Source: Aeromicrobium sp. Leaf350 (lineage in GTDB: Bacteria > Actinomycetota > Actinomycetes > Propionibacteriales > Nocardioidaceae). From it: a DNA stretch of 64,000 nt. Below the pieces are notes generated by a model. It did no database searches, was not told the origin of the DNA, and saw nothing but the letters and a program-made list of their open reading frames with translations. The translations under genes were made by a program, and so were the position numbers. Positions within the stretch are counted from its first letter, which is position 1, and each line of letters opens with the position of its first letter. The stretch is taken from contig NZ_CAKASL010000001.1 of the NCBI RefSeq assembly GCF_916858655.1, positions 1,426,001 through 1,490,000 of the forward strand. The letters run 5' to 3'. Of this stretch, positions 1 through 64,000 are shown one piece after another.

Positions 1-102
1 GGCCTCAAGCAGGATCACCGGTCGCGGCCACACCGCCGCGAGCGCGAGCGCCGTCGACGTCACGCCGGGAGCGCCCTTGGCCGAGTACAGGACAGTCAGC
101 AC
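1..102 (-). CDS. ParA/MinD-like ATPase, N-terminal fragment (cut by window edge)
   Basis: A GTG at 102 opens a frame that begins VLTVLYSAKGAPGVTSTALA. The segment SAKGAPGVTST has the layout of a degenerate P-loop at the very N-terminus, as in ParA/MinD/CpaE-type ATPases, where it is usually KGGxGKT or KGGVGRT. Here the signature lysine is absent from the expected position, so nucleotide binding may be altered. The start lies 3 bp after the stop of the SAF-domain gene, so the two are probably co-transcribed. CpaE-like ATPases next to CpaB/SAF proteins belong to Tad/Flp-type assembly systems; that role is inferred, since only 34 codons are visible. Confidence 0.5.
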   Translation of the reverse strand, partial: MLTVLYSAKGAPGVTSTALALAAVWPRPVILLEA

Positions 103-105
103 GTG

Positions 106-804
106 TCAGTCCCCCGCTGCTGCGGTCTCGACCACGGCCACAAGCCCCGCCGCGGAGTACGCGGCGATCGTGGAGGCGTCGTCCTCGTCGACGACGACCG
201 TGACCAGGACCGTGGCACCTTCGGTGGCCGATCCCTGCACGTCCAGGACCTCAGCCTCGCGGGCGAGGATCTGCGGGGCGTCCAAGGCGGTGCTCGCGCC
301 CAGGTCGACCGTGCCGCTCGGCACCGCGACCACACTGACCAAGTCGCCAGCACCGAGACCGGCCGACGGGGCACGTGCCGCGTCCAGGCTCAATCCGACC
401 GTCGCTCGACCGTCACCGGGGACGGGGTCACTGGTGACCATCGAGTCAGTGACGATCTGCCCGGCGACCATGTCCACCGTCGCCGTGGTGCCCACGACCG
501 TGTCGAGCGCCGAGACCAGGATCGCGCCGTCGACGCCGCCGACAGATTTGCGCTCGAGATCCTTCTCGGTGATGACCTGTCCCTTGGCGACGTCCTCCTT
601 GACAGCGAGGACGTCGGTACGGTCACCGAGCTGCGAGAACAGCACCGCGCCGGCCAGGGCCGACCCGGCGATCATCAGACCGGCGACGGCCAGAAGACCA
701 CGCCGCCGAGGCAGCGCCCGAAGACGCCGGTCGTCAATCCGTCGACCCGACAGCACGCCCTCCCGGCTACTCGACGAAGGCGGCGCGGGCGTGCGAGTGC
801 TCAT
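106..804 (-). CDS. SAF-domain protein, CpaB/FlgA-like, membrane-anchored
   Basis: The 232-residue product has a basic cytoplasmic N-terminus (residues 1-35, many Arg), one membrane segment (about 36-58, LLAVAGLMIAGSALAGAVLF) and then a SAF domain (about 65-125) with the typical run VLAVKEDVAKGQVITEKDL. The C-terminal 100 residues look like the periplasmic part of Flp-pilus CpaB/RcpC proteins. Known CpaB proteins help assemble or stabilise the secretin/pilus channel in the envelope. The ATG overlaps the stop of the upstream exported-protein gene (ATGA, 801-804), so translation is coupled, and GAGGAAG stands just before the start. The downstream ATPase fragment supports a Tad-like apparatus. 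The exact function in this element is inferred. Confidence 0.65.
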   Translation of the reverse strand: MSTRTPAPPSSSSREGVLSGRRIDDRRLRALPRRRGLLAVAGLMIAGSALAGAVLFSQLGDRTDVLAVKEDVAKGQVITEKDLERKSVGGVDGAILVSALDTVVGTTATVDMVAGQIVTDSMVTSDPVPGDGRATVGLSLDAARAPSAGLGAGDLVSVVAVPSGTVDLGASTALDAPQILAREAEVLDVQGSATEGATVLVTVVVDEDDASTIAAYSAAGLVAVVETAAAGD

Positions 805-1742
805 GACTTCCTCTTCTCATCGGGCAAGACGTTGACCGACTGACGCTCCCCCACGACCAAGTTCGCGGTCCCCGCAGGGCCGTCGACCTCACCGAGAGAG
901 CCCGCAGCCGCCAAGCAGTTACCAGCGCACGTCCAGTTGACGCGCCAGGTGATCGCAGCCGAGACCGGCCACGCCCCGTTGGGTTGGAAGTCGCTCACCC
1001 GCGTGTACTTGTAGGAGCACGATGTCGTCGATCCAGGCGGCATCTGACCGACCTTCCAGACGCGGCCCGCGTCGTAACAGACCTTCGAGCCCGGGCCCAT
1101 GTTCCAGGTCACCCAACGCGGTTCGATCGTGACCGTCACCGACGTCGCGCCGGCCGTGACGGTGTTCGTCAGTGGAGCCCACTGCCCCAGTGGCATCCAC
1201 ATCCACGTGTCCAAGCCGACGTAGGACTTCGCCGGCGGCGCCGGAGCCAGCTGCACCGTCGGCGTCGTCAGTTGCACCGCGCCGAAGGCCTGCTGCGCCA
1301 GCTCAGCAGGGTCAGGCGGCGCGGCCTCACCGTTGGCCACGTAGATCCATAACTGTGGGTTGTCATCGCACGCGTAGAAACGGCCTGTCTCAGGCGTGCC
1401 GCCCGACGTCGCCCATCGCGGGTCGTCGGCAGCAGGCTGATCCATTGCAAACAGGTAGCAGTCGTTTGCCGGAGACCAGCGCGCAGAGCCAGAGGTGCAC
1501 GGGATGGCCTCGCCCGTCGAGCGAGTGCACTGCGTCGGTCCGCCGGTGCCGGGTGTTCCGCCGCCACCCGGATTCCCGCCGTCACACACCCGCGTCTTCA
1601 CAGTTCCGGTGTTCGGGTCTACGTAGGTCTCCTGACCGTTCACACATGCCGCCTGCGCCGAGGGAGCCCGCACCAGAACAGAGGTAAAAGTCAGTACCGC
1701 GAGAAGCGACAGCCCCAGGCTCAATCGGCAGAGAGATCGCAT
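801..1742 (-). CDS. Exported Cys-rich/Trp-rich hypothetical protein of the SAF operon
   Basis: The 313-residue product starts with a clear Sec signal peptide (residues 1-32, cleavage likely after the AQA motif), followed by a Gly/Pro/Thr-rich stretch (about 50-75) and a Trp-rich globular region (about 170-290, WMWMPLGQW, WVTWNMGPG). Paired cysteines suggest disulfides outside the cell. GGAGG sits 4 nt before the chosen ATG at 1742; the open frame continues further upstream but without a comparable ribosome site. The start overlaps the end of the lipoprotein gene by 22 bp, and the stop overlaps the SAF start. Proteins of this kind occur beside SAF-domain genes in actinobacterial elements, but I do not know a function. 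Confidence 0.6.
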   Translation of the reverse strand: MRSLCRLSLGLSLLAVLTFTSVLVRAPSAQAACVNGQETYVDPNTGTVKTRVCDGGNPGGGGTPGTGGPTQCTRSTGEAIPCTSGSARWSPANDCYLFAMDQPAADDPRWATSGGTPETGRFYACDDNPQLWIYVANGEAAPPDPAELAQQAFGAVQLTTPTVQLAPAPPAKSYVGLDTWMWMPLGQWAPLTNTVTAGATSVTVTIEPRWVTWNMGPGSKVCYDAGRVWKVGQMPPGSTTSCSYKYTRVSDFQPNGAWPVSAAITWRVNWTCAGNCLAAAGSLGEVDGPAGTANLVVGERQSVNVLPDEKRKS

Positions 1743-2320
1743 GACGCCTCCGCGTCGGCAGAGATGCCACTGACCTTCCAATTGCCCGCCGTGTCTCGCT
1801 GCAAGCCGACGTACTGCTCGTAACCCCCGACGAGGGGTTGCGGCTGCTCGACACCCCCGATGTAGTCGGTGATCTTGCTCGGGTCGATACACCGGGTGAT
1901 GGTGACCAAGGCGTAGCTCTCGGGCGTCACGGTCACCTCGGTCGGCGTCGTCGTCGCGTCCCATCCCGGTTCGTACGCCGACGTTCGACCTTCAGCCTCG
2001 TTGGCGATCGCCGCGTCCCAAACGGTCCGCCAGCCAGCGTGGTTGTCCTGGAGATACTGCAGCTGTTCTGGCGTCGCCTTACCGACCTCGACGAAGCTCT
2101 CGATCTTCGCGTCGTACGCGTGTAGGAAGTCGATCGCCCCGTAAGCGGCGTCGACTTGGTCCTCTGTCAGGCCGTCCTCCCACGAAGGAGCGGGCGTCGA
2201 GGTCGAGCCGGACGACGGCGACGATGACAGAGCCCCCTCGTCCTGACAGCCTGCGAGGAGAATAGCCGCAAGAAGCAGCGTTGTGAGACCGCTGAGACGA
2301 TTGAAGGACCGTCGATTCAT
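1721..2320 (-). CDS. Putative lipoprotein of the SAF operon
   Basis: The 199-residue product has a lipoprotein signal peptide: basic N-terminus NRRSF, a hydrophobic run TTLLLAAILL and a lipobox LAGC around residue 25. A Ser/Thr-rich linker follows, then a soluble domain of about 150 residues with two further Cys near the C-terminus. It resembles small exported proteins with a fold like SnoaL or NTF2, but the similarity is too weak for a firm call. It is the first gene of the leftward operon, overlapping the next gene by 22 bp. The ATG at 2320 follows a G-rich ribosome site; an in-frame GTG lies 6 bp upstream. Confidence 0.55.
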   Translation of the reverse strand: MNRRSFNRLSGLTTLLLAAILLAGCQDEGALSSSPSSGSTSTPAPSWEDGLTEDQVDAAYGAIDFLHAYDAKIESFVEVGKATPEQLQYLQDNHAGWRTVWDAAIANEAEGRTSAYEPGWDATTTPTEVTVTPESYALVTITRCIDPSKITDYIGGVEQPQPLVGGYEQYVGLQRDTAGNWKVSGISADAEASCDLSAD

Positions 2321-2580
2321 ACGCACACACCCCCCGGTGCCTGTCTGCGTTGGCTACATGCTTCACCTAGAAGCGCTGACCTTTCAACCCTTAATGCCCA
2401 GGTTCAGCCGCTGAGTGATCAGTTTCCTGATTGTGGAAATCGGGATCTGTCCACACGTCACGCCTTCGTGTCGACCAAGTGGGGTCCGATGCGGTGCGCA
2501 AATCGCCTACGAGCAAACGATCACCCGATGCCCGGAACTGGGCCGTGAGGGGTGACCACTACTCGTGATGGAGACGAACC
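2321..2580. promoter_or_regulatory. Divergent intergenic region between lipoprotein operon and xis
   Basis: This 260-bp gap separates the leftward envelope operon from the rightward xis-int pair and must hold promoters for both. The stretch 2385-2470 is less GC-rich than its surroundings. I see no strong palindrome, tRNA or small gene in it. Confidence 0.35.
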
Positions 2581-2781
2581 ATGACAGAACCGATGATCGA
2601 ACAGCTCCTGTCGCCGGGCTACCTCGCGGAGCATCTGGGAGTCAGCGAAGGACAACTCGCCCAGATGCGATACCTCGGCACCGGGCCCACTTACGTCAAG
2701 GTCGGAACGCGCGTTCGGTATGCGCTTGCAGACGTCGAGGAGTGGCTCCGCGGCCACCGCCGTACTCAGACCTCCGGCTGA
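2581..2781 (+). CDS. Helix-turn-helix excisionase-like protein (AlpA/MerR-type)
   Basis: The 66-residue product is a compact winged-helix protein: YLAEHLGVSEGQLAQMRYLGTGP forms the helix-turn-helix region, followed by the wing (YVKVGTRVRYALADVEEWL). This is the standard layout of excise-type DNA-binding proteins that direct tyrosine integrases toward excision. GGAGA sits 6 nt before the ATG. The integrase follows 146 bp downstream on the same strand, the usual xis-int order. It could also regulate transcription of the element rather than recombination. Confidence 0.75.
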   Translation: MTEPMIEQLLSPGYLAEHLGVSEGQLAQMRYLGTGPTYVKVGTRVRYALADVEEWLRGHRRTQTSG

Positions 2782-2927
2782 TGCCCAGGCGAACATCCAC
2801 AAAGCTGAGACTGCGCTACTTGTCCACAGGCGCGCGAGTGGCCCTGATCCGGGAGTGTCTCAATGCATAGCGTCGGCGAGACCGGGCGTTAGCTCTCAGA
2901 TGCTCTTGGGCACGAGGAGGTATTGCG

Positions 2928-4019
2928 ATGGCGACGATCACCGCGTACGAGACCGGTCACGGCAAGCGCTACCGCGTCAGGTACCGCACGCCTGACAACC
3001 GTCAGACCGACCGGAGGGGCTTCCGGACGAAGCGTGAGGCCGAGGAGTTTGCCGCCACGGTGACGGTCTCGAAGCTTCGTGGCGAGTACGTCGACGCGAG
3101 CCGGTCAAAGATCACGGTCGCGGAACTTGGCGAGGCCTGGCTTGAGCGAAAGACCACCGTGAAGCCGTCGACTTGGCGCACCCTCGCCAGCGCATGGCAC
3201 GTGCATGTCGAGCCACGGTGGGGTCTCACGCCGGTGTCGCGCATTGAGTTCACCGCTGTCCAATCGTGGATCACCGAGCTGCACAGGCGTGGTCTTAGCG
3301 CGACGACCGTCAAACGAGTGCTCGGTGTCCTCTCAGGGATCCTCGACGACGCGGTCAGGGACCGGCGCATCATGAGCAATCCCTGCCGCGGGATCTCGAC
3401 TCCGCGCAAGGTCTCGAAGGAGCGTGTCTACCTCACGCACGAGCAACTCCATCGGTTTGCCAACGAGTGCGGCAACCACAAGACCTTCGTGCTGGTGCTC
3501 GGCTACTGCGGTCTTCGCTGGGGCGAGGCCATCGGACTTCGAGTGAAGGATGTAGATCTTCAGCGTCGACGCCTGAACATCAACCAGAACGCCGTCGAGA
3601 TCGGATCGCGTGTCGAGGTCGGCACACCGAAGACTCACGAACGACGATCGGTGCCATTCCCGGCGATGCTGGACGCGAGCATCCGTGAACTGTGCGACGA
3701 CAAGCACCCGGACGACTACATCTTTACCGGAGCCGAGGGTGGTCTCATGCGACGCACCCGCAGCGACATGGGAAGCGGTGGCTGGTTCGCTGGGGCAGTC
3801 CGACGAGCGAAGATCGCTCGAATCACCCCGCACGACCTCCGGCACACTGCAGCGAGCCTCGCGATCTCAGCCAGCGCCAACGTGAAATCAGTCCAACGAA
3901 TGCTCGGTCACAAGAGCGCCGCGATGACCCTCGACATCTATAGCGGCCTGTTCGACGACGACCTCGACGCGGTCGCGACCGCGCTGGATTCGGCAGGTGC
4001 CAAGTACATGCACCCCTGA
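2928..4019 (+). CDS. Tyrosine recombinase / integrase
   Basis: The 363-residue product has the complete phage-type integrase architecture: an N-terminal arm-binding AP2-like region (about 1-55, YRVRYRTPDNRQ), a SAM-like core-binding domain (65-145), and the catalytic domain (165-355). The active-site set is present: Arg197 (GLRWGE), Lys235 (TPKTHERR), His302 and Arg305 (HDLRH), His328 (GHKS) and the nucleophile Tyr338 (LDIYSGL). AGGAGG lies 6 nt before the ATG. It would integrate and, with the excisionase, remove the surrounding element. The tRNA-Ser(CGA) 3' end at 5915 is the natural candidate target. No frameshift is seen, so the gene looks active. Confidence 0.95.
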   Translation: MATITAYETGHGKRYRVRYRTPDNRQTDRRGFRTKREAEEFAATVTVSKLRGEYVDASRSKITVAELGEAWLERKTTVKPSTWRTLASAWHVHVEPRWGLTPVSRIEFTAVQSWITELHRRGLSATTVKRVLGVLSGILDDAVRDRRIMSNPCRGISTPRKVSKERVYLTHEQLHRFANECGNHKTFVLVLGYCGLRWGEAIGLRVKDVDLQRRRLNINQNAVEIGSRVEVGTPKTHERRSVPFPAMLDASIRELCDDKHPDDYIFTGAEGGLMRRTRSDMGSGGWFAGAVRRAKIARITPHDLRHTAASLAISASANVKSVQRMLGHKSAAMTLDIYSGLFDDDLDAVATALDSAGAKYMHP

Positions 4020-4046
4020 TCCTGAGGCGCTACCCCACGCGACGGT

Positions 4047-4577
4047 TCAGAGCTCGTTTAGGGACCTGGGCACACGCAGCGAACGACCTACCGATCTCAT
4101 CTGCTCCAGCAGCGCGAAGCCCACGGGCCTCGTCACAATCGACCCGGCAACCGCATCTCTAACAAGATCGACGGTCTCCCTGGTCGCGATCCGCCTGAAT
4201 TTTGCGTGCTCAAGCGAGTCTCTATCATCACTAATCCAGACCGCACCACTGAACTCCGAGCGCTCTTCGATGACGAAGCAAGTCTGGGCTTCACCAAGAT
4301 GCTGGGTTGGACGCCGCGCGCTACCGCCCATCAGTTGACGACGAATGACGTCGATCCGACGGATCTCCTCCGCATCTGAGACTTCGATCGCGTCGCCAAG
4401 CCATCCTTCATTGGGGATCGACGCCAGTTGCGGGTGGAATGGCGCGGAGTTGGCCGCTTCAGCCTTTACCGCTTCACACCATCGGCCGTTGCCGTCCAAG
4501 ACCTGCCGGAGAACGTCCAACCGTTCAACCGCGGCGAAATTGCAGAGGACGGTGTTATCCGGGAATAGGTAGGTCAC
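4047..4577 (-). CDS. PIN-like nuclease, putative toxin partner of ImmA-type regulator
   Basis: The 176-residue product opens with LFPDNTVLCNF, the N-terminal beta strand and first acidic residue (Asp7) of PIN-domain nucleases. Further acidic residues fall where the family needs them: Glu96 (HLGEAQ) and the cluster Asp117/Asp118/Asp120 (WISDDRDS). PIN domains cut RNA with two metal ions. The GTG start lies 5 bp after the stop of the HTH-ImmA gene, so the two are one operon. This order (regulator-protease first, PIN second) matches known XRE/ImmA plus PIN pairs thought to act as toxin-antitoxin or defence modules. The toxin role is inferred. Convergent with the integrase gene, 27 bp apart. Confidence 0.65.
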   Translation of the reverse strand: MTYLFPDNTVLCNFAAVERLDVLRQVLDGNGRWCEAVKAEAANSAPFHPQLASIPNEGWLGDAIEVSDAEEIRRIDVIRRQLMGGSARRPTQHLGEAQTCFVIEERSEFSGAVWISDDRDSLEHAKFRRIATRETVDLVRDAVAGSIVTRPVGFALLEQMRSVGRSLRVPRSLNEL

Positions 4578-4582
4578 GTTGA

Positions 4583-5710
4583 TCAGGCAGCGTCGCGTGG
4601 ATTATCTCCGTCATCGAGCGCGTCCAGCGCAGCTCGAACTTGGTCTACCGGGCGCCTCGCTACGCGGGCAAACATCCGGAGTGATGTCTTTTCGCCCTCA
4701 TAGGCCGCAAGCGCATCCGCCAATAGCGCTACCGGGGGTCTCGGCGATGAGCTGAAAGCGATCAGTTGCTGGAGGTCCTCGGCTCTTCCGATCGTCCGCG
4801 CGCAATCGGCCAAACTCATCGAGCCAAGCGACACGCGCTCGGTGTCCACTATCAACCCAAGGTTCAGGAGTCGCCAGGACAAGCTCGATGGCGAGACCAG
4901 TAACTTGAATGCCAACTCCGCAAAGTGCTCGCGCACACCGACGGGCTTCGTTTCAGCGAAACCAGTCAACACGTCCACTGGCATCAAGAAGGAAGCAGCG
5001 AAAGCGTTGGCCCTCACCTCCGAGGGTTGCTTCTTGCGCTGCGGATCGAAAATGTTCTCGTCTACGTGGAGACCCTGATCATCCTCCGACAATGCATGGC
5101 ATAACTCATGCGCCAGCGTAAAACGCTGACGCGCCAGGTTCTCAGAAGCAGCAACTACGATCAGCGCCGATGTCTCGTCACGCCATGTGAGCCCGTCGCA
5201 ACCGCTTGGAACGTTCTCGATCGCGACGTCTACACCGAAGGCCTGCTCCACAAGTGAGCACAACTGAGCTGTAGATGCCCCCACGTGGGAGTCGCCCTCG
5301 TTAAGCAGAGCAAGCGCAAGCTGCGCCATTTGCTCTCCCTGCTCGTACCAGAGACCACTACCTCCGCGGCCGATGTCCGGAACTGCGTGAGCAAAGCCAA
5401 GGGTTGAAAGTACTCCGCGAACTTCCGCGAACTCCTCGGCGAGGTCAATGGCAGAAGAAAGACCGACTCCCGAACTCGATCGGGCAGCCAAGGCGGCCCG
5501 GCGTTCTTCGAGGCCGAGCAACCAATCGACGGTCGTACCGAAGTGCTCGGCTATCTCCGCCAAGTCCAAGGACGTGAAAGCACGACGCCCGGACAGAGAC
5601 TTTGAGAGGCGTGTCTCATCAATCGAAAGATGCTTCGCTAGCTCTGTCTGCGACTCAGAGTGATGGTCCAAGAGCGTGCGGACGCGCGCCGGAATTTCAG
5701 TGACGTCCAT
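4583..5710 (-). CDS. XRE-family HTH protein fused to ImmA/IrrE-type metallopeptidase
   Basis: The 375-residue product has an N-terminal XRE helix-turn-helix (about 8-65: SQTELAKHLSIDETRLSKSL) and a central ImmA/IrrE (M78) zinc peptidase domain with the HExxH motif at His201-Glu202-His205 (LAHELCHAL). In ICEBs1 and in DdrO/IrrE systems such proteases cleave a repressor when a signal arrives. Here repressor and protease are one chain, which could cleave itself or hold the PIN protein in check. It is the first gene of the two-gene operon and has its own palindrome upstream. Base composition is less GC-rich than the chromosome to the right, consistent with acquisition. Confidence 0.8.
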   Translation of the reverse strand: MDVTEIPARVRTLLDHHSESQTELAKHLSIDETRLSKSLSGRRAFTSLDLAEIAEHFGTTVDWLLGLEERRAALAARSSSGVGLSSAIDLAEEFAEVRGVLSTLGFAHAVPDIGRGGSGLWYEQGEQMAQLALALLNEGDSHVGASTAQLCSLVEQAFGVDVAIENVPSGCDGLTWRDETSALIVVAASENLARQRFTLAHELCHALSEDDQGLHVDENIFDPQRKKQPSEVRANAFAASFLMPVDVLTGFAETKPVGVREHFAELAFKLLVSPSSLSWRLLNLGLIVDTERVSLGSMSLADCARTIGRAEDLQQLIAFSSSPRPPVALLADALAAYEGEKTSLRMFARVARRPVDQVRAALDALDDGDNPRDAA

Positions 5711-5739
5711 GCTCTAAGCGTATGAGATGCTTGCCAAAA

Positions 5740-5753
5740 TCGCAAGTGTGCGA
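5740..5753. promoter_or_regulatory. Palindromic operator candidate for the HTH-ImmA/PIN operon
   Basis: TCGCA-AGTG-TGCGA is a perfect 5+5 bp inverted repeat 30 bp upstream of the ATG at 5710. Read in the gene direction it precedes a second small repeat (TTGC..GCAA). Autorepression by the XRE domain is likely but inferred. Confidence 0.45.
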
Positions 5754-5819
5754 TAAGTCTCCGGTGTTCCGAACTCTCCACATAGCCAGCCGCATGCTGA
5801 CCGGGCGCCCCTTCGGAGA

Positions 5820-5840
5820 AATGTGGGCAAAATGTGGGCA
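5820..5840. repeat. Tandem AATGTGGGCA repeat near the tRNA junction
   Basis: AATGTGGGCA occurs at 5820-5829 and again at 5831-5840, one helical turn apart, about 75 bp from the tRNA 3' end. Short direct repeats at this position are what integrase arm-binding sites look like. The assignment is inferred. Confidence 0.4.
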
Positions 5841-5865
5841 CGGAGCGCTTGACGATGAACGAGAA

Positions 5866-5905
5866 GACCCCCGGAACGCTGCAATTGCAGTTGTTTCCGG
5901 GGGTC
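5866..5905 (-). terminator. Hairpin terminator after tRNA-Ser(CGA)
   Basis: GACCCCCGGAA (5866-5876) pairs perfectly with TTCCGGGGGTC (5895-5905) around an 18-nt loop. It lies 10 bp past the tRNA 3' end in the direction of tRNA transcription. No clear U-run follows. Confidence 0.65.
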
Positions 5906-5914
5906 CTCGTCACG

Positions 5915-6001
5915 CGGTGGCGGTGGGATTTGAACCCACGGTGGGTTTGACCCCACACATCATTTCGAGTGATGCACCTTCGGCCGCTCGGACACGCCAC
6001 C
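5915..6001 (-). tRNA. tRNA-Ser (CGA)
   Basis: Read on the minus strand the gene folds with acceptor GGTGGCG/CGCCACC (7 perfect pairs), anticodon loop CTCGAAA giving anticodon CGA, a long variable arm (class II tRNA), and a T-arm GTGGG-TTCAAAT-CCCAC. The discriminator base is G and CCA is not encoded. It reads UCG codons. The 3' end faces the putative integrative element. Confidence 0.95.
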
Positions 6002-6114
6002 GCCGAGGATCTTACGTCAGGCGCGCCCTGAGGCCGAAACGGGGTCGATTCGCGGCAAATCTTGCGGATCGTCACAGGATCGCCATAGGAGGGCGCGGTT
6101 ACCTGGAGGTACCG

Positions 6115-7341
6115 ATGACGAGGAGCCCTGACGTGAACGACGAGACGACACCCCGGTCCGACGAGCAGCTCAGCCCTGTACCGCCGCCCCCGAGCGCTGC
6201 CTTCACCCCACCCCCGCCGCCCCCGGCCCCCGCGCCGCCTGCCGCGTCGAACCACCGCCGCGGCCTCGCGATCGCCGCGGTCGGCCTGGGTGCCGCGCTG
6301 GTGATCGGCTCCGGCACCGCGGGCCTCGCCTTCGCGATCACGGAGGCGCGTCACGACTCCAGCTCGTCCGTCGCCGCCCCCGGCATCACGAACCTCGTCC
6401 CGAGCGACGAGGGCCAGACGCAGAACGCCAGCTCGCCCGCCGCCGACGCGACCGACGAGCAGGAGCAGGGTCTCGTCTACATCAACACCGTCGTCGGCTA
6501 CGGCGACGGCGGCGGCGCGGGCACCGGCATGATCCTCACCGAGAACGGCACCATCCTCACGAACCACCACGTGATCGAGGGCGCCACCAGCATCGAGGTC
6601 GAGGTCGTCAGCACGGGTGACACCTACCAGGCCGACGTCGTCGGCTACGACGACACCGCCGACGTCGCCGTGCTGCAGCTGCAGGACGCCTCCGACCTCA
6701 CGCCGGTCTCGCTCGACACGAGCCAGGACGTCGCGGTCGGCGACGCGATCACCGCGGTCGGCAACGCCAACGGCGACGGCGGCGCGGCCAGCGCCGCAGC
6801 GGGCGTGGTCACCGACCTCGACCAGAGCATCACGGCGCAGTCCAGCTCCGGCGCCGAGGAGCTGACCGGCCTCATCGAGGTCGACGCCGACGTCGTGGGT
6901 GGCGACTCCGGCGGCGCGCTCTACGACGAGGACGGCGACGTCGTCGGCATGACGACCGCGGCCTCCTCGGGCCAGGCCGACATCGTCGGTTACGCCGTCC
7001 CGATCCGCGACGCCCTGCAGACCGCGAAGCAGATCGTCGGCGGCCTCGAGTCCGACACGATCCACATCGGCGACAGCGCCTTCCTGGGTGTCCAGCTCGA
7101 TCCCCAGTCGCAGACCCCGCTCGTCGCGGGAACCATCGAGGACACCGCCGCGGCCGAGGCGCAGATCGCCGCCGGCAGCACGATCACCGCGCTCGACGGC
7201 ACCGCCGTCAACACCCCCGAGGAGCTCTCCGGACTCATCGCCGAGCACGCCCCCGGCGACAGCGTCACCCTGACGTGGGTCGACGGAGCCGGCGCCGAGC
7301 ACACCGCGACGGTGACGCTCGGGACCGGCCCCGTCGGCTGA
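6115..7341 (+). CDS. Membrane-anchored trypsin-like serine protease with C-terminal PDZ (HtrA/DegP-like)
   Basis: The 408-residue product has a Pro-rich cytoplasmic N-terminus (residues 20-45), one membrane helix (about 50-75), and an extracytoplasmic trypsin-fold protease with His152 (TNHHVI), Asp183 (ADVAVL) and Ser265 (GGDSGGAL). A PDZ domain follows (about 310-400, FLGVQLDP...GSTITALDGTAV). HtrA proteases degrade or refold damaged envelope proteins. GGAGG lies 5 nt before the ATG at 6115; the frame stays open further left but runs into the tRNA, so the longer start is rejected. Nothing shows an operon; it follows tRNA-Ser in the opposite orientation. Confidence 0.92.
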   Translation: MTRSPDVNDETTPRSDEQLSPVPPPPSAAFTPPPPPPAPAPPAASNHRRGLAIAAVGLGAALVIGSGTAGLAFAITEARHDSSSSVAAPGITNLVPSDEGQTQNASSPAADATDEQEQGLVYINTVVGYGDGGGAGTGMILTENGTILTNHHVIEGATSIEVEVVSTGDTYQADVVGYDDTADVAVLQLQDASDLTPVSLDTSQDVAVGDAITAVGNANGDGGAASAAAGVVTDLDQSITAQSSSGAEELTGLIEVDADVVGGDSGGALYDEDGDVVGMTTAASSGQADIVGYAVPIRDALQTAKQIVGGLESDTIHIGDSAFLGVQLDPQSQTPLVAGTIEDTAAAEAQIAAGSTITALDGTAVNTPEELSGLIAEHAPGDSVTLTWVDGAGAEHTATVTLGTGPVG

Positions 7342-7358
7342 CGGACCGCGCCCGGGGC

Positions 7359-8330
7359 TCAGGCCCCGGGTGCGCGGGTGGCCTTCCGGTTCTTCACGAC
7401 CGCGTCGATCACCGTGCCCACCTCGACCGCGATCGTCACCAGCACGGTGCCGAGGTTGATGCGGTCGAGCACGGTCGGGGTGATGTCGAGCGCCTGGACG
7501 AATTCCGGGCTCAGGAGCATGTCGTTGGCCGCGAGGTAGATGAACGGCACAGCCCAGGCGAGCGAGATCAGGATCGTGCCGGCGACGACCGGCCAGGTGA
7601 AGCGGCCGATCCGGAACTTCACCACCTCGAAGACCATCGAGACGACCAGGACGCCGATCAGCAGCGGCAGCCAGAACGACCACAGGTCAGGGTCGAGCAC
7701 CGGCACGTCGTCGCCGCTGGGCCCCTCGACCCACGAGCGGAAGTGCTGGAGCACGAGCACGGCGATCACCAAGCCGGTGAAGAAGACGCCCGCGATCATG
7801 TCGGCGAGACCGATCTGCTGGCGACGCGGCACCTCGGGCAGCCGGTCGATGCTCCACCCGGGGATCTTCGCGTCGACGTCGACGCGCTCGAGGATCGCGA
7901 AGGCGAGGGTCGTCCAGAACACGACCTGCACCGCGACCTCGAACGCCGTGCCGATGCCGTGCCCGATCACGCTCGCCGGGTCGTCGGTGGAGGCGAGCTG
8001 CGCCAAGGCCACGATCACGCCGACGGTGGCCGGGATCCAGATCAGGCCCAGCAGGGTCAGCCGGCGCCAGAGCAGGAAGTAGCGCGGCCCGATCAGGTGC
8101 AGGGGCTGGTTGCCGTACTGCGCGGCCAGCGCCGACGGGTCACCCAGCTCGGTGAGCACGTCGCGCTCGGCCTCGGCCGGGTCCTCTCCGGCCTCGACCC
8201 GCCCCGCGATCATGTCGTCGATCGTGGCGGTGAGCTCGCGCGAGATGTCGTCCCGCTTCTCCTCGCTCATCCACCGGGTCGTCGCGTGGACGTAGCGGTC
8301 GGTCAGGGTGTTCGTCTGGGTCGTGGTCAT
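7359..8330 (-). CDS. Multipass membrane protein with permease-prefix domain, PadR operon
   Basis: The 323-residue product begins with a soluble helical domain (about 10-75) of the type found before membrane permeases: ISRELTATIDDMIAGRVEAG...AERDVLTELGDPSALAAQY. Then come about six hydrophobic helices (around 85-110, 130-150, 185-205, 225-250, 255-280, 295-310). Such HAAS/permease-prefix proteins are typically the regulated partner of a PadR repressor. Its ATG overlaps the stop of the padR-like gene (ATGA), so the pair is translated together. The function of the membrane part is unknown. Confidence 0.75.
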   Translation of the reverse strand: MTTTQTNTLTDRYVHATTRWMSEEKRDDISRELTATIDDMIAGRVEAGEDPAEAERDVLTELGDPSALAAQYGNQPLHLIGPRYFLLWRRLTLLGLIWIPATVGVIVALAQLASTDDPASVIGHGIGTAFEVAVQVVFWTTLAFAILERVDVDAKIPGWSIDRLPEVPRRQQIGLADMIAGVFFTGLVIAVLVLQHFRSWVEGPSGDDVPVLDPDLWSFWLPLLIGVLVVSMVFEVVKFRIGRFTWPVVAGTILISLAWAVPFIYLAANDMLLSPEFVQALDITPTVLDRINLGTVLVTIAVEVGTVIDAVVKNRKATRAPGA

Positions 8331-8668
8331 GAGGCGTTCCCCTCGGTGAGTCGGTTCACGGATGCACGCAGCGCGTCGAGGTCGGCCAGCATCGCCGCCA
8401 GCACGCGCTCGCCCTCGGGTCCGGTTCGGTAGATCTTGCGCGGCCGCGACGCCGTGGTGTCCCACTCCGCGGTCAGGAGCTTCTGCTCCTCGAGCCGGCG
8501 CAGCAGGGGGTAGAGCGTGTTGGCGTCGACGGCGATCCCGGCGTCGCCCAGCGTCTGCAGCAGGGCGTAGCCGTACCCGGGCTCCCGGAGCGCCGCGAGG
8601 CTCGCCATCACGGCCGTGCCGCGACGGAGCTCCTGCAGGTGCCCGGGGAGTACGTCGTCCTTTGTCAT
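8327..8668 (-). CDS. PadR-family transcriptional regulator
   Basis: The 113-residue product is a winged-helix PadR regulator: LRRGTAVMASLAALREPGYGYAL (helices 1-2), DANTLYPLLRRLEEQKLLTAEW (recognition helix and start of wing), PRKIYRTGPEGERVL (wing and dimer helix). PadR proteins repress their own operon and release DNA on binding a small molecule. I chose the ATG at 8668 because the longer frame (to 8692) would place its start inside the TGTGTG palindrome that is the probable operator. It is the first gene of a two-gene operon with the membrane protein. Confidence 0.9.
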   Translation of the reverse strand: MTKDDVLPGHLQELRRGTAVMASLAALREPGYGYALLQTLGDAGIAVDANTLYPLLRRLEEQKLLTAEWDTTASRPRKIYRTGPEGERVLAAMLADLDALRASVNRLTEGNAS

Positions 8669-8679
8669 GCGTTCGACAT

Positions 8680-8698
8680 TACTGTGTGTCACACACTA
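8680..8698. promoter_or_regulatory. PadR operator candidate
   Basis: TACTGTGTGTCACACACTA is a 19-bp near-perfect palindrome, mismatched only at one pair of positions, lying 12 bp upstream of the padR ATG. PadR operators commonly carry TGT/ACA half-sites. Confidence 0.6.
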
Positions 8699-8728
8699 TT
8701 GCAACAGCGACAGATGGCGGATCGAGCG

Positions 8729-8767
8729 CCAGAACGCCCTCCGCCGCGCAGGCTGAGGGCGTTCTGG
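8729..8767 (-). terminator. Hairpin terminator
   Basis: CCAGAACGCCCTC (8729-8741) and GAGGGCGTTCTGG (8755-8767) form a perfect 13-bp stem with a 13-nt loop. It lies after the surface-protein gene that ends at 8813 and before the padR promoter on the same strand. Confidence 0.65.
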
Positions 8768-8805
8768 GGAGGGCGCTCTGGGCGACAAGCTCGCTCGTGA
8801 CCACC

Positions 8806-8850
8806 AACAAAGTCACTCGCGAGAGGTAACAAGGTCTCTCGCGAGCGGTA
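8806..8850. repeat. Dispersed repeat family A, partial copy
   Basis: This copy carries two CTCGCGAG palindromes 22 bp apart (8816 and 8838) flanking GGTAACAA. It aligns over about 48 bp with 32395-32443, where the same two palindromes are also 22 bp apart. It encodes the last residues and the stop codon of the gene ending at 8813. Confidence 0.75.
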
Positions 8851-9799
8851 CGTCGGTGGGGGTGGGGCGGTTGCGGGTGCGGGTGCGGTAGGTGAGGGCG
8901 GCGGCGAGGAGGGCGAGGAGGAGCAGGCCGGTCCAGGGGATCGCGAGGCCCCGGAAGTCCGCGGTGGTCGCGCCGGGAGCGGTGACCTGGTCCTCGCCCA
9001 CGACCAGGCCCGCCGCCTCGACCGAGCCCGACAGGTAGAGCGTCGGCCAGGCGTCGAGCTCGACGACACCCGTCGCCGAGTCACCGGGCAGCAGCTCGTC
9101 GACCGTCACGAGCTCCTCGGTCGAGCCGAGGCCGAACAGCCCCGAGGCCTCGACCCGAGTGCCCGCGCCGACGCGAGCGTTGCCGGTGTTCTCGATCTCG
9201 TAGCGCACCGTCAGCGTCCCCGGCGCGAACGGGATCCACGACGAGCTGTAGTCCGTGTCGGTCACGTCGACCGACAGCGCCGGCTCGATCTCGCCGGCGA
9301 CCTGCAGGTGCAGGCGCACGCCGACCCGGTGCGTCACGGTGACGTCGTCGCCGCCCGCGCTCAGGGCGACCGCGATGCCGGCCGGGTGGTCGCCCGGGGT
9401 CGCGTCAGCCGGCACGTCGATCGTCACCGGCAACACGCGGGTCTCCCCCGCGGCCACCGCCACCGTGCCGCCCTCGGCGAGCCCGCCGATCGTGATCCAT
9501 CCGCCCGAGTCGGCAGGTTCACCCGTGGCGATGTCGAACGCGCCGTTGTCGCCCAGCAGCCCGTCGCCCGCGACAACGGTGAAGGCCGCCGGCTCGCTGC
9601 CGAGGTTGGTGACGGCGATGTGGTCGCTCACGCTCGCGCCGGGATCGACGACGTGCCGCAACGAGATGCGCTCGTCGGGACCCGCGGCCGTCGCGGGTCC
9701 GACGCTCCACTCGGTGTCGGCCTGGCTGGGCGCCGCCGTCAGGCCGACGCCCACGAGGGCGAGCAGCAGGGCGACGAGGGTGGAGGTCGTGCGGAGCAT
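8813..9799 (-). CDS. Exported membrane-anchored surface protein (DUF916-like)
   Basis: The 328-residue product has a Sec signal peptide (about 1-27, cleavage near SQA), two beta-sandwich-like regions (about 30-140 and 145-260; DPGASVSDHIAVTNLGSEPAAFTV is typical of WxL-interacting or DUF916-type domains), a C-terminal membrane helix (about 290-310) and a short basic tail. Such proteins bind cell-wall components or partner surface proteins. The final 10 or so residues and the stop fall inside a dispersed repeat, so the tail is probably not conserved. It lies 103 bp downstream of the alkaline phosphatase gene on the same strand. Confidence 0.65.
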   Translation of the reverse strand: MLRTTSTLVALLLALVGVGLTAAPSQADTEWSVGPATAAGPDERISLRHVVDPGASVSDHIAVTNLGSEPAAFTVVAGDGLLGDNGAFDIATGEPADSGGWITIGGLAEGGTVAVAAGETRVLPVTIDVPADATPGDHPAGIAVALSAGGDDVTVTHRVGVRLHLQVAGEIEPALSVDVTDTDYSSSWIPFAPGTLTVRYEIENTGNARVGAGTRVEASGLFGLGSTEELVTVDELLPGDSATGVVELDAWPTLYLSGSVEAAGLVVGEDQVTAPGATTADFRGLAIPWTGLLLLALLAAALTYRTRTRNRPTPTDVPLARDLVTSRE

Positions 9800-9902
9800 G
9801 GACGGTCCTTGGTGGGAGGAGTGGGGTGGAACGGAGCGGACGCCGGAGCGGAACCCTGGTGTGGTTCCGCCCCGGCGCCGCGAAGGACTCAGACCTTGTG
9901 GG

Positions 9903-11786
9903 TCAGTCCTTCGGGAACAGCGTCAGCGTGATCTCGCTGCCGTAGCGACCCGCCTCGGCGTCGGCCGGGACCGACAGGTCGAGGTCGGCGTCGACGGTCG
10001 TCGTGCCCACGCGGGACAGACGGTCCGACTCGGCCAGCGTGGCCGGAGCCTCGAGCGTGGCGGTGCCGCCGGCAGTCGCGCCGCCCTGCGAGGCGAGCAC
10101 GCGCGGCAGCCACGACAGCGCGTCGGCGCCGAACGAGCGGTTGCCCGCGACGAACGACGTCGCCGAGCCGGACAGCGTCCATCCCTTGCCCTGCGCCTGC
10201 GCCTCGTTGCGCGAGTCGTTGACCAGGACCTCGGGCAGCTTCGCGCTCTGCTCGCTGCCGTCGCCCTCGAACGCGATCGTCGAGCCGGCGCCCGGGAGCG
10301 CGAGGCTCAGCTGGCCCGCGGGGGTCAGCGGGATGGTCGCCTCGAGGCCGTAGCCCGCGGTGCTCGCCGACTCGGCGTGACCGATGAGGTCGAAGATCGT
10401 CTTGCCCACGTCGGTGTTGTCGAGGTACGCGCCGCGCACCAGGTCCCAGCTCGCCGCGCGGTCCTGGAGGACCTCCGAGCCCGCACCCTTGGCGAAGAAC
10501 GGCACGATCGCGTTGGTGTGACCACCGGAGTGCCACGAGACGTTCGGCAGCGCGCCGGCGTCACCGGTCAGCGGCGTCCAGCCCGTGCCGGGGCCGGCAC
10601 CCGGACCGGCGAGGTAGCCGGTCTCGTGGTCGGCCGTGACGATGACGAGCGTCTCGTCCCAGCTGCTGTTCTCCTCGACCCACGTGTTCACGGCCTCGAC
10701 CGTGTCGTTGAAGCTGACCTGCTCCTCCACGAGACGCGTGGTCTGGTTCGCGTGGCCGGCCCAGTCGACGGCGCCGGCCTCGACCATCAGGAAGAAGCCG
10801 TCCTCGTCGGTCTCGAGCACGTTCAGCGCCGCCTTCGCCGCGGTCGGCAGCGAGGGGACGTCGGTGTTGGCCGGGTCGCTGTACGGAGCGACGTCCTTGT
10901 TGGCCAGGCCCGGACGGTTGTACTGGAACGTCTCGGCCACGCGGGCGAGGCCGAAGAGCTTTTCGGGCACGTTCTGGCCATTGGCGACCTGCTCGAACTG
11001 GTTCTTGCTGTCGATGAACGTGAACGGCGTCTGGCCACCGACGAGGCGGGTGAAGTCGTTCTGCGAGATCCACGAGCCCGAGCCGAAGTGCGACGAGCGC
11101 GAGCGGTTGGCGTCGGTGTAGTTCGGGTGGCCGCCGCCGATGATGACGTCGGCGCCGCTGTCGATCATCTCGGTCGCCAGACCGTGGTAGTCGTTGCGGT
11201 TGCCGTTGTGGGCGATGAACCCGGCCGGCGTCGCGTGGTTGAAGGGCACGTCGGTCACGAGGCCGACCTTCTTGCCCGCGGCCTGCGCCTGCTCACCGAC
11301 CGTCAGGAGCCGGTTGCCCTGCGGGTCGAAGCCGATCACGCCGTTGTTGGTCTTGACGCCCGTGCCGAGCGCGGTGGCGGCGGCAGCGGAGTCCGTGGCG
11401 CCGGAGCCGACCCAGCCGAAGTCGCTCCAGGCGCTCTCGGTCACGTAGTCCGCGCGGCCGTTGGCCGAGTAGTGCGACAGGCCCACCTGGACGGGGTAGG
11501 AGTCGTAGACCTCGGACGGGTTCGCGTCGCTGTGCGTGACAGCGCCGGTGGCCGGGTCGACGGTGACCTGCTGGTAGCTCTGGCCGGTCTCGTAGAGACG
11601 CGCGGCGTCGAACTGGTTGTAGCCGGCACCGTCGGAGATCAGGACGATGACGTTCTTGGGTGCCGAGGGGGCGGCGGGCGCCTCCTGGGCGGTGGCGGAG
11701 ACCAGCGGGGCGACGCCGACGGCGAGCCCGGCGATGCTGGTCAGGACGATCCGGCGGGTGTTCCGCCCGAACGCGCTGTGGTTCAT
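9903..11786 (-). CDS. Secreted alkaline phosphatase (PhoA superfamily)
   Basis: The 627-residue product carries an Arg-containing signal peptide (about 1-35, NTRRIVLTSIAGLAVG, possibly Tat) and the alkaline-phosphatase fold. Asp52 (LISDGAG) and the nucleophile Ser133 (GATDSAAAATAL) are present, with metal-site motifs AGAVDWAGHAN, TADHETG and SGGHTN. It would release phosphate from monoesters outside the cell. The region after about residue 470 is an extra C-terminal beta domain not found in the E. coli enzyme. The gene is preceded by a terminator from the reductase gene, so it has its own promoter; no clear Pho box was recognised. Confidence 0.9.
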   Translation of the reverse strand: MNHSAFGRNTRRIVLTSIAGLAVGVAPLVSATAQEAPAAPSAPKNVIVLISDGAGYNQFDAARLYETGQSYQQVTVDPATGAVTHSDANPSEVYDSYPVQVGLSHYSANGRADYVTESAWSDFGWVGSGATDSAAAATALGTGVKTNNGVIGFDPQGNRLLTVGEQAQAAGKKVGLVTDVPFNHATPAGFIAHNGNRNDYHGLATEMIDSGADVIIGGGHPNYTDANRSRSSHFGSGSWISQNDFTRLVGGQTPFTFIDSKNQFEQVANGQNVPEKLFGLARVAETFQYNRPGLANKDVAPYSDPANTDVPSLPTAAKAALNVLETDEDGFFLMVEAGAVDWAGHANQTTRLVEEQVSFNDTVEAVNTWVEENSSWDETLVIVTADHETGYLAGPGAGPGTGWTPLTGDAGALPNVSWHSGGHTNAIVPFFAKGAGSEVLQDRAASWDLVRGAYLDNTDVGKTIFDLIGHAESASTAGYGLEATIPLTPAGQLSLALPGAGSTIAFEGDGSEQSAKLPEVLVNDSRNEAQAQGKGWTLSGSATSFVAGNRSFGADALSWLPRVLASQGGATAGGTATLEAPATLAESDRLSRVGTTTVDADLDLSVPADAEAGRYGSEITLTLFPKD

Positions 11787-11911
11787 CGGTTCCTCTTCTG
11801 TGGGGATGGGCGAACTTCAGACACGGCTCGGGGGAGCTCCCAGACGCACCGGAGGGCGGTGCTCAGACCCCCCGAGCACGCGCCCACGCTGTCGAGCGGA
11901 GGGAAAGCAGA

Positions 11912-11936
11912 ACCCCCCGGTCGGCGACCGGGGGGT
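11912..11936 (-). terminator. Hairpin terminator after aldo/keto reductase
   Basis: ACCCCCCGGTC (11912-11922) and GACCGGGGGGT (11926-11936) form a perfect 11-bp stem with a 3-nt loop, 60 bp past the reductase stop on the minus strand. Confidence 0.75.
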
Positions 11937-11996
11937 GAACTACCTGTGGGTACGCATAGAACCCTGGGTTCGACGCGCAACCATCGGCAGCGGCTC

Positions 11997-12857
11997 TCAG
12001 ACGGCGGCGGTCAGCGCCTCCACCTCGTCCGCGCTCAGCTCGAGCGCCGCGGCGGCCACGTTGTCCTCGAGGTGGTCGACGCTCTTGGTGCCCGGGATGG
12101 GCAGCACGACCGGCGAGCGGTGCAGCAGCCAGGCCAGCGCGAGCTGGGAGGGGCTGGTGCCGTGGTCCTTCGCCAGCTCGGTGAGCGGGCCGTCGCTCGC
12201 GGAGAGCTGACCCGTCGCGAGCGGGAACCACGGGATGAACGCGATGCCCTGAGCGGCGCAGTGGTCGAGCAGGTCCTGCGCGTCGCGGTGCGCCAGGTTG
12301 TAGAGGTTCTGCACCGAGACGATCTCGGCCGTCTTCTGCGCCTCCTTGAGCTGGTCGACGTCGACCTCGCTGAGGCCGATGTGCCGCACCTTGCCCTCGT
12401 CCTGCAGCTCCTTGAACGCGCCGACCTGGTCGGCGATCGGCACCTCGGCGTCGATGCGGTGCAGCTGGATCAGGTCGATGCGCTCCAGGCCGAGGCGGCG
12501 CAGGCTCAGCTCGACCTGCTGCTTCAGGTAGGCCGGGCGACCGACCGGGATCCACTCGCCGGGTCCCGTGCGGGTCAGACCGGCCTTCGTCGCGATCACG
12601 ACGTCGTCGGCGTAGGGGTGCAGGGCCTCCTTGATCAGCTCCTCGGAGACCGTGGGGCCGTAGGAGTCGGCGGTGTCGAACAGGGTCACGCCGAGCTCGG
12701 CCGCGCGGCGCAGCACGGCGATCGCCCCGTCGCGGTCCTCCGGCCACCCCCAGACCCCGTCGCCCGTGATCTGCATGGCGCCGTAGCCGAGGCGGTTGAC
12801 CGTGAGGTCACCACCCAGCGTGAAGGTGCCTGCGGCGGATGCGGTGGGCTGGTTCAT
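11997..12857 (-). CDS. Aldo/keto reductase
   Basis: The 286-residue product is a full-length single-domain AKR with the catalytic tetrad Asp61 and Tyr66 (FDTADSYG), Lys91 (IATKAG) and His133 (IQLHRID). The C-terminal NADPH-binding segment is also visible (LPIPGTKSVDHLEDN). It reduces carbonyls or oxidises alcohols with NADP(H); the substrate cannot be read from sequence. It follows the FMN reductase/flavin oxidoreductase pair on the same strand with a 70-bp gap, so it may be co-transcribed, and is closed by a strong hairpin. Confidence 0.92.
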   Translation of the reverse strand: MNQPTASAAGTFTLGGDLTVNRLGYGAMQITGDGVWGWPEDRDGAIAVLRRAAELGVTLFDTADSYGPTVSEELIKEALHPYADDVVIATKAGLTRTGPGEWIPVGRPAYLKQQVELSLRRLGLERIDLIQLHRIDAEVPIADQVGAFKELQDEGKVRHIGLSEVDVDQLKEAQKTAEIVSVQNLYNLAHRDAQDLLDHCAAQGIAFIPWFPLATGQLSASDGPLTELAKDHGTSPSQLALAWLLHRSPVVLPIPGTKSVDHLEDNVAAAALELSADEVEALTAAV

Positions 12858-12927
12858 GCTCGCTCCTCGAGATTGGGGTACGTCAGGTCCAACGTGCCCG
12901 GCGCGAGGATGCTTCCGCCCGTGCGGT

Positions 12928-13533
12928 CTAGTCGCGGCGCGGGTCCGAGATGCTCAGCATCGTCTCGCTGAACAGGTCGATGTCGTCGCTGGAGGAGCGG
13001 CCCGATCCGGTGCCGCCGAGCAGCGAGAGCAGCTCGTCCACCGCGCGCTCCACGCGTGACGTCAGGGCCCCGGAGCCCTCGCTGCCCCAGTCGTGCGGGG
13101 AGGCGAAGACGCCCGTGGGCACGACGACGCTCTGCAGGTACGCGAACAGCGGACGCATCGCGTAGTCCAGCGCCAGCGAGTGCCGCGCCGTGCCGCCGGT
13201 GGCGGCCAGCAGCACGACCTTGCCCACCAGCACGTCCTGCTCGAGCGCGTCGAAGAAGGCCTTGAACAGACCCGTGTACGACGCCTTGTAGATCGGGGTC
13301 ACGACGACCACGCCGTCGGCCTGCGCCAGCAGGTCGTGCACGTGCTGCAGCCGGGGCGACGCGAAGCCCGTGATCGACGCGTCGATCACGTCGTGCGACA
13401 GGGGCCGCAGCTCGACCGACTCGATCGAGACCTGCGCGTCGGCCCGCCCGATCGCCGAGGCGATCTGCTGGGCGAGCAACGTGCTGCTCGACGCGTCGCT
13501 CACCCCCGCCGAGACCACGACGACCCTCGTCAT
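12928..13533 (-). CDS. NADPH-dependent FMN reductase, partner of the flavin oxidoreductase
   Basis: The 201-residue product has the flavodoxin-like fold of FMN reductases: VVVVSAGVSDASSSTLLAQQI (phosphate-binding N-terminal loop), VVVVTPIYKASYTGLFKAFFDAL (flavin-site loop) and LLAATGGTARHSL. It fits the family that accompanies a flavin-dependent oxidoreductase of the CE1758 type, and the ATG overlaps that gene's stop by 4 bp. It would supply reduced FMN to its neighbour. Catalytic coupling is inferred from the gene pair. Confidence 0.88.
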   Translation of the reverse strand: MTRVVVVSAGVSDASSSTLLAQQIASAIGRADAQVSIESVELRPLSHDVIDASITGFASPRLQHVHDLLAQADGVVVVTPIYKASYTGLFKAFFDALEQDVLVGKVVLLAATGGTARHSLALDYAMRPLFAYLQSVVVPTGVFASPHDWGSEGSGALTSRVERAVDELLSLLGGTGSGRSSSDDIDLFSETMLSISDPRRD

Positions 13534-14648
13534 GCCGACACCTGCTCCACACCCTCGGTCGCGTTCGCCGCGTCACGAGCCGCCACGCGGGCGGCGTGGG
13601 TCGGCGCGTCCGGCACGTCGGCCGGACGACGCGCGTCGAACTCGGCGCGCAGGGTCGGCAGGACCTCGCCGAGCAGGTCGAGCTGCTCGAGCACGATCTT
13701 CTGCGGAAGACCGGCGTGGTCGACGAGGAACAGCTGGCGCTGGTAGTCGCCGAAGAAGTCCGCGAACGTCAGGGTCTTCTCGATGAACTGCTGCGGGCTG
13801 CCGACCGTCAGCGGCGTCTGCTCCGTGAAGTCCTCCATCGACGGGCCGTGGCCGTAGACCGGGGCGTTGTCGAAGTACGGACGGAACTCGTTGACCGCGT
13901 CCTGGCTGTTCTTGCGCATGAAGAACTGCCCGCCGAGACCGACGACGGCCTGGTGCGGCTCGCCGTGGCCGTAGTGCGCGTAGCGCTGGCGGTAGAAGTT
14001 GATCAGCCGGATGTAGTGCTCCTTCGGCCAGAAGATGTTGTTCGCGAAGTAGCCGTCGCCGTAGTAGGCGGCCAGCTCGGCGACCTCGGGCGTGCGGATC
14101 GAGCCGTGCCACACGAAGGGCGCGACGCCGTCGAGCGGGCGGGGCGTGGCGGTGAAGCTCTGCAGCGAGGTGCGGAACTTACCCTCCCAGGTCACGACGT
14201 CCTCCTCCCAGAGGCGGCGCAGCAGCTGGTAGTGCTCGATCGTGAGCTCCACGGCCTTGCTGCCGTCGTAGCCGAACCACGGGTAGACGGGCGCGGTGTT
14301 GCCGCGGCCGAGCATCAGGTCCATGCGGCCGTCGACGAGGTGCTGCAGCGTGGCGTAGTCCTCGGCGAGCTTGACCGGGTCGTTGGTCGTGATGAGCGTC
14401 GTCGACGTCGAGAGCAGGATCTTCTCGGTCTGGGCGCCGATGTAGGCGAGCGTCGTGGTCGGGCTCGACGGCACGAACGGCGGGTTGTGGTGCTCACCGG
14501 TCGCGAAGACGTCGAGGCCCACCTCCTCGGCCTTCTTGGCGATCTCGACCGTGTTCCGGATGCGCTCGTGCTCGCTGAGCGTGGTGCCCTGCACGGGGTC
14601 GCGGGTCACGTCGCCGACGGTGAAGATGCCGAACTGCATGCTGGTCAT
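13530..14648 (-). CDS. LLM-class flavin-dependent oxidoreductase (CE1758-like)
   Basis: The 372-residue product is a luciferase-like TIM-barrel flavoprotein: QFGIFTVGDV at the N-terminus, VFATGEHHNPPFVPSSP, LSTSTTLITTNDPVKLAEDYATL, GRMDLMLGRGN and FVWHGSI are typical FMN/substrate-barrel motifs. With the FMN reductase downstream it forms a two-component monooxygenase-like system acting on an unknown small molecule. GGAG lies 8 nt before the ATG at 14648. It is the first gene of the unit; the 83 bp upstream contain no other gene. Confidence 0.9.
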   Translation of the reverse strand: MTSMQFGIFTVGDVTRDPVQGTTLSEHERIRNTVEIAKKAEEVGLDVFATGEHHNPPFVPSSPTTTLAYIGAQTEKILLSTSTTLITTNDPVKLAEDYATLQHLVDGRMDLMLGRGNTAPVYPWFGYDGSKAVELTIEHYQLLRRLWEEDVVTWEGKFRTSLQSFTATPRPLDGVAPFVWHGSIRTPEVAELAAYYGDGYFANNIFWPKEHYIRLINFYRQRYAHYGHGEPHQAVVGLGGQFFMRKNSQDAVNEFRPYFDNAPVYGHGPSMEDFTEQTPLTVGSPQQFIEKTLTFADFFGDYQRQLFLVDHAGLPQKIVLEQLDLLGEVLPTLRAEFDARRPADVPDAPTHAARVAARDAANATEGVEQVSA

Positions 14649-14731
14649 GGTGCGCTCCTACGGAAGGTTGTACAAGTTTCAACCACATTGACCGCGTGAT
14701 TCATTCCCGATGCCTCTATTGTCCCGCACGG

Positions 14732-15799
14732 TCACCGCGCGTGCTTCTCCCAGGACCCTTCGTGAGCCATCGCACGAAAGCCCATCGCCTCGTTGACCGT
14801 CAGCATCGGCCTGTTCTCCTCGGCGTTGAATGTCAGGACCGTGGAGGTGCCCGGCGCGTGCCGGCGCAGCTCGTGGAGATTGCGCACCTTGAGACGCAAT
14901 CCGAGCGCGTGGCCGCGGTGCTCCGGCAGCACGAGGGTGTCCTCCTGGAACGCAGGGCGGTCGTCGGCCGGGACCTCGATCTCGGTGATGCCCACCAACC
15001 GCCCCGACGGCCGGTGCTCGGCCACCACGGTCAGGAGCACGCGGCCGCGACGCCGCTGGCGCGCGTCACGGTCCTGCACGTCGCCGGCGGTCCAGACGGT
15101 CTCGGAGACCGTCAGCTCACCGGACGGCACCGCCGTGCTCATCGCCGTCTTGAGCACCGCCACGTCCTCGAGCCACGGAGGCGGAGTGGCCCCCACCCAG
15201 GCGTGCAGCGCGAACTCGTCCTCCACCGAAGGGATCTCCGGCATCGTGACGTCAAGGTCGAGCCGGCTCACCCGCAGCACCTGCTCGAGCCGGTACCCGT
15301 GCGCCAGGAGGAACCGGGCCCCGGGATCCGCTGCTGGCACGTCGCCGAACCCGGTCGGGGAGGCGAGGCGCTCACCGCCCTCGGACGCTCGGTGCGCCAC
15401 GTCGACCTGCAAGACCGCGCGTCCCTCGGCAGCCGCCATCCGCTCCACCTCGGCCAGCAGCGCCGACCCGATGCCGGCCCCGCGGTGAGCAGGCAGAACG
15501 TCGACCAGGGTGCGGGCCACGGCGCTGCCCTCGTCACTCGGGAGGATCACCAGGCCACGACCCACCAGCTCGCCGCCCACCCAGGCGCCGACGTGGAGGT
15601 ACCGCCGCAGCGCGGTGTCGGTCAGGGCGGGCAGCAGCTCCTCGACCGAGAGGTTCAGGGCCGACGTGCCCATCGTGTCCGCCTCGACGGCGTTGCGGAG
15701 GGCGACGAGCTCGCGGAACTCGGCGTTCGCCGGCGCATCCGCGCCCACGGCGACATCGGCCGTGATCGGACGGATATCGGGACTGACCGCGGCGCTCAT
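14732..15799 (-). CDS. Tandem GNAT-family acetyltransferase
   Basis: The 355-residue product holds two GNAT domains. The first (about 15-185) has the acetyl-CoA loop VDVLPAHRGAGIGSALL; the second (about 195-350) has DTLVLPEHRGHALGLRLKVRNL followed by TFNAEENRPMLTVNEAMGF. Double-GNAT proteins of this length in Actinobacteria include mycothiol synthase relatives and many uncharacterised enzymes. This one lacks any mycothiol gene context, so I keep the general name. The start at 15799 was chosen because the upstream extension is low-complexity Arg-rich sequence. Confidence 0.8.
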   Translation of the reverse strand: MSAAVSPDIRPITADVAVGADAPANAEFRELVALRNAVEADTMGTSALNLSVEELLPALTDTALRRYLHVGAWVGGELVGRGLVILPSDEGSAVARTLVDVLPAHRGAGIGSALLAEVERMAAAEGRAVLQVDVAHRASEGGERLASPTGFGDVPAADPGARFLLAHGYRLEQVLRVSRLDLDVTMPEIPSVEDEFALHAWVGATPPPWLEDVAVLKTAMSTAVPSGELTVSETVWTAGDVQDRDARQRRRGRVLLTVVAEHRPSGRLVGITEIEVPADDRPAFQEDTLVLPEHRGHALGLRLKVRNLHELRRHAPGTSTVLTFNAEENRPMLTVNEAMGFRAMAHEGSWEKHAR

Positions 15800-16021
15800 C
15801 CCTCGACCATGCCACCGCGGGGCGGGCCGGCCACGACTGCCGGGCCTCCGGGTGCGTCGCGACCCACGCGTCGAGGGCCTCGTCACTCCGCGGGGCGTCT
15901 CATCCGGCCGCTCGTCCCCAGCGCCTGTTCGTCCACAGGCCAGACCGCGGAGGTCACGAGGTGTCCTCCGCGGCCCCTACCGTCGAGGCCATCCCCGCTG
16001 CACACTGGAGGGATGGTGGTC
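15800..16021. other. Divergent intergenic region
   Basis: These 222 bp separate the leftward acetyltransferase gene from the rightward coiled-coil gene and must contain both promoters. I see no gene, strong hairpin or repeat here. Confidence 0.4.
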
Positions 16022-16402
16022 ATGGACGCCGAGCAGCTCGTCACCCTCGTGACGTTCCTCGCCACGTCCCTGGCCGTCGTCGCGTACCTGCGCCACGGCC
16101 TCACGGAGCTGGGCGACCGCATCGACCGGCTCGAGCAGAAGTTTGACGACAGGATCGACGCGCTCGAAGCCAGGCTCGACGCCAAGATCGACGCGGTCGA
16201 CGGGAAGTTCGACGCGAAGTTTGATCGCGTGTACGCGAAAATCGACCACGTCGAGGACTCGCTGCGGGCCGAGATGCGCGCCGGGTTCGCCGCGATCGAC
16301 TCCCGGTTCGTCGTGCTCGAGGGCCGGGTCACAGCACTCGAGGCGCGGGTCTACGACCTGGCCACGCGGCTGCCGGCCCTCGGCGCCCCCACCGACGCCT
16401 GA
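16022..16402 (+). CDS. Small membrane protein with long coiled coil
   Basis: The 126-residue product has an N-terminal membrane helix (about 3-22, LVTLVTFLATSLAVVAYL) followed by an almost unbroken heptad coiled coil (30-115; repeated DxIDxLExKFD-type units). It probably forms a parallel oligomer on the inner face of the membrane; no enzymatic motif is present. GGAGGG stands 9 nt before the ATG at 16022, while the in-frame ATG at 16013 is too close to it. It converges with the flavin oxidoreductase gene, 3 bp apart. Function unknown. Confidence 0.65.
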   Translation: MDAEQLVTLVTFLATSLAVVAYLRHGLTELGDRIDRLEQKFDDRIDALEARLDAKIDAVDGKFDAKFDRVYAKIDHVEDSLRAEMRAGFAAIDSRFVVLEGRVTALEARVYDLATRLPALGAPTDA

Positions 16403-16405
16403 CCC

Positions 16406-17368
16406 CTACCCCACGACGTCGCGCAGCAGGCGGTCCGACTCGAACAGCGCGTCACGGTCGTGCGTCGAGGTCGACGCCATGAGCTCGTCGGCACCGGTGC
16501 GCGCTGCGAGGTCGGCGAGCGCCGCCCGCACCGTGGCGGGCGACCCGGCCACGGCCTGGTCGAGCGAGCGCTCGACGCGGCGGCGCGTCTGCTGGGACCA
16601 CGGCTGCTCACGGATCGCCTCGACCGACTCCAGTGCGGGGAACGCACCGGTCTCGCGAGAGCGCGCCATGGCCCACGCCTCGGGCAGCGCGAGCTCCTTG
16701 GCGGTGGCGTCGTCGGCCGCCACCGTGACGTCGAGCGAGACCGTCACGTGCGGCTCGGCTGCATGCCGACTGGGGCGGAAGGCACGCCGGTAGCCGCCCA
16801 GGACGTCGTCGAGCTCGTCGCCCCACAGCACGGGTCCTCCCACCACGACGGGCAGGCCGAACCGCGCCGCCACCTCGGTGCCGCGGCCCGTCGCGAGCAG
16901 CGAGACCCGCACCGGATCGACCACGGGGTGGGCGGTCACGGCGGCGGTGCCGGCCACCAGGTCGAGCAGCTCGACCAGGTCGCCCTCGTAGGTGTCGTAC
17001 TCCGTCGCCCGCAGCGCAGCCCGCACGGGAGGCGTGAAGCCGAGCGACCGGCCGACGCCCAGGTCGACGCGGCCCGGGTGCAGGGCCTCGAGCATCGCGA
17101 ACTGCTCGGCCACCACGAGCGGCTGGTGGTTGGGCAGCATCACGCCGCCGGAGCCTATGCGGATGCGGGACGTCGCCGCGCCCACCGCCGCGAGCAGCAC
17201 GGCCGGGGCGCCGCTCGCGATGCCTGGCACGGCGTGGTGCTCGGCGACCCAGAACCGGTCGAGGCCGAGCTGCTCGGCGTGCACGGCACGCTCGACCGAC
17301 CCGGTCAGGCCCTCGGCCTCGGGGCGGCCCGCGCGGGTCCGGGAGCGGTCCAGCAGCGAGAGCCTCAC
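16406..17368 (-). CDS. LLM-class flavin-dependent oxidoreductase (MsnO8-like)
   Basis: The 320-residue product is a luciferase-like flavoprotein: GLDRFWVAEHHAVPGIASGAP, IRIGSGGVMLPNHQPLVVAEQFAML and HPGRVDLGVGRSLGF are the diagnostic segments of the bacterial-luciferase superfamily (FMN- or F420-dependent). The GTG start at 17368 has no upstream alternative. It is separated by 36 bp from the tadA stop on the same strand and may be co-transcribed with it. The substrate is unknown. Confidence 0.88.
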   Translation of the reverse strand: MRLSLLDRSRTRAGRPEAEGLTGSVERAVHAEQLGLDRFWVAEHHAVPGIASGAPAVLLAAVGAATSRIRIGSGGVMLPNHQPLVVAEQFAMLEALHPGRVDLGVGRSLGFTPPVRAALRATEYDTYEGDLVELLDLVAGTAAVTAHPVVDPVRVSLLATGRGTEVAARFGLPVVVGGPVLWGDELDDVLGGYRRAFRPSRHAAEPHVTVSLDVTVAADDATAKELALPEAWAMARSRETGAFPALESVEAIREQPWSQQTRRRVERSLDQAVAGSPATVRAALADLAARTGADELMASTSTHDRDALFESDRLLRDVVG

Positions 17369-17404
17369 ACCTGGGTCAACGGCGCTCGGACGACGGCTGT
17401 TCCC

Positions 17405-17854
17405 TCAGCGCTGCGCTGCGAAGAACTCCCGGAGCAACGCCCCGGACTCCTCGGCCAGCACCTCCGACACGACCTGCGGGCGGTGGTTGAGGCGACGGTC
17501 GCGGACGACGTCCCACAGCGAGCCGACGGCTCCGGCCTTGTCGTCCCAGGCTCCGAAGACGAGCGTGCCGACGCGGGCGGCGACGACCGCCCCGGCACAC
17601 ATCGTGCACGGCTCCAGCGTGACGACGAGCGTGCAGCCCTCGAGGCGCCACTCGCCCCGGGCGCGGGCCGCCTCCCGGATCGCAACCACCTCGGCGTGGC
17701 CCGTGGGGTCGGCATCGCGCTCGCGGGTGTTGCGTCCGCGGCTGATCACCGTGCCCTCCGGGTCGAGCACGACCGCACCCACGGGCACGTCGCCGGTCGC
17801 CAGGGCGGCACGCGCCTCGTCGAGCGCGAGTCGCATCGCCGCCACGTGGTCCAT
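17405..17854 (-). CDS. tadA: tRNA adenosine(34) deaminase
   Basis: The 149-residue product has the zinc deaminase signature His53-Ala-Glu55 and PCTMC (Cys83, Cys86). Length and motifs match TadA, which converts A34 to inosine in tRNA-Arg(ACG). That substrate tRNA is present in this window at 56220. The segment NHRPQVVSEVLAEE near the C-terminus is the usual tRNA-contact helix region of TadA. It is divergent from upp, with a dispersed hairpin repeat between them. Confidence 0.93.
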   Translation of the reverse strand: MDHVAAMRLALDEARAALATGDVPVGAVVLDPEGTVISRGRNTRERDADPTGHAEVVAIREAARARGEWRLEGCTLVVTLEPCTMCAGAVVAARVGTLVFGAWDDKAGAVGSLWDVVRDRRLNHRPQVVSEVLAEESGALLREFFAAQR

Positions 17855-17886
17855 CCCCCGATCGTCCCAGAACCCCGGGCCTGTCC

Positions 17887-17942
17887 GGTGGCTGAGGTGC
17901 GAGTGCCGCCTGCGGCGCGAGCCTCGAGGCCTCGTCAGCCAC
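17887..17942. repeat. Dispersed repeat family B, divergent copy
   Basis: The ends GTGGCTGA and TCAGCCAC are inverted repeats, and the interior has GAGGTGCGAG and CGAGCCTCGAGG, the vocabulary of the family best seen at 19025-19110. This copy lies directly upstream of the upp -10 element. Confidence 0.6.
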
Positions 17943-17955
17943 TACCCTCGGACCC

Positions 17956-18597
17956 ATGCAGGTCCACGTCGCCGACCATCCGCTCATCTCGCACAAGCTC
18001 ACCGTGCTGCGCGACGAGCGCACCGACTCCCCGACCTTCCGGCGTCTCGCCGAGGAGCTCGTGACGCTGCTCGCCTACGAGGCGACGCGTGACGTCCGGG
18101 TCGAGCCGGTCGAGGTGCGCACGCCGGTCGCGGCCGCGACGGGGGTCAGGCTCTCCGAGCCGCGGCCGCTCGTCGTGCCGATCCTGCGGGCCGGGCTCGG
18201 CATGCTCGAGGGCATGCAGCGCCTGCTGCCCACCGCCGAGGTCGGGTTCCTGGGCATGATCCGCAACGAGGAGACGCTCGAGGCCGACACCTACGCGGAG
18301 CGTCTGCCGGACGACCTCTCCGGTCGCCAGTGCTACGTGCTCGACCCGATGCTCGCCACGGGCGGGTCGCTGGCCGCGGCGATCGGCTTCCTCGTGAAGC
18401 GCGGCGCCGACCACATCACCGCGGTCTGCCTGCTCGCCGCACCCGAGGGCATCGAGCGCATCGAGCGCGAGCTGCAGAGCATCGGCGTTCCCGTGAACCT
18501 CGTGGTCGCGGGGGTCGACGACCGCCTCGACGAGAACGGCTACATCGTTCCCGGCCTCGGTGACGCCGGCGACCGTCTCTACGGTGTCGTCGACTGA
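17956..18597 (+). CDS. upp: Uracil phosphoribosyltransferase
   Basis: The 213-residue product aligns in layout with bacterial [28 protein letters not shown] at the N-terminus, [14 protein letters not shown], the PRPP-binding loop [17 protein letters not shown], and the uracil-binding C-terminus [23 protein letters not shown]. It makes UMP from uracil and PRPP in pyrimidine salvage. No Shine-Dalgarno is evident; TACCCT at 17943-17948 ends 7 nt before the ATG, suggesting a leaderless mRNA. Confidence 0.97.
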
Positions 18598-18684
18598 TCG
18601 CGCTCCCGCGCGCGTTCCCACGTGCCGCCGCACCAACCGCCTGACAGTCTGAGGACGAAACATCCCGCAGACGAAAGGCCCCTC

Positions 18685-19005
18685 ATGATCGTCATCACCG
18701 CCAAGTTCCGCGTGAAGGCCGAGCACGCCGACAACTGGCCCGAGATCGCCCGCGCGTTCACCGAGGCGACCCGCGCCGAGCCGGGGAACCACTGGTACGA
18801 CTGGTCGCGCAGCATCGAGGACCCGCAGGAGTACGTGCTGCTCGAGGCCTTCGACGACGACGCCGCCGGAGCGCACGTGAACAGCGACCACTTCAAGCAG
18901 GCGCAGGCCGACCTGCCGCCCTACCTGGAGGAGACGCCGCGCATCATCAACGGCGTCCTGCCGATCGACGGCTGGTCCGAGCTCGGCGAGCTCGCGGTCG
19001 ACTGA
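18685..19005 (+). CDS. Antibiotic-biosynthesis-monooxygenase-fold (ABM) protein, YgiN-like
   Basis: The 106-residue product is one dimeric alpha-beta barrel domain: IVITAKFRVKAEHADNWPEI, GNHWYDWSRSIEDPQEYVLLEAFDDDAAGAHVNSDHFKQA. This is the standard ABM pattern, with the HxxSxHF-like segment around residues 66-72. Such proteins act as small quinol monooxygenases or aldehyde/hydroxyquinone-handling enzymes. AAAGG lies 6 nt before the ATG at 18685. It converges with pntB across a large hairpin repeat. Confidence 0.85.
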   Translation: MIVITAKFRVKAEHADNWPEIARAFTEATRAEPGNHWYDWSRSIEDPQEYVLLEAFDDDAAGAHVNSDHFKQAQADLPPYLEETPRIINGVLPIDGWSELGELAVD

Positions 19006-19024
19006 GCACTGCTGGCTGAGCTGA

Positions 19025-19110
19025 GGTTTCGAGGCTCGGCCGCGAACGGCCTCGCACCTCAACCACCGGTGGTTGAGGTGCGAGGAGCTCCAGCGACGAG
19101 CCTCGAAACC
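19025..19110. repeat. Dispersed repeat family B, full nested palindrome
   Basis: GGTTTCGAGGCTCG (19025-19038) pairs with CGAGCCTCGAAACC (19097-19110). Inside lies a perfect 34-bp palindrome (19051-19084) with 17-base arms that begin CTCGCACCTCAACCACC. The element sits between two convergent genes and could stop transcription from both sides. Confidence 0.85.
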
Positions 19111-19129
19111 CTGCCGGCCCGGAATCGGG

Positions 19130-20518
19130 TCAGAGCGCGCGGAGGATGTCCTCGACGCGGTCCTTCGCGTCACCGAACAGCATCTGCGTGTTGTCGCGGA
19201 AGAACAGCGGGTTCTGCACGCCCGCGTAGCCGGCGGCCATCGAGCGCTTGAACACGATGACGTTCTCGGCCTCCCACACGTGCAGCACGGGCATGCCGGC
19301 GATGGGGCTGCTCGGGTCCTCGGACGCGGCCGGGTTGACCGTGTCGTTGGCGCCGATGACCAGCACGACCGACGTCGACGCGAAGTCGTCGTTGATCTCG
19401 TCCATCTCGAGCACGATGTCGTACGGCACCTTGGCCTCGGCCAGCAGCACGTTCATGTGGCCGGGCAGACGACCTGCGACCGGGTGGATGCCGAAGCGCA
19501 CCTCGACGCCGCGCTCGCGCAGCTTCTTGGTGAGGTCGGCGACCGGGTACTGCGCCTGCGCGACCGCCATGCCGTAGCCCGGCGTGATGATGACGCTCGA
19601 GGCGTTCGTGAGCAGCTCCGCGGTGTCCTGCGCGGTGATCTCGCGGTGCTCGCCGTACTCGGTGTCGTCGCCGCCCTTGGCCTCGATGCCGAAGCCGCCG
19701 GCGATGACGGAGATGAACGAGCGGTTCATCGCCTTGCACATGATGTAGCTCAGGTACGCACCCGACGAGCCGACGAGGGCGCCTGTGACGATCAGCAGGT
19801 CGTTGTTGAGCAGGAAGCCCGCCGCGGCGGCCGCCCAGCCCGAGTAGCTGTTGAGCATCGACACGACGACCGGCATGTCGCCGCCGCCGATCGAGGCCAC
19901 GAGGTGCCAGCCGAGCGCCAGCGCCACGATCGTCACGAGGATCAGCAGCCACAGCGCGGGGCTGATGACGAACCAGACCGTCAGCACGACGAACAGGCCG
20001 AGGGCACCCAGGTTCAGCAGGTTCTTGCCGGGCAGCACGAGCGGCGCAGAGCTGATCTTCGCCGACAGCTTGAGGTTGGCGACGATCGATCCCGTGAACG
20101 TCACGGCACCGATGAACACGCCGATGAAGACCTCGGCGTTGTGGATGTCCTCCAGCGACTGCGACGGGAACGAGCCGTGCTCGAGGTAGCCGTTCCAGCC
20201 GACGAGCACCGCGGCGAGGCCGACGAAGCTGTGCAGCAGGGCGATGAGCTCGGGCATGCCGGTCATCTCGACGATGCGGGCTCGCCAGAGGCCGATCGCG
20301 CCACCGATCGCGACGGCGACCAGCAGCAGCACGATGCCGAGCGCCTCGGCGCCGTCGATCGCGGCGATGATCGTGGCACCCAGGGCGATCGTCATGCCCG
20401 CGATGCCGAAGACGACGCCCGACCGGGCGGTCTCGTGCTTGCTCAGTCCGGCCAGGCTCAGGATGAAGAGCAGGGCCGCGACGATGTAGGCCGCTGTGGC
20501 GGCAGATTCGACAGTCAT
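19130..20518 (-). CDS. pntB: NAD(P) transhydrogenase subunit beta
   Basis: The 462-residue product has about nine membrane helices (residues 5-270) and a C-terminal NADP(H)-binding domain III (about 290-460) with the signatures [54 protein letters not shown] and [18 protein letters not shown]. With PntA it couples proton entry to hydride transfer from NADH to NADP+. The ATG lies 3 bp after the pntA stop, so both are one transcript. It ends against the family B hairpin. Confidence 0.97.
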
Positions 20519-20521
20519 GGA

Positions 20522-22138
20522 TCAGCCCTTCGAGAACATGCTGAGCATGCGTCGGGTCACGGCGAAACCGCCGAAGACGTTGATGCTGGCCAGCAGCACG
20601 GCGACGAACGCGAGCAGCTGGATCGCGAGGTCGTCGCTCGTGATCTGCACGAGGGCGCCGACCACGATGATGCCGCTGATCGCGTTCGTGACGCTCATGA
20701 GCGGCGTGTGCAGCGCGTGGTGCACCTTGCCGATCACGTAGTAGCCGATCACGATCGAGAGCACCAGCACGGTGAAGTGCTGCGGCAGCGGCTGCGGCGC
20801 GAACGCGTTCACGAGGAACAGCGCGAGCACGCCGACCGCGATCAGCAGGCCCTTCGCGAGCGGGGTGGCCTTGGCCTTCTCCGGCACCGGCTCGGGAGCC
20901 TTGGCGGGGGCGGCAGCCGGGGCCGCGGAGACCTGCACGGCCGGTGGGGGCCACGTGGTCTCACCGTCACGCACCACCGTCACGCCGCGCTGCACGACGT
21001 CCTCGAAGTCCAGGACGAGGCGGCCGTCCTTCTCGGGCGTCAGCAGCTTGAGCAGGTTCACGAGGTTCGTGCCGTAGAGCTGCGAGGCCTGCGTGGGCAG
21101 GCGGCCCGCCAGGTCGGTGTAGCCGAGGATCGTGACCCCGTTGGCGGTGACGACCTTCTCGCCCGCGACGGAGCCGGCGACGTTGCCGCCCTGCGCCGCG
21201 GCCATGTCGACCACGACGCTGCCCGGCTTCATCGAGGCGATGTCGGCCTCGGTCAGCAGGCGAGGCGCGGCGCGGCCGGGGATCAGCGCGGTCGTGATGA
21301 CGATGTCGACGTCGGCGGCCTGCTCGGAGTAGATCTCCGCGGCGCGGCGGTCGTAGTCCTCGCTCGTGGCCTTGGCGTAGCCGTCGGTCGACTCCTCGAC
21401 CTCGACGTCCACCTTGAGGTACTCGCCGCCGATCGACTTGACCTGGTCGGCGACCTCGGGGCGCGGGTCGGTGGCGCGCACGACGGCACCGAGGCTCGAC
21501 GCGGCGCCGATCGCGGCCAGGCCGGCCACGCCGGCGCCCGCGACGAGCACCTTCGCCGGCGGGACCTTGCCCGCGGCGGTGACCTGGCCCGTGAAGAAGC
21601 GGCCGAACTCGTGGGCGGCCTCGACGACGGCGCGGTAGCCCGCGATGTTCGCCATCGAGCTCAGCACGTCCATCGACTGCGCGCGCGAGATGCGCGGGAC
21701 GGCGTCCATCGCGAGCACCGTCAGGCTGCGCTGCGACAGCGCGGCGAGGAGCTCGGGGTTCAGCGCCGGGGCGATGAAGCTCGCCACGACCGCGTCGTCC
21801 TTGAGCTGGGCGATCTCCCCCGTGCTCGGCGCGTTGACCTTCAGCACCACGTCGGCGCCCCAGGCCGTGGCCGTGTCGGTGACCTCGGCTCCGGCCTCGG
21901 CGTACGCGTCGTCGGTGAAGGCCGACTTCGCGCCGGCCCCCGACTCGACGACGACGCGGTAGCCGATCTTGACCAGCTGGACGACCGTGGCCGGCGTTCC
22001 CGCCACCCGGGTCTCGCCGGGCGCGGTCTCCGTGACGACTCCGATGACGGAGCCGATCTCGGGGCCTGCGCTGCTATCGGGTGCTGTGTCAGGTGCCGCG
22101 CCGGGCGCGGTCTCCTGCGACTCGATCTCGTCTGTCAT
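20522..22138 (-). CDS. pntA: NAD(P) transhydrogenase subunit alpha (fused form)
   Basis: The 538-residue product joins the NAD(H)-binding domain I (about 25-400; KVLVAGAGVAGLAAIGAASSLGA, RATDPRPEVADQVKSIGGEYL) with a linker rich in Ala/Pro (about 405-430) and four membrane helices of domain II (435-530). This is the fused E. coli-type PntA; many actinobacteria split it into PntAA and PntAB. An N-terminal extension of about 25 acidic residues precedes domain I. TAACGT ends 7 nt before the ATG on the minus strand and no Shine-Dalgarno is seen, so a leaderless start is likely. Confidence 0.96.
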   Translation of the reverse strand: MTDEIESQETAPGAAPDTAPDSSAGPEIGSVIGVVTETAPGETRVAGTPATVVQLVKIGYRVVVESGAGAKSAFTDDAYAEAGAEVTDTATAWGADVVLKVNAPSTGEIAQLKDDAVVASFIAPALNPELLAALSQRSLTVLAMDAVPRISRAQSMDVLSSMANIAGYRAVVEAAHEFGRFFTGQVTAAGKVPPAKVLVAGAGVAGLAAIGAASSLGAVVRATDPRPEVADQVKSIGGEYLKVDVEVEESTDGYAKATSEDYDRRAAEIYSEQAADVDIVITTALIPGRAAPRLLTEADIASMKPGSVVVDMAAAQGGNVAGSVAGEKVVTANGVTILGYTDLAGRLPTQASQLYGTNLVNLLKLLTPEKDGRLVLDFEDVVQRGVTVVRDGETTWPPPAVQVSAAPAAAPAKAPEPVPEKAKATPLAKGLLIAVGVLALFLVNAFAPQPLPQHFTVLVLSIVIGYYVIGKVHHALHTPLMSVTNAISGIIVVGALVQITSDDLAIQLLAFVAVLLASINVFGGFAVTRRMLSMFSKG

Positions 22139-22321
22139 TCGGCGAACGTTACCCGTTTGTAATCGGGGCCGGACGTCGGTGCGACGCGCGTCACACGCCG
22201 AGCGTCACGGAGGGCCGGATCCGCGGCTGCGGTGCGTCGTCCACAGCCTCGTCGCCGACGAGGTGACCCTGTCGGCGCCCACGCCGAGGGTGGCGTTCCT
22301 CGGGTGGGCCGGTGTGCTCCG
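22139..22321. other. Intergenic region upstream of pntA
   Basis: This 183-bp gap carries the pntA promoter (TAACGT near the ATG) and the region downstream of the STAS-protein gene. No gene or clear hairpin is visible. Confidence 0.4.
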
Positions 22322-22690
22322 TCAGCTGGAGCGCAGGGCCGACTCGAGGTCCGGGTGGATGTCGAAGACGTCCTCCATGCCCGTGATCGTCAGCACCCGC
22401 TTCACGACGGAGTTGGCGCCGGCGACCCGGAACGAGCCGGCGTCGCGCACGACCTTCCAGGCTCCGACCAGCGCGGCCAGGCCTGAGGAGTCCATGAAGT
22501 CGACGCGGGTCATGTCGACCACGACGTCCTCGTTGCCCGAGGGCAGGCCCTCGAGCAGGTCGGTGCGCAGACGCCTCGACGTCTCCAGGTCGATGTCCCC
22601 GACGAGACCGAACACGACGCGACCGTCGCGCTCCTCCCGCGAGACGGTGAGGGGAGCCCGACTCGTGTCGTCGGCGGGTGGTGCACTCAT
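22322..22690 (-). CDS. STAS-domain anti-sigma-factor antagonist (RsbV/SpoIIAA-like)
   Basis: The 122-residue product is a single STAS domain. The phosphoacceptor motif is DFMDSSGLAALVGAW, with the target serine in DSSGL around residue 69. In partner-switching systems the unphosphorylated protein binds an anti-sigma kinase and frees the sigma factor, and a PP2C phosphatase removes the phosphate. Its ATG overlaps the stop of the phytochrome-phosphatase gene (ATGA), so sensor/phosphatase and substrate are probably made together. No kinase or sigma gene is adjacent. Confidence 0.9.
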   Translation of the reverse strand: MSAPPADDTSRAPLTVSREERDGRVVFGLVGDIDLETSRRLRTDLLEGLPSGNEDVVVDMTRVDFMDSSGLAALVGAWKVVRDAGSFRVAGANSVVKRVLTITGMEDVFDIHPDLESALRSS

Positions 22691-24996
22691 GAGCGGTCCT
22701 TCGGGTCGGGCGGTGTGTTGACGGAGGGTGCAGGAACAGAGGTGCGGCGCAGGGCAACGACGGTCAGGTCGTCGTCCATCGTGCCCGGAACGGCCTCGAG
22801 GAGTCCATCCACCCAGTCGACGAGTGGTCGGTCACGATGAACCTCGGCAGCACTGGTGCGCAGCTGGTCGACGGACTCGTCCAGGACGACGCCCCGACGT
22901 TCGACCAGGCCGTCGGTGAACAGGAGCAGCACCTCGCCCGGCGCCAGCACCAGCCGGTCGGTGCGGGCGTTGCCGAGGGCTGCCCCGAGGAGCGGACGAC
23001 CGGTCGTGGGCTGCTGCTCGACCGCGCCGGGGCGAACCACGAGAGCTGCCGGGTGACCGGCATTCGCCAGCTCGACCGCGCCCGAGGCCAGGTCGACGAC
23101 CCCCATCAGCACGGTGGCGGTGCGGCCCGGGAGCACGTCCGCGACGAAGTGGTCGAGCCGGTCCAGCGTGGCCGCCGGCGAGTAGCCGTCGATGGCGTAC
23201 GCGCGCAGGGCCGTGCGGATCTGGGCCATCGCGGTCGCCGCCTCCACGCCGTGGCCGGCGACGTCGCCCACCACGAGGCACACGCGTCCGCCCGGGAGGT
23301 CGAAGACGTCCCACCAGTCGCCACCCAGCTGGATGTCGGCCGCGGGCCGGTACCGCGCCAGGAGGTCGAAGCCCGGCAGCTCGGGCGCCTCGTCCGGCAC
23401 GATGGCCCGTTGCAGCGACTCCGCCACGGCCATGTGCTCGCGAGAACGACGCACGAGCTCGTGCGAGACGGTGCTGCGCAGGCGGTTCGCGACCTCGAGC
23501 TGCCACGGCTCCCACGGCTGGCTGTGGTCACGGACGACCTCACGCCACCGGTCGAACGACTTGCGCGGGCTGAGTCGCACGTCAGGCCCCTCGGCAGCGG
23601 CGAGCTCCTTGTTGCGCGGGTCACCGCCCCAGTCGACGACGTGCAGCTGGGCCGGGCGCACCCACATCATCCAGCGGTCGGCGCTGTTGCTGATGACGAG
23701 CGCACCGGCTGCGGTGTCGGAGACCGTGGCGAGCGTCGGGTCGAGCTCGGCCAGGTGGTTCGAGGCCGTGGCCGAGCCGTCGTCGGAGCGCAGCAGCGCG
23801 GCGATGCGGTGCAGGTCCTCCGGCGCAGGCACGACCCCCGCGGTCAGCAGGCGGTCGTTGACCCACACGGCGGCACCTCCGGCACCCACCAGGTCGAGCG
23901 TCGCGGGGTCGGCCATCATCACGTCGTGCACCGGGCTGCTGTCGGCGCCGAGGCGGGTGACCAGGGCCGAGAGCTCGGTCGTGGCCAGCAGCTCGTCGAT
24001 CCGGCTGTCGGCCCGCTGGCGGTCCTCGATCAGCTGCGACCCGGTCTGGCCGAGGAACTCGGTGGCGCTGCGCACGTCGAAGGAGACGTGGTGCGGACCC
24101 GAGTAGTGGTGGCACGCCACGAGGCCCCAGAGGCGTCCCTCGGAGATCATCGAGACCGACATCGACGCCGTGACGCCCATGTTGGTCAGGTACTCGACGT
24201 GGATCGGCGAGACGCTGCGCAGCGTCGAGTGCGACAGGTCGAGCGGTTCGCCCGTCGACGGGTCGAGCACGGGGTCGAGCGGCACCGGGGTGTAGCCGAT
24301 GTCGGCGATCAGCCGTGTCCAGTTGACGGTGTAGAGGCGGCGCGCCTGCGCCGGGATGTCGGTCGAGGGGTAGTGCAGGCCGAGGAACGAGTTGAGGTCG
24401 GGCCGCCGGTCCTCGGCGACCACCTCACCGTTCCAGAGCTCGTCGAAGCGGTACACCATGACGCGGTCGAAGCCCGTCAGCGTGCGGATCTCGGTGGCCA
24501 GCTGGTCGCACAGCTCGGTGACGGACCGGGCCTGCGCGAGGCGGCCCACCGCGGTGCGGGCGGTGCGGTACGACACGACCTGGCCCGCTCCGCCGACGGG
24601 CTCCAGCTCCACCACGATGCGGTCGCCCGAGTGGTGCACCACGACGTCGACGGCCGATCGCCCGAGCAGGCCACCCCCGGGCACCCGCACGCGACGGGCG
24701 ACGAAGAGGTCGTCGTCGGCGATGGCCTGGCGCACCGCGGCGGCGGCCTCGCGTCCGATCACGTCGTGCAGCTGCTGGCCACGCACCTCGTCGACGGTCC
24801 GGCCCAGCATCTCCGGCGCGTTCGCCGAGACGACCTCGACCCGCTCCGCGACGTCGGCGGCGAGCAGCAGACCGTGCGGCTGGATCGCGCCAGGCACGTG
24901 GATCGGCTCGCGGTCACACGTGCTGAGACTTGGTGTCTCGTACGCCGGCGTGTGTTCCGACAGGGGGAGGCTCACAGGGTCCCTTCGAGTCTTCAT
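22687..24996 (-). CDS. Bacteriophytochrome with C-terminal SpoIIE/PP2C phosphatase
   Basis: The 769-residue product reads PAS (about 20-135), GAF (150-325), PHY (345-510), SpoIIE-type PP2C phosphatase (525-755). The biliverdin-attachment Cys27 precedes REPIHVPGAIQPHG. The chromophore-pocket Asp213 (HYPSTDIP), His266 (IHVEYLTNMGV) and His296 (ACHHY) are present, and the PHY tongue has PRKSFDRW. Metal-binding acidic residues of the phosphatase are Asp560 (GGDWWD), Asp578 (VGDVAGHG) and the DDDLTVV segment near 741. It should switch between red and far-red states and control dephosphorylation of the STAS protein encoded just downstream. Start uncertain: an in-frame GTG at 24975 has a better ribosome site (AAGGGA). 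Confidence 0.92.
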   Translation of the reverse strand: MKTRRDPVSLPLSEHTPAYETPSLSTCDREPIHVPGAIQPHGLLLAADVAERVEVVSANAPEMLGRTVDEVRGQQLHDVIGREAAAAVRQAIADDDLFVARRVRVPGGGLLGRSAVDVVVHHSGDRIVVELEPVGGAGQVVSYRTARTAVGRLAQARSVTELCDQLATEIRTLTGFDRVMVYRFDELWNGEVVAEDRRPDLNSFLGLHYPSTDIPAQARRLYTVNWTRLIADIGYTPVPLDPVLDPSTGEPLDLSHSTLRSVSPIHVEYLTNMGVTASMSVSMISEGRLWGLVACHHYSGPHHVSFDVRSATEFLGQTGSQLIEDRQRADSRIDELLATTELSALVTRLGADSSPVHDVMMADPATLDLVGAGGAAVWVNDRLLTAGVVPAPEDLHRIAALLRSDDGSATASNHLAELDPTLATVSDTAAGALVISNSADRWMMWVRPAQLHVVDWGGDPRNKELAAAEGPDVRLSPRKSFDRWREVVRDHSQPWEPWQLEVANRLRSTVSHELVRRSREHMAVAESLQRAIVPDEAPELPGFDLLARYRPAADIQLGGDWWDVFDLPGGRVCLVVGDVAGHGVEAATAMAQIRTALRAYAIDGYSPAATLDRLDHFVADVLPGRTATVLMGVVDLASGAVELANAGHPAALVVRPGAVEQQPTTGRPLLGAALGNARTDRLVLAPGEVLLLFTDGLVERRGVVLDESVDQLRTSAAEVHRDRPLVDWVDGLLEAVPGTMDDDLTVVALRRTSVPAPSVNTPPDPKDRS

Positions 24997-25087
24997 CCGC
25001 CTGGGTGCACAACCGGTAGCTTGATCTTAGGCGGTCGAGGTCTGTTCGTCAGCACCCGTGCCCCTCACGGGGTCGCGGACCGACCCG

Positions 25088-25882
25088 TCAGGGCAGGATC
25101 GAGTCGACGTATCCCCCGTCGACCCGCACGGCTGCACCCGTCGTGGCCGAGGCGAGCGGCGAGGCCAGGTACGTGACGAGGTTGGCGATCTCCTCCGGCT
25201 CGATCAGGCGCTGCAGCAGCGAGGCGGGCCGGTGCTTGATCATGAACTCGCGCTGCGCCTCCTCCCACGGGAGGTCGTCGCCCACGAGCTGCCGGACGAA
25301 CTCCTCGACACCGCCGGTGTGGGTGGGTCCCGCGATGACGGAGTTCACGGTCACGCCCGTCCCGGCGGCCTCCTTCGCGAAGCCGCGCGAGACGGCGAGC
25401 AGGGCCGTCTTGCCCGTGCCGTAGTGGATCATCTCGGCCGGGATCGCGACGGCGGAGTCGCTGGCGATGTTCTGCACTCGCCCCCATCCGCGCTCGATCA
25501 TCCCGGGCAGGTAGCTGCGCGTGAGTCGCACTGCGGTCAGCACGTTGACCTCCAGGAAGCGCCGCCACTCGTCGTCGTCGATCTCGAGCGCCGGGCGGGC
25601 CTCGAAGATGCCGAGGTTGTTGATCAGCACGTCCAGGTGTGGGACCGTCGCCAGGAGTGCAGCGGTGCCCTCGTCGGTCGTGACGTCGGCCGGCGCCTCG
25701 ATCACGGCGGTCGCGCCGCTCTCGGCTCGGACCGTCTCTGCCGCCGCGGCGACCTTCTCCGGCGAGCGTCCGTTGACCGCGACGACCGCCCCGGCGCGGG
25801 CGAGGCCGATCGCGATCGCCAGCCCGATTCCCTGGGTCGATCCGGTCACGAGTGCGGTGCGTCCAGCGAGGTCGATCTGCAT
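25088..25882 (-). CDS. Short-chain dehydrogenase/reductase
   Basis: The 264-residue product is a classical SDR with TGSTQGIG (residues 13-20, NAD(P) binding), NNLGIFE (NAG position), the catalytic Ser (NIASDS) and the YGTGK active site. The C-terminus RVDGGYVDSILP is family-typical. It oxidises or reduces an unknown alcohol/ketone. The ATG at 25882 was chosen because sequence upstream is not SDR-like. It lies 91 bp upstream of the phytochrome gene on the same strand, but no functional link is evident. Confidence 0.9.
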   Translation of the reverse strand: MQIDLAGRTALVTGSTQGIGLAIAIGLARAGAVVAVNGRSPEKVAAAAETVRAESGATAVIEAPADVTTDEGTAALLATVPHLDVLINNLGIFEARPALEIDDDEWRRFLEVNVLTAVRLTRSYLPGMIERGWGRVQNIASDSAVAIPAEMIHYGTGKTALLAVSRGFAKEAAGTGVTVNSVIAGPTHTGGVEEFVRQLVGDDLPWEEAQREFMIKHRPASLLQRLIEPEEIANLVTYLASPLASATTGAAVRVDGGYVDSILP

Positions 25883-25950
25883 GCTCGCCACGGTAGCCCC
25901 GCGCCGCGACTCGGCTTGCGGGCTCACCACCCCCGACGCACGGTGGAGGC

Positions 25951-26412
25951 ATGACCGACACGACACAGCTGACCGCGACCCGCACGATCGACGCCTCGGC
26001 GGACACCGTCTTCGAGGTCCTCTCCAACCCCGAACGTCACGCCGAGATCGACGGATCCGGATTCGTCCGCGGCGACGCCGTCTCCGACCGCATCACGGCG
26101 ACCGGCCAGGTCTTCACGATGAACATGGCCGGCGACCACATGGGCGGCGAGTACCAGACCGACAACCACGTGACCGGCTACGACAAGAACCACCTGCTCG
26201 CCTGGAAGACCGCGCCCGCCGGCACCGAGCCGCTCGGTTGGGAGTGGGTCTGGGAGCTCGACGCCCAGGGTCCCGACCAGACCGAGGTCACGCTGACCTA
26301 CGACTGGGGCAAGGTCGACGATCCCGAGCTGCTGAAGAAGATCTCGTTCCCGCTCGTGCCGCAGGAGAACCTCGAGGACTCCCTGAACCTGCTGGCCTCC
26401 GTCGTCGCCTGA
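25951..26412 (+). CDS. SRPBCC (START-like) family protein
   Basis: The 153-residue product is one helix-grip domain: ATRTIDASADTVFEVLSNPERHAEIDGSG at the N-terminus is the hallmark of polyketide-cyclase/dehydrase-like SRPBCC proteins, followed by TEVTLTYDWGKV and the C-terminal helix. These domains bind hydrophobic ligands in a deep cavity. GGAGG precedes the ATG with short spacing. It is divergent from the SDR gene and ends 10 bp before the stop of the convergent enoyl-CoA hydratase gene. The ligand is unknown. Confidence 0.8.
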   Translation: MTDTTQLTATRTIDASADTVFEVLSNPERHAEIDGSGFVRGDAVSDRITATGQVFTMNMAGDHMGGEYQTDNHVTGYDKNHLLAWKTAPAGTEPLGWEWVWELDAQGPDQTEVTLTYDWGKVDDPELLKKISFPLVPQENLEDSLNLLASVVA

Positions 26413-26422
26413 CGACTCCGAG

Positions 26423-27310
26423 TCAGATCCCGTCGGGGCGCTGCGCCGGGCGCTCGACGACGTCGGGGAGCTGGGACGGCACGCCCATCGGGAACTGCGG
26501 CGTGCGCTTCTCGAAGAACGAGCCGATGCCCTCGGCCAGGTCGGCGCTCTGGAACCGCTCGGCCAGCGCGCGCGACTCGGCGGCGTGGGCGTGCCAGGGC
26601 GAGTCGACCTCGAGGCCACGCCAGAGCATCTGCCGCGACAACGAGACCGAGACGGGCGAGGTGTTGTCGGCGATCTCACGCGCGATCTCGAACGCCTTCG
26701 CCTCGACGTCCTCGTCGGCGACGACGTGGTTGGCGAGTCCCGAGGCCAGGGCCTCCTCGGCGCCCACGAGGCGTCCGGTCAGGACCCATTCGAGGGCCTT
26801 GCCCGGCGCGACCACGCGCGGGAGGAACCAGGTCGACGCCGCCTCGGGCACGAGGGCGCGGCGGTTGAACACGAAGCCGTAGCGGGTCGACTCCCCGACC
26901 ACGCGCACGTCCATCGGCAGCGTGAGCGTGGCGCCGATGCCGACGGCCGAGCCCGACACCGCCGCGACGACCGGCTTGAGCGACTGCGCGATCGCGAGCG
27001 CCGCGAAGCCGCCGGAGTCGCGTTCGACGCCCGTGATGTCCCCCGCCGCCTCGGCGAACTCGTCGGCACCACCCAGCGACCCGGTGAGGGCGGCCTCGAG
27101 GTCGGCACCCGCGCAGAAGTGCCCGCCGCTGCCGGCGACGACGACGGCCCGGACCGCGTCGTCGGCATCGGCGGCCGTGATCGCCTGCGCGATGTCGAGC
27201 GCCATCTGCTTCGTGAACGTGTTGCGCTTCTCGGGGCGGTTGAACCGCACCGTCGCGATGTGGTCGGCCACGTCGTAGTCGAGGTTGGCCAGTCGCAGGC
27301 TCTCGCTCAT
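26423..27310 (-). CDS. Enoyl-CoA hydratase/isomerase family protein
   Basis: The 295-residue product has the crotonase fold: ATVRFNRPEKRNTFTKQM, the oxyanion-hole segment GGHFCAGADLEAAL and VAAVSGSAVGIGATLTLPMDVRV. At the usual first glutamate position (NEA..C in hydratases) the sequence reads GSAVGIGATL, without Glu. The second position has PEAASTWFLPR with a Glu. It may therefore be an isomerase or a hydratase acting on an unusual acyl-CoA. AGGAGA precedes the ATG by 5 nt. It stands alone. Confidence 0.85.
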   Translation of the reverse strand: MSESLRLANLDYDVADHIATVRFNRPEKRNTFTKQMALDIAQAITAADADDAVRAVVVAGSGGHFCAGADLEAALTGSLGGADEFAEAAGDITGVERDSGGFAALAIAQSLKPVVAAVSGSAVGIGATLTLPMDVRVVGESTRYGFVFNRRALVPEAASTWFLPRVVAPGKALEWVLTGRLVGAEEALASGLANHVVADEDVEAKAFEIAREIADNTSPVSVSLSRQMLWRGLEVDSPWHAHAAESRALAERFQSADLAEGIGSFFEKRTPQFPMGVPSQLPDVVERPAQRPDGI

Positions 27311-27429
27311 GAGGTCTCCTGTGAGAACGTCCGCGGGTCCGGGTGACCCGGCACGGTCAGACGTGACCGTACCGCGCCGCCGCTACCCCGACCAGGCCGG
27401 CAGCGCGGTCGGGAAGCGACGGACGAGCC

Positions 27430-28071
27430 TCAGCGGCGGGCGACCCGGTCGACGCGGTGGTGGTAGCGCTGGCCGACCGCTCCACCGAGGGCGGCGAACA
27501 CGAGCGTCACGAGCACGACGGCGATGCCCGCGATGACGGCACCCCCGGTCAGCTCGTCGGTCGAGATCGGGATGCGCGGCAGGTCGACCCGCTCCAGCAC
27601 GTTGTAGCGCGAGCCGAAGGCGGCGCCGAGACCGATCGCGACGAGCGTGACGACCAGACCGATCACCCAGACGCCGATTCCCTGGCGCACGCCGTCGAAG
27701 CGCGACATGCGCCCGGCCACGTAGCCGCCGGCGTAGTAGGCGATCGCCAGCATCACGAGCAGCACGATGGCCGTGGACAGGCCGATGGTGCCGGCCGCGC
27801 GCTCGGCCTCGGACTGGGTGACCTCGATGGTCGAGTCCAGCCCGGCGAGCACCGCGCCGACGATGCCGGCGAGCAGCACGGCCACGCCGATCGCGACGAT
27901 CCACCCGAAGAACGCGGAGCCGATGTTGAGACCACCGAACTTGTCGCGGGCCCGCTCCTCACCGACGACGGTCGCCGTGTGGTCGCGGGCGTGGTCGTGG
28001 CCGGTCCCGTCCGACCTGTCGGCGGGATGCTCGGGCGTGGGATCTGCCGCGTGGTCGACGTGCCTGGCCAT
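27430..28071 (-). CDS. Four-helix membrane protein, hypothetical
   Basis: The 213-residue product has a His/Asp-rich cytoplasmic N-terminus (residues 1-45, several HDH/HARDH segments that could bind metal) and four membrane helices (about 52-78, 95-118, 130-152, 178-202), ending in a basic tail. The pattern resembles the TIGR04086/YrzE-type small membrane proteins that carry a GGYVAGR motif, seen here as AGGYVAGRMSRFDG. Function unknown. No operon partner. Confidence 0.6.
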   Translation of the reverse strand: MARHVDHAADPTPEHPADRSDGTGHDHARDHTATVVGEERARDKFGGLNIGSAFFGWIVAIGVAVLLAGIVGAVLAGLDSTIEVTQSEAERAAGTIGLSTAIVLLVMLAIAYYAGGYVAGRMSRFDGVRQGIGVWVIGLVVTLVAIGLGAAFGSRYNVLERVDLPRIPISTDELTGGAVIAGIAVVLVTLVFAALGGAVGQRYHHRVDRVARR

Positions 28072-28202
28072 GTCGTGCTCCTGTCACCTGCGAACGGCCC
28101 GAAGGCCTTGATCGACGGGGGTACCCGTCCGCACGGCGGACCAAACCACCCAGGTCCGTCCGCGCAGCGCCCTAGTTGCTGCGCGCTGGCACGATCAAGA
28201 GC

Positions 28203-28622
28203 GTGACTCGACGACTGCCGGTGCTGCTGCTCCTTCCCCTCCTCGCGCTCGGCGCGTGCTCTGAGGTCGAGGACGCCGTGAGGGACACCGCGTCGGACGC
28301 CGGCTCCCGCGTCGGCTGCGAGCTCGCCCAGCCGGCCGTCGACGAGGGCCGCGCCTTCGTGGAGCGCGTCGCCCAGGACATCGACGCCGATCCGGCGGCA
28401 GCGCAGCAGGAGCTGAGCGCTGCCCGCGAGGCGCTCGAACTCGCCGCCCCCACCCTCACCGGGGAGCTCCGCGACGCGATCGACCAGGCGGCGGCCGCGG
28501 TCGAGGAGCTCCGCGCCGAGGCTCAGGCCGTGGCGGACGGCGCGACCGTCGACGACCAGGTCGTCCAGGCCGCCCAGGCGGAGTACGACGCCGCGGCCCA
28601 GGAGCTCACCGGCATCTGCTGA
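28203..28622 (+). CDS. Small alpha-helical lipoprotein
   Basis: The 139-residue product starts at a GTG and has a lipoprotein signal with lipobox LGAC around residue 18, directly followed by SEVEDAVRD. The mature protein is nearly all helical with heptad-like Ala/Glu/Gln patterns, has one internal Cys (GCEL) and ends in Cys, so a disulfide is possible. No family is recognised. It converges with the SHOCT-like membrane protein gene, 13 bp apart. Confidence 0.6.
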   Translation: MTRRLPVLLLLPLLALGACSEVEDAVRDTASDAGSRVGCELAQPAVDEGRAFVERVAQDIDADPAAAQQELSAAREALELAAPTLTGELRDAIDQAAAAVEELRAEAQAVADGATVDDQVVQAAQAEYDAAAQELTGIC

Positions 28623-28635
28623 GAGGGCGGACGCG

Positions 28636-29418
28636 TCACAGCGCGTCGAGGATCCTCCGGCGCTGCTCGGCGTACTCCTCGTCGTCGACCGAGCCGGCGG
28701 CGCGGAGCTGGTCGAGCGCTGCCAGTCGCCCTGCGACGTCTCCCGAGGTCGCGGCACTCCCGCTGCCGGGAGCACTCACGGGCTCGGACCAGAGGATCTC
28801 CATCGCGGTCGCATCCTGCGGACCCGCGACCCGGGCGCGGAACCCGTCGCCCACCCGGAGGGCCCCGATGGCCGTGTACGGGACGGTCGCCTTCTTCGTG
28901 ACGTCGTAGGGGTCCAGCCCGCTCGAGGCGTCCGGCTCGACCTGCAGCTCGAACTCCAGGCGCGGGCGCTCGTTGATGAAGGTGCCCGTCTCGCGGACGG
29001 CGCGGATCCAGATGGTGGCCGGGGTCGCGGCGTTGCCGGCTCCCGGGCCTGCACTCACTGCACTGCCCAGGACGAAGAGCGCTGCCGCGAGAACTCCGAC
29101 GGCCGTTGCCGTGCCTCCGACCACGATCGGCAGCCACCTCCAGCTCGCGTCCTCCGCAGCGATGCCGATCTGCAGGATGCCGACGACCAGGGAGGGCACG
29201 CCGATGAGGGCCCAGATCAGCGAGCCGAGGGCGAACGTCCGTCGGTCCACGACCGGCTTCGCCTCGCCCTCGTCCGACATCGATGCCCGGAGGCGGCCTT
29301 GGTGTCGACGTACGACCGGGCCCAGCACGACCCAGTAGAGGCCGATGCCGACCAGGCCGGAGATCCCCAGCCACAGACCGATCACGACGGTGACGGCGCC
29401 CAGGGCAGCGAGCTTCAT
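28636..29418 (-). CDS. Membrane protein with C-terminal SHOCT-like helical hairpin
   Basis: The 260-residue product has four membrane helices in two pairs (about 3-35 and 62-125), an extracytoplasmic or cytoplasmic beta domain (130-215; RLEFELQVEPDASSGLDPYDVTKKATVPYTAI resembles DUF3592-type domains) and a C-terminal SHOCT-like motif (230-260, RLAALDQLRAAGSVDDEEYAEQRRRIL). SHOCT segments mediate oligomerisation. The ATG at 29418 is the most likely start; no strong ribosome site is seen. It lies 56 bp downstream of menB on the same strand. Function unknown. Confidence 0.65.
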   Translation of the reverse strand: MKLAALGAVTVVIGLWLGISGLVGIGLYWVVLGPVVRRHQGRLRASMSDEGEAKPVVDRRTFALGSLIWALIGVPSLVVGILQIGIAAEDASWRWLPIVVGGTATAVGVLAAALFVLGSAVSAGPGAGNAATPATIWIRAVRETGTFINERPRLEFELQVEPDASSGLDPYDVTKKATVPYTAIGALRVGDGFRARVAGPQDATAMEILWSEPVSAPGSGSAATSGDVAGRLAALDQLRAAGSVDDEEYAEQRRRILDAL

Positions 29419-29474
29419 CTGCGGAGCGTACTCACCCGCGAACGCGCCTGTCTCGCCTTCGCCGACGCCGTCGC

Positions 29475-30419
<945 letters not shown>

Positions 30420-30446
30420 GACCTTGAACCTAGTGCTTGCCATATT

Positions 30447-30464
30447 GGTAACAACAGAGTTACC
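30447..30464. promoter_or_regulatory. Operator candidate between menB and the ArsR gene
   Basis: GGTAAC-AACAGA-GTTACC is a perfect 6+6 bp palindrome 10 bp upstream of the ArsR start codon and 28 bp upstream of menB. ArsR-family autoregulation is the likely role (inferred). Confidence 0.55.
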
Positions 30465-30473
30465 TTTCTCGAC

Positions 30474-30830
30474 ATGGACGTGTTCTCGGCGATCGCCGAC
30501 CCGCTGCGGCGCGAGCTGCTGACGCGGCTCGCGGCCGGGCCGGCGCGCGTCGTCGACCTCGCGGCCGAGCACCCCGTGTCGCGCCCCGCGGTGAGCCGAC
30601 ACCTCAGGATGCTCACCGAGGCCGGTCTGGTCGTGGCCGACGACGTCGGCCGCGAGCGGCACTACCGGCTGCTCCCCGAACCGTTGGTCGAGGTCCGCGC
30701 CTTCGCTGCGAGCCTCGAGCGGCGGCCCCCGATCCCGGAGTCCGCGCTCGACGCCCTCGACACCGAGGTCCGCCGCACGTCGCGCGAGCGTCGCCTCGCC
30801 GCACCCACCCACACCGAGGAGTCCGCATGA
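30474..30830 (+). CDS. ArsR-family winged-helix regulator
   Basis: The 118-residue product is a typical ArsR/SmtB-fold repressor: DVFSAIADPLRRELLTRLAAGPARVVDLA, then VSRPAVSRHLRMLTEAGLV (recognition helix) and DDVGRERHYRLLPEPL (wing). No metal-binding Cys pair (CVC) is present, so it is not an obvious metal sensor. This subgroup commonly pairs with an SRPBCC/AHSA1 protein, and the stop overlaps the start of such a gene by 4 bp here. Confidence 0.9.
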   Translation: MDVFSAIADPLRRELLTRLAAGPARVVDLAAEHPVSRPAVSRHLRMLTEAGLVVADDVGRERHYRLLPEPLVEVRAFAASLERRPPIPESALDALDTEVRRTSRERRLAAPTHTEESA

Positions 30831-31369
30831 GCGCCACCCCGACCGGCTACCTGTCCCGCAAGGGCGACCGCGACTCCGTGTCGTGGGAGCGCACCTTCCG
30901 CGCACCCATTGCCGACGTCTGGGCGTCGATCACGGAGCCCGAACGGCTCGAGCGGTGGATCGGCACCTGGACCGGCGACCCGGCGGACGGGTTCGTCATG
31001 TTCGCGATGACTGCCGAGGGCGAGGACGTCCAGGCCCAGCGGCACGACATCCTCGCGTGCGAGCGACCGACGCTGCTGCGGGTCGAGTCCGTCGATGAGT
31101 ACGGCTCGTGGTTCCTCACGCTCGAGCTCGCCGAGGCGGACGGCGTGACGACGCTGACTTTCAGCCAGGTCGTGGTCGACGCCGCGTCCATCGAGAACGT
31201 CGGTCCGGGGTGGGAGTACTACCTCGACCGGCTGGTCACGGCCGAGACCGACGGCGACGTCGAGAGCGTGGCCTGGGACGACTACTACCCCGCGCAGCGC
31301 GAGCACTACGTCGCGCTCGCCGAGACGATCGAGCCGGGCGTGCGTGCGCGGCTCGACCAGCCGACGTGA
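30827..31369 (+). CDS. SRPBCC/AHSA1-like protein, partner of the ArsR regulator
   Basis: The 180-residue product shows the AHSA1-type helix-grip pattern: VSWERTFRAPIADVWASITEPERLERWIGTW, a core beta sheet with PTLLRVES, WFLTLELAEADGVTTLTFSQ, and a C-terminal helix. The ATG overlaps the ArsR stop (ATGA). In such pairs the START-like protein is thought to bind or modify the signal molecule that the ArsR protein follows. Ligand unknown. Confidence 0.82.
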   Translation: MSATPTGYLSRKGDRDSVSWERTFRAPIADVWASITEPERLERWIGTWTGDPADGFVMFAMTAEGEDVQAQRHDILACERPTLLRVESVDEYGSWFLTLELAEADGVTTLTFSQVVVDAASIENVGPGWEYYLDRLVTAETDGDVESVAWDDYYPAQREHYVALAETIEPGVRARLDQPT

Positions 31370-31404
31370 CGCGATCGACGTGACACCGGGAGTGACACGT
31401 TCAC

Positions 31405-31420
31405 ATACCGTCGGTATCTT
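31405..31420. promoter_or_regulatory. TetR-type operator overlapping a leaderless promoter
   Basis: ATACCG-T-CGGTAT (31405-31417) is a perfect palindrome. TATCTT (31415-31420) looks like a -10 element and ends 6 nt before the ATG at 31427, so a bound repressor would cover the promoter. No TetR gene is adjacent; the regulator must be encoded elsewhere. Confidence 0.6.
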
Positions 31421-31426
31421 GACGGG

Positions 31427-32314
31427 ATGAGCACACGTTTCAGCGGCAAGGTCCTGGTCGTCACCGGCGCGGCACGCGGCATCGGGGCGGGAGTCGCCCG
31501 GGCCTACGCAGCCGAGGGCGGGCGGGTCGCGCTGCTGGGCCTGGAGCCCGAGCTGCTGGCCGCCGTCGCCGACGAGATCGGTGAGGCCGCCGCGTGGTGG
31601 GAGGCCGACGCTCGCGACGGTGCCGCCATGGCCGCCGCGATCGACGCGGCCGCCGCCCATTTCGGTCGCATCGACCACGTGCTCGCCAACGCCGGCATCG
31701 CCTCCTACGGCACCGTCCGCCAGATCGACGAGGCCTCGTTCGAGCGGGTCGTCGACATCAACATCAACGGCGTCTTCCGCACGCTGCACCCGTCGATCCC
31801 CCACCTGGTCGAGACCAAGGGGCACGCGCTCGTGGTCGCCTCGCTCGCGTCGTTCGGCAACCTCGCCGGTCTCGCGTCGTACAACGCGTCGAAGGCGGGC
31901 GCGGAGTCGCTGGCGCTCGTGACCAACCAGGAGGTCGCGCACCTCGGCGTGCGCGTCGGCGTGGTGCACCCGGGCTGGATCGACACCGACATCGTCCGCG
32001 GCGCAGAGCACGACCTGCCGACGTTCCGCACCATCCGCAAGAAGCTGCCGTACCCGGCCAACTCCACGACCGACCTCGACGACTGCGTGGCCGGCATCAT
32101 CCGCGGCTTCGCGAAGCGCAAGACCCGCGTGTACATCCCGCGCGGCGTCATCGTGGCCAACTGGACGAAGTCGCTCGTCAACTCACCCCTCGGGGCGTCC
32201 GTCGTGCTGCGCATCGCGAAGAAGCACGTGCCCGACCTCGAGTCCGAGGTCGCCGCACTCGGCCGCTTCCAGCACGCGCACGTCCCCCTCACCGAGGCCA
32301 AGCCCGCCGACTGA
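31427..32314 (+). CDS. Short-chain dehydrogenase/reductase with C-terminal extension
   Basis: The 295-residue product has TGAARGIG (residues 13-20), ANAGIAS, the catalytic Ser (ASLASFG) and YNASK. After the SDR core (about 1-215) it continues with a roughly 70-residue C-terminal part (RKTRVYIPRGVIVANWTKSLVNSPLG...) common in actinobacterial SDRs linked to lipid or steroid metabolism. The perfect palindrome over its promoter matches the ATACCG/CGGTAT type often bound by TetR regulators of lipid genes, which supports that guess. A leaderless start is likely. Confidence 0.85.
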   Translation: MSTRFSGKVLVVTGAARGIGAGVARAYAAEGGRVALLGLEPELLAAVADEIGEAAAWWEADARDGAAMAAAIDAAAAHFGRIDHVLANAGIASYGTVRQIDEASFERVVDININGVFRTLHPSIPHLVETKGHALVVASLASFGNLAGLASYNASKAGAESLALVTNQEVAHLGVRVGVVHPGWIDTDIVRGAEHDLPTFRTIRKKLPYPANSTTDLDDCVAGIIRGFAKRKTRVYIPRGVIVANWTKSLVNSPLGASVVLRIAKKHVPDLESEVAALGRFQHAHVPLTEAKPAD

Positions 32315-32317
32315 CCC

Positions 32318-32432
32318 CTCGCGAGAGACTTTGTTACCGCCGGCGAGAGACCTTGTTGGTGCACAGGAGTGACGAACTCTCTCCTGTGCACAGACAAACC
32401 CGCTCGCGAGGGGTAACAAAGTCTCTCGCGAG
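32318..32432. repeat. Dispersed repeat family A, full inverted element
   Basis: Outer arms 32318-32338 and 32412-32432 are a perfect 21-bp inverted repeat beginning CTCGCGAGAGACTTTGTTAC. An inner perfect 11-bp hairpin, GTGCACAGGAG/CTCCTGTGCAC, occupies 32359-32369 and 32381-32391. The right part matches the partial copy at 8806-8850. The element starts 3 bp after the SDR stop and lies between convergent genes. Confidence 0.85.
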
Positions 32433-32442
32433 CGGTAATTCG

Positions 32443-33099
32443 TCAGGGGGTCTGGACGCTGGAGGCCAGGGAGACCATGTGGCCCAGGCGGGCCAGCTCG
32501 GAGGCGAGGAAGTCGGGGCCGCCGTGGCGGCCGACGACGATCGTGACGCCTCGCCCGTCGCGCAGCCGGCCCGGAGCCGCCGCGAGCACCGTTGACGCCC
32601 ATGCCTCGACGTCGGGCAGCGTGGTCGACTCCGCCAGGTCCAGCCAGCCGGCCGCCTGCGGCACGTCGCCGTTGTCGATCCGCGGCGCCGTCGGCGAGGC
32701 ACCCAGCACCACGAGCGCCTCGTCGCCGACCCCCAGGGCCAGCGCCCAGTCGACGCGGAACGTCTCGGGCATGACCTCGACGAGCCGCGCGATCGCTCGC
32801 GACGGGTCCTCGGTGAACTCCTCGACCGCTTCCAGGTCCATGCTGAGGTTCACGCCGGCGTTGTAGCGCGAGATCCAGTGGACGCGCACGCCCTCGAGCT
32901 CGTGGCACGCCGTGATCAGCGTGTCGGGCATGACGGTGGGCGGGAGCTCCAGCAGGACGTCGTCGAGCGCCTTGCCGTCAGCACGGTGCTCGACGATCTC
33001 GATCGCCTCGATGTCGGCCCCGGCCGAGCCGAGCGCCGTCGCCAGGGCACCGAGGGAGCCCGGGACGTCGGGCAGCTCGACGCGCAGCAGGAAAGCCAT
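32443..33099 (-). CDS. ACT-domain-containing protein
   Basis: The 218-residue product begins with an ACT domain (about 1-70): FLLRVELPDVPGSLGALATALGSAGADIEAIEIVEH is the standard regulatory amino-acid-binding fold. The remaining 145 residues are a divergent domain (AIARLVEVMPETFRVDWALALGVGDEALVVLGASP...) without a recognised family. It might sense an amino acid. I chose the ATG at 33099 because GGTGAG lies upstream of it, while the ATG at 33123 has no ribosome site. Divergent from the DUF3817 gene. Confidence 0.75.
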   Translation of the reverse strand: MAFLLRVELPDVPGSLGALATALGSAGADIEAIEIVEHRADGKALDDVLLELPPTVMPDTLITACHELEGVRVHWISRYNAGVNLSMDLEAVEEFTEDPSRAIARLVEVMPETFRVDWALALGVGDEALVVLGASPTAPRIDNGDVPQAAGWLDLAESTTLPDVEAWASTVLAAAPGRLRDGRGVTIVVGRHGGPDFLASELARLGHMVSLASSVQTP

Positions 33100-33154
33100 G
33101 TGCGCATTCTCACCCACGGCCATTACGCGTGTGTGTCGCAGGTAGCGTGACGGA

Positions 33155-33529
33155 GTGACTCAGGTTCAATCCGCCACTCGCACCGTGTTCCGCGTCGTCG
33201 CCTTCGCCGAGGCCCTCAGCTGGGCTGCACTGCTGGTCGCGATGTTCTTCAAGTGGGTCGTCGCCGCCGATCCGCACACCGGCGCCGAGGGCGGAGTCCC
33301 CATCGCCGGCCCGATCCACGGCGTGGTCTTCGTCGTCTACGTGCTCGCGACCCTCGTCGCCTGGCGGGTCTTCGGCTGGTCGTTCAAGACCCTCGTCGTG
33401 GGTCTCGCCTGCTCGATCCCGCCGTTCGCGACCGCGATCTTCGAGATCCAGGCCGACCGTCGGGGTCTGCTCGGCGTCAGCGCAGCGGATCGAACGCCGA
33501 CAGCAGCGGGTCCGTCGACCCCTGCATGA
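33155..33529 (+). CDS. DUF3817 small membrane protein
   Basis: The 124-residue product has three membrane helices (about 12-35, 50-70, 75-100) with the pattern FRVVAFAEALSWAALL...GPIHGVVFVVYVLA...CSIPPFATAIFE that defines DUF3817, widespread in Actinobacteria with unknown role. TAGCGT (33143-33148) ends 6 nt before the GTG, so the mRNA is probably leaderless. The last 17 codons overlap the 3' end of the convergent flavoprotein gene by 53 bp. Confidence 0.8.
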   Translation: MTQVQSATRTVFRVVAFAEALSWAALLVAMFFKWVVAADPHTGAEGGVPIAGPIHGVVFVVYVLATLVAWRVFGWSFKTLVVGLACSIPPFATAIFEIQADRRGLLGVSAADRTPTAAGPSTPA

Positions 33530-34724
33530 TCCGGTCGGCCACGAGCCGACCCGTCAACGGACCCAGGGCGATGCCCCACATGCCGTGACCGCCGGCCACG
33601 TGCACGCCGGGCGTGCGCGTCGGCCCCACGAGCGGCAGGCCGTCGGCCGTGCAGGGCCGTGAGCCGACCCACTCGTCGGTGCGTGCGTCCCAGTCGACGC
33701 CGCGGAGCATGGGCCGTCCGGCCTCGACGATCGCCGAGACGCGGCGGGGGTCGAGCGGGGCGTCCGGCCTGCGGAACTCCATCATTCCTGCGACCCGGAA
33801 CGCGTCCTCCGCCCCCGGCGGGCCGAGCGGCGTGCACGCGACGCGCTGGGTCGGGAAGTACACCGGCCCTCGCGGCTGGCTCTCGGGGTGCACCGTGAAC
33901 GAGTAACCACGACCCGCCTGCACGAACGCCTTTACCCCGTGCGGCCGGGCGAGGTCGGAGATCCAGGCACCTGCCGCGATCACCACCGCGTCGGCCTCCA
34001 GCACGCCCGCCGAGGTCGACACGACCACGCCACCACCGCGAGCGGCGGTTCCGGTGACCGAGGCCGTGAGCACCTCCGCCCCGCGCGCCTGGACGGCGTC
34101 GGCCAGCGACGACACGTAGCGCACCGGATCGATGAACCGCTGACCCGCGAGGCGGAGCCCCGACGTGACAGCGTCACCCAACGCCGGTTCGGCCGCGTGG
34201 ACCTGCGCCTCGTCGAGCAGCTCGTACTCCGTCACCCCGCCGAGCGTCGCGACGTTCTCGAACTCCTCGACCAGGACCGACCGGTCCTTCTCGCTGCGGA
34301 ACGCGGCGAGGAAGGGGTCTGCCTGCTTCGTCGGCTCGTCGATCGCGAGCGCGTCGAACGCGTCGAGCGCGCGGGCGTTCGCCACCGCGAACACCTCCAT
34401 CGCCGCCCGCCACCGGCCCGGCGTGCAGTGCCGGGTGAAGTCGAGCAACCAGCGGAGCAGGCGTGGATTGAGGGTCGGCGGCACGTAGACGGGTGAGGAC
34501 GGCTTGAGCGTGGCCAGAGCTCCACTCGCCAGGATCGCCGGATCGGGCAGCGGCAGCGTGAGCGCCGGAGCGAGCCATCCGGCGTTGCCGCGCGAGGACC
34601 CGGCCAGCACGCCCGTGCGGTCCACGACCGTGACCCGCGCGCCGTGCTCCTGCAGGAACCACGCGGTGGCCAGTCCGACCATGCCCGCACCGACGACCAC
34701 GACGTGGTCCGACCGTTCCGTCAT
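33477..34724 (-). CDS. FAD-dependent oxidoreductase, D-amino-acid dehydrogenase-like (DadA family)
   Basis: The 415-residue product is a DAO-fold flavoenzyme: VVVVGAGMVGLATAWFLQEHGARVTVVDR (dinucleotide-binding), SSRGNAGWLAPALTLPLPDP (DadA-like loop), and the C-terminal FAD signature GLPLVGPTRTPGVHVAGGHGMWGIALGPLTG. It would oxidise a D-amino acid or a related amine and pass electrons to the membrane. GGGGAGG stands 5 nt before the ATG at 34724, which decides against the GTG 6 bp upstream. It overlaps the DUF3817 gene tail to tail by 53 bp. Confidence 0.88.
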   Translation of the reverse strand: MTERSDHVVVVGAGMVGLATAWFLQEHGARVTVVDRTGVLAGSSRGNAGWLAPALTLPLPDPAILASGALATLKPSSPVYVPPTLNPRLLRWLLDFTRHCTPGRWRAAMEVFAVANARALDAFDALAIDEPTKQADPFLAAFRSEKDRSVLVEEFENVATLGGVTEYELLDEAQVHAAEPALGDAVTSGLRLAGQRFIDPVRYVSSLADAVQARGAEVLTASVTGTAARGGGVVVSTSAGVLEADAVVIAAGAWISDLARPHGVKAFVQAGRGYSFTVHPESQPRGPVYFPTQRVACTPLGPPGAEDAFRVAGMMEFRRPDAPLDPRRVSAIVEAGRPMLRGVDWDARTDEWVGSRPCTADGLPLVGPTRTPGVHVAGGHGMWGIALGPLTGRLVADRIMQGSTDPLLSAFDPLR

Positions 34725-34885
34725 GAGCACCTCCCCTTCCCGGGAGGCTACCCGCGCCAGGCACCCTCCAGCACGACCGACGCTGCGCGCCCCATCGCGC
34801 GGCCCCGCGTCCAGCTCGCGAGATCGGTCAGGGTGCGGATGCCGAGCCTCCCGTTAGGGTCGAAGAAGGACCACGAGGAGGAAAC

Positions 34886-35377
34886 ATGCCGCTGCGCCGC
34901 AAGAAGAAGACCGTGCGCGACCAGATCGAGAACACCTACGAGGACCTCCGCGCCCAGGTCGCGAAGAACGCCCCGATCCTGCGTGACCAGGTCGTCGACC
35001 AGGTCACCACCAAGGCTCCGATCGTCCGCGACCAGGTCAAGTCCAAGCTGCACGAGGGAGCCGACGAGCTCCGCACGCGCCTGCCCGAGCTGCACGCCTC
35101 GCTGTACGAGCGTCTGCCGGACGACGTCACGGACCGCCTGCCGGAGGGCGCCAAGCCCAAGAAGAAGAAGTCGAAGCTCAAGAAGGTCGCGGTGGTCGGA
35201 CTGATCGCTGCCGCCGGCGGCTTCGCGTACTCCAAGCTCAAGGGCAGCTCGTCCGCCCCGGCCTACACGCCGCCGCCCTCGGGTGCCGGCGCGGACGTCA
35301 CCCGGCCCGGCCCGACGGCCGTCCCGGACGAGGTCGACAAGCTCGCCGACGGCGCTGCACCCGACGCCGTGAAGTGA
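34886..35377 (+). CDS. Hypothetical protein with repeated helical segment and one membrane helix
   Basis: The 163-residue product has a basic N-terminus, amphipathic helices with two similar segments (NAPILRDQVVDQV and KAPIVRDQVKSKL), a Lys-rich patch (PKKKKSKLKK, about 91-100), one membrane helix (about 102-118, VAVVGLIAAAGGFAYSKL) and a Pro-rich tail. The overall pattern is that of YtxH-like or ElaB-like membrane-associated proteins. GGAGG lies 4 nt before the ATG. It is followed by a very strong bidirectional hairpin. Function unknown. Confidence 0.65.
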   Translation: MPLRRKKKTVRDQIENTYEDLRAQVAKNAPILRDQVVDQVTTKAPIVRDQVKSKLHEGADELRTRLPELHASLYERLPDDVTDRLPEGAKPKKKKSKLKKVAVVGLIAAAGGFAYSKLKGSSSAPAYTPPPSGAGADVTRPGPTAVPDEVDKLADGAAPDAVK

Positions 35378-35389
35378 TCTGACCCGAGC

Positions 35390-35430
35390 ACGACGAAGGG
35401 CCGCACCCACCGGGTGCGGCCCTTCGTCGT
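35390..35430. terminator. Bidirectional terminator
   Basis: A perfect 19-bp stem (35390-35408 with 35412-35430, arm core GAAGGGCCGCACCC) with a 3-nt loop lies between convergent genes. Almost the same stem recurs at 36146-36181. Confidence 0.85.
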
Positions 35431-35448
35431 GTCCTGGGGGACGAACGA

Positions 35449-36054
35449 TCAGTCGTCGGTCTCGGAGCCGATGACCTGGAAGTCCTGGTCCAGCTCGAGC
35501 TCGACCGAGGGACCGGAGGTCGGCCGGACCTCCACGGTGTAGCCGTTGTCGTCGGAGCCGATCTGCACGACCTCGCCCTCGACGCTCGCCGTGGCGGCCT
35601 CGACGATCGCGGTGACCGCGTCGGCGGTCAGGCCGCGGTCGTCACCGTCACCGTCACCGTCCTGCTCGACCACGCGGGCGCCGGAGGCGTCCACGAAGAC
35701 CTCGTACTCGCGGTCACCCTGGATCTCGATGCGCCAGTCGCCACTCGCCTGCTGCTCGATCCCGACGACCTCGCCGTCGGCGGCGGTCAGGGCCTCGTCG
35801 ACCGCGGCGATCATGGCGTCGACGTCGGTGTCGCCCGTGGCGCTCGAGGAACCGCTGTTGCTGGAGGCGGACTGGAAGGCGACCGGCTCGTCGTCACCGG
35901 TCAGGGCCAGCGTGAGGGCGACGCCGGCGCCGGCGGCCAGGACGACCGCCGTGGCGATGCCCGCGATGACCAGGCCCTTGCGACGGCGCGGGGCCGCGGC
36001 CGGCTCGGAGGAGGGGGAGGTGGGGGGCGTGGGGATGGTGGCGTCGTTGCTCAT
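35449..36054 (-). CDS. PepSY-domain membrane-anchored protein (paralogue 1)
   Basis: The 201-residue product has a short Pro/Ser-rich cytoplasmic N-terminus, one membrane helix (about 28-52) and two PepSY domains outside (about 72-130 and 138-200): AADGEVVGIEQQASGDWRIEIQGDREYEVFVDASGARVVEQ is typical. PepSY domains inhibit or chaperone proteases, or act in envelope sensing. It is a paralogue of the gene at 36204. It is last in the series kinase, PepSY2, PepSY1 and has its own CTGAAG-box promoter. Start at 36054 is 23 bp from the nearest box, as for the other two promoters. Confidence 0.85.
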   Translation of the reverse strand: MSNDATIPTPPTSPSSEPAAAPRRRKGLVIAGIATAVVLAAGAGVALTLALTGDDEPVAFQSASSNSGSSSATGDTDVDAMIAAVDEALTAADGEVVGIEQQASGDWRIEIQGDREYEVFVDASGARVVEQDGDGDGDDRGLTADAVTAIVEAATASVEGEVVQIGSDDNGYTVEVRPTSGPSVELELDQDFQVIGSETDD

Positions 36055-36077
36055 GACTCCACTCTGATGGCCGGGTG

Positions 36078-36104
36078 CTGAAGCCACCCTGAAGCGACCT
36101 GAAG
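36078..36104 (-). promoter_or_regulatory. Response-regulator boxes upstream of PepSY paralogue 1
   Basis: CTGAAG occurs at 36078, 36089 and 36099 (plus-strand reading; CTTCAG in gene direction), 11 and 10 bp apart. An inverted CTTCAG follows at 36110. Exactly 23 nt separate the proximal box from the ATG. OmpR-family regulators bind such direct repeats. Confidence 0.7.
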
Positions 36105-36145
36105 GCGTTCTTCAGGAACCGAGAACCGCTGCAACGCCAGGCATG

Positions 36146-36181
36146 ACGAAGGGCCGCACCCGGGTGGGTGCGGCCCTTCGT
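36146..36181 (-). terminator. Terminator after PepSY paralogue 2
   Basis: ACGAAGGGCCGCACCC (36146-36161) and GGGTGCGGCCCTTCGT (36166-36181) form a perfect 16-bp stem, loop GGGT. It separates the two PepSY genes. Confidence 0.8.
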
Positions 36182-36203
36182 CGAGTCCCCGGCAGGGGCG
36201 GTG

Positions 36204-36947
36204 TCAGTCGTCGTCGCCGTCGTCGTCGTCGCGGTCCGTGCCGACGACCTGGAAGGACTGGTCGAGGTCGAGCTCGACCGTCGAGCCGGAGCTCGTGCGG
36301 ATCTCGACCGTGTAGCGGTTGTCGTCGGACTCGACCTGCACGACGCGGCCGGCGGTGTTGGCGTTGGCCGCCTGGACGAGCGCGGTCACCGAGTCGGCGG
36401 TCAGCGGCAGGTCGTCGCCGTCATCGTCGTCGTCCTCCTCCGTCACGCGGGCTCCGGAGCCGTCGACGACGACCTCGTACTCGCGGCCGCCACCCTGCAC
36501 GTCGACGCGCCAGGTGCCGGGCGAGCGCTCCTCGATCGCGACGACGTCGCCCTGCGCGACCGTGAGCGCCTGGTTCGCGGCGTCGATCATGCCGTCGAGG
36601 TCGGTCTCGTCGCTCGCGGCCGTGGCGCCGCCGTCGCTCGGACCGTCGAAGCCGTTGCCGTTGCCGCCGTTGGTCTGACCGTTGCTGGAGGTGTTGAAGC
36701 CGGTCAGGTCGTCATCGTCGTCATCCGACAGGGCGAGGGCGAACGCGGCGCCGACGCCGGCCGAGAGGATCACGGCGGCGGCGACACCGGCGATGACCAG
36801 GCCGCCGCGGCGACGCGGAGCCGGGGCTGCTGGGGCGGCCGGCGCGGGCGCGGGCGTCAGCTGCTCGGGGGCCGGCTGCGCCGCGGCCGGCTGCTCGGGG
36901 GCGTCGGAGTTCTCGGGGCTCGTGGGGGGCGTGTTCTCGTTGCTCAT
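36204..36947 (-). CDS. PepSY-domain membrane-anchored protein (paralogue 2)
   Basis: The 247-residue product has a Pro/Ala-rich cytoplasmic N-terminus (1-45), a membrane helix (about 48-72), an Asn/Gly-rich linker (80-110) and two PepSY domains (about 115-178 and 185-240) separated by an Asp-rich stretch. It ends in a run of Asp. It shares the domain order and many segments (GTWRVDVQGGGREYEVVVDGSGARV) with the gene downstream, so the two arose by tandem duplication. It lies after the sensor kinase and has its own CTGAAG-box promoter. Confidence 0.85.
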   Translation of the reverse strand: MSNENTPPTSPENSDAPEQPAAAQPAPEQLTPAPAPAAPAAPAPRRRGGLVIAGVAAAVILSAGVGAAFALALSDDDDDDLTGFNTSSNGQTNGGNGNGFDGPSDGGATAASDETDLDGMIDAANQALTVAQGDVVAIEERSPGTWRVDVQGGGREYEVVVDGSGARVTEEDDDDDGDDLPLTADSVTALVQAANANTAGRVVQVESDDNRYTVEIRTSSGSTVELDLDQSFQVVGTDRDDDDGDDD

Positions 36948-36970
36948 GCCTCCACTCTGGAGGTCCGACG

Positions 36971-36997
36971 CTGAAGCCAACCTGAAGCGACCTGAAG
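36971..36997 (-). promoter_or_regulatory. Response-regulator boxes upstream of PepSY paralogue 2
   Basis: CTGAAG stands at 36971, 36982 and 36992 (11 and 10 bp apart) with an inverted CTTCAG at 37002, the same layout as at 36078. The proximal box is again 23 nt from the ATG at 36947. The boxes are close to the end of the sensor kinase gene. Confidence 0.7.
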
Positions 36998-37003
36998 CCG
37001 GCT

Positions 37004-38335
37004 TCAGGCGGGGTCGGTGTCCCAGCCGTCCCACACCGGAAGGCGCACCGTGAAGCGCGCGCCGCCGCCGGGAGCCTCGTCCACCACCACCGTGCCGCCC
37101 CCCTCGGTCACGACGGCCGCGACGATCGCCAGGCCGAGGCCCGATCCGCCCTCGTCGCGCGCGCGGCCGTCGTCGAGGCGCACGAAGCGGTCGAAGATCC
37201 GCTCCCGCTGGTCGACCGGGACGCCCGGACCGTCGTCGGCCACGACCAGGTACGCGCCGTCACCGTCACTGCCCGTCGCCACGCGGACGCGTGAGCTCGT
37301 GTGCCGCATCGCGTTGGCCAGCAGGTTGCGCACGACCATCGCGAGCCGGCGCTCCTGGCCGGCCACCTTCGTGGGGCGCACCGCCGAGGAGTCCACGACG
37401 ACACCGGACGAGCGGAACGCGGTCAGCTCGCTCAGCACCAGGTCGTCGAGGTCGATCTCGCCGCGCTCCTGCTCACCGCCCTCGGCGACCGTCGCCAGCA
37501 CGAGCAGGTCGTCGACCAGGGTCTGCAACCGCCGGCTGGCCGAGTCGACGACGTCGGCCAGCTCACCGGGCGCCAGGTCTCCCGGGTGCGTCCGCGCCAG
37601 CTCGGCGTACTGCCGCAGGGTCGCCAGCGGCGACCGCAGCTCGTGCGAGGCGTCGGCGACGAAGCGCCGCTGCGCCTCGGAGCCCGACTGCAGGCGGTCG
37701 AGCAGGGCGTTCATCGTGCCGGCCAGGTCGGCGATCTCGTCGCGGGTCGGGGGCACCTCGATGCGCCGGTGCAGGTCGCTGGCCCCGATCGCCTCGACCT
37801 CGCGGCCGATGTCGGCGACCGGCCGCAGGGCGCGGGAGGTCGAGAACCAGGCCAGGATCGCGACCAGCACGAGCAGCGTCGGCGCGACGCCGACGAGCAC
37901 GGTCTGAGCGGTGCGACGCGACTCCGTGTCGTCGTCGTAGGCCCGCGCCACCCGCACGTGCAGCTCGGTGTTCGGGACCAGCAGGTCGACCACGTAGTAG
38001 CGCGTGCCGTCGATCGTGGCCGGGCCCGACACGTTCGGCACCGTGAGGTTCGCCGCGCCTCCGCCGGCGGCGGCGACACGGTCGGAGGCGTCCACGACCT
38101 GCACGAGCGACTCGCCGTCGTACTCGGTCACGACGGGGAGCCCGTCGATGGCCACCCGGTCGGCGAGCACCTCGGCCGTGGTCTCCGCGAGCTCTCGGGT
38201 CTGACCGTCCGCGCTCCAGCGCATGACCAGCGTGAAGCCCACGATGACGACCCCGAGCACCACGGCGATCGCGAGCGCGGAGGCGATCGCCGATCGCGCG
38301 CGGACGGATCGGCCCCTCAGGAGCGGCAGCGCCAT
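37004..38335 (-). CDS. Sensor histidine kinase of the PepSY regulon
   Basis: The 443-residue product has two membrane helices (about 14-38 and 143-165) around an extracytoplasmic sensor domain of about 100 residues. A HAMP domain follows (166-220, SRALRPVADIGREVEAIGASDLHRRI), then a HisKA domain with His231 (DASHELRSPLATL), then the ATPase domain with N-box LLANAMRH, G1 DDGPGVP and GGSGLGLAI. It belongs to the HPK1/OmpR-partner class. The start lies 7 bp after the response-regulator stop. The stop codon falls within the box region of the next promoter. Confidence 0.95.
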   Translation of the reverse strand: MALPLLRGRSVRARSAIASALAIAVVLGVVIVGFTLVMRWSADGQTRELAETTAEVLADRVAIDGLPVVTEYDGESLVQVVDASDRVAAAGGGAANLTVPNVSGPATIDGTRYYVVDLLVPNTELHVRVARAYDDDTESRRTAQTVLVGVAPTLLVLVAILAWFSTSRALRPVADIGREVEAIGASDLHRRIEVPPTRDEIADLAGTMNALLDRLQSGSEAQRRFVADASHELRSPLATLRQYAELARTHPGDLAPGELADVVDSASRRLQTLVDDLLVLATVAEGGEQERGEIDLDDLVLSELTAFRSSGVVVDSSAVRPTKVAGQERRLAMVVRNLLANAMRHTSSRVRVATGSDGDGAYLVVADDGPGVPVDQRERIFDRFVRLDDGRARDEGGSGLGLAIVAAVVTEGGGTVVVDEAPGGGARFTVRLPVWDGWDTDPA

Positions 38336-38342
38336 GGCCGCC

Positions 38343-39017
38343 TCAGCCCTGCACGTTCCAGAGGTAGCCGGCTCCGCGCACGGTCTGCAGGCTCGCGCGG
38401 CCGAACGGGCGGTCGAGCTTGCGACGGACGTGCCCGACGTAGACCTCCACGATGTTCGGGTCGCCGTCGAAGGCCTCGTCCCAGACACCCGCGAGCACGT
38501 CGAGCTTGGAGACGACCTGCCCCGCGCGGCGCAGCAGGAACTCGGCGACGGCCAGCTCGCGGGTCGTCAGCGGGACGGGGGTGCCGGCACGCGAGATGGT
38601 GCGCGCGGCGGGGTCGAGCACGACGTCGCCGACCTCCAGGACGGCCGGGCGCTCCGGGGCGCCTCGCCGCGCGAGGGCGCGCAGCCGGGCCACGAGCACC
38701 GTGAACGAGAACGGCTTGGTCAGGTAGTCGTCGGCGCCGCCGTCGAGCGCCTGCACCTGGTCGGCGTCGGTGTCGCGAGCGGTGAGCATGAGGACCGGGG
38801 TCCAGTTGCCCTCCTCGCGCAGCTTCTTCACGACGGTCCACCCCGAGTGACCGGGCATCATCACGTCGAGCACGATCACGTCGTACGGGTGCTCGGTGGC
38901 GTACCAGAGCCCGTCGATGCCGTCGTGCGCGACGTCGACGGCGCAGCCCTCGGCCTCGAGACCGCGGCGGATGCCCTCGGCCAGCTGGACCTCGTCGTCG
39001 ACCACCAGTACGCGCAC
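38343..39017 (-). CDS. OmpR-family response regulator of the PepSY regulon
   Basis: The 224-residue product has a receiver domain with Asp7-Asp8, phosphoacceptor Asp51 (VIVLDVMMPG), Thr in MLTARD and Lys in YLTKPFSF, and a winged-helix output domain (about 125-222; LTTRELAVAEFLLRRAGQVVSKLDVL, VEVYVGHVRRKLD, VRGAGYLW). The GTG at 39017 opens MRVLVVDDE directly. There is no Shine-Dalgarno; GATACT lies 6 nt upstream, so a leaderless mRNA is likely. CTGAAG boxes 23 nt upstream suggest autoregulation. Confidence 0.95.
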   Translation of the reverse strand: MRVLVVDDEVQLAEGIRRGLEAEGCAVDVAHDGIDGLWYATEHPYDVIVLDVMMPGHSGWTVVKKLREEGNWTPVLMLTARDTDADQVQALDGGADDYLTKPFSFTVLVARLRALARRGAPERPAVLEVGDVVLDPAARTISRAGTPVPLTTRELAVAEFLLRRAGQVVSKLDVLAGVWDEAFDGDPNIVEVYVGHVRRKLDRPFGRASLQTVRGAGYLWNVQG

Positions 39018-39040
39018 CGGTTCAGTATCAAGCACGACGC

Positions 39041-39057
39041 CTGAAGCCGGGCTGAAG
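39041..39057 (-). promoter_or_regulatory. Response-regulator boxes upstream of the regulator gene itself
   Basis: CTGAAG at 39041 and 39052, 11 bp apart. The proximal box lies 23 nt before the GTG at 39017, the same distance as in both PepSY promoters. Confidence 0.65.
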
Positions 39058-39076
39058 ACGTCAGCCACCACCGCTC

Positions 39077-39120
39077 GAGGTTTCGAGGCTCGTCGCTAGA
39101 GCTCCTCGCACCTCAACCAG
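39077..39120. repeat. Dispersed repeat family B, half element
   Basis: GAGGTTTCGAGGCTCGTCG at the left and CTCCTCGCACCTCAACCA at the right match the left half of the element at 19025. It sits between the response-regulator promoter and the small CxxC protein gene. Confidence 0.75.
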
Positions 39121-39132
39121 CGGAGCTGGGGC

Positions 39133-39255
39133 TCAGGCGGCGTGGCCTGCGCAGCGCTGCTCGTCGGGGACGCCCGCGAGCGCCTCCTCGATGTGCTCGC
39201 CGCAGCCGACCCAGGTGGCCTTGCCGCAGTCCGAGCAGGTGACCTTCTGACACAT
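39133..39255 (-). CDS. Small Cys-rich (zinc-ribbon-like) protein, 40 residues
   Basis: The frame encodes 40 residues beginning MCQKVTCSDCGKATWVGCGE and ending RCAGHAA. Cysteines at 2, 7, 10, 18 and 35 and His21 make a CxxC knuckle plus a second CxC/H-like half-site, as in small zinc ribbons. AAGGGGA precedes the ATG by 5-6 nt. Similar tiny proteins with the core CSxCGKxTWxGCGxH are common in Actinobacteria, with no known function. The gene has no partner; the oxidoreductase stop lies 50 bp upstream on the same strand. Confidence 0.75.
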   Translation of the reverse strand: MCQKVTCSDCGKATWVGCGEHIEEALAGVPDEQRCAGHAA

Positions 39256-39304
39256 GGCTGTCCCCTTGCCGTTCGACGTCGAGACCCCAGTCTACGGAGC
39301 GGAG

Positions 39305-40519
39305 TCAGGCCGTGGTGACGCTCGCCAGGCCCTCGGTGACGAGCGGGCGGAAGCGGCCGAGCAGGCGCGGGATCCCGAACGTCACGACCGCCACCAGCGT
39401 GTCGCCCCGGTGGTAGGCCCAGACGCTCTCGGGATCGAGGTCGTCCGCCTCGAGCCAGCCGGCCCGGTCGGCGAGCTCGGGCCGTCCGAAGACCTGCACC
39501 TTGAGGTCGAACTGGTCCGACCAGAAGTACGGCGGGTTGCGCTTCGTCGTGGCGTCGGCGGTGCCGGCGATCGTGCGCGCCACGAGCGACGCCTGCTCGC
39601 CCGCGACCTGCCAGTGCTCGCGGCGCACCGGCCGGTCGAGCACGGGGTCGTGCCACGCCGCGATGTCGCCGACGGCCCAGACGCCGTCGAGCCTCACGAC
39701 CCGGCCCGAGGAGTCGCAGACGACCCCGTCCGCGAGGTCGAGGCCGGCACCCTCCAGCACGTCCAGGTTGAGCGCCGCACCGAATCCGGCGACGACGACG
39801 TCAGCGGTCAGCTCCCGACCGTCGGCGAGCACCGCGACCGTCGCGTCGCCCCGCGTCTCGAGCCGCTCCACGCCCACCCCGGTCACGAGCTCGACGCCGT
39901 TCTCACGGTGCACCCGCTCGAGCCGCGTGCCGCACTCGCTGCCGAAGGCGGCGCCCAGCAGCTGCGGCTGCAGCTCGACGATCGTGACGTCGAGACCCGC
40001 CGCACGGGCCGTCGCCGCGACCTCGGCGCCGATGAAGCCGCCACCCAGGACCAGCAGCGAGCGGCCGTCGGCGATGGCTGCCCGCAGCGTCTGGGAGTCC
40101 TCACGGGTCCGGAGCGTGTGGACCTGGTGGCCGTCGAGCATCGCGGGCCGACGGGCGGTGGATCCCGTGGCGACGACGATCGCGTCGGCCTCGACGGTCT
40201 CGCCGTCGTCGAGCGTCACGACCCCGGACCGGACCGACGCGACGCGACCCTCGCGCACCGTGACGTCGATCGACGTCGGCTCGTCGCCGCGGTACAGGCT
40301 GATGCGCGCGTCGTCGTACTCCCCGGCGAGGTACTGCTTCGACAGCGGCGGCCGGTCGTAGGGCGCCTCGTCGCCCACGACCGTCACGGGCCCGGTGAAT
40401 CCGGCACCGCGCAGGTCGCGGGCGAGGCGCCATCCGGCGACTCCGGCTCCCACGACGACGACGCTCTCAGGCGCGATCTCGGACTCAGCGGACTGGGGCT
40501 GCACGGCCTCTGCACTCAC
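39305..40519 (-). CDS. FAD-dependent pyridine nucleotide oxidoreductase, ferredoxin-reductase type
   Basis: The 404-residue product has the rubredoxin/ferredoxin-reductase layout: VVVVGAGVAGWRLARDLR (FAD), EAPYDRPPLSKQYLAGE, VVATGSTARRP, LLVLGGGFIGAEVAATARAAG (NAD), WAVGDIAAWHDPVLDRPVRREHW, and a C-terminal domain with NPPYFWSDQFDLKVQVFG. It would transfer electrons from NAD(P)H to a ferredoxin, but no ferredoxin gene is beside it. It resembles the reductase at 46316 across its length. Start is uncertain: GTG at 40519 was preferred over TTG at 40531. Confidence 0.88.
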   Translation of the reverse strand: MSAEAVQPQSAESEIAPESVVVVGAGVAGWRLARDLRGAGFTGPVTVVGDEAPYDRPPLSKQYLAGEYDDARISLYRGDEPTSIDVTVREGRVASVRSGVVTLDDGETVEADAIVVATGSTARRPAMLDGHQVHTLRTREDSQTLRAAIADGRSLLVLGGGFIGAEVAATARAAGLDVTIVELQPQLLGAAFGSECGTRLERVHRENGVELVTGVGVERLETRGDATVAVLADGRELTADVVVAGFGAALNLDVLEGAGLDLADGVVCDSSGRVVRLDGVWAVGDIAAWHDPVLDRPVRREHWQVAGEQASLVARTIAGTADATTKRNPPYFWSDQFDLKVQVFGRPELADRAGWLEADDLDPESVWAYHRGDTLVAVVTFGIPRLLGRFRPLVTEGLASVTTA

Positions 40520-40617
40520 GCCGTCAGTCAACCACGGGCGGCGACGGCGCAGGGTGGTCCGTCCACTGGTCCCCGAGGCCGTATCCTCCTGCCACGACCT
40601 ACCTCAGGAGGTGGCTG

Positions 40618-41307
40618 GTGCCCGACTCGTCCTTCTTCGCCGAGATGGCCCTGGAGCTTCATGCCGAAGCCACCATGGCCGACACCTTGGCGCGCATCGT
40701 CGAGTTCGCCCAGCAGGCCCTCGCATGCGACCAGGCCGGCATCCTGCTGGTGCACAGTCGCACCCGCCTGGAGACGATGCTGGCCACGAACGACGCGGTC
40801 GAGCGGTCGCACGAGCTGCAGCGCAAGCTCGACGAGGGGCCGTGCCTGGACGCGATCGAGGGCGAGCCCGTCTACGTGTCCGGCGACGTCGAGGCCGACC
40901 CGCGCTGGCAGCGGTGGGGCTCGGAGGTCGCGCCGCTCGGGCTGCGCAGCGTCATCAGCGTGCGCCTGGCGAGCCAGAACCGTCGTTACGGATCACTGAA
41001 CCTGTACTCGCACCGCACGCACGCGTGGGAGGACGGCGACGTCGAGGTCGCCCAGGTCTTCGCGCGGCACGCGTCGGTCGCCGTCGCCACCTCGCACCAG
41101 GAGGACGGGCTCAAGGTCGCCGCCGACACCCGCAACCTGATCGGGCAGGCGCAGGGCATCATCATGGAGCGCTTCGAGATCGACGCCGACCGGGCCTTCG
41201 CGGTGCTCAGTCGGGTCTCCCAGCAGCGCAACATCAAGCTGCGTGCCCTCGCCGAGGACCTCGTGCGCAACCGCGCCGACTCCGAGCTCTTCAAGCTCCC
41301 CGGCTGA
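40618..41307 (+). CDS. GAF-ANTAR RNA-binding regulator
   Basis: The 229-residue product has a GAF sensor domain (about 15-155; EGPCLDAIEGEPVYVSGDVEADPRW) and a C-terminal ANTAR domain (165-225): NLIGQAQGIIMERFEIDADRAFAVLSRVSQQRNIKLRALAEDLV. ANTAR domains bind paired RNA hexaloops and prevent termination. AGGAGG lies upstream of the GTG at 40618. No target hairpin pair is obvious beside it. It is divergent from the oxidoreductase gene and convergent with the helicase gene over a family B repeat. Confidence 0.92.
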   Translation: MPDSSFFAEMALELHAEATMADTLARIVEFAQQALACDQAGILLVHSRTRLETMLATNDAVERSHELQRKLDEGPCLDAIEGEPVYVSGDVEADPRWQRWGSEVAPLGLRSVISVRLASQNRRYGSLNLYSHRTHAWEDGDVEVAQVFARHASVAVATSHQEDGLKVAADTRNLIGQAQGIIMERFEIDADRAFAVLSRVSQQRNIKLRALAEDLVRNRADSELFKLPG

Positions 41308-41328
41308 CGCCGCGCGAGTGGCGGCATG

Positions 41329-41372
41329 CCCTTCGAGGCTCACTCGTTCGAAGGGGGCACCTCAACCACCGG
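41329..41372. repeat. Dispersed repeat family B, diverged copy
   Basis: CCCTTCGAGGCTCACTCG with the inverted CGTTCGAAGGG forms a hairpin and is followed by GCACCTCAACCACCGG. It lies between two convergent genes. Confidence 0.65.
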
Positions 41373-41375
41373 CGC

Positions 41376-43487
41376 TCAGGCGGTGCGCTCTTCCAGGGCC
41401 GTGCGCAGCAGGGCGGTCAGGGTCTCGAGCTGCAGGTCCGCCGAGGTGGTCTCCTCGTCCAGGCCGTCGAGCGCGCGGGCGGCCAGGCCGGCCTTGCGGT
41501 CGATGATGCCGACGATGCTCGTGTCGATCGTCTGCGCGGCGATGATGCGCCACGCGGTGACCGGCTCGTCCTGACCGATGCGGTGCACCCGGTCGATGGC
41601 CTGCGTCTGCTCGGCGTGGGTCCACGAGAGCTCGGCGAGCACCAGGTTGGACGCGACCTGCAGGTTGAGGCCGACGCCGGCGGCCGTCAGCGAGCAGACG
41701 ATGACCTTGACGTCCGGGTCGTTGACGAAGGCGTCGATGCTCTCCTGGCGGGCCGTCGACGACTGGTTGCCGCGGACGGTCGAGTAGCGCAGGCCGCGCT
41801 GCTCGAACACCTCCTGCGCCGTGTCCATGACGTCGATGTGCTTGGCGAAGAACACGACCTTGCCGGCCTGCCGGGCCAGCTGCACGGCGTAGTCGGCCGC
41901 GAGGGCGGACTTCGCCTGACCGATGCGCCGCATCATCGTGAAGACGTTCTCGGCGTCGTCGGCCGGCGTCTCGTCGCGCACCAGCATCGCGACGTGCTCG
42001 ACGATCTGCTCGTCGATGCCCTCCGGCTTCTCGCTGCGCGCCGCGACCGCGTGGTCGTAGCGCGACACGAGACGGCGGACGAGCTCGCGCTGGGTGTCGC
42101 GGATGGACCGCGCCGCCTCGCCCTCGAGCTCCACCGGGATGTCGGCGATGCGACGGTCCGGGATGTCGGCGGCGACGTCGATCTTGCGGCGGCGCACGAT
42201 GCCGAGGTCGATCACGCGGCTGCGCGCCGCGGGGTAGAACTTCGGGTCGAGCGGCGTCAGCCCTGTCTCCTCGAGCGCGGCCATGAGCTGGGCGCGGGGC
42301 TGCTTCTCGTCGATCCAGCCGAGGAACTCCCAGATCGCCCGGAAGTCCTCGATCTCGTTGATCAGGGGGGTGCCGGTCAGGGCGAGCATCAAGGGGCGCG
42401 CGACGCGCTGGCGGATGCGGTCGGCGACCTGCAGCACGTGCTGCGACCGCTGCGACGACTTGTTCTTGATGAAGTGCGCCTCGTCGAGCACCATGCTCCG
42501 GAAGCCGAGGTCGCCGAGCCAGCCGACGTGGCGGTCGAGCACCTCGTAGTTGACGATCACGATGTCGGCGAAGCCGTCGATGTCGTCGCCGTTGCCGTGG
42601 ATCACGGTGGCCTTGCGGCGCGGGGTCCAGATCTCGGCCTCGCGGGCCCAGTTGGCCTTCACGACGTTGGGCACCACGGCGAGCATCGGGTAGGCGTCGG
42701 CGGCGTGCGCCGCGAGGAGCGACTGCGCGGTCTTGCCGAGGCCCGGCTCGTCGGCGAGCAGGAAGGTGCGGTGACCCTCCAGGGCCGCCTGCACGACCTC
42801 GGCCTGGTGGTGCATCAGCGGCAGTCCGCCGGGGGTCATGAGGGACTTCGGCTCCGGCAGCTCCATGCACGCCGGCGACCCGGCGCTGGCGCGCTCGAAC
42901 GCCGAGAGCAGCGGACCGATGAGCTCCCACGTGGACAGGCGCTGGGTCTGCGGCTGGGGCGGGGGAGGCGCGGAGAAGTCGGGCGCCATGAACGGGTTGG
43001 CGAGCTGACGGGCGACGACCGACTGCGGCAGCACGCGACGCTCGGTGCGCGCGGTGACCTCGTCGACGACGGGCTCCGGCTCCGGGGCGACCTCGAGGCC
43101 CGCGGACTGGTTCATCTCCCGCATCAGCATCTTGACCTCGTCGGAGGGCACGGCGTCGTCGGCGAGCAGGTCGAACAGCTGCGGCTCGCGGGCCGCGGTC
43201 TTGGCGAGGATCGTGGCGACGCCGTCGAGCCGCTTCAGCAGCTCGGCGCGCTGGCCCTCGCTGACCTCGGTGTCGGCCTTGACCCGCTGGCGCTCGACGC
43301 GCACGAGCAGCGCGATCGCCTGGTAGCGCGACTGGATCGACGTGCCGCGCCCGCGCTGGACGGCGGCCTCGACCTCACGGACGCCGCGCGCGAGCACGGG
43401 CAGAATGCCTTGGTTGTCGATCTCTCGTCGACGCTGGCCACCGGAGGTGCGAGCACCCCCGGAGCGACCCTGACCTCGATTGGCCAC
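41376..43487 (-). CDS. SNF2-family DEAD/DEAH-box helicase-like ATPase
   Basis: The 703-residue product has a poorly conserved N-terminal 190 residues and then a two-lobed SNF2 ATPase. Lobe 1 shows motif I DEPGLGKTAQS, motif II DEAH and motif III LALTGTPL. Lobe 2 has VVFFAKHIDVMDTAQEVF, VIVCSLTAAGVGLNLQVASNLVLAELSWTHAEQTQAIDRVHRIGQ. Such single-subunit Swi2/Snf2 enzymes translocate on duplex DNA. The GTG at 43487 is preceded by AGGAGG, whereas the ATG at 43556 has no ribosome site and would add residues of low coding character. No methylase or nuclease gene adjoins it. Confidence 0.88.
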   Translation of the reverse strand: MANRGQGRSGGARTSGGQRRREIDNQGILPVLARGVREVEAAVQRGRGTSIQSRYQAIALLVRVERQRVKADTEVSEGQRAELLKRLDGVATILAKTAAREPQLFDLLADDAVPSDEVKMLMREMNQSAGLEVAPEPEPVVDEVTARTERRVLPQSVVARQLANPFMAPDFSAPPPPQPQTQRLSTWELIGPLLSAFERASAGSPACMELPEPKSLMTPGGLPLMHHQAEVVQAALEGHRTFLLADEPGLGKTAQSLLAAHAADAYPMLAVVPNVVKANWAREAEIWTPRRKATVIHGNGDDIDGFADIVIVNYEVLDRHVGWLGDLGFRSMVLDEAHFIKNKSSQRSQHVLQVADRIRQRVARPLMLALTGTPLINEIEDFRAIWEFLGWIDEKQPRAQLMAALEETGLTPLDPKFYPAARSRVIDLGIVRRRKIDVAADIPDRRIADIPVELEGEAARSIRDTQRELVRRLVSRYDHAVAARSEKPEGIDEQIVEHVAMLVRDETPADDAENVFTMMRRIGQAKSALAADYAVQLARQAGKVVFFAKHIDVMDTAQEVFEQRGLRYSTVRGNQSSTARQESIDAFVNDPDVKVIVCSLTAAGVGLNLQVASNLVLAELSWTHAEQTQAIDRVHRIGQDEPVTAWRIIAAQTIDTSIVGIIDRKAGLAARALDGLDEETTSADLQLETLTALLRTALEERTA

Positions 43488-43787
43488 GGACTCCTCCTCG
43501 GAGGATGCGACGAGCACCGTGCTCGTCGCATCGTGAAACTCAAGAACGTGCGTCATGGTGCCGACGTACGCCACCTGGGGGCGATCGGGGCCGAGAGCCG
43601 GCTGCGATCACGTGGTGAGCGCCATGACTGGTGCTGGACCCCCGACGGGCCGAGCACCGCAGACGAGTGTACGTCAGGACGGACCATCTGCACGATTCCC
43701 GGGCAGGATCGCCCCGGCGCACTACGCTGACCCGGGGCTCCGGCGTCCGCCGCACGCCCCTCATGAACTCCTCCCGGGAGGTACGCG
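43488..43787. other. Divergent intergenic region
   Basis: These 300 bp separate the helicase gene (leftward) from the lipoprotein gene (rightward). They must hold both promoters. An open extension of the helicase frame reaches 43574. I see no RNA gene, strong hairpin or repeat. Confidence 0.45.
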
Positions 43788-44372
43788 ATGCGTGCACGGC
43801 ACCCCCTCGCCGCGGCCCTGCTGCTGGCCCTGACGCTGGTCGCGTCGTGCGGACTGCTGCCGGAGGACGAGCCGGCGTCGGGCGGCAGCGACACGGCTGC
43901 GGCCACGCCGTCGCTCGATCCCGTTCCGGCCTGCAACACCTTCGACATCGGTCCGGTGTTCGACGCGTTCGGCGGGCAGGACCCGGCCCAGCCGCCGAGC
44001 GCGGCCTCGATCGGCTCGACCCGCGGCTGTGCCTGGAGCCCGCCCGATCCCGACGTCGGGCTGCGCGCGAAGGTCACCGTGCTCGAGGACCCCGACCTGT
44101 CCGATGCCGGTGTGCTGGCCTACGCGCAGCAGGAGTGGGCCGACGCGACCGGCGGCGAGCCGTTCCCGGCCGACCAGTTCCGGCCCGGCGAGCACGGCTG
44201 GTCGTACGGCATGACCAGCACCGTGCCGATCATCCAGATCCTCACCTCGAGCTGGCTCACGCTGCTCACCCCTGACGGCGCGCTGCGCTGCCACTACTGG
44301 GGCTTCAAGGACCCGGCCGTCGCGTGGGCGGCGTGCGACCAGATCCGCGCAGCGGTCGAGACGCCGGCGTAG
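43788..44372 (+). CDS. DUF3558-like lipoprotein
   Basis: The 194-residue product has a lipoprotein signal (lipobox VASC at about residue 21), a Ser/Thr/Asp-rich linker, and a domain with cysteines at ACNTF, RGCAW, RCHYW and AACDQ. This is the pattern of DUF3558 lipoproteins of Actinobacteria (paired disulfides, cell-surface location, unknown role). GGGAGG lies 7 nt before the ATG. It is convergent with the reductase gene across a family B repeat. Confidence 0.8.
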   Translation: MRARHPLAAALLLALTLVASCGLLPEDEPASGGSDTAAATPSLDPVPACNTFDIGPVFDAFGGQDPAQPPSAASIGSTRGCAWSPPDPDVGLRAKVTVLEDPDLSDAGVLAYAQQEWADATGGEPFPADQFRPGEHGWSYGMTSTVPIIQILTSSWLTLLTPDGALRCHYWGFKDPAVAWAACDQIRAAVETPA

Positions 44373-44376
44373 AACA

Positions 44377-44408
44377 CCACCGGTGGTTGAGGCACCTCAA
44401 CCAGCGGT
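44377..44408. repeat. Dispersed repeat family B, short copy
   Basis: CCACCGGTGG followed by GGTTGAGG-CA-CCTCAACC forms two adjacent palindromes. The stop codon of the gene ending at 44397 lies inside this repeat. Confidence 0.75.
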
Positions 44409-44978
44409 GGCCGCGGGCACGTACTCGTTGACGACGACGCCGCTGTCGTAGGGCGTGCTCTCCGCCCGGGTCCACGTGCGGGCCGACGTGACGCCGCTGA
44501 AGAGCGGGGTGCCGCCTCCGAGCACGATCGGGTTCACCTTGAGCACGAGCCGGTCGATCTCGTCGACCAGCTGGCCCGCGAGGTCGCCGCCACCGCACAG
44601 CCAGATGCCGTTGCCCGGCTCGGCCTTGAGCCGTCGCACGACGGCGACGGGGTCCTCGTCGGTCACGACGATGTTCGGCGGCGCCTCGGCCTGGGTGTGC
44701 GAGCGGGAGAACACGACCTGTCGGGTGTGGGGATACGGGTCGCGGGTCGCCTCGAAGCCGACCTCGTAGGTCTTCCAGCCCATCAGCGTCGTGTCGAACC
44801 GGTCGCCCGTCGCCGTCAGTCCCATCGCGTCGAGCCCGACCTTCGGGAGCGTGTCGGGGTACTCGCGGAAGATCATCTCGATGTGGTCGCCCGTCACGGG
44901 GAAGGCGCTGAAGTCGTGGTCCGGGCCGGAGATGAATCCGTCGAGGGACACCGCGACGAAGTAGGTCAGCTCACGCAT
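44397..44978 (-). CDS. Dihydrofolate-reductase-family (RibD C-terminal-like) protein
   Basis: The 193-residue product shows the DHFR/RibD fold: ELTYFVAVSLDGFISGPDHDF, LMGWKTYEVGFE, VVFSRSHTQ, IWLCGGGDLAGQLVDEIDRLVLKVNPIVLGGGTPLF. This family reduces small carbonyl or imine substrates with NADPH; it is not the housekeeping DHFR. GGAG stands 7 nt before the ATG at 44978. It is divergent from a TetR gene with two operator-like repeats between them, so TetR likely controls it. Confidence 0.88.
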   Translation of the reverse strand: MRELTYFVAVSLDGFISGPDHDFSAFPVTGDHIEMIFREYPDTLPKVGLDAMGLTATGDRFDTTLMGWKTYEVGFEATRDPYPHTRQVVFSRSHTQAEAPPNIVVTDEDPVAVVRRLKAEPGNGIWLCGGGDLAGQLVDEIDRLVLKVNPIVLGGGTPLFSGVTSARTWTRAESTPYDSGVVVNEYVPAATAG

Positions 44979-44987
44979 GGACTGCTC

Positions 44988-45037
44988 CAATCACTACAGG
45001 TGTTGTGATTGATACGGTACTACAGATGTCGTGGTTG
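44988..45037. promoter_or_regulatory. Tandem TetR operator candidates
   Basis: ACTACAGGTGTTGTGATTG (44993-45011) and ACTACAGATGTCGTGGTTG (45019-45037) are direct repeats 26 bp apart. The first is embedded in a palindrome CAATCAC...GTGATTG (44988-45011). They fill the space between the reductase and the TetR gene. Confidence 0.7.
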
Positions 45038-45052
45038 GGCTAGGGTGGCGGC

Positions 45053-45619
45053 ATGGTCCGCAACGACACGCGCCGCGACGTGCTGGCCGACGCCGGCATC
45101 GCCGTGCTCGCCCGCGACGGCTCGCGCGGCTTGACGCACCGAGCGGTCGACCGCGAGAGCGGGCTGCCCACCGGCACGGCGTCGAACTACTTCCGCTCCC
45201 GTGCCGAGCTCGTCGAGGGCCTGCTGCAGCGCATCGTCGCCCGGTTGACGCCCGACGAGACCGTCTTGGCCGAGCTGGGCGCGCTGCCCCCGGGCCGCGA
45301 CTCGTTCACGCGGCACCTGCGCGACATCGTGCGCCGCATGCTGGCCGACCGCGACGTGACGCTCGCCTGGTTCGAGATGCGGCTCGAGGCCGCGCGCCGA
45401 CCCGAGGTCGCCTCGCTGATGCACGAGACCCTGCTCGCCGGGTTCCGCGGTGACGTCGCCTACAACGAGGCCGCCGGCCTCCCCGGCGGTGCGCGCGAGA
45501 TCGCCCTGTTCCACTACGCGGTCGACGGACTGGTCCTCGACCGCGTCACCGTCTCGATCGATCCCGACGCCGACCTCGACCAGGTCGTGGACGACCTCGT
45601 CGCCGGCCTCCTGCCCTAG
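45053..45619 (+). CDS. TetR-family transcriptional regulator
   Basis: The 188-residue product has an N-terminal TetR helix-turn-helix (RRDVLADAGIAVLARDGSRGLTHRAVDRESGLPTGTASNYFRSRAELVEGLL) and an all-helical ligand domain. TAGGGT (45041-45046) ends 6 nt before the ATG, so a leaderless mRNA is likely. The two repeats upstream are probable autoregulatory operators shared with the divergent reductase gene. Confidence 0.92.
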   Translation: MVRNDTRRDVLADAGIAVLARDGSRGLTHRAVDRESGLPTGTASNYFRSRAELVEGLLQRIVARLTPDETVLAELGALPPGRDSFTRHLRDIVRRMLADRDVTLAWFEMRLEAARRPEVASLMHETLLAGFRGDVAYNEAAGLPGGAREIALFHYAVDGLVLDRVTVSIDPDADLDQVVDDLVAGLLP

Positions 45620-45773
45620 CGAAGTCGGCTAGGGATGGCCACTTCCGGGTCATGGCAGGGTCCGGGAACTTCTCCCTATCGTGCGAGCACCCGCAGGATC
45701 GCCCGCTCGGGCGACCACGAGGAGGCGGGTCCCGCACGTCGCGGGCCGATCACGAACGAGATCCGGGGGGATC

Positions 45774-46058
45774 ATGGGAACATTGAGCGAGTATCTCGGC
45801 ATCGACAGGGGCCCTCAGGAGAAGGGGCGCATGTGGTTCGGTGTGTCACGTCAGAGCAGGTTGCGGATTCTGATGTGCTCGAACGTCGTGGGCGTCGTGA
45901 CGGGTGTCCTGGCGTACTTCGCACTTCACGCTTCACGCTTCTCTGCGGACCTCGGCTTCCTGCAGTGGTTGCTGCCCGTGATCGCGGGGCTGCTCGTGTC
46001 CCTCGCTGTCACGTCGATGGGAAACGCCGTCGCGACGCGGACGCTGCCCGAGCGGTGA
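45774..46058 (+). CDS. Small two-helix membrane protein, hypothetical
   Basis: The 94-residue product starts MGTLSEYLGIDRGP after a G-rich ribosome site (GGGGGG, 3 nt upstream). It has two membrane helices (about 33-52 and 62-82). No family is recognised. An in-frame GTG at 45681 would add an Arg-rich unlikely extension. The stop codon lies at the edge of a cluster of short repeats. Confidence 0.55.
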   Translation: MGTLSEYLGIDRGPQEKGRMWFGVSRQSRLRILMCSNVVGVVTGVLAYFALHASRFSADLGFLQWLLPVIAGLLVSLAVTSMGNAVATRTLPER

Positions 46059-46196
46059 GCAGGCAACCTTTCTCGAGCGCATGACGTTGCTGACGCACCG
46101 CTCACACGCGGCGGTGGTGAGCAGGCAACCTCATGTGGGGTCCGAGAGGATGCTGGCTCACCGCCACCTGGGCGTGAGGTTGTTGGCTCACCGCCG
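46052..46196. repeat. Cluster of short GGTGAGC-type repeats
   Basis: GGTGAGCAGGCAACCT appears at 46054-46069 and 46116-46131. Inverted relatives (ending GGCTCACCGCC) are at 46154-46165 and 46178-46196. The units can pair with one another to form alternative hairpins. Confidence 0.55.
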
Positions 46197-46251
46197 TCCG
46201 CTGCGGCTGGTCCTTGCGGCTGTCCTGCGCTGGCGGAGCTGTCAGGTGCGG

Positions 46252-46325
46252 GAGGTTTCGAGGCTCGTCGCGAGAGCTCCTCACACCTCAACCACCGGTG
46301 GTTGGCGTGAGCCCCTCAACCACCG
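46252..46325. repeat. Dispersed repeat family B copy
   Basis: GAGGTTTCGAGGCTCGTCG and CTCCTCACACCTCAACCACC with CCACCGGTGG match the element at 19025. A second CCTCAACCACCGGTGG follows at 46313 and supplies the stop codon of the reductase gene that ends at 46316. Confidence 0.75.
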
Positions 46326-47560
46326 GTGGCGGCGGCGGCCCGCGCTTCCTTGCGCTGGTCGGCGAAGGCGAGGGCGTCGTCCCAGGTGGCGCCCTTCAGG
46401 ATCTTGCCGCGGTACTTCATGATCTCGGTCTGCCCGTTGACGGTCAGGGCTCCGACCAAGCGGTCGCCGGAGCGGTAGAGCGCGACCCAGCGCTCGCCGG
46501 CGTCAGGGTCGCCGTCGACGAGCAGCACCTCGTCGGCCTGCGGGGTGCCGACGAACTGGATGCGCACGTCGTACCAGTCCGACCAGAAGTACGGCACCGT
46601 CCGGTACGCGGTGGGGTTCGCGGGATCGAGGGCGTTCCGCGCCGCGATGGCCCCCTGCTCGGCGGCGCTGGTCCAGTGCTCGAGCCTCTGACGTCGATCG
46701 AAAACGGGATTGACCCAGCTCGCGACGTCGCCTGCCGCGTACACGCCTGGCACCGAGGAGGCGAGGGTCGCGTCGCACACGACGCCGTTCTCGAGCTCCA
46801 CACCGGAGCCCTCGAGCCACTCGGTGTTCGGGATCGCGCCGATGCCGGCGACGACCAGGTCGGCGGGCAGCACCGTGCCGTCGGTGAGCTCGACCGCCTC
46901 GACCCGGCCTCCCCCGTCCGATCCGGAGCCGTGCAGGTCCGCCACGCCACTGCCGCAGAGCAGCCGGGTCCCGTGGCGCTCGTGGAGCCCCGCGATCCAG
47001 CGTCCGGGCGCCTCGCCGCACGCACGCACGAGCGGCGTCTCGAGCGCCTCGACGACCGTGACGTCCAGCCCGCGCTTCCGCGCTCCCGACGCGACCTCGG
47101 AGCCGATGAATCCGGCCCCGACCACGACGACCTTGACCCCGCGGTCGAGCTCGCGCCGCACGGCCACCGCGTCGTCGAGGGTGCGCAGCGCGTGCACCCC
47201 CGCGAGCGAGCCCGCCTGCGGCAGGGTGCGGGCTCGCGCGCCGGTCGCGACGACGAGCGCGTCGTACGGGACCCGCTCCTCGCCGACCCGCACCTCCTGC
47301 CGCTCCGTGTCGAGACCCGTCGCGCCCTGACCGAGCACCAGCTCCACTCCGAGCTCGCCCGTGAGGTGCTCCTCCTCGCGGAAGGTCGTCGGTTCCGGCT
47401 CCCCCTCGTCGAGGTACGCCTTCGACAGCGGCGGGCGGTCGTACGGCACGTGCGGCTCGTCACCCACCAGGGTGATCGGCCCCTCGTGGCCGGCCTTGCG
47501 CGCGGCCTCGACCGCGCGCAGCCCCGCCAGCGAGGCGCCCACCACGACGAGTCGTGTCAC
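46316..47560 (-). CDS. Ferredoxin reductase of the P450 operon
   Basis: The 414-residue product is an NAD(P)H-dependent ferredoxin/putidaredoxin-reductase-type flavoenzyme: RLVVVGASLAGLRAVEAARKAG, PYDRPPLSKAYLDEG, VVATGARARTLP, VVVVGAGFIGSEVASGARKRG, VYAAGDVASWVNPVFDRRQRLEHW, VPYFWSDWYDVRIQFVG. It should pass electrons to the ferredoxin encoded just upstream and from there to the P450. The GTG overlaps the ferredoxin stop (GTGA). It is the last gene of the operon; its final codons and stop are in a family B repeat. Confidence 0.92.
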   Translation of the reverse strand: MTRLVVVGASLAGLRAVEAARKAGHEGPITLVGDEPHVPYDRPPLSKAYLDEGEPEPTTFREEEHLTGELGVELVLGQGATGLDTERQEVRVGEERVPYDALVVATGARARTLPQAGSLAGVHALRTLDDAVAVRRELDRGVKVVVVGAGFIGSEVASGARKRGLDVTVVEALETPLVRACGEAPGRWIAGLHERHGTRLLCGSGVADLHGSGSDGGGRVEAVELTDGTVLPADLVVAGIGAIPNTEWLEGSGVELENGVVCDATLASSVPGVYAAGDVASWVNPVFDRRQRLEHWTSAAEQGAIAARNALDPANPTAYRTVPYFWSDWYDVRIQFVGTPQADEVLLVDGDPDAGERWVALYRSGDRLVGALTVNGQTEIMKYRGKILKGATWDDALAFADQRKEARAAAATGG

Positions 47561-47748
47561 GACTCGATCCAGAGAGCCTCGGTCGGACAGCTCGTGACGG
47601 CCTCCTCCAGCTCGGTCACGTCCTCGACCGCGATCTCCTGCTTGAGCACCCGCAGCTCGCCGTCGTCGCCGACCTCGAAGTAGTCGGGCGCGACGGACTC
47701 GCAGATGCCCAGGCCGGTGCACTTGTCCATGTCGACGCAGATACGCAT
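47557..47748 (-). CDS. 3Fe-4S ferredoxin of the P450 operon
   Basis: The 63-residue product is a small actinobacterial P450-partner ferredoxin. Cys10 (DKCTGLG), Cys16 (GICESVAP) and Cys54 (SCPTEAL) are positioned for one 3Fe-4S cluster; the middle position of the usual motif (Cx2[C/H]x2C) is Gly13. An additional Cys4 lies outside the motif. The start overlaps the ALDH stop by 1 bp (TGATG) and the end overlaps the reductase start. Role: electron carrier between reductase and P450. Confidence 0.92.
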   Translation of the reverse strand: MRICVDMDKCTGLGICESVAPDYFEVGDDGELRVLKQEIAVEDVTELEEAVTSCPTEALWIES

Positions 47749-49154
47749 CAGAAGATCCTCCGCATGAGCTTGAGCGCCTTGTCCGTGTACGGCGGGTAGA
47801 CGAAGCGCGGGTCGGGTGAGGTGGTCTTGCTGAGCACCGACTTGCGGTGGCTCAGCGCCTGGAAGCCCCACTCACCGTGGTACGCCCCCATGCCGCTGTC
47901 GCCGACGCCGCCGAACGGCAGCTGCGGCACCAGCACGTGCATCGCGATGTGGTTGAACACCACGCCGCCGGCCGGGACCTCGTCGGCGAGCCGCTTGCGC
48001 GTGTGCCGCGACGAGGTGAACGCGTACAGCGCGAGCGGCTTCGGCCGCTCCCGCACGAACGCGATGGCCTCGTCGAGCGAGTCGACGGTGATCACCGGCA
48101 GGATCGGACCGAAGATCTCGTCGGTCATGACCGGGTCGTGCGGATCGGGGTCGACCACCACGGTCGGCAGGATCGTGCGGTCGGCAGCGTTGCTGAGCCC
48201 GCCGTGCACGATGAGTCCCGTGGTCGAGCGCAGGTAGCCCGCCAGCCGCTCGAACTGCCGGTCGTTCACGATCGGCATGCCGCGCTCGGCATCGGCACCG
48301 CGGAACGCGCGCAGCGCGTCGGAGACCTTGTGCGCGAACTCGTCGCGCACGGAGCGGTCGACCAGCACGTAGTCGGGCGCGATGCAGGTCTGTCCGGAGT
48401 TGAGCAGCTTGACCCACGCGACGCGGCGAGCGGCGACGTCGAGGTCGGCGTCGGCCGCGACGTACACGGGGCTCTTGCCACCCAGCTCGAGCGTGACCGG
48501 CGTGAGCGTCGCCGCGGCACCGGCCATGATCTTGCGACCCACCTCCGTGCCGCCCGTGAACAGGGCGTGGTCGAAGCCGAGCGAGAGCAGCGTCTGCGTC
48601 GTGGCGCCGTCGCCCTCCACGACGGCGACCGCGCTCGTGTCGAGGTAGCGCGGCACGAGCTCGGCGATCAGCGCGGACGTCGCGGGGGCGAGCTCCGACG
48701 GCTTGACGACCGCGCAGTTGCCGGCCGCCAGCGCTGCCACGAGCGGGCCGAGCGCGAGGTAGAAGGGGTAGTTCCAGGGCCCGACGGCCAGCACCACGCC
48801 GAGCGGCTCGTACTGCACCCACGCGAGGGCGGGCTGCTGGTTGAGCGGCAGCGGGCGCGGGCGCTTGCGCATCCACCACCGGACGCGCTTGATCGCGTAG
48901 TCGATCTCGCCGGTCGTCGACACGATGTCGCCGAGCCAGGCGTCGGTCGGGGTGCGGCCCAGGTCGTCGGCCAGCGCCTGCACGATGCGCGGCTCGTTCT
49001 CGTCGACGAGCCGGCGCAGCGCCTTCAGCTGCGCGACCCGCCAGGTGGCCGAGCGGGTGCGTCCCGAGGCGTGCGCCTCGCGCAGCCGGTCGAGGAGGTC
49101 ACCGAGATCGGTCACGTCGCCGGCGGCCAGCGTCGGGGGAATGGTGTCGGTCAT
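47748..49154 (-). CDS. Aldehyde dehydrogenase
   Basis: The 468-residue product is a full-length ALDH of the coniferyl/fatty-aldehyde (class 3-like) type, with Asn128 (GPWNYPF), Lys151 (VVKPSE), Glu223 (TLELGGKSP) and nucleophile Cys257 (NSGQTCIAP). The C-terminal segment SKTTSPDPRFVYPPYTDKALKLMRRIF resembles membrane-associated members of this class. It would oxidise an aldehyde to the acid that the acyl-CoA synthetase could then activate. The gene starts 10 bp after the SDR stop. Confidence 0.93.
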   Translation of the reverse strand: MTDTIPPTLAAGDVTDLGDLLDRLREAHASGRTRSATWRVAQLKALRRLVDENEPRIVQALADDLGRTPTDAWLGDIVSTTGEIDYAIKRVRWWMRKRPRPLPLNQQPALAWVQYEPLGVVLAVGPWNYPFYLALGPLVAALAAGNCAVVKPSELAPATSALIAELVPRYLDTSAVAVVEGDGATTQTLLSLGFDHALFTGGTEVGRKIMAGAAATLTPVTLELGGKSPVYVAADADLDVAARRVAWVKLLNSGQTCIAPDYVLVDRSVRDEFAHKVSDALRAFRGADAERGMPIVNDRQFERLAGYLRSTTGLIVHGGLSNAADRTILPTVVVDPDPHDPVMTDEIFGPILPVITVDSLDEAIAFVRERPKPLALYAFTSSRHTRKRLADEVPAGGVVFNHIAMHVLVPQLPFGGVGDSGMGAYHGEWGFQALSHRKSVLSKTTSPDPRFVYPPYTDKALKLMRRIF

Positions 49155-49163
49155 GGCTGCTCC

Positions 49164-49955
49164 TCAGATCTGCGGCGGGGGCACGAGGCCCGTGTAGACG
49201 GCTCCGAACGCGCCACCCTCGACCAGCAAGGGGTGGCCGTTGACCCAGCTCGCGTCGTCGGAGCCGAGGAACAGGGCGACCTTCGCAATCTCCTCCGGCC
49301 GCGCGTGGCGACCCAGGAGCTCCTTGAGCCCGTCGAGGTTGTCGTGGCCCATCGTCTCCTCGAAGTCGGCGAGGATCGGTGTCTCGACCGGGCCCGGGAG
49401 CACGGCGTTGATGCGGAAGCCCGCCTCGGCGAACACGAGCGCCATGAGCATCGTGTAGACCGTCGCGACCTCCTTGGAGAAGTTGTAGGCGTTGCCCTCC
49501 TGGGGGTGGTCGGCGAGCCACTGCACCCCCTCCGCGAACGTGTCGGTCGTCAACAGGTCCTTGATGGTCTCGAGCCGGTCGGGCCAGCCGAAGCCCGCCG
49601 TCGACGACACCACGACGACCGAGCCGCCCGGGTTCAGCCGCTCGAGGAACGCCTCGCTCAGGTGGCGCACCGCGAGGGCGTTGACCTTGAACACGACGTC
49701 GGCGGGTGCCGTGCCGGGCAGGCCGGCCACGTTGAACAGCACGTCGAACGTGCCGTCCAGCTCGGCGAGGGCCGCGTCGATGCTGTCGGGATCGGACAGG
49801 TCGACCTTGACGTGGCCGGCGACGGCGGCGGTCGGCTCGTTGCGGTCGAGGCTGAACACCTCGGCCCCCTCGTCGACCAGCAGTGACGCGGTCGCGTGGC
49901 CGATGCCGGAGGCGGCACCGGTGACGACGACGCGCTTGCCTGCGTAGGGGGACAT
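49164..49955 (-). CDS. SDR-family alcohol dehydrogenase (coniferyl-alcohol dehydrogenase-like)
   Basis: The 263-residue product has TGAASGIG (residues 12-19), short NVAG motif (FNVAGLP), catalytic Ser (VSSTAGFG) and YNFSK (Tyr around 156). It lacks the usual Asp-Val after the first half and instead has VDLSDPDSIDAAL, as in 3-alpha-hydroxysteroid/coniferyl-alcohol dehydrogenases. It likely oxidises the P450 product alcohol. It begins 2 bp after the P450 stop. Confidence 0.9.
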   Translation of the reverse strand: MSPYAGKRVVVTGAASGIGHATASLLVDEGAEVFSLDRNEPTAAVAGHVKVDLSDPDSIDAALAELDGTFDVLFNVAGLPGTAPADVVFKVNALAVRHLSEAFLERLNPGGSVVVVSSTAGFGWPDRLETIKDLLTTDTFAEGVQWLADHPQEGNAYNFSKEVATVYTMLMALVFAEAGFRINAVLPGPVETPILADFEETMGHDNLDGLKELLGRHARPEEIAKVALFLGSDDASWVNGHPLLVEGGAFGAVYTGLVPPPQI

Positions 49956-49957
49956 GG

Positions 49958-51217
49958 TCAGGCTCCCTTCACGGTGACGGGCATGCGCTTGACGGCGCGG
50001 ACGAAGTTGCCGACGAGGTACTCCGGATCGCCGACCTCGAGGCCCGGGGCACGGGTCAGCAGCTCGCGGAACAGGTGGCGGATCTGCATCTTGGCCACGA
50101 AGTTGCCCATGCAGAAGTGCGGACCTCCGCCACCGAAGCCCTGGTGCGGGTTCGGGTCGCGGGACAGGTCGTAGTCGTACGGACGGTCGAAGACGCGCTC
50201 GTCGCGGTTGCCCGAGGCGTACATCATCGCGATCCACTCGCCGGCCTTGATCTCCTGGCCGCCCAGCACCGTGTCCTCCACCGTGGTGCGGCGGAAGGTC
50301 ATGACGGGCGACGCCCAGCGCACGAACTCCTCGGTGGCGGTCTTGATCCGCGCGTCGAAGTCGTCGGCCAGCCACGCCTTCTGGTCGGGGTGGTGCTGCA
50401 GCGCGTGGGTGTTGAGCGAGATCGTGTTGCGGGTCGTGTCGTTGCCGGCGACCGAGATGAGCACGAAGAACGCCGCGATGTCGTCGTCGCTCAGCCGCTC
50501 GCCGTCGACCTCGGCCTGGACCAGGTTGGTCATCAGGTCGTTGGCGGGCTCACGCCGACGCAGGTCGGCGAACTCCAGGCCGATCGTCAGCAGGTTCACG
50601 AGCGAGTTGTTCAGCACCTCGCCCGGTTCCCGCCCGTTCGCGACGTCGGGGTCGTTGAAGGCGACCATCTCGTCGGCGAGGTGCGCGGCCTCGTCCTGCA
50701 GGGAGCCGTCGAGCCCCATCATCTCGTAGACCGTCCACATGGGCAGTCGCTTGGACACGAGCTCGACGAAGTCGCCCTCGCCCGCCTCCAGGAGCCCGTC
50801 GACGATGCGCACGGCCTGGGCCTGGATCTGGTCGTCGATGCGGGCGACCTGCTTGGGCGTGAACGCGGCGCTGACGAGCCGCCGCAGCTGCTGGTGGCGC
50901 GGGGCGTCCATCCCGAGGAAGGAGTGCGAGGCCTCGAGGAGGTCCTGCGGCACGTCCTCGAACTGCACGCCGTCACCGGAGCGGAAGCGCTCGGGCGCCT
51001 TGCTGACCTCGGCGATGTGCTCGTGCCGCGTCACGACCCACAGGCCCTCGGAGTCCGACGGCATGATGCCGCCCTGCATCGGGGGCTGCCACGAGACGGG
51101 GTCGTGGTCGCGCAGGTGGCGGAAGGTCTCCTCCCGCTCCTCGAAGCTGCGGGCCCAGAAGTCCAGGCTCGTGACGCGGTGGGCGTCGTCGGTCGGTCGG
51201 TCGTGGACGGCGGTCAT
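49958..51217 (-). CDS. Cytochrome P450
   Basis: The 419-residue product is a soluble bacterial P450: I-helix AGNDTT (257-262), ExxR in EEFVRW (Glu297/Arg300), and heme-ligand loop FGGGGPHFCMGN with Cys369. Length is typical of actinobacterial class I P450s that need a ferredoxin and a reductase, both encoded downstream. It should hydroxylate a hydrophobic substrate; the SCP2 protein and acyl-CoA synthetase in the same operon suggest a terpenoid, steroid or alkyl acid. Subfamily cannot be decided by eye. It overlaps the acyl-CoA synthetase gene by 4 bp. Confidence 0.95.
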   Translation of the reverse strand: MTAVHDRPTDDAHRVTSLDFWARSFEEREETFRHLRDHDPVSWQPPMQGGIMPSDSEGLWVVTRHEHIAEVSKAPERFRSGDGVQFEDVPQDLLEASHSFLGMDAPRHQQLRRLVSAAFTPKQVARIDDQIQAQAVRIVDGLLEAGEGDFVELVSKRLPMWTVYEMMGLDGSLQDEAAHLADEMVAFNDPDVANGREPGEVLNNSLVNLLTIGLEFADLRRREPANDLMTNLVQAEVDGERLSDDDIAAFFVLISVAGNDTTRNTISLNTHALQHHPDQKAWLADDFDARIKTATEEFVRWASPVMTFRRTTVEDTVLGGQEIKAGEWIAMMYASGNRDERVFDRPYDYDLSRDPNPHQGFGGGGPHFCMGNFVAKMQIRHLFRELLTRAPGLEVGDPEYLVGNFVRAVKRMPVTVKGA

Positions 51218-52761
51218 GCGGAGGCCTCCTGGGCGTGTGCGTATCGCTCCTCGAGCCGGCGCTTCACGAGCTTTCCCGTCGGCGTGCGGGGGAGCTCGTC
51301 GACGAAGTCGACCGAACGGGGTGCCTTGAACGTGGCGATGCGGTCGCGGACGTGGCCGATGATCGCGGCCTCGAGCTCCGCCGACGGCGAGAAGCCCTCG
51401 CGGAGCGTGACGACCGCCTTGACCTCCTGACCCATCTCCGGGTGCGGCACGCCGATCACGGCGACGTCGCGGAGGGCGGGGTGGAGGGTCAGGACGTTCT
51501 CGACCTCCTGCGGGTAGATGTTCACGCCGCCGCTGATGATCATGAAGCTCTTGCGGTCGGTCAGGAACAGGTAGCCGTCCTCGTCGAGGTACCCGAGGTC
51601 ACCGATCGCGGTCCACAGCGGGTGCTCGGGGTGGGTCGCCTCGGCGGTCTTGGCGTCGTCCTTGTGATAGCGGAACGGCAGCTGGTCGCGCTCGAACCAG
51701 ATCGTGCCGATCTCGCCCGCGGGGAGCTCGGCTCCGTCCTCGTCACAGACGTGCGGGACGCCGAGCTTGGACTGTCCGACCGAGCCGCGCTTGGTCAACC
51801 ACTCCTGCGAGCTGATCAACGTGAGGCCGTTCGCCTCGGTCGAGGAGTAGTACTCGACGAGCTTGGGGCCCCACCACTCGATCATCGCCTGCTTGACGTC
51901 CGGCGGGCACGGCGCGGCGGCGTGGACGGCCATGCGCAGGCTCGAGGTGTCGTACCGGGCCCGCACGTCGTCCGGCAGCTGCAGCATCCGCACGAACATC
52001 GTCGGCACCATCTGCAGCAGCGTCACGCCGTGCTGCTCGATCGCGGCGAGGGCGGCCTCGGGCTCGAAGCGCTCCATCATGACGACGGTGCCGCCGTTGG
52101 CCTGCACGACGCCGCACCAGCGCAGGGGCGCCGCGTGGTAGATCGGCGCGGCCGAGAGGTAGACCGTGTCGGTACCCATCGCGAAGGCCGAGCCGAGCAG
52201 GCCGTAGACCGGGTCACCCGGCTCGTCGACCTGGATCGGCAGCAACGGAGCCTTGATGCCCTTGGGCCGACCGGTGGTGCCGGAGGAGTAGAGCATGTCG
52301 GTACCGCGGGGCTGCTCGGCGAGCCGCTCCCCGGCGCCGGACAGGGCGTCCTCGTAGGACTCGTGTCCCTCGACGGTGCCGCCGAAGGCGAGGCGGTGCT
52401 CGACCTGCGGGGTGTCGGCGACGACGGCCTCGGCCACGACGCCGAGCGTGGCGGCGGTGATCAGCACCTTCGCGTCGCTGTCGTCGACGATGTAGGCGAC
52501 CTCGGCTGCCGTGAGGTGGTGGTTGATCGCCGTGACGTAGAGGCCCGAACGTAGGCCGGCCCAGTAGACGACCATCGCCTCGGGCGAGTTGTCGACCAGC
52601 ATCGCGATCACGTCGCCGCGACGCAGGCCACGGTCGTGCAGCACGCGCGCCAGGCGCGCCGAGCGGTCGTCGAGCTGGCCGTACGTGAGCGTCTCACCGC
52701 TGCCGGACATCACCACGGCGGGCTTGTCGGGCGTGGTGGCGGCGAACGTCCCGGGATACAT
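51214..52761 (-). CDS. Acyl-CoA synthetase (AMP-forming, FadD-like)
   Basis: The 515-residue product is an ANL-family adenylating enzyme: P-loop YSSGTTGRPKG (A3), EYYSSTEANG (A5), AIGDLGYLDEDGYLFLTDR (A7/A8) and PRTPTGKLVKRRL with catalytic Lys (A10). It would convert a carboxylic acid to its CoA thioester. The start overlaps the SCP2 stop by 1 bp and the end overlaps the P450 start by 4 bp. The substrate is unknown; the neighbours suggest a bulky hydrophobic acid. Confidence 0.93.
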   Translation of the reverse strand: MYPGTFAATTPDKPAVVMSGSGETLTYGQLDDRSARLARVLHDRGLRRGDVIAMLVDNSPEAMVVYWAGLRSGLYVTAINHHLTAAEVAYIVDDSDAKVLITAATLGVVAEAVVADTPQVEHRLAFGGTVEGHESYEDALSGAGERLAEQPRGTDMLYSSGTTGRPKGIKAPLLPIQVDEPGDPVYGLLGSAFAMGTDTVYLSAAPIYHAAPLRWCGVVQANGGTVVMMERFEPEAALAAIEQHGVTLLQMVPTMFVRMLQLPDDVRARYDTSSLRMAVHAAAPCPPDVKQAMIEWWGPKLVEYYSSTEANGLTLISSQEWLTKRGSVGQSKLGVPHVCDEDGAELPAGEIGTIWFERDQLPFRYHKDDAKTAEATHPEHPLWTAIGDLGYLDEDGYLFLTDRKSFMIISGGVNIYPQEVENVLTLHPALRDVAVIGVPHPEMGQEVKAVVTLREGFSPSAELEAAIIGHVRDRIATFKAPRSVDFVDELPRTPTGKLVKRRLEERYAHAQEASA

Positions 52762-53165
52762 CAGGCCACCAGGAGGTCGTCACGGCCGTCGGCCTTGAGG
52801 CGTTCGACGTACGTGCCGAACAGCTGCTTCGACAGCGGGGCGACCTTGAGCATGGCCGCGACGTTGCCGCCGACCTTGATCTTGCCCTTGGCCATCGCCA
52901 GCGGGAGGTTGACCTTGCCCTGCCAGTACGCGTTGCCCACGTCGGACGACATCGTCATCTCCGCGTCGGGGTCGAGGTCACCGACGCCCTCGGTCACGGT
53001 GCCGTTGGCCATGTCGATCACGATCACGACGTCCGGGTCCTTGAAGTCGAACTTCAGCACGATGCCCGCGGCCCGCAGCTTGTCGGCGAGCGTCGGGTCC
53101 TCGTAGGCCTTCTCGAAGATGCCGCCGATGTAGGTCATGACCTCGGTCGAGTCCTGAAAGCCCAT
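52761..53165 (-). CDS. SCP2 sterol-binding-domain protein
   Basis: The 134-residue product is one SCP2 domain: VLKFDFKDPDVVIVIDMANGTVTEGVGDLDPDAEMTMSSDV, then GKVNLPLAMAKGKIKVGGNVAAMLKVAPL. SCP2 domains hold lipids or acyl-CoAs in a hydrophobic tunnel. GGAGG stands 5 nt before the ATG at 53165. As the first gene of the seven-gene operon it may present the substrate to the P450 or synthetase (inferred). Regulated most likely by the divergent TetR. Confidence 0.92.
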   Translation of the reverse strand: MGFQDSTEVMTYIGGIFEKAYEDPTLADKLRAAGIVLKFDFKDPDVVIVIDMANGTVTEGVGDLDPDAEMTMSSDVGNAYWQGKVNLPLAMAKGKIKVGGNVAAMLKVAPLSKQLFGTYVERLKADGRDDLLVA

Positions 53166-53208
53166 GCTGTCCTCCTGCTGATCCTGCGATGTGGTCTGGG
53201 TCACGAAA

Positions 53209-53229
53209 CATAACATAAGTTACGTTATG
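53209..53229. promoter_or_regulatory. TetR operator candidate for the P450 operon
   Basis: A 21-bp imperfect palindrome, arms CATAACATAA and TTACGTTATG around a central G, lies 43 bp upstream of the SCP2 start and 50 bp upstream of the TetR start. It is strikingly AT-rich in this genome. Confidence 0.75.
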
Positions 53230-53279
53230 CTGCGAAGGCAAACCCCTAGACTGTCGTCGCTCGTCCCGAGGAGGTGACC

Positions 53280-53846
53280 ATGACCGCAGCACCCGAGATC
53301 AGTCCCGTGCAGCGGCGGTTCTTCGACGCGGCCATGGAGATCCTGGCCGAGGAGGGCTACGGCGCCCTCAAGCTCGCGGCCCTGTGCAAGCGCGTCGGCG
53401 TCACGAGCGGGTCGTTCTACCACGCGTTCGACGGGTGGCAGCGGTTCACCGACGCGTTCCTTGCGCACTGGTTCGAGGAGCGGACGATGCGCATCGTCGA
53501 GCTGACCGACACCGTCGCGAGCGCGCAGGAGCAGGTCGACCTGCTGCTGGACGTGAGCCTGCGCCTGCCCCACGCCTCCGAGTCCGCCATCCGCGTGTGG
53601 GCCGGGGTCGATCCGGAGGTCCGCAAGCTGCAGGACGAGGTCGACCGGCTGCGCCTCGAGACCGTGACCCGCGCGTTCACGGGCGTCATGGGTGACGAGG
53701 AGGCGGCGCGCAAGCTCGCCGGCGCGGCGCTGTACATGCTGGTCGGCTACGAGCAGGCCGCCGGCGCGCGGGACCGTGAGGCGCTGGAGACCGGCCTCAA
53801 CCTGCTGCCGGTCTACGCCCAGCGCTTCGCCGACCGCAACGCCTGA
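53280..53846 (+). CDS. TetR-family regulator of the P450 operon
   Basis: The 188-residue product has the TetR DNA-binding domain (RFFDAAMEILAEEGYGALKLAALCKRVGVTSGSFYHAFDGWQRFTDAFL) and a helical ligand domain. AGGAGG sits 5 nt before the ATG at 53280; a GTG 6 bp upstream is less suitable. Divergent from the seven-gene operon with an AT-rich palindrome between, so it probably represses that operon until a pathway compound binds. It ends just before a 59-bp hairpin repeat. Confidence 0.93.
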   Translation: MTAAPEISPVQRRFFDAAMEILAEEGYGALKLAALCKRVGVTSGSFYHAFDGWQRFTDAFLAHWFEERTMRIVELTDTVASAQEQVDLLLDVSLRLPHASESAIRVWAGVDPEVRKLQDEVDRLRLETVTRAFTGVMGDEEAARKLAGAALYMLVGYEQAAGARDREALETGLNLLPVYAQRFADRNA

Positions 53847-53858
53847 CCCCCCGGCCAC

Positions 53859-53921
53859 CGAGATGTGTGGACCTGCGCCCCAGTTCCGGGCACAGAATGG
53901 GGCGCAAGCCCACACATCTCG
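53859..53921. repeat. Dispersed repeat family C, copy 1 (hairpin between convergent genes)
   Basis: Outer arms CGAGATGTGTGG (53859-53870) and CCACACATCTCG (53910-53921) are perfect 12-bp inverted repeats. Inner arms TGCGCCCCA (53874-53882) and TGGGGCGCA (53898-53906) are also perfect. The 59-bp core has the same length and ends as copy 2 at 62138. It lies between a TetR gene and a GNAT gene that converge. Confidence 0.85.
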
Positions 53922-53925
53922 CCGG

Positions 53926-54510
53926 TCAGAGGGTGCGGCGCATGACGAGTCGGGGCATCTTCGACGCCGTGGCATCGGTCTGGCCGATGACCTCGAAGCC
54001 GACCTTCTCGTACATCGCCCGGGTGCCGACGAAGGCCATCGTGAGGTCCATGCGGCCCTGCGGGTCGACGGGGTGCACCTCGACCGCGGGCGCGCCCTGC
54101 GACCGGGCCCACTCGACGGCGCCCTCGATCAGGTGCTGGGTGACGCCCTGCTTGCGGTGGCCACCCCGGACCACGGCGCAGACGATGCTCCACACCGGGA
54201 CGTCGTCGACCGGACGGATGAGCTTGCTCTGCACGAGTCGGGGGATGTCGGTGCGCGCTCCGATGTTGCACCAGCCGACGGGCGTGCCGTCCTGGTACGT
54301 CACGACGCCGGGTGGCACGTCGCGCTCGCAGAGGCGACGCATGGCCTGCTCACGACTGCCGCCGCCGAGCTCCTCGATCTCCTTCGCGCCGATGCGGTGC
54401 GACAGGCACCAGCAGTGCGTGGTGCGACGGTTCGGGTTGATGACGTCGGCGAAGTCGTCGAAGCGGTCGGGCGTGACCGGATGCGTCTCCCAGTGCGTGT
54501 CCTGGCCCAT
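53926..54510 (-). CDS. GNAT-family acetyltransferase
   Basis: The 194-residue product has a GNAT domain: TPVGWCNIGARTD, VWSIVCAVVRGGHRKQGVTQHLIEGAVEWARSQGAPAVEVHPV (acetyl-CoA loop RGGHRKQGV) and VGTRAMYEKVGFEVIGQ. An N-terminal CWCL motif (THCWCLSHRIG) is found in a recognised subgroup of actinobacterial GNATs. The ATG at 54510 is used because the upstream extension is not conserved-looking. Substrate unknown. Confidence 0.85.
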   Translation of the reverse strand: MGQDTHWETHPVTPDRFDDFADVINPNRRTTHCWCLSHRIGAKEIEELGGGSREQAMRRLCERDVPPGVVTYQDGTPVGWCNIGARTDIPRLVQSKLIRPVDDVPVWSIVCAVVRGGHRKQGVTQHLIEGAVEWARSQGAPAVEVHPVDPQGRMDLTMAFVGTRAMYEKVGFEVIGQTDATASKMPRLVMRRTL

Positions 54511-54571
54511 GGGGCCACGATGGCACCAGACACCGTCAGGAAACAGGCCCCGAGACCTCTTAGGAGAACCC

Positions 54572-54844
54572 GTGGACACGACGATCTACCTGGCGTGGTC
54601 GTCGTCGCCGATCCCGTCCGACCTGCTCGGGCCGTGGACCGAGCTGCGCGTGCTGGCCGACGACCTGGTCGTGGTCGAGGGCACCGAGTCGCTGTCGCGG
54701 GTCTACCACGAGATCAAGTGGTCGCTGCCGGACGACGCGGCGCTGCTCGTGACCCCGCTGGCCGAGCGGCCCAAGCTCAAGTACCTGCCCGAGGGCACCA
54801 CCACGTGGTTCCGCGACCGGCTGCCGGCGCAGGACGACGGGTGA
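54572..54844 (+). CDS. Small hypothetical protein, 90 residues
   Basis: The frame starts at a GTG with TAGGAGAA 3-4 nt upstream and encodes 90 residues beginning VDTTIYLAWSSSPIPSDLLG. The pattern suggests a small alpha/beta protein (LRVLADDLVVVEGTESLSRVYHEIKWSLPDDAALLVTPL) without cysteines or membrane segments. The gene is divergent from the GNAT gene and precedes the oxygenase gene by 52 bp. No family recognised. Confidence 0.6.
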   Translation: MDTTIYLAWSSSPIPSDLLGPWTELRVLADDLVVVEGTESLSRVYHEIKWSLPDDAALLVTPLAERPKLKYLPEGTTTWFRDRLPAQDDG

Positions 54845-54896
54845 CCACGATCTGATCACGGGCCGCACGCGTCGAGGACCGACCTACCGTGGACGG

Positions 54897-55871
54897 GTGA
54901 CCCACGACCTGCCCGTGCTCGACCTGGCCGACCTCGGCACCGAGTCCTTCCGAGAGAGCCTGCGCGAGGCGACCCACGAGGTCGGCTTCTTCCACCTGCG
55001 CCACCGCATCCCGGACGAGGTGACGGACGAGCTGTTCGCCGTGGCCCGCCGCTTCTTCGCCCTGCCCGAGGCCGACAAGCTCGCGATCGAGATGTCGCAC
55101 AGCCCGTGCTTCCGCGGCTACACGCGCGTCGGCGGCGAGCGCACCCGGGGTGCGGTCGACTGGCGCGAGCAGATCGACGTCGGTCCCGAGCGGGAGCCCA
55201 GCGCGGTGGCCGATCCGGCGTACCTCCGCCTCGACGGACCCAACCAGTGGCCCGACGCCCTGCCGGAGCTGCGCACGACGATCGAGGCCTGGACGGCGCG
55301 GCTGTCGGCCCTGGGCCATCGCCTGCTGGCGGAGTGGGCCGTCTCCCTGGGCGCGGCCCCCGACCACTTCGACGCGACGTTCGCCGACCCCTCGACCCTG
55401 CTCAAGCTCGTGCGCTACCCCGGCCGCGAGGACGCGGCCCAGGGCGTCGGAGCGCACCACGACCCGGGCATCCTGACGCTGCTGCTCGTCGAGCCGGGCA
55501 AGGCCGGGCTCCAGGTGCAGACCGACTCGGGCTGGCTCGACGTGCCCCCGGTCGACGACGCATTCGTCGTCAACATCGGTGAGCTCCTCGAGGTGGCGAC
55601 CGACGGCTACCTGCGCGCGACGAACCACCGGGTCGTCTCACCCGTCCCCGGCACCGAGCGTCTCTCGATCCCGTTCTTCTTCAACCCGGGCCTGGACGCC
55701 GAGGTGCCTCGCATCGACCTGCCGCCCGTCCTCGCGGCCCGCGCGCGCGGCGTCACGCAGGACGCCGACAACGTGATCGGTTCGCGCTACGGCGAGAACC
55801 TGCTCAAGGCGCGGCTGCGGGCCCATCCGGACGTGGCGGCGATCCACCACGCCGACCTCCTGCTCGGCTGA
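54897..55871 (+). CDS. 2-oxoglutarate/Fe(II)-dependent oxygenase (isopenicillin-N-synthase-like)
   Basis: The 324-residue product has the N-terminal DIOX_N domain (LPVLDLADLGTESFRESLREATHEVGFFHL) and the jelly-roll core with the metal triad His187-x-Asp189 (GAHHDPG) and His244 (TNHRVV). Arg255 and Ser257 (RLSIPFF) are placed to bind 2-oxoglutarate. It should hydroxylate or desaturate a small molecule. TACCGT (54885-54890) ends 6 nt before the GTG, so the mRNA is probably leaderless. Substrate unknown; there is no biosynthetic cluster beside it. Confidence 0.92.
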   Translation: MTHDLPVLDLADLGTESFRESLREATHEVGFFHLRHRIPDEVTDELFAVARRFFALPEADKLAIEMSHSPCFRGYTRVGGERTRGAVDWREQIDVGPEREPSAVADPAYLRLDGPNQWPDALPELRTTIEAWTARLSALGHRLLAEWAVSLGAAPDHFDATFADPSTLLKLVRYPGREDAAQGVGAHHDPGILTLLLVEPGKAGLQVQTDSGWLDVPPVDDAFVVNIGELLEVATDGYLRATNHRVVSPVPGTERLSIPFFFNPGLDAEVPRIDLPPVLAARARGVTQDADNVIGSRYGENLLKARLRAHPDVAAIHHADLLLG

Positions 55872-55885
55872 GGTCCGGGAGCGGG

Positions 55886-56095
55886 TCAGGGAGCGGTCGG
55901 CTCGATGCCGTGCAAGCGGAGCTGTTCGTCGACCTCGTCGTCGATGTGCACGGCGCCCGACTCCACGTGCTGGAGGACGCGGCGCACGGTCTCCCACTTC
56001 ACCCTGGCCTGCAGCTCCGTGACCGACCCGGCGACGATCCCCACGGAGATCAGCGTGAAGAACCGCTCGAGGTCGGGGCACCGGCTTCGATCCAT
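55886..56095 (-). CDS. Small hypothetical protein, 69 residues
   Basis: The frame encodes 69 residues beginning MDRSRCPDLERFFTLISVG and continuing VTELQARVKWETVRRVLQHVESGAVHIDDEVDEQLRLHGIEP. It looks helical, with a hydrophobic stretch near residues 12-25. No clear ribosome site and no recognised family; coding is likely but not certain. Confidence 0.45.
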   Translation of the reverse strand: MDRSRCPDLERFFTLISVGIVAGSVTELQARVKWETVRRVLQHVESGAVHIDDEVDEQLRLHGIEPTAP

Positions 56096-56172
56096 GACCG
56101 GAACGTACCGGTAACTCGCATTTACGACCTCACCGGGCGAGGGTGACCGTGGTCACGTCGGCGTCCACGGCA

Positions 56173-56203
56173 AAGGCCCCCGAGGAGAACCCTCGGGGGC
56201 CTT
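56173..56203 (-). terminator. Terminator after tRNA-Arg(ACG)
   Basis: AAGGCCCCCGAGG (56173-56185) and CCTCGGGGGCCTT (56191-56203) form a perfect 13-bp stem with a 5-nt loop, 17 bp beyond the tRNA 3' end on the minus strand. Confidence 0.8.
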
Positions 56204-56219
56204 GGTCCGTGCTGTGCTG

Positions 56220-56292
56220 CGCGCCCGTAGGGATTCGAACCCCAAACCTTCTGATCCGTAGTCAGATGCTCTATCCGTTGAGCTACGGGCGC
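56220..56292 (-). tRNA. tRNA-Arg (ACG)
   Basis: On the minus strand the gene folds with acceptor GCGCCCG/CGGGCGC, anticodon stem TCTGA/TCAGA with loop CTACGGA (anticodon ACG), and T-loop TTCGAAT. CCA is not encoded. The A34 of this tRNA is the substrate of the tadA enzyme at 17405. Confidence 0.96.
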
Positions 56293-56327
56293 CCGTCCTG
56301 CGCGTCACGCGCGAGGACTCCGAGAGT

Positions 56328-57632
56328 CTAGCCCAGACGATCCGGAATCCTCGAATCAGGTCCGGCCGAGGCCCGCAGGGGGTGCGCGATCTCGTCGACG
56401 CGCATGCGGGCCCACGCGACCGCGAGGACGGCCAGCGGGAGCGGGACGACGGCCGCGACGAGGAACACCAGGTCCGTGCCCACCGCGACTCCGAGCGGAC
56501 CGGCCACGGCCATCGAGACGGGCATGAAGGTCAGCGAGACGAAGAAGTCGAGGCTCGAGACGCGACCCAGCATCTCCGGCGGGACCCGTCGTTGCAGCAG
56601 CGTGCCCCAGATGACGTTGGGCGCGTTGAACATCGCGCCGATGACGAACAGCAGGCCCGCCAGCGTGACCACGTCCGGGGCGATGCCGACGAACGCCAGC
56701 GGCAGCACTCCCGCACCCCACGTCAGCACCATCACGGACAGGTACCGGCGAGCCAGCGGCAGCGACGAGACGACGAGCGACGCGACGGCCCCGCCGACGC
56801 CGTACGCGGCCATGACCCAGGCATGGTCCGTCGCGTCCCCGCCGAGGTCGTCCTTGATGACGAATGGCAGGAGCACCTCGATCGGGCCCATCGAGACCAG
56901 CACCAGGATGGTGGCCAGGAGCAGCGTCGCCAGGAGCCACGGCGTGCGAGCCACGTAGACGAAGCCCTCCTTCAGGTCGCCGAGGAACCGGCCGGCGCCC
57001 TGTCGATCTGCAGCCGTCAGCACCCGACGCAACGGCACGGGCCTGAGTCCCAGGAGGAGCAGGAGGCAGGCGAGCTCGGCCAGGGCCACGGCGACGATCG
57101 CGTGGCCGGGTGAGATCGCGGCCACGATCAGGCTCGCCGTCGCCGGGCCCGCGGCCTGCAGCATGATCGGCCGCAGCACGCCCTCGACGCCGTTGGCGGC
57201 CAGCAGGTCGTCGGCCTCGACGATCGAGGGCAGCAGGGCGGAGTAGGCCGGGAAGAAGATCCCGGCGGTCATCCCGAACACCAGACCGGCAGCCGCCAGG
57301 TGCCAGATCGCACCGACCCCGGCCACCGCGGCGGCGCCGACGACGGTCGCCGTCGCCACCCGCACGACCGACACGGCGACGATGATGCGGCGCTGGGGCA
57401 CCCGGTCGGCGAGCACCCCACCCAGCAGGGTCGTGGCGACCACGCCGACCGACCAGCCCACCGCGGCGAAGGACAGCTCCTTCGGTCCGCCGCCGAGCTC
57501 GATGACCTGCCAGACCGTCGCGATCATCCACATGCCGTCGGCCAGGAGCGACAGCGCCGTGGCGGCGGCGAGCCAGCGGTACTGCGCGTGACGGAACGGC
57601 TTCAAGGGGCCGCGGGCCCACGGCGACTCCAC
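56328..57632 (-). CDS. MFS transporter (EntS/MFS_3-like exporter)
   Basis: The 434-residue product has twelve predicted membrane helices and the MFS_3 pattern: LADGMWMIATVWQVIELGGGPKELSFAAVGWSVGVVATTLLGGVLADRVPQRRIIV (motif A LADRVPQR) and GMTAGIFFPAYSALLPSIV. Homologues export enterobactin or other hydrophilic compounds. A GTG at 57632 starts it. No siderophore gene adjoins, so substrate is open. It is transcribed away from the polysaccharide operon. Confidence 0.9.
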   Translation of the reverse strand: MESPWARGPLKPFRHAQYRWLAAATALSLLADGMWMIATVWQVIELGGGPKELSFAAVGWSVGVVATTLLGGVLADRVPQRRIIVAVSVVRVATATVVGAAAVAGVGAIWHLAAAGLVFGMTAGIFFPAYSALLPSIVEADDLLAANGVEGVLRPIMLQAAGPATASLIVAAISPGHAIVAVALAELACLLLLLGLRPVPLRRVLTAADRQGAGRFLGDLKEGFVYVARTPWLLATLLLATILVLVSMGPIEVLLPFVIKDDLGGDATDHAWVMAAYGVGGAVASLVVSSLPLARRYLSVMVLTWGAGVLPLAFVGIAPDVVTLAGLLFVIGAMFNAPNVIWGTLLQRRVPPEMLGRVSSLDFFVSLTFMPVSMAVAGPLGVAVGTDLVFLVAAVVPLPLAVLAVAWARMRVDEIAHPLRASAGPDSRIPDRLG

Positions 57633-57670
57633 CGCGACAGCCTACGTCCGCGGAACGGGGAACCGACAGG

Positions 57671-57739
57671 TCGATCGAGCCGCAGCATGACGAGTCTCAC
57701 CGGCCCTGGGGTTCACATAACGCTGCGGCTGGTCGATCG
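57671..57739. promoter_or_regulatory. Large imperfect hairpin upstream of the polysaccharide operon
   Basis: TCGATCGAGCCGCAGC (57671-57686) is complementary to GCTGCGGCTGGTCGATCG (57722-57739) apart from a 2-nt bulge, with a 35-nt loop. It lies in the 170-bp gap between the MFS gene and the glycosyltransferase gene. Confidence 0.5.
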
Positions 57740-57758
57740 TTGCTCCTAGGGTTGATCC

Positions 57759-57772
57759 GGTCCGATCGGACC
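57759..57772. promoter_or_regulatory. Palindrome upstream of the glycosyltransferase gene
   Basis: GGTCCGATCGGACC is a perfect 14-bp palindrome 30 bp before the GTG at 57803, a plausible operator. Confidence 0.45.
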
Positions 57773-57802
57773 ACGTCGACGTCACCTGGGAGGAGGATCA
57801 CC

Positions 57803-58996
57803 GTGAAGCTGCTCGTCCACGACTTCAGCGGGCACCCGTTCCAGGTCCAGCTCAGCCGGGAGCTCGCCCGGAGGGGGCACGACGTCGTCCACTCCAGCTG
57901 CGACGCCTACGTCTCCGGCAAGGGCGCCCTCGTCGCCGAGCCGGGTGAGTCGATCGTGTTCGAGACGATCGGCGACGGTCTCGTCTTCGACAAGCTCCGT
58001 TTCGCCAAGCGCCTCCTGGTCGAGGTGCGGCTCGGCTTCGAGCTCGTGCGCCACGTGCGCTCGCACCGCCCCGACGTCGCCGTGCTGTCGAACGTGCAGA
58101 TCCCGACCCTCACGATCTTTGCCTTCGCGATGTTGTTCGTGCGCATCCCCTGGGTGCTCTGGCACCAGGACGTGTACGCCGTCGCCGTCCGCTCCTTCGC
58201 GGGCGACAAGCTCTCGCGCGGCTTCACCGCCGTCGCCTCGGTCTTCGAGATCGCCGAGAAGTGGTGCTCGCGCCGCGCCGTCGCGGTCGTCGCGATCTCC
58301 GACGCGTTCGTGCCTGTGCACGAGAAGTGGGGCACGGCCGACAAGGTCACCGTCATCCCCAACTGGGCCCCGCTGGACGAGATCGTGCCGGTCGAGCGCA
58401 AGAACGACTGGTCGGTCGAGCAGGGCGTCGAGGAGACGCTGACGCTGCTGTACTCCGGAACCCTGGGGCTCAAGCACGACCCGTCGCTGCTGGTCGCGCT
58501 GACGCGTCAGGTGCGCGACGCGGGCGTCGACGCCGAGCTCGTCGTGGTCAACGAGGGCCCCGCGGTCGAGGTCATCCGCGACGAGGCCCAGCGCCTCGAC
58601 GTGCCGGTGAAGCTGCTGCCGTACCAGCCGTACGAGCGACTTCCGGAGGTGCTGGGCTCCGGCGACGTCCTCCTGGTGCTGCTCGACCAGCGCGCCGGCG
58701 CCTTCTCGGTGCCGTCCAAGACGCTCTCCTACCTCTGCGCAGGCCGGCCGATCCTGGGGCTGATGCCGCTCGAGAACGCCGCGTCCTCGCTGGTCGAGCG
58801 CGCCGGCGGAGCGGTGTTCGTGCCGCAGGCCGAGTCCATCCCCGCGGCCGGAGCCTGGGTCGCCGAGATCCTGGCCGACCAGTCCCGTCGCACGCAGGTC
58901 GGCGTCGCCAGCCGCGACCTCGCCGAGGCGGAGTTCACGGCCGAGCGGTGCATCGACCGCTTCGAGACCCTGCTCTCCGGGATCGCCGACCGATGA
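57803..58996 (+). CDS. Glycosyltransferase family 4 (WbuB-like)
   Basis: The 397-residue product is a GT-B glycosyltransferase: VHDFSGHPFQVQLSRELARRGHDVVHS at the N-terminus; WHQDVYAVAV; VVAISDAFVPVHEKWGTADKVTVIPNWAPLDEI; and the donor-binding domain LLYSGTLGLKHDP...PYERLPEVLGSGDVLLVLLDQRAGAFSVPSKTLSYLCAGRPILG. It adds a sugar to a lipid-linked acceptor in the cytoplasm. GGGAGGAGG precedes the GTG at 57803. It is first of a three-gene operon with a phosphoglycosyl transferase. Confidence 0.9.
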   Translation: MKLLVHDFSGHPFQVQLSRELARRGHDVVHSSCDAYVSGKGALVAEPGESIVFETIGDGLVFDKLRFAKRLLVEVRLGFELVRHVRSHRPDVAVLSNVQIPTLTIFAFAMLFVRIPWVLWHQDVYAVAVRSFAGDKLSRGFTAVASVFEIAEKWCSRRAVAVVAISDAFVPVHEKWGTADKVTVIPNWAPLDEIVPVERKNDWSVEQGVEETLTLLYSGTLGLKHDPSLLVALTRQVRDAGVDAELVVVNEGPAVEVIRDEAQRLDVPVKLLPYQPYERLPEVLGSGDVLLVLLDQRAGAFSVPSKTLSYLCAGRPILGLMPLENAASSLVERAGGAVFVPQAESIPAAGAWVAEILADQSRRTQVGVASRDLAEAEFTAERCIDRFETLLSGIADR

Positions 58997-59006
58997 GCCG
59001 ACCGTC

Positions 59007-59726
59007 ATGAGCACCGTGCACGTCGTGATCGGACCGCGCACCCAGGTGGGCGCCGCCCTCCTGGAGCAGCTGGCCGGGCAGGACGTGGTGGCCGTCGCCC
59101 GCCACGACCGCGACGTGCAGGCGCTGGGCACCCTGGCCGAGGCTCGCGTCGCGCTGTCCGCCGACGCCGCCGGCGTCATCGCTCCCGGCACCGACCTGGC
59201 CGTGCACGTGTGCGCGCTCGGCCCGATCCACCCCGAGGACCCGACGCCCGACGACGCCACCCACTTCGACGCCGAGCTGGCCGCGATCGACGCCCTGGTC
59301 GGCGCGACGACCGGTCGGGTCCGCATCGTGCTGGTCTCGACCGTGATCGCCCTGGCCCCGACCCCGGACCGTCGTCTGTACGGCGGCTGGAAGAACCTCG
59401 CCGAGGAGCACCTCGACCGCCTGGCCCTGCGCCACGGCGACCGGTGCTCCGTCACGGTCCTGTACCCGGGCCGGATCATCGCGCCGTCGGAGCGTCAGGG
59501 GCTCGGAGATCGCCTCTCCTCGACCTTCCAGAAGGTTGCCAGACGAATGCTCGCTGAAACCTCCCGTTCACCCCGTCGGGCCATCATCGGAGTGGACGCA
59601 AAACTTTGGACGGCACTTCGGGCCATGTCGCTCGTTGTGCATGTCGTGCGTCCTTCACGCACACCGAAGCTGACAACGTCGTCGCCCTCCACCTCGACCC
59701 CCCATCGACAAGAGGCACCAGAATGA
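59007..59726 (+). CDS. NAD-dependent epimerase/dehydratase-like protein, divergent
   Basis: The 239-residue product begins VHVVIGPRTQVGAALLEQLAGQDVVAVARHD, which has the shape of a Rossmann fold but the usual GxxGxxG reads GPRTQVG. Later VRIVLVSTVIALAPTPDRRLYGGWKNLAEEHLDRL resembles the extended-SDR active region, with Tyr in RLYGGWK where YxxxK is expected. Catalysis is therefore possible. The last 40 residues are basic and Ser/Thr/Pro-rich. It follows the glycosyltransferase by 10 bp and overlaps the sugar transferase start by 4 bp. Confidence 0.65.
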   Translation: MSTVHVVIGPRTQVGAALLEQLAGQDVVAVARHDRDVQALGTLAEARVALSADAAGVIAPGTDLAVHVCALGPIHPEDPTPDDATHFDAELAAIDALVGATTGRVRIVLVSTVIALAPTPDRRLYGGWKNLAEEHLDRLALRHGDRCSVTVLYPGRIIAPSERQGLGDRLSSTFQKVARRMLAETSRSPRRAIIGVDAKLWTALRAMSLVVHVVRPSRTPKLTTSSPSTSTPHRQEAPE

Positions 59727-60463
59727 TTCGCAAGCGTTTGCTCGACCTGGCACTGGTCGCGCTCTCGGCCGTCGTGTGGGTGCCCGTCCTGCTCGTGGCC
59801 AGTCTCGCCGTCCTCATCACCGAGGGCCGTCCGGTCTACTACCGTTCCAACCGCCGCGTCTCCGTCGACCACGTCATGAAGGTCGTCAAGTTCCGCACCA
59901 TGGTGCGCAACGCCGACAAGATCGTGAACCGCGACACCGTGCCCGTCGAGGCCCAGGTCCGCTTCCTCAACATCCCGCCGGACTCGCCGCTGTACACGCG
60001 CGTCGGACGCTTCCTCGAGGGTGTCGGCCTGACCGAGATCCCGCAGCTGGTCCACGTCATCAGCGGCCGCATGTCGCTGATCGGCAACCGTCCGCTGCCC
60101 GAGAACGTGCAGAACATGCTGCGCGAGGAGTTCCCGCACGCCGACGACCGGTTCCTGACCCCGTCCGGGCTCACGGGTCCCGCGCAGCTCGTCGGACGCC
60201 AGGCCCTGACCGACGACGAGCGCCTCACCATCGAGACGGCCTACTGCCGGGCGGCGATGCGCGGCTACTCGATCCGCCTCGATCTGGCCATCCTCTTCTC
60301 GACCGTCTTCATCGTCCTGCACGTCAAGAAGCCGATGAACTACCTCGAGGTCGAGGCGATAATCAACCGGTACAGCCGCGTGCGCACCATGGTGCTCGAG
60401 ACGTCGCCCGAGCCCAGCCCCGCGGCCGTCGCCGTCGACCTCCCGCAGGAGCAGGTCGGCTGA
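59723..60463 (+). CDS. Sugar transferase (monotopic phosphoglycosyl transferase family, short form)
   Basis: The 246-residue product has one re-entrant N-terminal membrane helix (about 5-32) and the bacterial sugar transferase domain: VKFRTMVRNADK, VGRFLEGVGLTEIPQLVHVISGRMSLIGNRPLPENV, GLTGPAQLVGR. It would attach the first sugar-phosphate to undecaprenyl phosphate. Where most members have the catalytic Asp-Glu pair (DELPQ), this protein has Thr-Glu (TEIPQ), so mechanism or activity may differ. The start overlaps the previous gene (ATGA). No flippase or polymerase gene is in the window. Confidence 0.85.
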   Translation: MIRKRLLDLALVALSAVVWVPVLLVASLAVLITEGRPVYYRSNRRVSVDHVMKVVKFRTMVRNADKIVNRDTVPVEAQVRFLNIPPDSPLYTRVGRFLEGVGLTEIPQLVHVISGRMSLIGNRPLPENVQNMLREEFPHADDRFLTPSGLTGPAQLVGRQALTDDERLTIETAYCRAAMRGYSIRLDLAILFSTVFIVLHVKKPMNYLEVEAIINRYSRVRTMVLETSPEPSPAAVAVDLPQEQVG

Positions 60464-60500
60464 ACCCGGTCGGACCCTGGTCCGACCGCACCGGCGTCCG

Positions 60501-61355
60501 TCAGGAAGCCGGCTCCCACGTGCTGCCGTCCTCGGACCGCACCACCGTGTCGCCGACCACCGCGACGAAGCCGGTGGCGCTCTGCGCGAGCAGGGCCGGA
60601 CCGTCGGCCGGTTCCTCGCTCGCGCAACCCAGCAGCACGGGCGAGCCGTCCTCGATGCGCAGCGCGGCCACCGCGCAGCCGTCGACGGGCGCCAGCACGA
60701 CGAGACCGTCGTCCGTCCGGGCCAGAGTGGTGAGCCCGGCGACCGTGGTCACGGTCTGCCAGCTCGCGCCGTCGTCCTGCGACGAACTGACGGTGCCGTC
60801 CGCGCAGCCGACGACGCCCGAGGTGCCTTCGGCCGCGTAGGTGACCGGCGGGCATCCGGGATCGGTCGCGCCGGCCGGAGTGGTCAGCGTCGCCGCGCCG
60901 GGGGTCAGGTGCCATCGACGGATCGGGCCGGGCGGATCGACCCACTCCGTGCTCCCGGCGCTCAGCAGCACCTCGACGGGCGCGCAGTCAGCGTCCGCAC
61001 CGATGACGTACACGTCGCCCGCGTCGTTCACGTCCAGGCGGAGCAGCTCGGTGACGCCGGGGTCGAGCTCGTCGCGGGTGCCGCCGACGAGCCGGTCGAG
61101 CGTCACGGGGGTTCCCTCGGAGCACGAACCACGTCCACCCCAGACCACCAGGGCATCGGCGCTGTCCACCAGTCCCGGCACCGCGGCGGACGGCGCGGGC
61201 GGAGCGGTGGGCTCCGGGGTGGCCGAGCTCGTCGGTGCCGCCGTCGGCGGGGCATCGTCGGACCCGCCGGACAGGTGCCGCAGCATGATGCCGACGAGAA
61301 CGGCGTCGACGACGAGGAACACCGCCAACCACCGCCACGTGCGCTGCGTCGTCAT
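60501..61355 (-). CDS. Membrane-anchored exported protein with BNR/Asp-box motif
   Basis: The 284-residue product has one N-terminal membrane helix (about 8-26), a Pro/Thr/Ala-rich linker (35-60) and a beta-rich domain with an Asp-box SSSQDDGASWQTV and several Cys pairs (RGSCSEG, ADCAPV, PGCPPV, VGCADG, DGCAV, LGCASE). It looks like a small extracellular beta-propeller stabilised by disulfides. No catalytic signature is seen. I prefer the ATG at 61355 (GAGGA upstream) to the ATG at 61373. Convergent with the sugar transferase gene. Confidence 0.6.
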   Translation of the reverse strand: MTTQRTWRWLAVFLVVDAVLVGIMLRHLSGGSDDAPPTAAPTSSATPEPTAPPAPSAAVPGLVDSADALVVWGGRGSCSEGTPVTLDRLVGGTRDELDPGVTELLRLDVNDAGDVYVIGADADCAPVEVLLSAGSTEWVDPPGPIRRWHLTPGAATLTTPAGATDPGCPPVTYAAEGTSGVVGCADGTVSSSQDDGASWQTVTTVAGLTTLARTDDGLVVLAPVDGCAVAALRIEDGSPVLLGCASEEPADGPALLAQSATGFVAVVGDTVVRSEDGSTWEPAS

Positions 61356-61435
61356 CTCGTCCTCGTCGATCATTCCCTCGCACGGCAGGCTAGCCCAGCC
61401 GGGCCGGAGCGGCAGCGGAAATGCCGGTGCTTGAT

Positions 61436-61484
61436 GACAGACTCAGCCCCCGCAGCAGAGAGCGCTGCGGGGGCTGAGTCTGTC
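61436..61484 (-). terminator. Terminator after tRNA-Ser(GCT)
   Basis: A perfect 21-bp stem (61436-61456 with 61464-61484; arm begins GACAGACTCAGCCCCCGCAG) with a 7-nt loop ends 3 bp from the tRNA 3' end. Confidence 0.88.
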
Positions 61485-61486
61485 GG

Positions 61487-61573
61487 CGGAGGTGGCGGGA
61501 TTTGAACCCGCGAGAGGTTTGAACCTCAACCCGCTTAGCAGGCGGGCGCACTAGGCCACTATGCGACACCTCC
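61487..61573 (-). tRNA. tRNA-Ser (GCT)
   Basis: On the minus strand: acceptor GGAGGTG/CACCTCC, anticodon stem CCCGC/GCGGG with loop CTGCTAA (anticodon GCT), long variable arm, T-arm GCGGG-TTCAAAT-CCCGC, discriminator G. CCA is not encoded. Reads AGC/AGU codons. Confidence 0.95.
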
Positions 61574-61655
61574 ATGCCGCCACCCGCGGGTGGCAACCCC
61601 GCCACGATACCGACACCGCACCGCTCAGGACCAATCGGGCTCCAGCGGGCGTCGT

Positions 61656-62084
61656 TCAGCCGAAGCGGGTGTAGCCGTGGGCCGAGTTGAGGCGGTCGTA
61701 CACCTCGCGCAGGAACGTCTCGCGGGAGCCCGGCTCGATCATGCGCAGGTCGACGCGGGCCGTTCCCTCACCCGTCAGCACCAGGAAGCCCGCGTCGAGC
61801 GTGACGTCGTCGACCTGCTTCCACGCCGCGCGCGTGCGCGGACGGGCGACCATGAACCCTCGCTCGTCGAACCGGGCGATGACCGGCGGGCGGAAGGCGA
61901 ACCGCAGCGCGAGCAGCAGGGCCAGGACGGCAAGCCCCCCGGCCACCGCGGCCGCGACCGTGCGCCACGTCGCGTCGTCCGCCAGCAGGAAGGCGGCGAA
62001 CACCAGGACGCCCGTGGCGATCGTGAAGGCACCGGTCGCGACGAGCGCCGGACCACGACCGAGCCGGTAGGTGGACGACGACAT
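61656..62084 (-). CDS. Membrane protein with two helices and PH-like domain, hypothetical
   Basis: The 142-residue product has two membrane helices (about 13-34 and 40-62) followed by a small beta domain, PPVIARFDERGFMVARPRTRAAWKQVDDVTLDAGFLVLTG, of the PH-like type found in short actinobacterial membrane proteins. It ends with a helix. The ATG at 62084 gives the shortest frame with a complete hydrophobic region. Function unknown. Located between two tRNA-Ser genes on the same strand. Confidence 0.65.
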   Translation of the reverse strand: MSSSTYRLGRGPALVATGAFTIATGVLVFAAFLLADDATWRTVAAAVAGGLAVLALLLALRFAFRPPVIARFDERGFMVARPRTRAAWKQVDDVTLDAGFLVLTGEGTARVDLRMIEPGSRETFLREVYDRLNSAHGYTRFG

Positions 62085-62134
62085 GCGCCCCAGCATAGGA
62101 GGCCGCCGCGAGCACGCCCTCACCCGGAGTGGCC

Positions 62135-62199
62135 TCCAGATGTGTGCGCCAATCGACCTGTTCCGCCCCCGAGACGGTCGGTACGCGCACACATCTGGA
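62135..62199. repeat. Dispersed repeat family C, copy 2
   Basis: Arms TCCAGATGTGTGCG (62135-62148) and CGCACACATCTGGA (62186-62199) are perfect 14-bp inverted repeats. Inner CGACC (62154) pairs with GGTCG (62176). The 59-bp core (62138-62196) has the same length and the GTTCCG at the same offset as copy 1 at 53861. Confidence 0.85.
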
Positions 62200-62235
62200 A
62201 GGTCCCTCCGAGGGGCACCGCTTCGCGGCGGGTGG

Positions 62236-62325
62236 CAGAGGGGGCGGGATTCGAACCCGCGGCTGGGCTGTAGACCCAGCGACCGCTTTCAAGGCGGTTC
62301 CGATCGGCCGCTCCGGCACCCCTCC
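62236..62325 (-). tRNA. tRNA-Ser (TGA)
   Basis: On the minus strand: acceptor GGAGGGG/CCCCTCT (G-U at the first pair), anticodon stem ACCGC/GCGGT with loop CTTGAAA (anticodon TGA), long variable arm, T-arm GCGGG-TTCGAAT-CCCGC, discriminator G. Reads UCA and probably other UCN codons. The family C hairpin follows it. Confidence 0.95.
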
Positions 62326-62383
62326 TCGCCCTGGCACCAGGGCACCGGGACGAGGACAGTCTGTCACTCGGGCCGGCGCGGTG

Positions 62384-63436
62384 TCAGCGCAGGCCCGACC
62401 ACCGTGACGGCTCGACGCGGCGCGTGGACTCGACCCGACGTGCTGCCCGCTTGGTGCTCGGGGCGAGCACGAAGAGCGAGACCAGCCAGCCGACGACGAA
62501 GCCGATGACCGCGGAGTAGAGGATCGAGAGCCCGATGTACGTCGGGTAGGCGAGCGGCGAAACGAGCGCCGTCGTGACCGAGCTGGTCGCGAGCACCGCG
62601 AAGACGAGGATCCACCAGCCCTCACGCCGCTGCGACCGCAGGCGCAGCCCGACCACCAGCGCCGGGAACCCGGCGAACGCCTGCACGGGGCGCGGCACGC
62701 CGCCGATCGTCGTGCGCATCCAGTAGATGGCGCTGTCGATCGTGTTGATGACCGACGTCGAGCCGTAGCTGCGCACCGCGTACGTGTAGACGACCAGCAG
62801 CAGCAGCACGACGGCGACCGCCGCGAGGATCGCGAGGTGGTTGCGGCCCAGGCCGTGCAGGCCCTCCCCGAGCGCCCACACGAGACCCAGCACGACCAGC
62901 AACGACACGGCCACGACCGTGACGCTGAAGACCACGACGTTGACCTGCGCGTTCCAGGCCGCGACGCCGGCAGCGCCGCTGACCGCGATGCCCACGCTGA
63001 CGACGTACTCGCGCAACGTCGCCGCGACGCCCTCGGAGGGCAGCGTGAACACGACCGCGAGCACCGCACCCACGACGCCCGTGGCCGCGGCCGCCGCGGC
63101 GACGAGACCCGCGAGCTCGGTGACGGCCGCAGCGACGCCCAGCACGGCGACCAGGCTGACCCAGATGCGCATGTGCCCGCCGGCCCGGTGCACGAGCGCC
63201 GTGGTGAGGGCGATCGTCAGGAGCGCGGCGGACGGACGGTAGACGGCACTCGGCACGTCGACGGCGACGATCGAGAGGACGCTGCCGATCGCGCCGGCCA
63301 GGGCTGCCAGGGCGACGATCGCGCCGACCGATGCGGCCGAGCGCCGCGACTCCAGGCGGGGTGGGCGGACCTGCTGCTCGTACTCGGGCGGCACCGAGGC
63401 GTCGAGGCGACGCCGACCGGTGGCAGATCCGCTCAT
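62384..63436 (-). CDS. Multipass membrane protein, hypothetical
   Basis: The 350-residue product has a charged N-terminus of about 32 residues and about nine to ten hydrophobic helices spread from 35 to 325, followed by a basic tail. A periplasmic or cytoplasmic loop YAVRSYGSTSVINTIDSAIYWMRTTIGGVPRPVQAF is the only distinctive part. No transporter signature is recognised. Its ATG overlaps the stop of the nitrilase-family gene upstream (ATGA), so the two are co-translated. Confidence 0.6.
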   Translation of the reverse strand: MSGSATGRRRLDASVPPEYEQQVRPPRLESRRSAASVGAIVALAALAGAIGSVLSIVAVDVPSAVYRPSAALLTIALTTALVHRAGGHMRIWVSLVAVLGVAAAVTELAGLVAAAAAATGVVGAVLAVVFTLPSEGVAATLREYVVSVGIAVSGAAGVAAWNAQVNVVVFSVTVVAVSLLVVLGLVWALGEGLHGLGRNHLAILAAVAVVLLLLVVYTYAVRSYGSTSVINTIDSAIYWMRTTIGGVPRPVQAFAGFPALVVGLRLRSQRREGWWILVFAVLATSSVTTALVSPLAYPTYIGLSILYSAVIGFVVGWLVSLFVLAPSTKRAARRVESTRRVEPSRWSGLR

Positions 63437-64000
63437 GTCCGGTCTCCTCGCGGGGGGATGCGTCGGTTGGCCAGCGACGGGTTGGTCGCGCGCGTGCGTC
63501 CCGGCTCGTCCGGGTCCAGCACGGCGGACAGGGTCTCGTCGCCCTCACCCGCCTCGACCACGATAGAGCCCGACGGATCGAGCACGAGCGAGTGTCCCGT
63601 GTAGCGCCGACCACCCTGCGCCGCCGCCAGGACGTGCACCGTGTTCTCGATGGCGCGAGCCGTCAGCAGCGTGCGCCAGTGGTGCAGCTTGCCCTCGCCG
63701 GCGACCCACGCGGCGGGGATCACGAGCGTGTCGGCGCCCGCGTCGACGAGGAGGCGGGCGAGCTCGGGGAAGCGGAGGTCGTAGCAGGTCATCAGGCCGA
63801 TCGTGCGGCCCGCGACCTCGATCGTCACCGGGCTCAGCTCGCCCGCGGAGAGCCGGTCGGACTCGCGATAGCCGAACGAGTCGTAGAGGTGGATCTTCCG
63901 GTACGTGGCGGTGAGCCCGCCGTCGGGACCGACGACCACGAGAGTGTTGAACGGCGGGGCGTCCTCCCGCTTCTCGAACGAGCCGGCGACCACGGTCGCG
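63433..64000 (-). CDS. Carbon-nitrogen hydrolase (nitrilase superfamily), N-terminus outside the window
   Basis: The visible 189 codons contain the catalytic Lys (TYRKIHLYDSFGYRESD) and nucleophile Cys (GLMTCYDLRFPELARLL) of the nitrilase fold; the catalytic Glu lies upstream, outside the window. WVAGEGKLHHWRTLLTARAIENTVHVLAAAQGG and YTGHSLVLDPSG are also family-typical. The best match by eye is the omega-amidase/deaminated-glutathione amidase branch. It overlaps the membrane protein gene by 4 bp. Confidence 0.9.
   Translation of the reverse strand, partial: ATVVAGSFEKREDAPPFNTLVVVGPDGGLTATYRKIHLYDSFGYRESDRLSAGELSPVTIEVAGRTIGLMTCYDLRFPELARLLVDAGADTLVIPAAWVAGEGKLHHWRTLLTARAIENTVHVLAAAQGGRRYTGHSLVLDPSGSIVVEAGEGDETLSAVLDPDEPGRTRATNPSLANRRIPPRGDRT

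Follow-up and report, generated by a model that had tools for sequence, protein, structure and literature searches.

Can red or far-red light set the phosphorylation of a sigma-factor control protein without the involvement of a histidine kinase? This question is raised by two overlapping genes in a 64,000-nucleotide stretch of DNA (the window; C1:1426001-1490000) from an essentially complete actinobacterial genome of 3.5 Mb. One gene encodes a bacteriophytochrome fused to a SpoIIE/PPM phosphatase, and the other encodes a small STAS protein. Both reading frames were recovered as the first-pass annotation had described them, and they have an ATGA in common (Table 1).

Table 1. Coordinates within the window of the fusion gene, the STAS gene and their features.
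Feature	Position	Strand	Details
Bacteriophytochrome-SpoIIE/PPM phosphatase fusion gene	22687..24996	-	769 aa from ATG 24996; alternative GTG 24975 gives 762 aa
PAS_2 domain with chromophore-binding Cys27	24595..24918	-	Pfam, aa 27-134, 3.7e-21
GAF domain with Tyr182, Asp213-Ile-Pro, His266 and His296	24034..24519	-	Pfam, aa 160-321, 4.8e-16
PHY domain with PRKSF tongue motif (aa 477-481)	23446..23970	-	Pfam, aa 343-517, 1.7e-41
Continuous linker helix from PHY into the phosphatase (aa 497-532)	23401..23508	-	AlphaFold2 model; length constant in the family
SpoIIE/PPM phosphatase domain with Asp578, Asp695 and Asp742/743	22744..23295	-	Pfam, aa 568-751, 3.4e-42
STAS anti-anti-sigma-type protein with DSSGL motif	22322..22690	-	122 aa; Pfam STAS 9.2e-19
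ATGA, common to phosphatase stop and STAS start	22687..22690	-	Sequence; exact -4 overlap in 11/11 adjacent genus pairs
Ser68 codon, predicted phosphosite	22487..22489	-	Alignment to SpoIIAA

The sensor half has the features by which a bacteriophytochrome is recognized: PAS_2, GAF and PHY domains in this order, an N-terminal cysteine, the DIP motif, the pocket histidines and a PRxSF tongue. Its nearest solved relatives, found by sequence alignment of residues 21-521, are bacteriophytochromes (E up to 1e-109), and Cys27, Asp213, His266, His296 and the PRKSF motif, all at the positions already given in the first-pass annotation, line up with their counterparts in these structures. The match to the NCBIfam equivalog BphP (NF041576) reaches 386 bits, against a curated cut-off of 1040; it stops at residue 523, and the output of the window protein is SpoIIE. 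The alignment of fusion homologues comprises 78 sequences, which share 40-79% identity with the window protein in the aligned set. Tyr182, Asp213, His266 and His296 are invariant in all of them, the tongue reads PRxSF throughout, and Cys27 is present in 73 of the 73 homologues whose called N-terminus extends that far. Judged from the nucleotide sequence, translation may begin at the GTG at 24975 (residue 8), as a GAAGGGA ribosome-binding site is better spaced there than at the ATG at 24996, in which case the chromophore cysteine would be Cys20 of the shorter protein.

The phosphatase half belongs to PF07228 (145 bits, cut-off 25) and starts at about residue 540, ahead of the Pfam range, so that Asp560 lies just before that range. 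The metal-binding motifs reported earlier in the same chain are indeed there: the acidic residues Asp560, Asp578, Asp695, Asp742 and Asp743 are invariant in the 78 homologues. The nearest solved relative by sequence comparison is Rv1364c (2e-31), followed by the phosphatase of a two-component regulator (3ES2/3EQ2). This half was compared by sequence, as the structure-search list was filled by matches to the sensor; the photosensory part of the AlphaFold2 model aligned in that search with DrBphP at a Z of about 40. The model, built from a 60-sequence alignment, has a mean pLDDT of 88.4 and joins the two halves through a single helix. The spacing from the tryptophan region of PHY to the GGDW motif is 64 residues in 74 of the 78 homologues and 63 in the other four, where the absent residue falls in a loop just ahead of GGDW. 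Common descent may partly account for this constancy. A comparable constraint on linker length has been described for the PadC phytochromes (PMC9587094), and for PPM stress phosphatases switching via dimeric helical linkers has been proposed (PMC12143880). By analogy with both, the linker of the fusion could transmit a signal in the same manner.

The smaller gene encodes a protein of the kind to which RsbV and SpoIIAA belong, with a STAS domain that carries a predicted phosphorylatable serine in a DS(S/T)GL motif. It scores above the TIGR00377 (anti-anti-sigma) cut-off (73.7 against 53.45 bits), its nearest structures are those of SpoIIAA/RsbV, and Ser68 aligns with the phosphorylated serine of SpoIIAA. 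The start codon overlaps the phosphatase stop codon, as first described, by four nucleotides, and is preceded by a ribosome-binding-like GAAGGA within the phosphatase gene.

These features suggest a sequence of events. Biliverdin from the heme oxygenase of the cell would bind Cys27 of the PAS-GAF-PHY sensor, and red/far-red photoconversion would refold the PHY tongue. This change would pass along one continuous, presumably dimeric, helix into the PPM phosphatase, whose activity would switch as in RsbU/RsbP-type phosphatases, one of the two light states presumably being the active one. The phosphatase would then dephosphorylate Ser68 of the STAS protein translated with it, and this protein would compete for a small kinase/anti-sigma factor of the RsbW type; the likeliest one is RsbW1, which is genus-wide. 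As a result, transcription would change, most likely by release of a sigma factor of the SigB/F/G type. We consider it probable that the two genes form such a light-input module, running from phytochrome phosphatase through STAS and an RsbW-type kinase to transcription. The domains, the catalytic and chromophore residues, the overlap, the exclusive co-occurrence in the genus and the RsbW clusters of other lineages are legible in the sequences, and they support a partner-switching module in which light acts on a STAS protein; its photoactivity, its dimerisation, the activity of its phosphatase, which light state is active, the substrate, the kinase and the sigma factor are inferred. As far as the STAS protein, the interpretation is well supported.

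Beyond the STAS protein, candidates have to be sought elsewhere in the genome. Its inventory comprises seven SpoIIE-type open frames, two STAS proteins, two small RsbW-like proteins and two SigB/F/G-like sigma factors, the last below the curated cut-off of their model and with confirmed sigma-70 regions. Of the cognate kinase and sigma factor that the first-pass annotation proposed to look for, the likeliest candidate for the kinase is RsbW1 (C1:1634214), judged from sequence and gene content. Homologues of this protein are encoded in 48 of the 49 genus genomes, and it retains Glu47 and Asn51, aligned with the N-box of SpoIIAB, and one genus member (G018) carries the fusion, the STAS gene and one strong RsbW1 match. 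These points favour RsbW1, as does the placement of RsbW2 (C1:306101), which lies divergently beside another PPM gene, itself weak evidence against RsbW2. For the sigma factor, the sigma tree singles out no cognate. A SigB/F/G-like sigma gene lies three to six genes from the fusion, beside LigD, in seven genus members, and was rejected as the cognate because both sigma factors of the window genome fall outside its clade and the same sigma is also found in fusion-less genomes. LigD-type sequence also lies near the sigma factor C1:449088 of the window genome (L033).

The first alternative concerns this last step. The module could be light-driven and act on its co-encoded STAS protein while that protein governs something besides a sigma factor; some STAS/HATPase pairs of actinobacteria may do likewise. 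No sigma factor gene adjoins the fusion in the window genome, nor does an RsbW gene, which also counts against the proposed module, and neither of the two sigma factors of the genome is linked; in addition, the sigma gene near the fusion in relatives persists where the fusion is missing. Such an output is nevertheless unlikely, given that the protein falls in the anti-anti-sigma superfamily with SpoIIAA/RsbV as its closest structures.

The distribution of the two genes bears on whether the fusion acts on the STAS protein encoded next to it. Across the family, 78 of 341 genomes (from 7 of 26 genera) carry a full-length fusion; within the genus the count is 19 of 49, with the gene in two pieces in one of them (G032). 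A sample of 396 genomes of the phylum contained the fusion in two besides the window's own. Among the matches listed in a plasmid search with the fusion, one record covers at least 80% of the query and is a histidine kinase, and the others cover the sensor part. Orthologues of the STAS protein (E <1e-26), a threshold that sets them apart from the nearly universal core STAS in the 49 genus genomes, occur in 14 of them, 12 with a fusion and two (G036 and G038) with a relict of it. The association has a Fisher p of 3.4e-5 for full fusions and 1.7e-7 with relicts counted, values that ignore shared descent. The STAS gene adjoins the fusion or relict in 13 of the 14 genomes and is on a separate contig in the fragmented G033.

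In both genomes with a relict, the STAS gene is intact and the relict lies immediately before it, on the upstream side. In G038 (L237:8252-8799), pieces of the N-terminus, the PHY tongue and the phosphatase C-terminus are left, and in G036 (L238:7667-8125), pieces of the N-terminus and the phosphatase C-terminus. They represent internal deletions: the sensor-phosphatase is the first to decay, and the STAS gene is retained.

Seven of the 19 fusion-bearing genus members have no STAS orthologue, and over all lineages neither STAS nor RsbW is encoded within three genes of the fusion at 48 of 79 loci (either one is at the other 31). Therefore, this STAS protein cannot be the only target in the family. 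A second alternative follows this line: the true substrate would be the core STAS protein (C1:997233), present in nearly all genomes, or some other protein, and the co-encoded STAS an accessory or competitor. We regard this as distinctly improbable: in the genus, the orthologue of the co-encoded STAS is found only with a fusion or its relict, and it overlaps the fusion by exactly four nucleotides in all 11 adjacent pairs. The core gene (L035:7219-7560) lies between topoisomerase-I-like and helicase-like genes, an arrangement reminiscent of BldG in Streptomyces.

In other lineages RsbW-type kinase genes are found near the fusion. Fusion, STAS and RsbW genes follow one another in one direction in five g18 genomes (L109, L110, L112, L113 and L115). 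At six further loci (L144, L151, L154, L157, L158 and L159), STAS and RsbW lie just upstream of the fusion, with a heme oxygenase close by in five of the six, and at a locus from another class of the phylum (L165), STAS and RsbW are two and three genes away, respectively. These RsbW-type genes point to a partner-switching context for the fusion. By our estimate, with two STAS genes among about 3,400 in a genome, a STAS gene would rarely adjoin the fusion by chance.

In g18 genomes, the STAS proteins encoded next to the fusion (L109:5422-5739, L113:5308-5568, L154:3844-4152 and others) read MPSLAVG or FPSLAVG in place of MDSSGLG; the phospho-serine position is retained, and the preceding Asp and the following SG are gone. 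This suggests a diverged STAS/RsbW pair in these genomes. Other neighbours vary. Several genus members, and another genus, carry Ku/LigD-type genes of non-homologous end joining close to the fusion (L092:14776-17316, L093-L099, L161, L163:9891-10871), and in several genus members a second, divergent PPM-phosphatase gene adjoins the fusion or is one gene off (L093:11574-12293, L094:12062-12793, L095, L097). Homologues of genes that neighbour the fusion in relatives are found in the window at 34901-35359 (cluster c9) and 40618-41274 (c7), 10-16 kb away. A motif scan of the neighbour genes found no photolyase.

The first-pass annotation had made its reading depend on a heme oxygenase, and the genome encodes one. 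That the phytochrome part is no longer a light sensor, and serves in redox, temperature or bilin-supply sensing or as a dimerisation scaffold, is very improbable: this heme oxygenase is unlinked to the fusion and sits beside ABC-transporter-type genes, but the chromophore residues and PRxSF are invariant in 78 sequences and a heme oxygenase lies near the fusion in nine other genomes. No further PHY-domain gene was found in the genome, so that this phytochrome, its only one, has no kinase output. The proposal that light acts on STAS phosphorylation without a histidine kinase is partly supported, by the intact sites, the continuous helix, the heme oxygenase, the sole PHY gene and the restriction of the STAS orthologue in the genus to genomes with fusion or relict.

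Parts of this arrangement are known from other systems. One is RsbP-RsbQ/RsbU of Bacillus subtilis, likewise PPM phosphatases with an N-terminal sensor and a helical linker that dephosphorylate an RsbV-type STAS protein (PMC12143880), and red light is reported to activate SigB through RsbP/Q (PMC3019169). In contrast, the sensor of the fusion is a complete phytochrome of the bilin-binding type, no RsbQ/RsbT-type partner was seen, and the STAS protein is co-encoded while the kinase is unlinked. Rv1364c of Mycobacterium tuberculosis likewise takes part in partner switching as a PAS-PPM sensor phosphatase, but its single chain also contains the RsbW-type and STAS domains, and its sensor is PAS rather than a phytochrome. 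PadC proteins, which are phytochrome-activated diguanylate cyclases, share PAS-GAF-PHY, a constrained coiled-coil linker and a non-kinase output, here a phosphatase and there GGDEF (PMC9587094). The YtvA/Lmo0799 LOV-STAS stressosome likewise brings light to bear on a stress sigma factor by way of STAS proteins; there the light is blue and the receptor is itself a stressosome STAS protein, whereas the receptor of the fusion is a phosphatase.

Bacteriophytochromes with the domain order seen here, PAS-GAF-PHY-SpoIIE/PPM, already count as one of the recognised effector classes (PMC9587094, Fig. 2). In the part of that source consulted, the entries are database listings without a described STAS partner or function, whereas the window fusion has a STAS partner. 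A literature search with most subscription journals outside its scope turned up no study of how a phytochrome-PPM protein functions. Since the architecture is already in databases, what is new is the dedicated STAS cassette together with its context of partner switching, and the system is a variant of the RsbU/RsbP kind, well suited to experiment but not a new category.

With receptor and phosphatase in one chain and an evident STAS partner, direct red-light input to partner switching can be tested in vitro, and nature offers in the fusion a candidate light-switched protein phosphatase. A general rule that has been proposed, by which a dimeric helical linker controls PPM stress phosphatases (PMC12143880), could be tested on it as well. 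For the organisms themselves, we see an even chance that a phytochrome phosphatase with its own STAS protein forms a dedicated red/far-red cassette that feeds an older core switch of RsbW and sigma factor and whose two genes are acquired and lost together, which would place a stress-type sigma factor of non-photosynthetic actinobacteria under kinase-free control by light.
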